From Methylovulum sp. (GTDB lineage Bacteria; Pseudomonadota; Gammaproteobacteria; Methylococcales; Methylomonadaceae): a stretch of DNA of 34,407 nucleotides. The stretch lies in the NCBI GenBank assembly GCA_030689765.1, contig JAUYEP010000295.1:1-34407 (forward strand). The letters run 5' to 3'. A model generated the notes under the pieces. That model saw only the letters and a program-made list of their open reading frames with translations. It was not told the DNA's origin and searched no databases. A program made the translations under genes and the position numbers. This document shows, in pieces, positions 1 to 34,407 of the stretch. Within the stretch, counting starts at the first letter, position 1; the number at the start of each line of letters is the position of its first letter.

Positions 1-1
1 T

Positions 2-661
2 TCCTTTGCCGATTTAATGACCGCGCTAATGGTGATGTTCTTGCTGGTCATGAGCGTGGCGCTGTTGGCGGTCACCAAAACCGTTTCCGAAGAGCAACGT
101 GCCGCCGATGCGCGTAAAGAAGCCATTGAAAAACTACTGGATAGAGTCGAACAAGCGGCACAAAAAGACCCGCAATTCTCCGGCATTCACGTCAACCGGG
201 AGCGGCAAGTGATTGATTTTGGTGACCGCGCCCGTTTCGATACCGCCAGCCATCAACTCAATAATGACCAGTCGCGATTATTACGCGCCTTTATTCCGCA
301 TGTGCTGGACATTGCCAACAGTGAACTGGGCAAGGATTGGCTGAAACGTATCGTCGTGGAAGGCTTTGCCGACAAACGCGGCAGTTATTTACTTAACCTT
401 AATTTGAGTATGCAGCGTAGCCAGCGGGTGCTTTGTGTATTGTTAGCCAAACCGGATGCGGGTGAAACCGAACTGTCACCGCAGCAGCATGAAGATATTC
501 GCCAGCTATTTCTGGTCGGCGGTTATTCCTCCAATTCACAAAAAGACACGCTGGAAGAAAGCCGCAGGATTGAATTAAGACTGGAATTTAGGGGTATTAA
601 AGAACCCGCCCGAACCTCACCGCCCATCAGCGAAGGCAATTTCGGCACTTGTGCGCTATAG
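2..661 (+). CDS. zorB: ZorB-like MotB/OmpA-family protein (5' end outside window)
   Basis: Open frame continues upstream of the first ATG: SFADLMTALMVMFLLVMSVALLAVT, a MotB/ZorB-type single TM with conserved Asp, followed by an OmpA-like C-terminal domain (VVEGFADKRGSYLLNLNLSMQRSQRV). A zorC-like gene lies downstream. Confidence 0.75.
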   Translation, partial: SFADLMTALMVMFLLVMSVALLAVTKTVSEEQRAADARKEAIEKLLDRVEQAAQKDPQFSGIHVNRERQVIDFGDRARFDTASHQLNNDQSRLLRAFIPHVLDIANSELGKDWLKRIVVEGFADKRGSYLLNLNLSMQRSQRVLCVLLAKPDAGETELSPQQHEDIRQLFLVGGYSSNSQKDTLEESRRIELRLEFRGIKEPARTSPPISEGNFGTCAL

Positions 662-741
662 GCGAAAATATAACAACCGCAGCGCATGAGAGCGAGATAA
701 TACATTCCGTGTACAATAAATTTATTTGCGAGAATAACCAC

Positions 742-996
742 ATGCCCACCTTATCCATCCACGGCGATGTCCACATTCCCGATAATGTCATCCGGGCACT
801 GGGCTTAAAACCCGGTGCCGAACTGACTTTTGAACGCCAAGGTGACGCGATTGTCATGCGCCCGGTTAAAACAATCAAAAGCTCGGGAGTTGAAGAAGAC
901 CCAAAAATACTAAGTTATACCGGACAAACCGTTACGCTGGAGGAAATGGACAACGTCATTGCCAAAGGCACGGTGTCCCGCAAGAAAAACGCCTGA
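742..996 (+). CDS. AbrB/MazE-fold antitoxin-like protein
   Basis: MPTLSIHGDVHIPDNVIRALGLKPGAELTFERQGDAIVMRPV matches the SpoVT-AbrB pattern; start reassigned to ATG 742 within the ORF beginning at 649. Confidence 0.7.
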   Translation: MPTLSIHGDVHIPDNVIRALGLKPGAELTFERQGDAIVMRPVKTIKSSGVEEDPKILSYTGQTVTLEEMDNVIAKGTVSRKKNA

Positions 997-1061
997 GAGT
1001 ATTTGACACTGTTTATCTTCCAGGGATAGAGTGAATGTATATAGCAATAGTGGAGTAACGC

Positions 1062-1295
1062 ATGGCAACCAGCACCGTATTCACCAATAACCGCAGCCAG
1101 GCAGTCCGCTTGCCCGCCGAGATGCGCTTCCCCGATTCCGTAAAAAAAGTTGATGTGCGGATAATGGGTTTGGAGCGCATTATTGCCCCCGCAGAATCAG
1201 CTTGGGACAGTTTCTTTTTAGGAGGGCAAACCGTCAGTGATGATTTTATGTGCGAACGTGCCGACCAGCAGCAAAGCGAACGCGACAGCCTGTAG
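1062..1295 (+). CDS. vapB: VapB-type antitoxin
   Basis: MATSTVFTNNRSQAVRLPAEMRFPDSVKKVDVRIMG...: typical VapB N-terminus; directly upstream of a VapC frame. Confidence 0.85.
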   Translation: MATSTVFTNNRSQAVRLPAEMRFPDSVKKVDVRIMGLERIIAPAESAWDSFFLGGQTVSDDFMCERADQQQSERDSL

Positions 1296-1309
1296 ACGCC
1301 GTTTATCAG

Positions 1310-1714
1310 ATGCTGAAATATTTGCTCGATACCAATATTGTCATTTATGTGATCAAACAACGCCCAGTTGAGGTGTTGACCCTGTTCAACCACCAGCATG
1401 GCCGAATGGCCATATCCGCTATTACGCTTGCTGAATTGGTTCATGGCGCTGAAAAAAGCCACAGCCCTCCCCGCAATCTGGCAGTTGTTGAAGATTTTTG
1501 CAGTCGTTTGATCACGCTACCTTATAGTGATACGGCGGCTTATCATTACGGCAGTATCCGTGCTGTCTTGGAGTTGGCGGGTCAAACTATTGGCGTAATG
1601 ATTTGCATATTGCAGCCCATGCACGGAGTCAAGGCTTGGTGTTGGTAAGCAACAATTTGCGCGAATTTGAGCGTGTGCCAGGATTGTTGATGGAAAACTG
1701 GGGGGGTGAATAGG
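1310..1714 (+). pseudogene. vapC: VapC PIN-domain toxin, frameshifted near its 3' end
   Basis: MLKYLLDTNIVIYVIKQRP...AISAITLAELVHGAEKS is VapC. Around 1591-1600 the frame shifts; the other frame continues with NDLHIAAHARSQGLVLVSNNLREFERVPGLLMENWGGE*, the expected VapC C-terminus. Confidence 0.8.
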
Positions 1715-1752
1715 ATGATTTTTCACTATGGCGGTGGTTAAGGAAATTCTGT

Positions 1753-2660
1753 ATGAATCCAATCGCCGCCTTCCGTAACCGTTTGCGCCAAATCAATGCC
1801 GAGGTGTTGCATACGCCTATCCCGAGCTTAACTGAAGAAATGGCGCAAACCACCCAACGCTTACGCACGGAGTATGGCGATATTTCACGGGGCACGGGTG
1901 ATCAGCAAGGCATTGCGGCTGCGGTGATTGACTTCCTGCAAAACCATCAGTTGCCTACTTATCGCGACATCAAATATGTCTGTTTTGGTGTATCGTCACC
2001 CTACGGCATCCCTTTAACCCGCGTTATTGAACATGAATCGCTGTTCTCCAAGCTACTCAAAGAAGTCGGGCAACTACAATCCGAACCGCGCAAGTTTCGG
2101 CGCTGTTATCAAGGCTTGCTAAAAGCCTATTTACGTTATCCGGGTCAGCAAAGCGAACACACCACCGGACGTAATAATTGGTTAGCGTTACGCGAATTTC
2201 TGGCGCAACACTGCAAGGCTTTAAAACAGCAAAAACCAGTCTTGGAATGGGCGCAAGCCCTTTATGACCATCGTAATCTGCTGGCGGACAATCCCTGTAA
2301 ACCTTATGCTAAAGCCTTGCTGGCAGGCGATAGCACGGTTGTTGATGAACTTAAAGCCCGGCTTGGCATTGATGACGATACCTGGGTGATGAACGAGTTG
2401 GTACTGGCTCAAGTTCAGGCGGCAACGGCATTGAATGATTCAGCGTTTTTGCCCCAAGTGAAGCCTTTGGTGCAGCTTCTGGAACAGCATTCAGGGTTGA
2501 TCACTAAAGGTCTAGCTTTGTTGCTTAAACGCTATGAAATGTGTTTGGATCATACCGAACATCCTACACTCCGCGAAGCCGCACTAACTCAATGGAAAAG
2601 CCCTTGGTTGGATGCCAATAAACCACTGTGGTATGCACAGATTGGTGAGGCTGCCAATTT
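1753..2660 (+). pseudogene. zorC: ZorC-like EH_Signature-domain protein, truncated at the 3' end
   Basis: ~300 aa ending HPTLREAALTQWKSPWLDANKPLWYAQIGEAA (EH_Signature-like). The ORF then runs into an antisense creA fragment and junk, stopping at 2844. Confidence 0.65.
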
Positions 2661-2768
2661 CCAGGCAGTAGTTATGCAGCCTATTTCTTCGGCTTGGGCA
2701 GGGGCTGCCAAAAAACCAAGGGATAATAAGCTGCAACGGACAAGTATTTTTTTCATAGCATTCTCAAG
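2655..2768 (-). pseudogene. 5' fragment of creA (signal peptide and start of mature protein), inverted relative to the intact copy at 9432
   Basis: Minus-strand MKKILVRCSLLSLGFLAAPAQAEEIGCITTAWKL closely matches the N-terminus of the 9432 ORF (MKKILVRCSLLSLGFLATPAQSEEIGCITTAWKL); homology stops at GCCTGGAAATTG. Confidence 0.88.
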
Positions 2769-2830
2769 TAGATTATGGGTAAGTGTAGGGGCGTTGCAAT
2801 GCGGTATCTCTACAAAGCACTGTATGCACA

Positions 2831-2927
2831 CGATACGTTGCTGAGTATGTTTCAATCCACAGCCGACCTCATCTGTCGGATGACAAAGCCACTGACAGAT
2901 AGAGGTCGGTGGACTATACCCCCCCGT
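2831..2927. repeat. Palindromic repeat (REP/MITE-like), copy 1
   Basis: ATGTTTCAATCCACAGCCGACCTCATCTGTCGGATGACAAAGCCACTGACAGATAGAGGTCGGTGGA; arms are self-complementary and a homologous copy lies at ~20764-20856. Confidence 0.8.
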
Positions 2928-2930
2928 GGG

Positions 2931-3030
2931 CAGCAAAGCGAACGTGACCGCCTGTAAGGGCAAATTATCAGCTGCTGAATACCAAGGATTAGTGTTGGAG
3001 AACTGGGTAACATGCAGCAATTCTCATTAT
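2931..3030 (+). pseudogene. vapBC relic (VapB C-terminus joined to VapC C-terminus)
   Basis: CAGCAAAGCGAACGTGACCGCCTGTAAGGGCAAATTATCAGCTGCTGAATA matches the vapB end/vapC start at 1269-1320; then GLVLENWV resembles the VapC end. Confidence 0.6.
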
Positions 3031-3093
3031 GACTTTTAGGCGTTCATGCTGCTCGTCATTCCGGCATGGATGCTAAGAATCCAGTCACCAGGA

Positions 3094-3123
3094 GTGGAGT
3101 ACAAACCTAGGGTTGTACTCCAC
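3094..3123. repeat. Inverted repeat / hairpin
   Basis: GGAGTGGAGTACAAACCTAGGGTTGTACTCCACC. Confidence 0.6.
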
Positions 3124-3162
3124 CAGCTAAATCTAATGTTATTAACCTAATCTGAAAATGCT

Positions 3163-3236
3163 GTAAGTATCTACACAAGTTTTATAGCACGTCATTCCGG
3201 AATGACGATGTTCAGGATTTATGTAGATACTTATAC
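3163..3236. repeat. Small inverted-repeat element
   Basis: GTAAGTATCTACA ... TGTAGATACTTATAC arms around an inner CGTCATTCCGGAATGACG palindrome. Confidence 0.6.
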
Positions 3237-3327
3237 TTTGAAAAAAGGGGATCGAGGGGCAGAGGGGCGTATCTAATAAAATCTCCCCTAACCCCTCTTT
3301 TTCAAAGAGGGGGAACTGAATAAGTAC
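3237..3327. mobile_element. MITE-like element copy A (5' end degenerate)
   Basis: TTTGAAAAAAGGGGATCGAGGGGCAGAGGGGCGTATCTAATAAAATCTCCCCTAACCCCTCTTTTTCAAAGAGGGGGAACTGAATAAGTAC; same family as the copies at 7659, 9165, 25699 and 28289. Confidence 0.75.
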
Positions 3328-6037
3328 GTCCCGTCTTAGGGTAGCCAGAATGTTTATCTACCAACGCACCAAGCAAATCCCAGCGTTTTTCTGTCACCAT
3401 AATAAACTGGCATTTACCACCGGATAACTCTGCCCATAGCCCGCCGATCAATCTATCGGGTTCAGCCTCTTTCCACCCATTTTTACCTTTATATTCAACA
3501 ATCAAAATAGAAGCGTCAGGCAACTTACAAATAAAGTCTGGATAATACCGTCCAGTGGCCTGTTGAAAAAAGAATGAGCTGGTTGGTTTTTTCACCAAGT
3601 TCCGCACCCAAAATTTAATTTTTTGCCTCTCCGCCAGTTGGTCAAGACGGCAGGCGCATTCAAACTCTTCTTTAGAATCAAAATCGCCAATTTGCGGATA
3701 ATAATGGTGATTAAAAAGATAAAAACCGTATTCGCTGCTATTGGCTTCGTAATAGCTGCTTGGGGAATACTGTTGCGGGTGAAAGTCGAACAGATAACTA
3801 CTGCCCACACAAACCCTTTTCCGCACTTCATCACTGAACAAAAGGCTTTGATAAGCACTTTTTGCCGCTTGTTTCCGTAATCCGTCTATCCGTTGTTCAA
3901 GCAACACCCGAATGAAAAACTTTTGCTGATTGATGTGCGCCAACTGAAAATCTGCCAATAAGGCTTGCAACCAATGGCTGACAAAGGCCAGTTTGCTTTC
4001 GTGCGTTACCGTAGGGTCATGCAGCTGTCGGCAAAACCACGCGGCTAACTTGGTTTCAGTCCAATGTTCAGGCACATAAACCAAATCCAGATTGCGTTGC
4101 AAGTTTGCCATAAATTTTGAAAACGTCTTGCCTTGTTCAGTCACATCCAGCTCACCGCTTTCGGCGCTCTTCAGGCTATTTTTTAATTTGCTGATGTCAT
4201 CCGCTGTCGGCGTGGCATCCAATAACGATAAATCCCACGGATAATCAAGCATTTCGGTTTCATCAAATAGCTTTAGCTCGCCCTGAATATAAACCGCCAA
4301 TTGTGGAACGCTGATAACTTCGCCGCGTTCGGAAGGCGATTGAATAAAGGTGATCGCCGTGGTGCGGCTGCTTTCGGCGGCTTGTTCAATGGCGTTTTGT
4401 GCGGGTAGATCATCAACGGTAGCTTTTAATTCTTCCGTTTCTTTGAGTGTGAGCGGCGCGTTAATGGTCAAGGTGTTTGTGCCATTATCCCAAACCAGTT
4501 TTTCTTTTAAGGGCTTGGAAATGCCTTTAAACACGGGCTTGACCGATAATTGAACGGCGACGGGGTCGCTTTTAATGCGGCCTTGCAAGCGTTCCAAATC
4601 AAATTGGTCGGGTTTCGTGGCTTGGATAAAATCTTTAAGGTCTTTGCGGTCAAACCCTGCACCACTGACCAAGCGGTCACGCAAGGCTTCCGCCGTTTCT
4701 GAAAAATACCGCGACACCACAAACGCATAAGAACGGTTCAGTTCCGGCGTGTGGCGGTGGCTGGCATCCGGTTGGCGTAAAATCCGCCCTAATAATTGTT
4801 CCACCGCCGTTGATGAATGGATTGCCGCCATACTGACCAAAATATACGCAAACGGACAATCCCAACCTTCCGCCAAGGCTTTTTGGGTAATCACAAATTT
4901 AACCGGACACACGGGGTCGGAAATACCCAGTGCATAACCCGCCTCGCAGTCCCGTAACCCCCTTTCTTCGCCCGTTGCAACCACGATTTCATGCTCAGGG
5001 ATGGCATGGTTAGTTATCAATTCATCACGGACTTTATACACATCCAGCGTTTCAAAACCCGCGCGTTTGGGTTCAGCCTGAATCAACACCACAGGCCGCA
5101 AATACGCCGCGCCTTGACGCTGTTCCTGTTCGGCGAGGACGTGCAGCTCATTACGGCAAGCAATGGCATAGCCCAAGCATTTTTGCCAGTCAGGTTCAGT
5201 TTCCAAACGAATCGGCAGCTTTATCATTTCCTCCGTTTTCAACTCGACCGCCGACACGCTATGCAGCACATTGGACGGCGTTTTTTCGGTATCGGGCGTG
5301 GCGGTCAGTTCCATAATGCCGCTGGGGTTAAATTTAGCCAAAGTGTCAAAACCTAATTCCGTGCGGCTGTTATGGGCTTCATCGACAATGATAAACGGGC
5401 GGCGCAAGCGCAAGGCATTGGCTAATGAATAAGCCACCGTGTCATCGTCCCTGAGCAATTCGCTACGCTGTTCGGGTGACAGCGCTTCAAAATGCGACAT
5501 TAACGCGCCGTTATCGCTGTAAACTTTGCGGCCTTCCTCGTTTTCCACCTGAAACGCTTGCCGTGTGGCGACAATCACCGTGGTGGACGTGTTTAGCGTG
5601 GCGGCGGTCACGCTTTGCGCTTCATCCAACGCCAACACGTTAATATCACCCGCTTCCCGCAACGCGGCATGTAAGGGATGGTTTAAATCCTTCAAGCCTT
5701 TCAGCGTTTGCTCTTTGATTTGATTGGACGGCACAAGCCACAAAATCACGCTGTAGCCAGAACGTAACAAATGCGTGTTGATCAGTTTGACGCTTTTCGC
5801 CGCCAGCCAGGTTTTGCCGCCGCCCGTGGGAATGCGCAGACAAAAATACGGCATATCCTCAGAAAAACCGGACAGTCCGTTATAGGGCATAGTGGTCAGG
5901 CTATAAAAAGCCAGTGAGGGGCTGGGTAAGGTATGGCAAGCCTTAAAATATTCTTCGATTCGGCTTAAGACCTGTTTTTGATAGGTTTTGGGTTCAAAAT
6001 AGCGCATAACAGCCTTAATAGAAGCGTTGAAAATCAA
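3302..6037 (-). CDS. DEAD/DEAH helicase with C-terminal nuclease-like motif, type III restriction Res-subunit-like (alternative start at 6007)
   Basis: Walker A RIPTGGGKTWLAAKS, IIVDEAHNS, ELTATPD, AEGWDCPFAYILVS, EQLLGRILRQP; C-terminal YYPDFICKL..ILIVEYKGK fits PD-(D/E)xK. Confidence 0.85.
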   Translation of the reverse strand: MIFNASIKAVMRYFEPKTYQKQVLSRIEEYFKACHTLPSPSLAFYSLTTMPYNGLSGFSEDMPYFCLRIPTGGGKTWLAAKSVKLINTHLLRSGYSVILWLVPSNQIKEQTLKGLKDLNHPLHAALREAGDINVLALDEAQSVTAATLNTSTTVIVATRQAFQVENEEGRKVYSDNGALMSHFEALSPEQRSELLRDDDTVAYSLANALRLRRPFIIVDEAHNSRTELGFDTLAKFNPSGIMELTATPDTEKTPSNVLHSVSAVELKTEEMIKLPIRLETEPDWQKCLGYAIACRNELHVLAEQEQRQGAAYLRPVVLIQAEPKRAGFETLDVYKVRDELITNHAIPEHEIVVATGEERGLRDCEAGYALGISDPVCPVKFVITQKALAEGWDCPFAYILVSMAAIHSSTAVEQLLGRILRQPDASHRHTPELNRSYAFVVSRYFSETAEALRDRLVSGAGFDRKDLKDFIQATKPDQFDLERLQGRIKSDPVAVQLSVKPVFKGISKPLKEKLVWDNGTNTLTINAPLTLKETEELKATVDDLPAQNAIEQAAESSRTTAITFIQSPSERGEVISVPQLAVYIQGELKLFDETEMLDYPWDLSLLDATPTADDISKLKNSLKSAESGELDVTEQGKTFSKFMANLQRNLDLVYVPEHWTETKLAAWFCRQLHDPTVTHESKLAFVSHWLQALLADFQLAHINQQKFFIRVLLEQRIDGLRKQAAKSAYQSLLFSDEVRKRVCVGSSYLFDFHPQQYSPSSYYEANSSEYGFYLFNHHYYPQIGDFDSKEEFECACRLDQLAERQKIKFWVRNLVKKPTSSFFFQQATGRYYPDFICKLPDASILIVEYKGKNGWKEAEPDRLIGGLWAELSGGKCQFIMVTEKRWDLLGALVDKHSGYPKTGRTYSVPPL

Positions 6038-6042
6038 TTTAT

Positions 6043-6142
6043 CGTTCCCACGCTCCGGCGTGGGAATGCAGCTAGTGACGCTCCAGCGTCACGCAACGCT
6101 GGAGCGTTGCCGGATGAATTCCCACGCCGGAGCGTGGGAACT
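6043..6142. repeat. Compound palindromic repeat
   Basis: CGTTCCCACGCTCCGGCGTGGGAAT ... ATTCCCACGCCGGAGCGTGGGAACTAT with internal ACGCTCCAGCGT...ACGCTGGAGCGT. Confidence 0.85.
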
Positions 6143-6172
6143 ATGTAAATAATTTAAGTCGGGTACGGACAA

Positions 6173-6270
6173 GGCTTAACCGTTCGTCCTGAGCTTGTCG
6201 AAGGATGAGCGGTTAAGATGAGCGGTTAAGCCGTTCATGGTTCGACAAGCTCACCACGAACGGCTTAACC
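6173..6270. repeat. Inverted repeat of the CGTTCGTCCTGAGCTTGTCGAAGG type
   Basis: GCTTAACCGTTCGTCCTGAGCTTGTCGAAGGATGAGCGGTTAAG ... GGTTCGACAAGCTCACCACGAACGGCTTAACC. Confidence 0.8.
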
Positions 6271-6363
6271 TGTCCCAACTTGAATGGCTAGCCTTAATGA
6301 AGAATGAAACCGCTGTAATTTGTCCCTTTTGTGTTGGCAGTCCGGGCAATACGGGCAAGCCAA

Positions 6364-7467
6364 TCAGCCCATAACAACCGCTTTTCGTTGCGCGCCCCAG
6401 CGTCCTGGTTTTGTATTAAAAACACCCGCGCAACGTTCGCCGCAGAATCGGCAACAACCCGTTTTATCCAAATTCCACTCAGACAATTGATACCAGTCAC
6501 GGCCTATCAATAATTTGCCGCAGCTGTGACAATAAGTGCTGTCTGCGGATTTGTCATGCACATTGCCCACATAGGCATAATGCACACCATTTTTTAACGC
6601 GATCTGCCGCGCTTGTAACAAGGATGAAACCGGCGTAGGCGGCTTATCGAGCATTTTCCAATCTGGGTGAAAAGCCGTGAAGTGCATCGGCACATCGGGC
6701 CCAAGATGGTCTACGACCCATTGCGTCATCGCTTCCAGTTCTGCTTCAGAGTCATTTTCGCCGGGAATAATCAGCGTTGTCAGTTCCAACCAGACGGCGG
6801 TTTCATGTTTGATATATTCCAGTGTTTCTAAAACCGGCTGCAAATGACCGCCGGTAATTTCATGATAAAAACGCTGACTAAATGCTTTTAAATCAATGTT
6901 GGCGGCATCCATCCATTGATAAAACTCGGCTCTGGGTTCGGCGCATTGGTAACCTGCCGAAACGGCTACGGACTTGATGCCAAGGCTTCGGCAGGCCTCT
7001 GCGGTGTCGATGGCGTATTCATGGAACACCACCGGATCATTATAGGTATAAGCGACACTGTCACAGCCATAGTCCAGCGCGGCCTGGGCAATCGCAGCGG
7101 GAGATGCCCGGCTCATCAGCGTATCCATTTCACGCGATTTGCTGATGTCCCAATTCTGGCAAAATTTGCAGGCCAGATTACAACCGGCGGTGCCAAAAGA
7201 GAACACCGGCGTGCCTGGCAAAAAATGGTTAAGTGGCTTTTTTTCAATAGGATCAATAGCAAAACCGCTGGAGCGGCCATAGCTGGTCATGACAATCTGA
7301 TGGTCGAGATTTTGCCTGACGAAGCACAGGCCACGCTGACCCTCGTGCAATTTGCAAAATCTCGGACACACATCACACTGGATGCGCCCATCATTTAACG
7401 TATGCCAATAACGGGTTTTTACCGTGTCTGCCAATGCGCCTTCGGTATGTGCAATAAATTCAGTCAT
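6364..7467 (-). CDS. amrS: AmmeMemoRadiSam system radical SAM enzyme
   Basis: CNLACKFCQNW radical-SAM CxxxCxxC motif, N-terminal CDVCPRFCKLHEGQRGLC, C-terminal Cys pairs; adjacent to Memo and AMMECR1 genes. Confidence 0.93.
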   Translation of the reverse strand: MTEFIAHTEGALADTVKTRYWHTLNDGRIQCDVCPRFCKLHEGQRGLCFVRQNLDHQIVMTSYGRSSGFAIDPIEKKPLNHFLPGTPVFSFGTAGCNLACKFCQNWDISKSREMDTLMSRASPAAIAQAALDYGCDSVAYTYNDPVVFHEYAIDTAEACRSLGIKSVAVSAGYQCAEPRAEFYQWMDAANIDLKAFSQRFYHEITGGHLQPVLETLEYIKHETAVWLELTTLIIPGENDSEAELEAMTQWVVDHLGPDVPMHFTAFHPDWKMLDKPPTPVSSLLQARQIALKNGVHYAYVGNVHDKSADSTYCHSCGKLLIGRDWYQLSEWNLDKTGCCRFCGERCAGVFNTKPGRWGAQRKAVVMG

Positions 7468-7560
7468 TTCTGTTTCTCCTAATGAACCATTTAATAAATC
7501 GTTTTGTCACCTTGCGCGATGTCTCATAATTTACAGGTAACACCTATCAGATTGTGTGCC

Positions 7561-7612
7561 GGAGTTCAACGGCTTTAGCCGTTGAAAAAAATGGCTGAAG
7601 CCATTTTACTCC
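7561..7612. repeat. Two adjacent hairpins enclosed by a closing stem (three-way-junction palindrome)
   Basis: GGAGT-TCAACGGCTTTAGCCGTTGA-AAAA-AATGGCTGAAGCCATT-TT-ACTCC. Confidence 0.75.
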
Positions 7613-7658
7613 CCCCCTTATTTATTAATGGCTTGGCTCATAGGTGAGTAGCTACATT

Positions 7659-7775
7659 GTAATTATTCACCTCCCCCTTTGAAAAAGGGGGAGGGCAAAG
7701 CGAGGGGGCAGAGGGGATTTATTTAAAAAATCTCCCCTAACCCCTCTTTTTCAAAGAGGGGGACTGAATAATTAC
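7659..7775. mobile_element. MITE-like element copy B
   Basis: GTAATTATTCACCTCCCCC ... GGGGGACTGAATAATTAC, flanked by GCTACATT (7651-7658) and GTTACATT (7776-7783), 7/8 direct repeat. Confidence 0.85.
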
Positions 7776-7830
7776 GTTACATTTACAGATTGATTTCAAC
7801 TTACATTAAACGCCAGCGAGGAGATGATTT

Positions 7831-8610
7831 ATGAATAGACTGCCCGCCGTAGCAGGACGCTTTTACCCAGAAGATCCGAAACAACTGCATACCATGATCG
7901 ATCACTTTCTGAACGATGCTGATACCGGCAAGAAAGTTCCTAAAGCCATCATTGCACCCCATGCCGGTTACATTTATTCAGGCCCCATAGCGGCAAGCGC
8001 TTATGCCCGGTTAAAAAAAGCGCATGACCGGATTAGCCGGGTGGTGCTTATCGGGCCGTCCCATCATGTTGCATTCAAAGGCTTGGCAGTGAGTAGGGCA
8101 CAATTGTTCATTACGCCGCTAGGCAGTATTCCCGTAGATCAGGCCGCCGTAAAGTCTATAGCCGATCTGCCTTTTGTAGACTACCTTGAACAGGCTCATG
8201 CTCATGAACACAGCTTGGAAGTGCAGTTGCCTTTTTTACAGGAAATGCTGGATAACTTCAATATTGTGCCCATCGTCGCCGGTGACGCTTCACCTGAACA
8301 GGTCGGCGAAGTGATTGATGCACTTTGGGGTGGCGATGAAACACTGATAGTCATCAGCTCCGACCTTAGCCATTACCATAATTATGCTACGGCCCAAAAG
8401 CTGGATAGGGCGACTAGCGTAGCGATAGAGCAATTGGATTACGGACAACTTGATTTTGAATCCGCTTGCGGCCGGGTTCCGGTCAGTGGACTGTTAAAGG
8501 TCGCTCAGGAAAAATCACTCACCATTAAAACCATCGATTTGCGCAACTCCGGCGATACGGCGGGCGATAAAAACAGAGTGGTGGGGTACGGGGCTTATGT
8601 CATTGAATAA
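7831..8610 (+). CDS. amrB: AmmeMemoRadiSam system protein B (Memo family)
   Basis: MNRLPAVAGRFYPEDPKQL...KAIIAPHAGYIYSGPIAASAY...GPSHHVAFKGLA...SSDLSHYHNY: Memo family. Confidence 0.93.
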   Translation: MNRLPAVAGRFYPEDPKQLHTMIDHFLNDADTGKKVPKAIIAPHAGYIYSGPIAASAYARLKKAHDRISRVVLIGPSHHVAFKGLAVSRAQLFITPLGSIPVDQAAVKSIADLPFVDYLEQAHAHEHSLEVQLPFLQEMLDNFNIVPIVAGDASPEQVGEVIDALWGGDETLIVISSDLSHYHNYATAQKLDRATSVAIEQLDYGQLDFESACGRVPVSGLLKVAQEKSLTIKTIDLRNSGDTAGDKNRVVGYGAYVIE

Positions 8611-9157
8611 AGGACATCAACAACGGTTGCTGGCCTTGGCGAAAAATTCTATCGCGCATGGTTTACGGACAGGCCGGCCATTACAAATCACTTTGGCTGA
8701 TTTTCCGGCAGAATTGACAGAACAGCGGGCAACTTTTGTAACCTTGCAAAAGCATCATCAGTTGCGCGGTTGTATCGGCATGTTGGAAGCCGTCAGGCCG
8801 CTTGCGGAAGATATTGCGCAAAACGCTTATGCGGCGGCATTCAAAGACCCGCGCTTTGAGCCACTGCAAGCCGATGAACTGGACAAACTGGAGATACATC
8901 TCTCGATACTCACATCGCCAGAACCTATTGTTTTTACCTCTGAAAATGATTTGTTGGGCAAGCTTAAGCCCGGCATAGACGGCTTGATTATCGAAGAAGG
9001 TTATCGGCGCGGCACTTTTTTGCCTTCCGTCTGGGAATCGTTGCCCGAACCGGAACAATTTCTGCGGCATTTGAAACAGAAGGCGGGGTTGCCTTCTAAT
9101 TATTGGTCAGAAACAGTTCGGATTTATCGGTATTGTGCTGAAGTTATACCTTCTTAA
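8597..9157 (+). CDS. amrA: AmmeMemoRadiSam system protein A (AMMECR1 family)
   Basis: ATFVTLQKHHQLRGCIGMLEAVRPLAEDIAQNAYAAAFKDPRFEPL is AMMECR1-like; overlaps amrB by 14 nt. Confidence 0.93.
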   Translation: MSLNKGHQQRLLALAKNSIAHGLRTGRPLQITLADFPAELTEQRATFVTLQKHHQLRGCIGMLEAVRPLAEDIAQNAYAAAFKDPRFEPLQADELDKLEIHLSILTSPEPIVFTSENDLLGKLKPGIDGLIIEEGYRRGTFLPSVWESLPEPEQFLRHLKQKAGLPSNYWSETVRIYRYCAEVIPS

Positions 9158-9164
9158 CACTGGG

Positions 9165-9317
9165 GTAAGCATTCACTTCCCCCTTTGAAAAAGCACCCAA
9201 GGGCATAAAGGGGATCGAGGGGGAGAGCAACGCGAGGGGGCGTATCTAATAAAATCTCCCCTAACCCCTCTTTTTACCCTCTGGGGCACAAAGTCAAAGA
9301 GGGGGAACTGTAAGTAC
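9165..9317. mobile_element. MITE-like element copy C with perfect 8-bp direct repeat
   Basis: GTAAGCATTCACTTCCCCC ... GGGGGAACTGTAAGTAC, flanked by ACACTGGG (9157-9164 and 9318-9325). Confidence 0.88.
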
Positions 9318-9431
9318 ACACTGGGCAGTTTTTTTACGGTCAGATTCTTGGTGGAATATCCTTTCCCAGTTGCTTTATACTCAGCGGCGTACCGCACGTC
9401 AGACCCATCCCCTAACCCACCCGAGAATGCT

Positions 9432-9899
9432 ATGAAAAAAATACTTGTCCGTTGCAGTTTATTATCCCTTGGTTTTTTGGCAACCCCTGCCCAATCCGAA
9501 GAAATAGGCTGTATAACTACCGCCTGGAAATTGATCGGTGCAAACCATAAAGTCTGTGTACAGGCTTATGATGACCCCAAAGTCGAAGGTGTTGCCTGCC
9601 ATATCAGCCAAGCCCGCACCGGTGGTCTTGCCGGAACGTTTGGCGTCGCCGAAGACCCTTCGCAGTTCTCAATTGCCTGCCGTCAGGTAGGCGTCATTAA
9701 AATCAAAGGCAAGTTGCCTGAAGAAGAAACCGCATTCAGTGAAGACACGTCACTCTTTTTTAAAGAAACCCGTGTCACCCGTTTGTTTGATGCCAAACGC
9801 AACACATTGGTGTACGTTGCAGTCAGCCGCAAACTGATTGAAGGTGCGCCGGCTAACAGTATTTCTACGGTTCCCATCATGCCGTGGGCAGGGCAATAG
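9432..9899 (+). CDS. creA: CreA family protein
   Basis: MKKILVRCSLLSLGFLATPAQSEEIGCITTAWKLIGANHKVCVQAYDDPKVEGVACHISQARTGGLAGTFGVAEDPSQFSIACRQVG; start reassigned from 9348 to 9432. Confidence 0.9.
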   Translation: MKKILVRCSLLSLGFLATPAQSEEIGCITTAWKLIGANHKVCVQAYDDPKVEGVACHISQARTGGLAGTFGVAEDPSQFSIACRQVGVIKIKGKLPEEETAFSEDTSLFFKETRVTRLFDAKRNTLVYVAVSRKLIEGAPANSISTVPIMPWAGQ

Positions 9900-9914
9900 T
9901 CATAAAAACCTTAT

Positions 9915-9954
9915 AACAGATAACATTCCTTGAAGGGATGTTATCTGTTTTTTT
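9915..9954. terminator. Rho-independent terminator, possibly serving both convergent genes
   Basis: AACAGATAACATTCCTTGAAGGGATGTTATCTGTTTTTTT between creA and the convergent GGDEF-EAL gene. Confidence 0.8.
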
Positions 9955-12900
9955 ACATATACTTACGGGTAAATTCAGCTTCCGGCAGCGGTTTGCTTAA
10001 AAAATACCCCTGAAACCCTTTGCAGTGCTTGTCATTTAAAAATTGCAATTGCTCCGCCGTTTCGACCCCTTCGGCAATTACCGATAGCCCAAGGTGCCCG
10101 GCCATTGCGATAATGGTTTCAACGATAATGGCATCGTTGGGGTCAATGCTGATGTCGCGGACAAAACTTTGGTCTATTTTAAGCTGGCTGATCGGCAACT
10201 TTTTTAAGTAGGACAACGACGAATAACCCGTACCAAAATCGTCGATAGAAATATTAATACCCCAGTTTTTAAGTGCCTGCAATTTGGCAATACTGTTGTT
10301 AATGTCATCAATGATGATGCCTTCGGTGATTTCCAGCATTAACCGTGATGCGGCAATATCATCATCTTTCAGGATAGCGATAATATTGGCTTCAAACTGC
10401 GGCTGTTTAAATTCCTTGGGGCAAATATTGATGGCCAAATGCGGCAGGTTCGGCCATTGTTGCAATTGCTTACAGGATTTACGCAAAACCCATTCGCCTA
10501 TGGCTAAAATGAGGCCTGTCTCTTCGGCAACCGGAATAAAATCAGCAGGCGATATCATCCCTTTTTCAGGATGCCGCCAACGCAGCAGCGCTTCAGCGCC
10601 TATCAATTGTCCGTTGTCATCAAACTGAGGCTGATAATGTAGAAAAAATTCTTCATTACTAAGGGCATTGCGTAAATCCTGCTCTAAAAGCAACCGCTGA
10701 TCGGCGCGCAATTGCATGTCCCCGTTATAAAAGCTGATGGTGTTGCGCCCCCGCTGCTTGGCATGGTACATCGCGGTATCCGCTTGTTTTAAAAGTTCCC
10801 CTGAAGTAATTTCTTGCGACATCATAGCGGTTTTATCCAGCAGGGTAATGCCAATGCTGGAACTGATGTGATGGGTATAGCCTTTTAGCTCATAAGGCTT
10901 TTGCAACATCATTTGTACCCGCTCCGCAATGGTTAATGCGTGGTCAAATAATGTCCCTGTGATTCCCCTGCTATTCAGCAATAACACAAATTCATCCCCG
11001 CCTAGCCGGGCTACGGTATCTTCATCACGGATGCACTCTTTGAGGCGATTGGCCACTTGTATCAAAAGCTCGTCACCGACATCGTGCCCCAACGCATCAT
11101 TCAAGGTTTTAAAATGGTCAAGGTCAAGATATAGCAGTGCGCTGCCGGTAAAACTACGCACTGCTTTAGCAATGACCTGTTCCAGTCGGTCAAAAAATAA
11201 GCGGCGATTAGGCAAATTGGTTAGTGCATCAAAAAATGCAAGATGGGTAATCCGTTCTTCCGACTGTTTTTTTTCAACCGCAATGCTGACCAACTGGGAA
11301 ATATCTTTGATTTCATCAATCTGTGCCGCATTCGGACAAAACGGCATACGATGATAAATGACAAAGGTACCCAGAAGCTGTTTTGTTGAAGAAAAAATGG
11401 GTTCCGACCAACAACTTGCCAAGCCTGCCTGTTTTGCATAGCCTTGCCAAAAGGAATCGTGTCCAATGTCTTCGACAATCATGCGTTGGCCGGGATGGGT
11501 CGCTGAACCGCAGCAGCCGACCCCGTTGGAACCTATCACTTGATTGTAAGATTCTGGCAAACGGGACTCGGTATTCAGGCGTAGCCGTTTTTTATCCTCA
11601 TCGGGCAGCAAGATTGAACACAGGCTTTCGGGATAGGTGTGTTCTGTAATATTAACAATCAGGTCAAGTATATCTTTTAGCGGCTTAGTGCTGACGATGG
11701 CTTGCAGCACTTTGTTATGGTCATTGCGTTGCTGGATAATTTTCTTGCGTTCGGCAATTTCCCTTTCCAACTCGCCGGTGCGGAGCTTGACTATCCCCTC
11801 GATTCGCATGGTTTGCCCCGTCAACATCATTAAACCCAGTCCAATCAGGCTAACCAACAGCAAGCTGCCTAAAATCAACCACCAAATGTGCCAGGAAAGC
11901 TGGGTTGTATAAAATAGCGGCGTGGCACTGTAAGTTATATTCCAGTAACGGTTGGCTACCTGTAGCCGCAAGTTTTTTTCCAGTTTCGGGAAGTCCGAAT
12001 TAAGTGCAGGGTAGCCTGTTGTGTCATTAAAAAGTTCGATATCCTCATCGGTAATTTTTAATGACAATTGCAAATGTTCAAACTGGTTTTTAATTTCGTT
12101 GACTTTGTTGTCCACCAATAACACGTTGGCGACAAACCCCCGTAAATATTGCCGACGTTGTTGTTCTGTATGTACCCACTGATGTGCTTGATAAACTGGC
12201 GTATAAATGACAACGGCGGGATAGTTGTTAGCATCTTGTATCAGTTGAATCCTTTTTGTCATTGTCGTTTGTCCCGTATCGCGTGCCATTTGAATGGCTT
12301 TGTACGCCGCTGGATTGGAGCTGATATCAAAACCGAAAGCGCGTTCATTGCTTCTATAAGGTTCCACATAAGCGATGGGGAAATATTCATTTCGAGGCGG
12401 GGCGGCTTGCATCTTTCGCTTGGCATCAGGCACCTGAATAACAAAAGATGGGCCTAAGAGCTGTTGATAATAACGCCGGTTATCAGCAGTGATGCGCGGT
12501 ATCCATTCCAATGCCTGGATATTTTTGTGGGTTATTAAAACAGTATGGGTAAACGTCTTGAACGCAGAGGGTGTAATCTCCATTGAGCCGTCAAAAAACG
12601 CTTTTAACGTCTGGTTAATATCGACGGTACGGTTAAACTCGTTCTGCAATGCATTGCCCAGCAAGCTGGCGCGTTCCTCAAAAAGTGTGCTGACACGCTT
12701 TTGTTCCTGGTATTTACCCAAGTAAAACAACGCCGTTACGAACAGCAGAAGAATTACCAGCGGCAACGCAATCGAATTGATCCGGGTCTGCCACAGCGGT
12801 CTGGGTTTGCCAATGATGCACAGCAACAAAGGTGTGAAAATCAGTACGCCGATAGTATCGCCGCTCCACCATGTCAACCACCCAAAAACGACATCATCTT

Positions 12901-13408
12901 GGTTGATTATGCCTCTCACATATAGTGTAAACATGCCAACTGATGCACAAACCATACAACTGACAGGCCCACCCAAACTAAAAAAGCGCAAAATGCCACC
13001 ATCGTTAATCAGTGCCGTATCCGCACCGGCATAGCGTTTGATCAGCCACGTGCCAAATCCAGCTTGCAATGAAGCCGCAGTGCTGACAATCGCGCCAGTA
13101 ACCAGCGAAGCGAAAGCTGTTTTCAAGCTGGATGCATCCAAAAACGCATACGTCTGAATTAAAAAAGAGCCTAACCAAATGCCGGGCAGCACACGCCATC
13201 CATAAACAACAAAACCAGCAAGCGCAATCCCCGCTGCTGGCCATATAGGGCTGGCATGACTAGGCGGAATGGCTATCAAAGTGCCTAAATAACCGCCTAA
13301 AAAATAACTGATTCCTAAATAAATGTTAAGTCGGATCATCAAGGTGAATAATTGTGTCGGAACAAAAATGAAAGATAATAGCAATAGTCCAGGCTCTATC
13401 GCCACCAA
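9953..13408 (-). CDS. MASE1-CHASE-GAF-GGDEF-EAL cyclic-di-GMP signalling protein
   Basis: N-terminal multi-TM MASE1-like region (PIWPAAGIALAGFVVYGWRVLPGIWLGSF), CHASE-like periplasmic region, GAF-like region, RLGGDEFVLLL, AEALLRWRHPEKGMISPADFIPVAEETG. Confidence 0.88.
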   Translation of the reverse strand: MVAIEPGLLLLSFIFVPTQLFTLMIRLNIYLGISYFLGGYLGTLIAIPPSHASPIWPAAGIALAGFVVYGWRVLPGIWLGSFLIQTYAFLDASSLKTAFASLVTGAIVSTAASLQAGFGTWLIKRYAGADTALINDGGILRFFSLGGPVSCMVCASVGMFTLYVRGIINQDDVVFGWLTWWSGDTIGVLIFTPLLLCIIGKPRPLWQTRINSIALPLVILLLFVTALFYLGKYQEQKRVSTLFEERASLLGNALQNEFNRTVDINQTLKAFFDGSMEITPSAFKTFTHTVLITHKNIQALEWIPRITADNRRYYQQLLGPSFVIQVPDAKRKMQAAPPRNEYFPIAYVEPYRSNERAFGFDISSNPAAYKAIQMARDTGQTTMTKRIQLIQDANNYPAVVIYTPVYQAHQWVHTEQQRRQYLRGFVANVLLVDNKVNEIKNQFEHLQLSLKITDEDIELFNDTTGYPALNSDFPKLEKNLRLQVANRYWNITYSATPLFYTTQLSWHIWWLILGSLLLVSLIGLGLMMLTGQTMRIEGIVKLRTGELEREIAERKKIIQQRNDHNKVLQAIVSTKPLKDILDLIVNITEHTYPESLCSILLPDEDKKRLRLNTESRLPESYNQVIGSNGVGCCGSATHPGQRMIVEDIGHDSFWQGYAKQAGLASCWSEPIFSSTKQLLGTFVIYHRMPFCPNAAQIDEIKDISQLVSIAVEKKQSEERITHLAFFDALTNLPNRRLFFDRLEQVIAKAVRSFTGSALLYLDLDHFKTLNDALGHDVGDELLIQVANRLKECIRDEDTVARLGGDEFVLLLNSRGITGTLFDHALTIAERVQMMLQKPYELKGYTHHISSSIGITLLDKTAMMSQEITSGELLKQADTAMYHAKQRGRNTISFYNGDMQLRADQRLLLEQDLRNALSNEEFFLHYQPQFDDNGQLIGAEALLRWRHPEKGMISPADFIPVAEETGLILAIGEWVLRKSCKQLQQWPNLPHLAINICPKEFKQPQFEANIIAILKDDDIAASRLMLEITEGIIIDDINNSIAKLQALKNWGINISIDDFGTGYSSLSYLKKLPISQLKIDQSFVRDISIDPNDAIIVETIIAMAGHLGLSVIAEGVETAEQLQFLNDKHCKGFQGYFLSKPLPEAEFTRKYM

Positions 13409-13531
13409 CTTCAGCGGTAATCCACTTATTTAGCGATAGCGCGTTTGACTATTAAACGCAAAGAAAAATTTCAAAATTTTATCTTGGTGTAGGCACAAAA
13501 AAGCAGATACAATGGCAAGTTCATTTAAAGT

Positions 13532-13616
<85 letters not shown>

Positions 13617-13719
13617 CCAAATCATCTAAAAGATAGCAGTGATGCTATCTTTTTCAATTCTTTATGAGCCGTTCACCGGTATCTGTAAAAACTCTTTTAT
13701 AAATGTGTGAGGTAAAGAC

Positions 13720-15021
13720 ATGCAAGTTTCTGTCGAAAAGACATCAGAATTAAGCCGAAAAATGACTGTTAGTGTGCCTGAATCCATAGTCCAGGAAAAA
13801 ATGGCAGCACGATTGAAGTCTTTGGCACGCGAAGTTAAAGTCGATGGCTTTCGTCCAGGCAAAGTGCCTCAGCATGTTGTCAAAAAAATGTTCGGTATCC
13901 AAGTGCGCAATGAGATCGCCGGCGACCTGATTCAATCCACCTATTATGACGCGCTGAAAGACCAGGATTTAAGGCCTGCCAGCCAACCTTATATTGATGA
14001 ACAGGAAGAGGCCGAAGGTTTTAAATATACCGCAGTGTTTGAAGTCTACCCTGAAATTTCACTTGAAAATCTTGGTCAGCTCGAAATCGTCCGCCCAATG
14101 GCCGTGGTTGAACAATCTGATGTTGATGGCATGATTGAGAAGCTGAGATTACAGAAAAGGGAATGGGTAGCCGTTGAACGTGCGTCGCTGGAAAACGACC
14201 GTGTCACTATTAATTTTTCAGGGCAGTCGGAAGGCGAAAATTTTACCGACGGAGTAGTAGAAAACTACTCGGTTGACATCGGTTCAAAACAAATGATTAC
14301 TGGTTTTGAAGACAATCTTGTCGGCCTTGAGATTGGTGCGGTTAAAGCGTTTGAACTCACTTTTCCGGAAAAATACGGTAATGAAAAGCTGGCTGGCAAA
14401 ATCGGTGGATTTGAAGTTACCGTTATCAACATTGAAGGGCCGGTTGTGCCGGAAATTGATGCTGAATTCATCAAAGGCTACGGTATCGAGGAGGGTACGC
14501 TAGAGTCTTTTCGTGACGATGTGAAAAACAATATGGAACGGGAGCTTGTACAGGCATTGCGCGGCAAATTAAAAGACGCTGTTATGGACGCCTTGTATGA
14601 AAAAATTCAGTTTGCCGTGCCTGGCTCTTTGATAGATGAAGAAATTGAAAATCTGATGAAGCCCTACTTGGAAACGGCTAAACGACAGAAGATAAAGCTG
14701 GAAGATCTACATATAACGCGCGATCTTTTTGAAGGACAAGTTAAACGACGCATTGCGCTGGGACTGATCCTGAGCGAAATTATCCAGAAAAATGCGATAA
14801 AACTGGATGACAATAAAGTACGCGCTATGGTAGAAGATATGGCAAAGAGCTATGAGCGTCCAGAAGACGTTGTCAATTGGTATTACGCCGATAAAAACCG
14901 TTTGAATGATGTCCAGCAAATGGTTCTGGAAGATCAGACGGTAGACTGGCTTATGGCGCAAGCGAAAGTTTCTGACGGGACATTAAGTTTTAGTGATGTA
15001 ATGGATAAACAGCAGTCATAA
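13720..15021 (+). CDS. tig: Trigger factor
   Basis: [20 protein letters not shown]...[10 protein letters not shown]; upstream of clpP-clpX. Confidence 0.97.
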
Positions 15022-15031
15022 GGGGCCTTAC

Positions 15032-15676
15032 ATGTATACACAGCACACAAATCAAATGATAGCACCGCAAGCAGCTGGCGGCCTGGTTCCCATCGTTATT
15101 GAGCAAACCGCCCGTGGTGAGCGCTCTTTCGATATTTATTCCAGACTATTAAAAGAACGGGTTATATTTTTGGTAGGTCAGGTCGAAGATTACATGGCTA
15201 ATCTGGTGGTGGCCCAGCTGCTTTTTCTGGAATCAGAAAACCCTGACAAAGACATCCACTTATATATCAACTCACCAGGTGGCTCGGTAACTGCCGGTAT
15301 GTCAATTTATGACACCATGCAGTTTATAAAGCCGGATGTCAGTACGATGTGTATCGGTCAAGCGGCAAGCATGGGCGCATTGCTTTTAACCGGCGGCGCC
15401 AAAGGCAAGCGTTACTGTTTGCCCCATTCAAGAATGATGATCCATCAGCCCTTAGGCGGATATCAGGGCCAGGCTTCTGATATTGACATTCACGCCAGGG
15501 AAATTTTGTTAATCCGGGATAAGCTGAACAAAGTCTTGGCCCATCATACCGGTCAACCTATAGAAAAGATCCAACTGGATACCGATAGGGACAATTTTTT
15601 AAGTTCCAGTGACGCCGTCAGTTATGGTCTCATTGACAAAGTCTTGTCGAGCCGGACTGCTGTCTCTGATATATGA
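15032..15676 (+). CDS. clpP: ATP-dependent Clp protease proteolytic subunit
   Basis: [43 protein letters not shown]...[13 protein letters not shown]. Confidence 0.98.
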
Positions 15677-15727
15677 TATGGGTGTTTTGATAGACAGCAC
15701 AGCGTTGTTGCTTGCCGGAGTTTGCTA

Positions 15728-17002
15728 ATGAGTAATGATAAATACAGCAAAGATGACGATAAACTGCTTTATTGTTCTTTTTGCGGTAAAAGCCAGAATG
15801 AAGTCCGAAAACTGATTGCAGGGCCTTCAGTCTATGTCTGTGATGAATGCGTTGAGCTTTGTAATGACATCATAAAAGATGAATTACAGGATGATGATGC
15901 TTCTTTTGGCGACAATAGGCTACCTAAGCCAAAAGAAATAAAAGAAGAACTGGATGCGTATGTCATCGGTCAGGAACGTGCTAAAAAAATTCTGGCCGTA
16001 GCGGTTTACAATCACTATAAACGCCTGCGTAGCAAGACAAAAAAAGATTCGGTTGAACTGGCCAAGAGCAACATCCTGCTGATCGGCCCTACCGGATCGG
16101 GTAAAACCTTATTGGCCGAAACCCTGGCGCGATTACTGGATGTGCCGTTTACCATTGCAGACGCTACAACCCTGACGGAAGCGGGTTATGTCGGCGAAGA
16201 TGTAGAAAACATCATCCAGAAAATCCTGCAAAAATGCGATTATGATGTGGAAAAGGCTGAGACTGGCATCGTTTACATTGACGAAATCGATAAAATTTCC
16301 AGAAAAGCAGATAACCCCTCGATTACGCGCGATGTTTCGGGCGAAGGTGTCCAGCAGGCTTTACTGAAACTGATTGAAGGCACGATTGCTTCAGTCCCGC
16401 CGCAAGGGGGCCGCAAGCATCCCCAGCAGGAATTTTTGCAAGTCAATACCGCCAATATCCTGTTCATCGTCGGCGGTGCTTTTGCGGGGCTGGATAAGGT
16501 GATTAAAGCGCGTTCCGAAAAAGGCGGCATCGGTTTTTCTGCCGACGTCAAAACCAAAGATGAGGATAAAAATGTAGGCCAGTTGTTTGCTGAAGTTGAG
16601 GCTGAAGATTTGATCAAATATGGCCTAATCCCTGAGTTTGTCGGTCGCCTTCCCATTGTCGCCACATTGGAAGAACTGGATGAACAGGCGTTGATACAAA
16701 TATTGACGGTACCTAAAAACGCATTAATCAAGCAATATAAACATTTGTTCGAAATGGAAGGTGCCGAACTGGAATTTAGGGAAGAATCCCTGGGTGCGAT
16801 AGCCCGCAAATCAATGGAAAGAAAAACCGGCGCCAGAGGCCTTAGGACTATTGTTGAAAATGTGTTGCTGAACACAATGTATGAACTGCCATCAACCGAC
16901 AATATTTGCAAGGTCGTCGTTGATGAAAGCGTCATTATGGGGCATTCCGAGCCTTTTTTGGTGTACGAAACCGAAAAGAAAATGGCGGCCTCTGAATTTT
17001 AA
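15728..17002 (+). CDS. clpX: ATP-dependent Clp protease ATP-binding subunit ClpX
   Basis: Zinc finger [26 protein letters not shown], Walker [12 protein letters not shown] 15728 preferred over TTG 15722. Confidence 0.98.
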
Positions 17003-17072
17003 AATCATCCCCCTACCAGCCCGACCTGCCTTGCCTCATATTTATCCCATACACATCAACTTAAGGAATAAA

Positions 17073-17116
17073 AACACGAAGTTCACGAAGAAAAGTCAAT
17101 GTAAAAACTTCGTGTT
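17073..17116. repeat. Inverted repeat downstream of clpX
   Basis: AACACGAAGTT ... AACTTCGTGTT. Confidence 0.55.
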
Positions 17117-17186
17117 CCCGGTGTTTTTCGTGGGTGTGTAATCAATCTGCGTACACTTTTATTGATTGAATGTGCGGACTTTCTGC

Positions 17187-18299
17187 TTAAGTTGATGCGT
17201 ATGGTCTTGCCTCATATTTATCCAGCATCCCAAGACCCACAGCCACTGCTTTACAGGTAATGGCGCCATCCAACGTATTAACCGCCGTAGCCAGTCCTTT
17301 ATCACGCATTAACGGTTCCTTACCCCTATCTGCAATTTTTAGGATATACGGCAACGTTGCATCCATTAAAGCAATCGTTGACGTTCTGGGATAGGCTCCT
17401 GGCATGTTGGTCACGCAATAATGCACAACACCATGCTTGATAAATATCGGGTTTGAATGTGTTGTCGGTCTTGATGTTTCAATGCAACCGCCCTGGTCGA
17501 TACTGACATCAACGACGACGGAACCTTCAGCCAACGACATTATCATCGCTTCGCTTATGACTTTGGGCGCATGTGCCCCTCGGCAGAGTATTGCGCCAAC
17601 GGCCAAATCGGCATCAAGCAGATGTTCAGTGATATTTTCAGGCGTGGATAAAAAGAACGAGGCTTCCGGCAGCACGGTGCTATGGATTTTTTGCATAAAT
17701 GCCGGATTAATTCCCGCAACAAACACATTTGCCCCCATTCCGCAGGCGACTTGCGCAGCATGCTGCCCAACCACACCATCACCAATAACCACAACCTTAC
17801 CGTGGCGTTTACCCAACACTTTGCCCAATTGTACGCCTTTGCCCTGATTGAACTTAGCCAGATAATAACTGCCCATCAGCGTCGCCATATTGCCGGCAAT
17901 AGCGCTCATCGGCGCAAGGATTGGCAAACGGCCGCGTGAATCTTCCAATGTCTCATAAGCAATCGCTGTTGTATTTTTTTTCAACAATTCCAAAGTAAGG
18001 CCGGGGTCAACACCCGCCAAATGGAAAAAAGTGAACACCATTTGCCGATCCAGATAGTGATATTCGGATGGCGCAGGTTCTTTCACTTTTACAACCAGGT
18101 CTGCAGCCCACGCTTCGGCAGCCGAAACCATTCGGACGCCTGTTTGCCCGTATTGCGCATCGTCAAAACCAGATATTGCGCCCGCATCCATTTCAACAAC
18201 CAGGGAATGTCCCTGCTGGATCAAGTGCGATGCACCGGCAGGCGTTATCGCTACCCTGCCTTCATTGTCTTTTATCTCTTTTGGAACGCCAATTTTCAT
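17187..18299 (-). CDS. ald: Alanine dehydrogenase
   Basis: MKIGVPKEIKDNEGRVAITPAGASHLIQQGHSLVVE...LAPMSAIAGNMATLMGSYYLAKFNQGKGVQLG...GDGVVGQHAAQVACGMGANV. Confidence 0.96.
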   Translation of the reverse strand: MKIGVPKEIKDNEGRVAITPAGASHLIQQGHSLVVEMDAGAISGFDDAQYGQTGVRMVSAAEAWAADLVVKVKEPAPSEYHYLDRQMVFTFFHLAGVDPGLTLELLKKNTTAIAYETLEDSRGRLPILAPMSAIAGNMATLMGSYYLAKFNQGKGVQLGKVLGKRHGKVVVIGDGVVGQHAAQVACGMGANVFVAGINPAFMQKIHSTVLPEASFFLSTPENITEHLLDADLAVGAILCRGAHAPKVISEAMIMSLAEGSVVVDVSIDQGGCIETSRPTTHSNPIFIKHGVVHYCVTNMPGAYPRTSTIALMDATLPYILKIADRGKEPLMRDKGLATAVNTLDGAITCKAVAVGLGMLDKYEARPYAST

Positions 18300-18322
18300 A
18301 ATTACCTCATCTTAGCCAAGTA

Positions 18323-18348
18323 GTAGGGTAAGTCTGTGCATACCCTAC
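18323..18348. repeat. Hairpin between ald and sucD
   Basis: GTAGGGTA-AGTCTGTGCA-TACCCTAC. Confidence 0.55.
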
Positions 18349-18359
18349 AAGCTGCATTC

Positions 18360-19232
18360 CTACGCGTTAAAACATCCCTTCATTGCCACACCAATATCGG
18401 TAGGCGAACTGACCACCTCTATTCCCGCAGCCTTCAATGCTGCAATTTTGCCTTCCGCCGTACCCTTGCCGCCGATGACAATCGCCCCGGCATGCCCCAT
18501 GCGTTTACCGGCAGGCGCAGTTTGTCCCGCTATATAGGCAACGACAGGTTTGGTGACATGGGCTTTAATGTAATCGGCGGCATCTTCTTCTTCGCCGCCG
18601 CCGATTTCACCAACCATGACGATGCCTTTGGTTTGCCCGTCGTCCTGAAAACGGCGGAGCACATCGACAAAGTTCATGCCGTGTATCGGATCGCCGCCTA
18701 TGCCCACGCAGGTGCTTTGGCCTAAGCCTTGTTGCGTGGTTTGATGCACCGATTCGTAGGTTAATGTGCCGGAACGCGACACGATGCCGATGGAACCGGG
18801 CAAATGGATTTTGCCGGGCATAATGCCGATTTTACATTCGCCGGGCGTGATGACGCCGGGGCAGTTGGGGCCGACCAGTAACGTGCCGGTTCCCGCCATA
18901 GCCGCTTTAACGCGCAACATTTGCAATATCGGTATGCCTTCGGTGATGCAAACGATGAGCTTGATACCGGCATCGACGGCTTCGAGTATCGCATCGGCAG
19001 CGTAAAAAGGCGGCACATAAATGACGCTGGCGGTAGCTCCCGTGGTATTTACAGCCTCCTGTACGGTATTAAAGACCGGCAAGCCCAGATGGGTTTCGCC
19101 GCCGCGTTCCGGCGTGACGCCGCCAACCAATTGTGTGCCGTAGTCCAGCGCTTGCTCTGAATGGAAGGTGCCTTGTTTGCCGGTGAAACCTTGGCAAATC
19201 ACTTTGGTGTTTTTGTCGATTAAAATGCTCAT
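18360..19232 (-). CDS. sucD: Succinate-CoA ligase alpha subunit
   Basis: [61 protein letters not shown]...[21 protein letters not shown]. Confidence 0.94.
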
Positions 19233-19250
19233 ATTATCTCTGCCAATGCC

Positions 19251-20708
19251 TTAGTTAGATTGCTCATCAGTCATATTGATTACTTTTAAAAATTCTTTAT
19301 GAAGCCAGTCATACCTCAAGTCTTCTTTTAGGCCACCGTTTGCTAAATATTCTCCAACTGTTTTACTACCACGATAATTTTCGTATCTTTCCCAAGGTGG
19401 TTCGCCAACTCTCTTAGGATTAAAATCTATCAGCCATTCAATTCTGTCGCCTTTACGAACTAACAGATCTTTGAACATACCAACTTTTTCGGTAGGATCG
19501 TAATCGTAGCTTTGTTCAATGGAGAGAACTGAATCATTCGTTGCTACTGTCTCCGCCAAAGCAACCACTTGTTCTGCCGCGTGTGCCAAATTATCCGCAG
19601 CGTAAATTTTAAGCCCGGTATTGCTCAATAATGCCCGGCCCTCTTCAACATTCGTGCCTTCCAGGCGGACAACCACAGGCACGGCCACATGAATTTGTTC
19701 TATCGCTGCCAAAATGCCTGATGCGATCACATCACATTTGACAATACCGCCGAAAATATTGACCAATACCGCCTTGACGCTGCTGTCAGACAAAATCAGC
19801 TTGAAAGCTTCACAGACTTTTTCGACATTGGTGCCACCACCGACATCAAGAAAATTAGCTGGCAAACCGCCTTTCAACTTGACCAAATCCATCGTTGCCA
19901 TCGCAAGGCCAGCGCCGTTCACCATACAACCGATATTGCCTTCCAGTGTGATGTAATTCAGGCCAAACTGTTGCGCTTCGTTTTCCTTATCATCTTCTTG
20001 CGCCGGGTCTTTCATGGCCAAAATATCAGGATGACTCGCCACGGCGTTATCATCGAAGTTGATTTTCGCGTCCAGCGCCATTAAATCGCCGCTGTCTGTT
20101 TCTATCAGAGGATTGATTTCAATCTGGCTGGCATCCTTGGCTAAAAACAAATCGTACATGCCTTGCATGATGCGGGTTATGGCTTTGTGCTGCGGGCCTT
20201 TGAGGCCTAATGCGTAAGCGACTTTGCGGCATTGATAGCCTTGCAGGCCTGCGGCGGGATGGATCTGCACAGAGATGATCCGTTCAGGCGTTTCGTGGGC
20301 AACGGTTTCAATGTCCATACCGCCCGCTGCCGAAGCGATAAAAATAAGCCGCTCACTGGTCCTGTCCAGCAATAGGCTTAAGTACAACTCGCGTTTAATC
20401 GGATAAATTTTTTCTATCAATAAGGAATTGATCGGTAATCCAGTGCTATCGGTTTGAATCGTAACCAACCGTTCTCCCAGCAGTCCACGGCTAAAGCCAG
20501 TGACTTCAGCCAGCGTTTTAGCCAATTTTACACCACCCACTTTACCTCTCCCGCCGGCATGGACTTGCGCTTTGACGACCCAGCCGTCACCGCCCAATGC
20601 GTCGGCTATTTCAGAGGCTTGCTCTGGTGTTGTTGCCTGTTTTCCTTCAGGCACAGGTATTTCGTAATTGTGAAATAACTGCTTGGCCTGGTATTCATGA
20701 ATATTCAT
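19251..20708 (-). CDS. sucC: Succinate-CoA ligase beta subunit with ~98 aa C-terminal extension
   Basis: MNIHEYQAKQLFHNYEIPVPEG...VNIFGGIVKCDVIASGI...VPVVVRLEGTNVEEGRALL; 485 aa versus ~388 aa for E. coli SucC. Confidence 0.93.
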   Translation of the reverse strand: MNIHEYQAKQLFHNYEIPVPEGKQATTPEQASEIADALGGDGWVVKAQVHAGGRGKVGGVKLAKTLAEVTGFSRGLLGERLVTIQTDSTGLPINSLLIEKIYPIKRELYLSLLLDRTSERLIFIASAAGGMDIETVAHETPERIISVQIHPAAGLQGYQCRKVAYALGLKGPQHKAITRIMQGMYDLFLAKDASQIEINPLIETDSGDLMALDAKINFDDNAVASHPDILAMKDPAQEDDKENEAQQFGLNYITLEGNIGCMVNGAGLAMATMDLVKLKGGLPANFLDVGGGTNVEKVCEAFKLILSDSSVKAVLVNIFGGIVKCDVIASGILAAIEQIHVAVPVVVRLEGTNVEEGRALLSNTGLKIYAADNLAHAAEQVVALAETVATNDSVLSIEQSYDYDPTEKVGMFKDLLVRKGDRIEWLIDFNPKRVGEPPWERYENYRGSKTVGEYLANGGLKEDLRYDWLHKEFLKVINMTDEQSN

Positions 20709-20763
20709 TGTTTGCTCCTGGTTGATAAGTAGAAACCGATGTGGGTTTCCTTAAGTTTTTGCA

Positions 20764-20856
20764 TCGATGCTATGATGTTTCAATCCACAGCCGACCTCAT
20801 CTGTCGGATGACAAGGCCACCGACAGATAGAGGCCGGTGGATTGCCCCCCCGTGTA
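20764..20856. repeat. Palindromic repeat (REP/MITE-like), copy 2
   Basis: CAATCCACAGCCGACCTCATCTGTCGG ATGACAAGG CCACCGACAGATAGAGGCCGGTGGATTG; homologous to 2831-2927. Confidence 0.82.
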
Positions 20857-21033
20857 CCCGCAAGGGGCATCCCCATGACTGCAAGGCTGCTACCGCAGCC
20901 AGCAGCCCTATGAAACGGGGAGGTTTCAGACCAGCAAGGTATTTCGATGAACGACACCTTGATCTGACACCATGATCTGACGGCACGCTGATATTCTAGC
21001 CAAGTCCTTACAAAACGCTATCGTTAAAAACAA

Positions 21034-22662
21034 ATGACCGCAAATACCTCAGAAACTCTCTTTCCCTGCCCTTTTTCGAAAGGTTACGGCATTCCAGCGC
21101 GACAAGCCTGGACTTTGTTGAAGGTTTTTTTAATTTATCGCTTGATCCTTGCCAGCCTGTTCATTGTGTTGCTTTTCCATCGGAGTGATTCGGCTTATCT
21201 GATTCCCCACGTTAACGATTTGTATATCTACAGCAGCCAATGTTATTTGATCCTTACAGTCATCGCGATAATCAGCGTATTCTGGCGGCTCACCGCGTAC
21301 ACCACACAAGCGCAACTGCTTATTTTTACGGACATTATCCTGCTCACCTTGTTAATGCATGCCTGCGGCGGCATTAAAAGCGGCATAGGCATCCTGCTCG
21401 CTGTTTCTATTGCTTCAGGCGGATTATTGATTGGCGGTCTCTGTGCCATGCTGTTTGCCGCGCTTGCCAGCCTGTCGGTGTTGGCCGAACAGATCTTTAC
21501 CAGCCAAACCCAAAACGTTGACACCGCTTCATACACGTATTCCGGCATGTTGGGCGCAACCTTCTTCACCATTGCATTGCTGTCTTATATCCTTGCAAAA
21601 CGCAGTGAAGAAACGTTGCAACTGGCAGACCAACAAAAACAAACCATCGTTAAGCTGGAAGACCTCAATCAATATATCATCCAACATCTGCAATCCGGCA
21701 TCATCATTGTCGACCGGCATCAAGCAGTGCAAATGCTCAATGAAGCGGCTTTACGGCTAGCCGACCTCGTGGCTGCACCACGCCATCTTAGCGATATTTC
21801 CATTCATTTATCAGAGGCTTTTCAACGGTGGCTTACCGATTCCAAACAGGATTCTGTCCTGTTACCCATCCCAAACCAGCCGGAAATTTACAGCCGTTTC
21901 ATGCCCCTCTCAAAAAGCTATGATTTTTATTACATGATTATTCTTGAAGACATTTCGCTTTATAACCAAAGGCTACAGCAAAGCAAACTCGCTTCGTTAG
22001 GGCGGCTGACCGCCAGTATTGCCCATGAAATACGCAATCCATTAGGCGCAATCAGCCATGCCGGGCAGCTGCTCTCTGAAAATCAGGACTTATCGGGTCA
22101 GGATCACCGGCTAACGGTCATCATACAAACGCATTGCAAACGCGTTGACCGTATTATTGAAGACATCCTGCAACTTTCGAGGAGGAGCGATTCCAGACGG
22201 CAAAAAATACACCTGCAATCCTGGCTGGACACCTATCTGAAAGAATTCATAATTGAACATGCGATCACGCCTGGCACATTTGAATTGTTACAAGCCACTG
22301 AACCGCTAGCCGCGTTTATCGACCCCAGCCACTTAAAACAGATCATGGATAATTTGTGCCAAAATGCTTTGAAATATAGCTGTCCTGAACGGGCCCACAT
22401 CGTGTTGCGCAGTTTTATATGGCAGCATTCGCCGTGTATAGAAGTCATCGATAACGGCCCTGGAATCAGTGCGGAACATCTCAAGCATCTTTTTGAGCCC
22501 TTTTTCACAACCTCGTCCAAAGGGACAGGGTTAGGGCTTTATATCTCAAGGGAATTGGCCGAATTAAACCAGGCGAAATTGAGCTATCATTTGACAAATG
22601 ATAAACGGAGCTGCTTTAGGCTCTGTTTAATGGATGCTGAAAAAACCTTGATTGAAATATGA
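21034..22662 (+). CDS. pilS: Sensor histidine kinase, PilS-like
   Basis: N-terminal TM helices, HisKA motif TASIAHEIRNPLGAISHAGQLL, HATPase DNGPGISAEHLKHLFEPFFTTSSKGTGLGLYIS; upstream of a PilR-like gene. Confidence 0.88.
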   Translation: MTANTSETLFPCPFSKGYGIPARQAWTLLKVFLIYRLILASLFIVLLFHRSDSAYLIPHVNDLYIYSSQCYLILTVIAIISVFWRLTAYTTQAQLLIFTDIILLTLLMHACGGIKSGIGILLAVSIASGGLLIGGLCAMLFAALASLSVLAEQIFTSQTQNVDTASYTYSGMLGATFFTIALLSYILAKRSEETLQLADQQKQTIVKLEDLNQYIIQHLQSGIIIVDRHQAVQMLNEAALRLADLVAAPRHLSDISIHLSEAFQRWLTDSKQDSVLLPIPNQPEIYSRFMPLSKSYDFYYMIILEDISLYNQRLQQSKLASLGRLTASIAHEIRNPLGAISHAGQLLSENQDLSGQDHRLTVIIQTHCKRVDRIIEDILQLSRRSDSRRQKIHLQSWLDTYLKEFIIEHAITPGTFELLQATEPLAAFIDPSHLKQIMDNLCQNALKYSCPERAHIVLRSFIWQHSPCIEVIDNGPGISAEHLKHLFEPFFTTSSKGTGLGLYISRELAELNQAKLSYHLTNDKRSCFRLCLMDAEKTLIEI

Positions 22663-22676
22663 AGCTTGATTGAATT

Positions 22677-24026
22677 ATGAAAACGCCTGTCGCATTGATT
22701 GTAGATGATGAACCTGATATCCGTGAATTGCTGGAAATCACGCTGAACAGAATGTCGATCCAAACACATTGCGCTGAAAATCTAGCGTCTGCCAACGCAT
22801 TGTTGAAACAGCAACTGTTCGACCTTTGCCTGACGGACATGCGCCTGCCTGATGGCAATGGCTTGGAACTGGTTGATTTTATTCAGGCGATGCCTAGCCC
22901 AATACCTGTTGCTGTCATTACCGCGCATGGCAACATGGATACGGCCATACTTGCGATGAAAAAAGGCGCTTTTGATTTTATCTCCAAACCGGTGGACTTA
23001 TCGGTGTTAAGGCAACTGGTAAGCAATGCGCTAAAACTGTCCCAACCGGCCGATATCCCCGAAAATGACCGGCGGATGCGCCACATACTACTCGGCGAAT
23101 CAATCGCCATGCGGGAAATTCGCTCAAAAATTTCAAAATTGGCGCGTAGCCAGGCACCTGTTTATATCAGCGGAGAATCCGGCTCAGGCAAGGAATTGGT
23201 TGCCCGTCTTATCCACCAGCAAAGCTCACGTAGCGGACAGCCTTTTGTCGCCATTAACTGCGGCGCCATTCCGCATGAGTTGATGGAAAGCGAGTTTTTC
23301 GGCCATAAAAAAGGCAGTTTTTCCGGTGCTGTCAGCGACAAAAAAGGCCTGTTTCAGGCGGCGGAAGGTGGCACGTTATTCCTCGATGAAATCGCCGACC
23401 TGCCGCAATCACTACAGGTTAAATTACTGCGTGCGATACAGGAAAAGAAAATCCGCCCTGTTGGCGAACACCAGGAAATTCCGGTTAATATCCGTCTGCT
23501 TAGTGCGACCCACCGCAACCTTGCCGGTATGGTCCAGGATGGCAGTTTCAGGCAGGATTTATATTACCGTATCAATGTGATTGATCTCCATATCCCCCCC
23601 CTGCGTGAGCGTAGCGCCGATGTTCCGTTACTTATCGAACATACCCTGTCGAAATTGGCAGCCGCCACATCTACGGTTAAACCCAGCTTGTCAACGGGGG
23701 CATTGACAGCGCTGCAACGCTATCATTTTCCGGGCAATGTGCGGGAACTTGAAAATATTCTGGAGCGGGCCCTCGCTTTATATGAGGGCAAACATATTGA
23801 AGTTGACGACTTGAATCTGCCGGTAAATAACAATGGCGCGGTTGGCGTGCCGGACTATGACCCTGCCAAGGGATCACTGGAAGATTATCTGGAAGATATT
23901 GAAAGAAAAGCCATTTCCGTTGCACTGGAAGAAAATAGATGGAACAAGACAGCCGCAGCCAAGCAGTTAGGCCTCTCTTTTAGATCATTTCGCTATCGTT
24001 TGAAGAAACTCAACCTGGATAATTAG
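22677..24026 (+). CDS. pilR: Sigma54-dependent response regulator, PilR-like
   Basis: Receiver domain VALIVDDEPDIRELLEITL, AAA+ GESGSGKELVARLIH and GAVSDKKGLFQAAEGGTLFLDEI, Fis-type C-terminus. Confidence 0.9.
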   Translation: MKTPVALIVDDEPDIRELLEITLNRMSIQTHCAENLASANALLKQQLFDLCLTDMRLPDGNGLELVDFIQAMPSPIPVAVITAHGNMDTAILAMKKGAFDFISKPVDLSVLRQLVSNALKLSQPADIPENDRRMRHILLGESIAMREIRSKISKLARSQAPVYISGESGSGKELVARLIHQQSSRSGQPFVAINCGAIPHELMESEFFGHKKGSFSGAVSDKKGLFQAAEGGTLFLDEIADLPQSLQVKLLRAIQEKKIRPVGEHQEIPVNIRLLSATHRNLAGMVQDGSFRQDLYYRINVIDLHIPPLRERSADVPLLIEHTLSKLAAATSTVKPSLSTGALTALQRYHFPGNVRELENILERALALYEGKHIEVDDLNLPVNNNGAVGVPDYDPAKGSLEDYLEDIERKAISVALEENRWNKTAAAKQLGLSFRSFRYRLKKLNLDN

Positions 24027-24027
24027 C

Positions 24028-25482
24028 CTAACGCGGGAGTTCATACTTGCGCAATTTTTCAACCAGGGTGGTACGGCGCATATTCAGGCGTTTGGCGGCA
24101 TGTGCGACAACGCCATTACATTCCTCCAAGGCCTGACGGATCAAATCAATTTCCATAATATTCAGATATTCCTTCAAATCGATACCCTGCTTCGGTAACT
24201 GTGTTAATCCTGTTGCGCTGTTGCCGATAAATTCTTCTGCTGTTACGGCCAGCGCCCCTTCCAATTCGTCTTCGTCATCATCGGTTTTTGTATTATCAGC
24301 CATACCTTCCGGTACGTTGTAGTTTTGAAATTTTTCCGGCAACCCAGTGACATCGACCAACTCTTTGGGGTAAATGATCGCCAGCCGTTCAATCAAATTA
24401 GCCAATTCCCTGATATTACCCGGCCATTCATGCTGCATCAGCACCGCCATCGCGGCATTGTTCAGCCGCACTGAACCACGGTTTGAGGCCTGCATCCTGG
24501 CGACAAGATCGGCTACCAGCAGCGGTATATCTTCAGGCCGTTCCCTTAAAGGCGGCATCTCGATAGGAAAAACATTCAGGCGATAAAACAGGTCTTCCCT
24601 AAACCGGTGGCTTTTAATCTCGTCTTCGAGAAACCGGTGCGTCGCCGCAACAATCCTGACATCGCAATGTATTGTTTTATTACTGCCCACACGTTCAAAC
24701 GTGCGTTCCTGAAGCACCCGCAATAGTTTGACCTGCATGGTCATGGGCATATCGCCAATTTCGTCAAGGAACAAGGTGCCGCCTTCCGCCATTTCAAAGC
24801 GTCCTTGCCTTGCGCTTAATGCTCCAGTAAACGCGCCTTTTTCATGCCCGAATAATTCGCTTTCGAGTAATTCGCCCGGAATTGCACCGCAATTAATGGG
24901 GACAAACAGTTTTGACCGTCGATTGGAAAGGTCATGTAGCGCTCTGGCGACCACTTCTTTTCCGGTTCCCGACTCGCCCAAAATTAAAACGGTGGCATCT
25001 GATCCGGCAACCTGATGGATCAATTTGCGGACATTGGCAATCGTGCGGCTGTTTCCTTGCAGGCGGTCAATGGCGGAAAAACGCGGCTCATCCCGTGTGC
25101 CTTGATGGATTGGCTGTGGCATCGAGGAATCGGAAAGTTTATCGATGATCCTTTTCAGGTCTGGATAGGTGGCAGGCCATTCGAGAATAGGGAACACCGG
25201 GTCACTAACCGCTGCTGGCATCGGGTGTGTGCTGCTTTTATCAATTAACAAAATGATCGGGGTATTGTGCGCCAGCTCTTCAAACGCCCTGAGTATGGCA
25301 GCCTGTTTAGCGATACCATGACCTAAAAAAATGACCAACAAGGCGTCAAGACTATCAACACGCGCCTCATAATTTAATGAAGTTGCCGTTTCCACCTGAA
25401 ATTCCATAAACTGAAGGACGGTCTCAAGCTGTTGGGATCTTGTCTTATTATCATCAACTAGCAAAATGCGCGACAACACCAT
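24028..25482 (-). CDS. fleQ: Sigma54-dependent transcriptional activator, FleQ-like
   Basis: N-terminal receiver-like domain, GESGTGKEVVARALHD, GAFTGALSARQGRFEMAEGGTLFLDEIGDMPM, C-terminal Fis HTH. Confidence 0.8.
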   Translation of the reverse strand: MVLSRILLVDDNKTRSQQLETVLQFMEFQVETATSLNYEARVDSLDALLVIFLGHGIAKQAAILRAFEELAHNTPIILLIDKSSTHPMPAAVSDPVFPILEWPATYPDLKRIIDKLSDSSMPQPIHQGTRDEPRFSAIDRLQGNSRTIANVRKLIHQVAGSDATVLILGESGTGKEVVARALHDLSNRRSKLFVPINCGAIPGELLESELFGHEKGAFTGALSARQGRFEMAEGGTLFLDEIGDMPMTMQVKLLRVLQERTFERVGSNKTIHCDVRIVAATHRFLEDEIKSHRFREDLFYRLNVFPIEMPPLRERPEDIPLLVADLVARMQASNRGSVRLNNAAMAVLMQHEWPGNIRELANLIERLAIIYPKELVDVTGLPEKFQNYNVPEGMADNTKTDDDEDELEGALAVTAEEFIGNSATGLTQLPKQGIDLKEYLNIMEIDLIRQALEECNGVVAHAAKRLNMRRTTLVEKLRKYELPR

Positions 25483-25698
25483 ATTTCCACACTAAACACT
25501 CAAAATTAACAGGTAAACCCGACCGCCAATGGCAGCGATTTATTTTCATTACCCCATTATAGTCAATGTACTGATAAAAACCCTAAGCCCAACGTTGCAG
25601 GCCGCCATCGCAAATGTTAGCCACCCTATTTTTTTCTTGTAATGGGTGGCATGGAGGATAATATTACGATGTTTAAAGTCCGACGCTTTAAACCAAAC

Positions 25699-25818
25699 GT
25701 AACTATTCAGTCCCCCTCTTTGGAAAAGAGGGGTTAGGGGAGATTTTATTAGATACGCCCCCTCGCGTTGCTCTCCCCCTCAACCCCCCTTTTTCAAAGG
25801 GGGGAGGTGAATACTTAC
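25699..25818. mobile_element. MITE-like element copy D with perfect 8-bp direct repeat
   Basis: GTAACTATTCAGTCCCCCTC ... GGGGGGAGGTGAATACTTAC flanked by AACCAAAC (25691-25698 and 25819-25826). Confidence 0.88.
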
Positions 25819-25845
25819 AACCAAACAACTTTCCGGGAGGATTTC

Positions 25846-27015
25846 ATGAATATCGAAGGCGCAAAGTTACCCAGCAATAACACAGTTGGACCGGATGTTG
25901 GCGCTTCATTTGGAAAAATGTCTGTTGGCAGCGGCAATGAATTTGCCAATGCCTTTAACGATCAGATTAAACGGTCAAAAACAGCGCCTGTCCAGGCTGA
26001 AATATCCCAACCGGCTGAATTGCAATATAAACAGCCTCAAAATGATGTGCAACCGGGCTTGTCCGATGATGAAGCGCTTACTGCGTTGCTCGGCAATAGG
26101 CCGCTATCAGCAGATAAAATCGACAAAGAAACTGAACGTGAACCTGCATTGGGCGAAGATTCCCCTGATACCACAAGCCAGCAAAATGCCAGTGGCGGGG
26201 TAGCACCCAATGACTTGCTTTTTTTGACCGACACAGTAAAACCTGCAACATTGGGCGAAGTTTCCACCGATACGGCAAACCAGCAAAATGTTAGCGGCAT
26301 AGCGCTGTCCAATGGCTTGCCATTTGCAAAGCCGACGACAGAAGCGCCTAATCAGGGCGCCCCCGTGGCTGACATTTCCCTGGATGACATCCTGCCAAAC
26401 AAAACTTTTTTTTCTGGGCCAGCAACAGGCACACAAGAAATGGCCCTAGAAACCCCCGATAGTGCAGAAGCGGCTGAGAAACCGGCGCAGGCCGATCAGC
26501 CCTCTATGCCAGAACTGGAAAATGCACCCTCCGGAACAACCCAGCTGCAACAAGCTATCGACAGCAGAACAGGGCTTCCAACAATAGCCAAACCGATAAA
26601 CCATCCTGGCTGGAGTAAAGATCTGGGTGAACACGTCGTATGGCTATGTAACAAGGCGATACCGTCCGCGGAAATCACACTCAATCCAGAACATCTTGGC
26701 CCGATCACTGTGCGCATCGATGTCGATCAGGATCAGGCATCAATCCAGTTTACGACGCCACATGCGGCGGTCAAGGAAGTGCTGGAAGCGTCTATTCCGA
26801 AACTAAGGGAAATGCTGAATAGCCAGCAACTCAATCTGGTTGATGTCAATGTTTCGCAGCATTCGGCATCAAATCAGCAACAGCCCTCCCATCAAGGCGT
26901 TGCTAACCCGTTTGGACAACGGGGGCAAAATGCCGAAGATGCCATTGAGGTTATTGAACAGACTGAAAATGGGCAGGCGGTAGCAGTAAAAGGCCTGTTA
27001 AGCCTTTATGCGTAA
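25846..27015 (+). CDS. fliK: Flagellar hook-length control protein FliK
   Basis: C-terminal ITLNPEHLGPITVRIDVDQDQASIQFTTPHAAVKEVLEASIPKLREMLNSQQLNLVDVNV; low-complexity N-terminus; ATG 25846 preceded by GGGAGG. Confidence 0.9.
   Translation: MNIEGAKLPSNNTVGPDVGASFGKMSVGSGNEFANAFNDQIKRSKTAPVQAEISQPAELQYKQPQNDVQPGLSDDEALTALLGNRPLSADKIDKETEREPALGEDSPDTTSQQNASGGVAPNDLLFLTDTVKPATLGEVSTDTANQQNVSGIALSNGLPFAKPTTEAPNQGAPVADISLDDILPNKTFFSGPATGTQEMALETPDSAEAAEKPAQADQPSMPELENAPSGTTQLQQAIDSRTGLPTIAKPINHPGWSKDLGEHVVWLCNKAIPSAEITLNPEHLGPITVRIDVDQDQASIQFTTPHAAVKEVLEASIPKLREMLNSQQLNLVDVNVSQHSASNQQQPSHQGVANPFGQRGQNAEDAIEVIEQTENGQAVAVKGLLSLYA
26149..26330 (+). repeat. Imperfect internal direct repeat in fliK, period ~102 nt
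   Basis: TTGGGCGAAGATTCCCCTGATACCACAAGCCAGCAAAATGCCAGTGGC versus TTGGGCGAAGTTTCCACCGATACGGCAAACCAGCAAAATGTTAGCGGC. Confidence 0.75.
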
Positions 27016-27098
27016 GGCAACCCGAAAATATCCCCCAAAGCATGGATATTCGGAATGACGGCTGTTGCCACTGGTGGTTAATTTTGCGGGATAACACC

Positions 27099-27127
27099 GT
27101 AGAGACGTTGCATTGCAACGTCTCTAC
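27099..27127. repeat. Perfect hairpin between convergent fliK and the GGDEF gene
   Basis: GTAGAGACGTTGCATTGCAACGTCTCTAC. Confidence 0.7.
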
Positions 27128-27136
27128 CTCGGTGGG

Positions 27137-28021
27137 TCAATCCACCGCCACTTGGTTTCTGCCGTTATGCTTGGCTTTGTACATTGCACTGTCGGCACGT
27201 TTGACAAGGCTATTGGCCGTATCGTCGATACGCAACATGCTGACACCCAAGCTTACCGTCAGCTTGATGACCGCCATGTCGTAAGCCAGTGTATGCCGTT
27301 CAATTGACTGTCGGATCCGTTCTGCCAGTAATTTGGCCCCGTCAATATCGGTGTCGCTGAGCAAAACCACAAACTCTTCACCGCCGATCCTGAATACAAT
27401 ATCGCTGCCACGCAGATTTTCTTTGACCCGTTTTGCTACAGAAGTCAGCGCAACATCGCCGCACTCGTGGCCATAATTGTCATTAATCGCTTTGAAATGG
27501 TCAATATCAAGGAAGATCATCGACAAGTTTTTCTTATGGCGTACCGAGAGGTTGATTTCACGCTTGAGCGCATCACTAAAACACGCCCTGTTATTTGTTT
27601 GGGTCAATGGATCGGTATAAGCCAATTTTAATGCCTGCTGAAATAAGGTTGCATTTTTCAACGGATAAATCAGGCAGCATAACAGCGTTTCCAGCAATTT
27701 TATTTCAGCATCGCTGAACCGCTGGTTCCGCATCAGCGTCAATTCACCAAGCCCCTGCTCTTCAACCTTAAGCGCGTAACTGCATGAGTGTTTAGTAAAA
27801 ACCCCGCTTTTAATTTCCAGGCCAAATTCCATATTAGTATAAGCATAAGCACTATGAGGGATCATGCTTTCAATTTTGCCACTAAAAATTGCGATGAGTT
27901 CATTAAATTCCAGCGTCGTTTGCAATGCACTACTGATGTCATAGTGATGCAAATTAACCACTTTTGTTGCTTCAAAGGTGTTGTTATTAACAATCGCCAA
28001 TTTTGCTGATGAATTTTGCAT
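27137..28021 (-). CDS. GGDEF-domain diguanylate cyclase
   Basis: AYTDPLTQTNNRACF...FLDIDHFKAINDNYGHECGDVAL...RIGGEEFVVLLSDTD. Confidence 0.92.
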   Translation of the reverse strand: MQNSSAKLAIVNNNTFEATKVVNLHHYDISSALQTTLEFNELIAIFSGKIESMIPHSAYAYTNMEFGLEIKSGVFTKHSCSYALKVEEQGLGELTLMRNQRFSDAEIKLLETLLCCLIYPLKNATLFQQALKLAYTDPLTQTNNRACFSDALKREINLSVRHKKNLSMIFLDIDHFKAINDNYGHECGDVALTSVAKRVKENLRGSDIVFRIGGEEFVVLLSDTDIDGAKLLAERIRQSIERHTLAYDMAVIKLTVSLGVSMLRIDDTANSLVKRADSAMYKAKHNGRNQVAVD

Positions 28022-28288
28022 TGCCGCTACTCCGTGTCTTGAAACATTATTGTTGCAATAACTTAAGCGAATACTATGCCATGCCTTAAATATAATTAAA
28101 AATCAATATATTGTGATCATTAATAGGGTGTGTGCCGAAATTTTGGCAGCATAAATAGCCAATAATATGGCGGTACTGCCTGTCAGACCACGAACGGCTT
28201 AACCTACAAAAACCGAAGGCTTGACTGTTTAAAACATAAGTAGGTGTCCATCAGTTTTTTAACATTGCCCACAAAAGTTAAAATATTT

Positions 28289-28413
28289 GTAACTGTTCAG
28301 TCCCCCTCTTTGGAAAAGAGGGGTTAGGGGAGATTTTATTAGATACGCCCCCTCGCCTTGCTCTCCCCCTTTTTCAAAGGGGGAGAGCAAGGCGAGGGGG
28401 ACTGAATACTTAC
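28289..28413. mobile_element. MITE-like element copy E with perfect 8-bp direct repeat
   Basis: GTAACTGTTCAGTCCCCC ... GGGGGACTGAATACTTAC flanked by AAATATTT (28281-28288 and 28414-28421). Confidence 0.88.
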
Positions 28414-28437
28414 AAATATTTTTGCATGGCTACTTAT

Positions 28438-30330
28438 TCACCATTGCAATGCGCGCAAACGCGAGAATTTTTTCCGTTGATGTTCCTGCATACGGATCAT
28501 CACATTCACCAGGGCGGCTATCGCATCCAATATATAGGGGCCTTTGTTCAACATCACGCATTCGGCGCGGACAGCCATTGCCGCATCGGTAAATTCAGGC
28601 CGTGACCGGACGCCTTTTTTGGCGATGGACTCCAGGACCTGCGTCGCCCAAATCACCGGCACATGCGCAGCCTCGCATACCCAAAGCAATTCTTCCTGAA
28701 TTTCGGCAAGACGCGCGCTGCCCAGTTCGACGGCCAAATCGCCTCTGGCAATCATGATGCCAAGGCTGTGTCGGCCGAGGGTGCCAAGAATAATATCGGG
28801 CAGATTTTTTACCGCAAGGTTGGTTTCGATTTTGGCAATAATGGGTATATCGGTTGCGTTGCGTTTGGCGAGCTCGGACATTAAATAATCCATGTCCGCC
28901 AAAGTTTCGACGAAAGAAAAACCGATCAAATCGGCATGTGTGCAGGCAAAATCAAGGTCAATCAAATCTTTTTCGCTTAACGGTGACAAGCACAGATCGG
29001 TGTCGGGAAAGTTGATGCCCTTATCGCTTTGTATGCCCACGCCGCCGCTACGTGCCTGATTGACGCGCAGTAACGCGCCTTGCCCGGAAATATTTTCCAC
29101 GATGGCGCCAAGCTTGCCATCGTCTATCCAAACCGGCTGGCCGATGGTCAGTTTGGTGCTGAATGACGACAAGGTGCAACCAATTTGAGCGGGCTTTATC
29201 AAGACGCCGTTTTCATCATATTCAGCTGGCGTACCGACGGCATTATTTTCTGTCAACAACAATAAGTCATTCTTGAACAGGCGTATTTCCAGCGGCTCAC
29301 CAGTAAACAGGCCCAGATTAAATTTATCAGCAGTATCAGCCTCATGCTTATCCGGCTCAAGCAGCGTCAATTCACATCTGGACATCAGGTAACTGCTCTG
29401 GTTGCAGCTAACCAGCCACTCGGTATCGGAAATTGCTGGTCCTATTAGCAAATGGCGCTGTTTTTGCCTCGCATCAATAAATGCCAAACGGCATCCAGGG
29501 TTGAGCCGTTTATGGAGCGCTTCAGGAATGGATACGCGAAACAGGGTGGTAATGCCGTCTGTCATTTCCGGTTCTGGTGTGCTGCCCGTGGTTAAGATTA
29601 ATTGTTCGGCGGCGATTATTTTTCCGCAAACATCTTTTTTTACTTTGATGTGACGTACAGGCGAACCCAGCGCAATCGCACCGGTGCGAATTTTGTGGCC
29701 GGCAAGATCCATTAAAATGCGGCAGATTTTGCCTGTTTCTGTTTCGGCACGGCGGATATTTCGGATCATGCGCCGCCAAAGTACGGGGTCATCGTGGGCA
29801 CAATTGATTCTGGCGCAGGTCATGCCATTTTTCAGCAAGGCCAGGATCAGATCGTAATTCCAGGCGGTATCGGTCGCCAGCGTCACCATGACATGAACTT
29901 TGCTGTGCTCATGAAACGGGCCGAACAATTCGATGCTGTGCTGATCCAATAATTGCAAGCCACGGTTAAAGCCATATTCGGTTGGATTTTTGCCGTCAGG
30001 CAAGTACGACTTGTCAGTGGCCCGTTTTAATACTTCGATGACCGCATCGAGCGTCGATAATACCGAGGCTTCCGACCGGCCCAGCGATGACAAGCCCGCC
30101 TGGGCCAGCCGATCTTGTAAGTGGCGCAGGTCAAACTGCCTCAGCGCCAGATAATGGGCGAGATTGCAGGCGCTTCGGTTAAATACGCCGGCTTGGTAAT
30201 TCGCCTTGTATTTGTGCAGGCGGTTAACCGCATTCTGCTCAATTTCCTGGCGCAAATCAGAAACTTCCAGCAGCAGTTGTTTAAGCGTGTCATCGTAAAT
30301 ATCGCGGTTGTTTGGCGATGGATTGGTCAT
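28438..30330 (-). CDS. Pyruvate kinase-like protein (atypical architecture)
   Basis: ARINCAHDDP, ILMDLAGHKIRTG, IIAKIETNLAVKNLPDII, GIMIARGDLAVELG, PVIWATQVLESIAKKGVRSRPEFTDAAMAVRAECVMLNKGPYILDAI. Confidence 0.85.
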   Translation of the reverse strand: MTNPSPNNRDIYDDTLKQLLLEVSDLRQEIEQNAVNRLHKYKANYQAGVFNRSACNLAHYLALRQFDLRHLQDRLAQAGLSSLGRSEASVLSTLDAVIEVLKRATDKSYLPDGKNPTEYGFNRGLQLLDQHSIELFGPFHEHSKVHVMVTLATDTAWNYDLILALLKNGMTCARINCAHDDPVLWRRMIRNIRRAETETGKICRILMDLAGHKIRTGAIALGSPVRHIKVKKDVCGKIIAAEQLILTTGSTPEPEMTDGITTLFRVSIPEALHKRLNPGCRLAFIDARQKQRHLLIGPAISDTEWLVSCNQSSYLMSRCELTLLEPDKHEADTADKFNLGLFTGEPLEIRLFKNDLLLLTENNAVGTPAEYDENGVLIKPAQIGCTLSSFSTKLTIGQPVWIDDGKLGAIVENISGQGALLRVNQARSGGVGIQSDKGINFPDTDLCLSPLSEKDLIDLDFACTHADLIGFSFVETLADMDYLMSELAKRNATDIPIIAKIETNLAVKNLPDIILGTLGRHSLGIMIARGDLAVELGSARLAEIQEELLWVCEAAHVPVIWATQVLESIAKKGVRSRPEFTDAAMAVRAECVMLNKGPYILDAIAALVNVMIRMQEHQRKKFSRLRALQW

Positions 30331-30508
30331 AATCTTTTCCTTACAGATAGCTCATTGCCCACGGTTAGGCTCTTTTGGGGAAGAATATACCCGACTGCCG
30401 TTCATTAAACTAAAATTGTAAAATAAATGCCGTTTAAAGGGATGTTGTAAACAAAATATCGGGGGTTACAACAGGGTTCGGCAATCACTTTTTGTATGCG
30501 GGGGGAGC

Positions 30509-30796
30509 ATGGTTTCGGAGGTAGAACCATCTGGGCTTTCGGGTAAATTGGGGAGAACGGCCAAAGGGCTTTCCGGTACGGAACAGGCTGATTTTGAAAA
30601 ATGGCCAACGCCAGACAAAGGGGCATTGACAGAGGAATGTCGGAGCCAATACTTAAAGCGAAAAAAGGCCGTCAAAATGTACCTAAATGGCTGTTCCCAG
30701 GAATGGTTGCTTGAAAACTATGGCCTTAAGCTAAACCATGTTTACCGGTTAATAACCGAACGTTGCGTCATCACCCATCCTGACGGGCAAATTTAA
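30509..30796 (+). pseudogene. Probable N-terminal remnant of a transposase/integrase-type protein
   Basis: RSQYLKRKKAVKMYLNGCSQEWLLENYGLKLNHVYRLITERCVITHPDGQI resembles an N-terminal HTH region of large transposases; stops at 95 aa. Confidence 0.4.
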
Positions 30797-30873
30797 TTAA
30801 CCCCCATTTTGTAACAAAACTCTTTCAGAATGTGCTGCATTAGTAAGGGTAGGTTTGACGATGAATAGTATAT

Positions 30874-30886
30874 GTTATATTATAAC
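30874..30886. promoter_or_regulatory. Zur-box-like operator upstream of zur pseudogene
   Basis: GTTATATTATAAC fits the core GTTATANTATAAC; 28 nt upstream of the zur ATG. Confidence 0.75.
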
Positions 30887-30914
30887 ATTACATTCTATGC
30901 AATAAGCCCACACA

Positions 30915-31419
30915 ATGAATTCTTCTACCGAAGCACGCCATAGCCATTCCGATGCCTTAGGACACGGTCATAAACAGTGTGTCAGTGAAGCATTAGGTGC
31001 TGCCGAAAATTTGTGTTTGGCAAGAGGCGTACATTTAACCCCTATTCGTCACCAAGTGCTGGAGTTGATTTGGGACAGCCATAAAGCGGTTAAAGCCTAT
31101 GAGTTGTTGGATCGGATCAAACCTTCACAACAGCCCGCGACAATTTAAGGGCACTGGATTTTTTGATCGAACAAGGCTTTATACATCGGGTAGAAAGCCT
31201 TAATGCCTTTATTGGTTGCAGTTGTTCTGGGCATCAACATGAATTGTTACTGTTAATTTGTAAGCACTGCTAATGAAGTCGAGGAGCGCCTTACCCAGAA
31301 AGTGATGGCAACCTTGTCGCAAGAGTTTTTCTCAAGCAGGCTTTATTGTGCATAGTAAGGCAATAGAAGCCCAGGGAGTTTGCGTTAAACGTCTAGGGGT
31401 TGAGGATACTCAAAACTGA
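30915..31419 (+). pseudogene. zur: Zur (Fur-family zinc regulator), multiply frameshifted
   Basis: Frame 1: NLCLARGVHLTPIRHQVLELIWDSHKAVKAYELLDRIKPSQQPATI; other frames continue RALDFLIEQGFIHRVESLNAFIGCSCSGHQHELLLLICKHC / NEVEERLTQKVMATLSQEF / SQAGFIVHSKAIEAQGVCVKRLGVEDTQN*. Confidence 0.88.
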
Positions 31420-31502
31420 TTTGTTGGGAATGCCGGGAAGTATTTTTAACATCTATGGGCATGTAAAATCATTTTTGAAATGGCGGTGATTACTCTTTTA
31501 AA

Positions 31503-31515
31503 GTTATGTTATAAC
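31503..31515. promoter_or_regulatory. Zur-box-like operator upstream of the TonB-dependent receptor
   Basis: GTTATGTTATAAC, one mismatch to GTTATANTATAAC. Confidence 0.68.
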
Positions 31516-31580
31516 ATTTCTAATTGCTGTGGTTCACTCTACACCCTACTGTTTTCATTAAATATAGAAATAAGCATCAT

Positions 31581-33629
31581 ATGAAAAAATCCGATATTTA
31601 TTACCTTTTATTAGCTATGGCAATAGTGCCGACAGCTTATGCAGTTGAACAGAGCATCGTGGAACTGGACCAAGTGGTTGTCACTGCACCCTTGGCAGAA
31701 AAGGTCTCTGACACAGCTACCCCCGTTACGGTTTTAGCGGAAGATGAACTCCGTTTAAAAGTCGGACACAGCATCGGCGAAACCCTGAAAAACGAACTCG
31801 GCATCACCAGCCAATCTTTCGGCTCCGGTGTTGGCACACCCGTGATACGCGGGCAAAGCGGGCCACGGGTGCGGGTGTTGAATAACGGCATCGGCAGTAA
31901 CGATGCTTCTGCAATCAGCCCTGACCATGCGACCAGCGTCGAGCCATTGCTGGCAGAGCGCATAGAAGTATTACGTGGCCCTGCCACCCTGCTTTACGGT
32001 AGCGGCGCGATAGGCGGCGTGGTTAACGTCATCGACAATCGTATCCCCGAACAACTGCCGGAAAAACTCTTAGGCGGCGCGTTGGAACAACGTTTTGATT
32101 CAGTTTCTGACGAAACCGCCACCACCATGAAACTGGAAGGCGGCAAAGACCACATCGCCTACCATATCGACGGTTTTTTCCGTGACCGTGGCAACGTTGA
32201 TATTGGCGGCAACGCCATTGACATCAACGCCGCACGGAAAGTTGACCCGACTTTGCCAGACACCTTGCAAAGCACCCACGGCTTTATTAACAACAGCAGC
32301 AGCGATGCGATCAGCGGCTCGGCGGGCTTGTCGCTAGTCGGCGAACCAGGCTTTGCAGGCGTATCCATCAACCGCCTGGAAAACAACTATGGCATCGCCC
32401 CTGACGGCACAGGCGGCGAAATCGTCCGCATTGATCTGAAACAAAGCAAATATGATTTGAAAAGCGAGCTGAAAAATCCGTTCCCTTTTGCCGAATCGCT
32501 ACGCATGAAACTGGGCTACACCGACTACCAACACACCGAAGTGCCCAACGGACAAGAAGCGGCATTTTTTACCAACAAAACCTACGAAAGCCGCTTGGAA
32601 TTGACCCACAAACCGATTGCCGGATTGCACGGCGCGTTGGGTTTTCAAGCCATTGCCAGCGACTTTGCCGCGATTGATAAAGAAACTGGTGATGCCCTTG
32701 TGCCGCAATCATTGACCAACAGCTACGGCGTGTTTGCCGTCGAATCCTTCAAACTAGGAACGCTGAACAACCAGCTCGGTTTCCGGGTGGAAGATACAAC
32801 TATTGCCCCCGAAGGCTTGGGCAGCCTGAATTACGTTCCCGTTAGCGCGTCCGCGTCCAGTCTGTGGAAAATCAACGACAGCAATAACCTCAATCTGGCG
32901 ATAACCCGCTCCCAACGTGCGCCGCAAGTGCAAGAATTGCTTGCCAACGGTTTTCACGATGCCACCCGCAGTTTCGAAGTCGGCGATGTCAATTTGCGTG
33001 AAGAAACTTCGTATAACTTAGATTTGGGTTACAAATTTAAAACCGACTGGATGCGTGCGGAGATAGACCTGTTCCACAACTGGGCCAACGATTACATCTA
33101 CCAACAGCGCAATGGACAATTTGTTGATGAAGACGGGGTTATTTGTCCTCCAGACACCCCTTGTTTCCCCGTGGTCGAAAGCCGCCAAGCCGATGCCACC
33201 TTTATGGGTTACGAAAGCAAGCTGATTTTCCCGCTGATGGAAAATCACTATGGCTTAGTCGATTTGACCCTGTTCAGCGACTACACCCGTGGGCAATTCG
33301 TCAACGGTGGTGATGTGCCACGGATGCCGCCATTACGTTTCGGCTTCCAACTCGACCATATCAAAGGCGACTGGAACAGTAACCTGCGCCTAACTCGTGG
33401 CGAAGCCCAAGGCCGCCCAGGCGATTTCGACACCGCCACCGCCAGCTATGTACAGCTTAACTTGAGTACCCAATACCTTATCAAGCAAATCAAAGACGTG
33501 GACGTGATGGTGTTTGCCAAAGCCAATAACTTGCTGGATGAGAATATCCGCAATTCAACCTCGTACTTGCGGAATTTTGCACCAGAGCCAGGTAGAGGCG
33601 CGGAGATAGGGGTCAGAGTGAATTATTGA
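31581..33629 (+). CDS. znuD: TonB-dependent receptor, ZnuD-like (probable zinc uptake)
   Basis: Plug: LDQVVVTAPLAEKV...GTPVIRGQSGPRVRVLNNGIGSNDASAISPDHATSVEPLLAERIEVLRGPATLLYGSGAIGGVVNVID; beta-barrel C-terminus; Zur-like box upstream; start reassigned to ATG 31581. Confidence 0.85.
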   Translation: MKKSDIYYLLLAMAIVPTAYAVEQSIVELDQVVVTAPLAEKVSDTATPVTVLAEDELRLKVGHSIGETLKNELGITSQSFGSGVGTPVIRGQSGPRVRVLNNGIGSNDASAISPDHATSVEPLLAERIEVLRGPATLLYGSGAIGGVVNVIDNRIPEQLPEKLLGGALEQRFDSVSDETATTMKLEGGKDHIAYHIDGFFRDRGNVDIGGNAIDINAARKVDPTLPDTLQSTHGFINNSSSDAISGSAGLSLVGEPGFAGVSINRLENNYGIAPDGTGGEIVRIDLKQSKYDLKSELKNPFPFAESLRMKLGYTDYQHTEVPNGQEAAFFTNKTYESRLELTHKPIAGLHGALGFQAIASDFAAIDKETGDALVPQSLTNSYGVFAVESFKLGTLNNQLGFRVEDTTIAPEGLGSLNYVPVSASASSLWKINDSNNLNLAITRSQRAPQVQELLANGFHDATRSFEVGDVNLREETSYNLDLGYKFKTDWMRAEIDLFHNWANDYIYQQRNGQFVDEDGVICPPDTPCFPVVESRQADATFMGYESKLIFPLMENHYGLVDLTLFSDYTRGQFVNGGDVPRMPPLRFGFQLDHIKGDWNSNLRLTRGEAQGRPGDFDTATASYVQLNLSTQYLIKQIKDVDVMVFAKANNLLDENIRNSTSYLRNFAPEPGRGAEIGVRVNY

Positions 33630-33704
33630 CCAATAAAGCTTGTGGAGTAATTGATTCAACTTTCTGACAGCCATCCTATTGAAATAAGCAAGGGATTGCA
33701 TTGG

Positions 33705-33796
33705 GCATAAGCGGATTGCCGTAACTCGTAGATAAGGTTTGTTTCTCTCCGGTTTCATCCCTGTATCGGTGCGTCGGTAACGGCAATCCACTTATG
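33705..33796. repeat. Inverted-repeat element with ~20 bp arms
   Basis: CATAAGCGGATTGCCGTAAC ... GTAACGGCAATCCACTTATG. Confidence 0.75.
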
Positions 33797-33825
33797 TCCA
33801 GCGCAAAGCCCATCAACACAAACTT

Positions 33826-34038
33826 ATGCTTAAAACCCAAAATTTGGCAAATCGCAAAAACCTGCCGTGTCTATGCGGTATCGCTTTGGAAGCGGCTTAT
33901 ATCAACTCCCGCATTGCCGCGTTGGATAATGCCGAAAGCGAAGAAACCTCGCGTTTCCGACGGTTATATGGCGACCAGCACTGGCAAAATGTATTGCTTT
34001 GGTTCCGGCAAGCACAGCAAGAATTAGCTGCCGCTTGA
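33826..34038 (+). CDS. Small hypothetical protein (70 aa)
   Basis: MLKTQNLANRKNLPCLCGIALEAAYINSRIAALDNAESEETSRFRRLYGDQHWQNVLLWFRQAQQELAAA; between znuD-like and cobW-like genes. Confidence 0.5.
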   Translation: MLKTQNLANRKNLPCLCGIALEAAYINSRIAALDNAESEETSRFRRLYGDQHWQNVLLWFRQAQQELAAA

Positions 34039-34098
34039 GAATTTTGTTTAATTTGTCCCGCTATAGCAAATAGCGGGGAAACATCCCATATAAACTAT

Positions 34099-34311
34099 AT
34101 GACCGCAAACCCTTTACCCGTCACCGTCTTATCCGGCTTTTTAGGTGCTGGCAAAACCACCTTATTAAACCAGCTTCTCGCCAATCGCGAGGGGTTGAAA
34201 ATTGCCGTGATCGTCAACGACATGAGCGAAATCAATATTGATGCCGTTTTAGTCAAAGCGGGGAGTCGCTATTTTTGCGAAAGCTTGTTTTGGGCATCCC
34301 AGCCGTCCTGA
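34099..34311 (+). pseudogene. CobW/ZigA-family GTPase (COG0523), N-terminal part only
   Basis: [46 protein letters not shown], then unrelated [17 protein letters not shown]; breaks near 34258. Confidence 0.8.
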
Positions 34312-34407
34312 GTCTCTCGTTCGCCACCCAACGAGGGGTGGCTCACATCATCCCAATGACTCGACGCGATTTCGGGATGCTTTGCATTTTCACTACGCAA
34401 AAAACGC

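Follow-up and report, generated by a model that had tools for sequence, protein, structure and literature searches.

A family of short non-coding elements in a Methylovulum genome shares its tips and 8-bp target duplications with IS66-family insertion sequences

Introduction

Inverted repeats of IS66-family insertion sequences start with GTAAGCG, and the repeats that flank these elements are 8 bp long (PMC11946415). A comparable described MITE is MITEPsy1, which has been linked to ISPsy2. It is a non-coding element of ~100 bp with perfect target site duplications (TSDs), has its tips in common with the presumed parent insertion sequence (IS), and inserts into intergenic and sometimes genic DNA; its duplications are 4 bp long and its movement was seen (PMC3189936). 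In the open-access literature searched, we found no MITE family that had been connected with IS66, nor any in Methylobacter.

The elements reported here form a new MITE family within the well-known class of gene-less mobile elements. They resemble MITEPsy1 in their size, lack of coding capacity, perfect duplications, tips in common with a presumed parent and choice of insertion sites. They differ from it in their 8-bp duplications, their presumed IS66 parent and their number (~60 copies), and they are known here from sequence alone. With single-ORF IS66 elements the family has in common GTAA-initial terminal repeats, 8-bp TSDs and, for the elements of sister Methylobacter species, tips identical over 11-17 bp; unlike the MITE, those elements carry a transposase gene, whereas the MITE interior consists of C-rich hairpins. 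We consider it very probable, from the tips and the duplications, that a single-ORF transposase of the IS66 family, of the type found in sister genomes, has mobilised the MITE family in trans.

Copy C and its sister copies in the window

The window is the whole stretch of DNA analysed, a 34,407-nucleotide contig (JAUYEP010000295.1, C152) of a 3.33-Mb genome that is assembled into 412 contigs with an estimated completeness of 92%. Copy C and its borders are as follows.

9165..9317, plus strand: MITE copy C, 153 bp, left tip GTAAGCATTCACTTCCCCC, right tip ...GGGGGAACTGTAAGTAC, from the family alignment
9157..9164, no strand: left 8-bp target duplication of copy C, ACACTGGG
9318..9325, no strand: right 8-bp target duplication of copy C, ACACTGGG

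Copy C is non-coding and is bordered on both sides by a perfect ACACTGGG duplication (8/8). The gene order is AMMECR1, then copy C, then the CreA gene; the AMMECR1 stop codon TAA occupies 9155-9157, and its last base is the first base of the left TSD. Compared with its sister copies, copy C carries an additional 19 bp in the loop of the right hairpin, and its right tip lacks 3 bp (TGTAAGTAC in place of TGAATAAGTAC); the TSD is still perfect. A 125-bp inverted duplication (92%) is present at window positions 2655-2779 and 9409-9533 and spans the start of the CreA gene.

Four further copies lie in the window.

3237..3327 (about), plus strand: MITE copy A, right part only
7659..7775, plus strand: MITE copy B, 117 bp, flanked by radical-SAM and Memo genes
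25699..25818, minus strand: MITE copy D, 120 bp, with identical TSDs AACCAAAC at 25691-25698 and 25819-25826
28289..28413, minus strand: MITE copy E, 125 bp, with identical TSDs AAATATTT at 28281-28288 and 28414-28421

An earlier note on this DNA had described five related elements, four of them with well-defined ends and with 8-bp direct repeats at their exact borders, and this description holds. Copies B, C, D and E have well-defined ends, and their direct repeats match at 8/8 in C, D and E and at 7/8 in B (GCTACATT at 7651-7658 and GTTACATT at 7776-7783). Copy A is a truncated fusion without a TSD; on the left, the end of another repeat (...TATGTAGATACTTAT) stands where its own end would be. 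All MITE copies of the window are intergenic. The left duplication of copy B is adjoined by a 111-bp repeat at window 7543-7655, of which there are at least four further copies in the genome (C319, C336, C118 and C232).

Target duplications across the genome

A genome-wide search with the 16-bp core CCCCTAACCCCTCTTT returned 62 exact matches and 96 at up to two mismatches, part of these 96 being members of a second repeat family described below; a reversed control returned 2. Seventy-four stretches were extracted, and 60 of them had scorable ends. The flanking repeats matched at 8/8 in 26 of the 60 copies and at 7/8 in another 12, and the longest exact flanking repeat among the scored copies was 8 bp, never longer. 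When the left flank of one copy was compared with the right flank of another, 8/8 matches arose in 0.08% of cases and 7/8 matches in 0.14%. Copy C, which was excluded by the end filter of the TSD script because its right tip is deleted, is outside the 60 and is an additional 8/8 case. The repeat family is therefore real, and the 8-bp duplications, whose absence from other genomic copies would have spoken against the earlier proposal, recur genome-wide and far above chance.

The 38 copies with a TSD are 88-149 bp long (copy C, 153 bp) and have the terminal inverted repeats GTAAnTATTCA at both ends. Tip columns 1-11 (GTAAnTATTCA) are near-invariant, with exceptions at position 5 and, at the right end only, at position 4; the consensus ends are GTAAnTATTCAGTCCCC and GTAAnTATTCACCTCCCC. 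The interior is made up of C-rich/G-rich hairpins, two or three in number, and does not represent a transposase gene with a deletion. An autonomous IS66 element encodes its own DDE transposase, and a length of 88-153 bp leaves no room for such a gene. The family thus has the features of a MITE: it is short, non-coding and present in ~60 copies, with terminal inverted repeats, target duplications and empty sites. One locus of this genome, L016, has its left flank from one locus and its right flank from another (L004, L005); either two copies have recombined or the assembly was joined at this repeat.

Empty sites and copies in relatives

Joined flanks containing one copy of the TSD were searched against 20 genomes of the genus, and the junctions were re-aligned by script. 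At least six insertion sites are unoccupied in relatives, and each of them shows the 8-mer once; the earlier note had suggested a search for empty sites in sister strains. The L093 site is contiguous and MITE-free in five genomes, at up to 93% identity, and the L007 site is so in three. Empty sites were also found for L076, L025, L066 and L019, and less clean ones for L074 and L014. The joined flanks of L007 are open in one frame over the whole stretch, and this DNA is contiguous in the relatives, which suggests that the insertion breaks a coding sequence.

The MITE is absent at copies B, C and E from the alignable relatives, whose intergenic DNA is too diverged for base-exact borders; the empty sites above are therefore those of other loci. 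The neighbourhood of copy D is not contiguous in relatives. MITE copies bearing 8-bp TSDs are present in relatives that include G003, G002, G019, G021, G016 and G036. This indicates that the family predates the present species. A looser search recovered relatives in 21 of 61 genomes. The exact full-element pattern, applied to 274 gammaproteobacterial genomes, matched only the present genome because the pattern is strict, and a search of plasmids gave no match.

IS66-family elements of sister genomes carry the MITE tips

The IS66 DDE profile PF03050 was sought in 13 MITE-bearing relatives and was present in 7 of them; MITE-bearing G018, G026, G019 and G016 gave no match to PF03050, so the MITE and the IS are often not together. 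With a script that looks for GTA...TAC ends flanked by 8-bp repeats, single-gene IS66-family insertion sequences of about 1.65-1.70 kb that end in GTAATTATTCAGACCCC were found in sister Methylobacter/Methylococcaceae genomes. Three of these are intact and have perfect 8-bp duplications.

G011 IS66 element, 1651 bp: GTTTGCTC; GTAATTATTCAGACCC at both ends
G003 IS66 element, 1658 bp: ACAAGATG; one end reads GTAATTATTCATCCCC
G029 IS66 element, 1676 bp: TAATTGTT, GTAACTATTCAGACCCC

The tips of all three read GTAAyTATTCAGACCCy, save one G003 end. Another lineage in G029 has GTAATCGTTTAGCCCCCC at its ends and, in most copies, 8-bp repeats as well. Each of the three elements contains one long ORF of ~525 aa, and the encoded proteins exceed the curated cut-offs of both NF033517 ('IS66 family transposase') and PF03050. 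These single-ORF elements may correspond to the ISBst12-like group in ISfinder naming. A comparison of the G011 protein with GTDB genomes yielded 32 loci, and nearly all of those containing the element end carry GTAATTATTCAG[AT]CCCC; the common tip is also present in nearly all further named Methylococcales loci and in one Cycloclasticus record. By sequence, G011 and G003 correspond to the named records L160 and L164.

The right tip of the MITE, GTAAnTATTCAGTCCCC, is the IS66 tip sequence, and the left tip, GTAAnTATTCACCTCCCCC, agrees with it over 11 bases. In Methylobacter sp. KS41 and Ja1-D4 the IS tip GTAATTATTCAGTCCCC equals the MITE right-tip consensus except for the variable fifth base, and four MITE copies of the present genome (L007, L051, L030 and L084) keep an IS-like left end, GTAAyTATTCAGACCCC. 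The MITE therefore has what is expected of an IS66-mobilised element, namely inverted repeats beginning with GTAA, 8-bp direct repeats, and tips found on intact IS66-family elements (those of G011, G003 and G029 and the named Methylococcales records). The comparison of termini that the earlier note had called for thus came out in its favour, with 11-17 bp of tip and the 8-bp TSD common to both. Homology is confined to ~17 bp per tip, with no recognisable common interior, so an origin of the MITE by internal deletion is not demonstrated.

A probable helper and alternative explanations

The DDE chemistry of the IS66 family implies binding of the tips, cleavage, staggered insertion and repair to a duplication. 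Acting on the MITE, as tip identity and TSD length suggest it does, the IS66 transposase would bind the GTAAnTATTCA...TGAATAnTTAC tips that the MITE and the IS have in common and would cleave at GTAA/TTAC. The target would be cut with an 8-bp stagger, and insertion followed by repair would leave the 8-bp duplication. The hairpins are not needed for this scheme.

No intact IS66 element with matching tips was found in the present 412-contig assembly, and the helper can therefore not be placed in this genome. The only IS66 traces are a remnant on C337, with 8 stops and 46% identity, and a divergent element on C231, with tips GTAACTTCTCATTA and no TSD. A multicopy IS may drop out of a short-read assembly, so this absence is no proof. 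The helper is probably an element of the GTAATTATTCAGACCCC type that has been lost, is unassembled or is external. The mobilisation by IS66 put forward in the earlier note is accordingly supported by the tips, the TSD length and the empty sites, with a helper that is not in the assembly.

The MITEs might instead have been moved by the C231-type element of their own genome rather than by the GTAATTATTCAGACCCC type. Among the IS66 sequences of the assembly, C231 alone has recognisable tips; these match those of the MITE at 9/11 positions (GTAACTTCTCA vs GTAACTATTCA). Past position 11, however, the match is poor (TTACCCACAGG vs GTCCCCC), the C231 reading frame looks broken and is split over overlapping frames, and the element lacks a TSD, whereas the GTAATTATTCAGACCCC type matches the MITE tips over 11-17 bp; we regard mobilisation by C231 as improbable. 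Duplications of ~8 bp can also be produced by other IS families, and with a transposase from one of these the IS66 tip identity would be coincidental. Such a coincidence would have to extend to ten fixed tip bases and the C-run, which independent IS66 elements from many species show at either end, and to a TSD length that is equal in these elements and in the MITE, and is thus very hard to credit.

Strong folding (RNA z = -5.3 for copy B and -3.5 for copy C) and the intergenic position of the window copies would suit immobile host hairpins, such as terminators, REP-like sequences or processing sites, that are kept for their function and are flanked by chance repeats. The TSDs, however, are far commoner than chance, the L007 copy appears to break an open reading frame whose DNA is contiguous in relatives, and copy C has neither a terminator nor an Rfam match: no promoter or terminator signal was found inside it, and an Rfam scan of the window returned one tRNA and nothing else. 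The empty sites already refute immobility, which leaves this explanation with next to no probability. Later co-option of individual copies by the host is possible.

For mobilisation in trans by a GTAATTATTCAGACCCC-type transposase, tip sequences, TSD length, empty sites and a presumed helper are all available, so that the helper relation lends itself to a direct test with a single transposase and a single substrate of 120 bp. The MITE copies could also be used as insertion markers among closely related methane oxidisers.

A second MITE and the recurring C-rich core

A second MITE of 116 bp, with ends CATAAGTATCTACACA/TGTGTAGATACTCATG, has at least 11 full copies in the genome (loci L041, L052/L295, L058/L302, L099/L300, L298 and L301). 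Its duplications are 9-12 bp long, mostly 10, and it inserts into C-rich hairpins such as CCCTTTGAAAAAGGG, also inside several copies of the IS66-type MITE. This choice of site presumably resembles the IS231/IS4-type targeting of GGGN5CCC. An end related to the 116-bp MITE lies at window 3164-3236, and longer relatives with its ends are found near many contig ends, as expected of a high-copy element.

The C-rich interior with its double hairpin (AAATCTCCCCTAACCCCTCTTTTTCAAAGAGGGGG, frequently along with CCCCCTTTGAAAAAGGGGGATTGAGGGGGATTT) could conceivably be a module that is passed on among repeats whose ends are unrelated, and that also offers another MITE a favoured landing site, a suggestion that we make with considerable doubt. 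This interior occurs within IS66 tips and, in a close variant, with GGTAACTCGCAATAAATA ends; a Mannheimia phage and further families of the Gammaproteobacteria have it between other flanks. The variant is the second repeat family of the present genome (L094, L095, L098 and L020), which has a similar core, CCCCTAACCCCCCTTTTATAAAGGGGGG, different ends, GGTAACTCGCAATAAATA, and possibly a 3-bp TTA duplication. The core is found with unrelated flanks in two other gammaproteobacterial families (L272, L273 and L274) and in the Mannheimia phage (L264 601-638; KP137440.1:5602-5639), and these stretches are near-identical over 30-38 bases, which is beyond chance.
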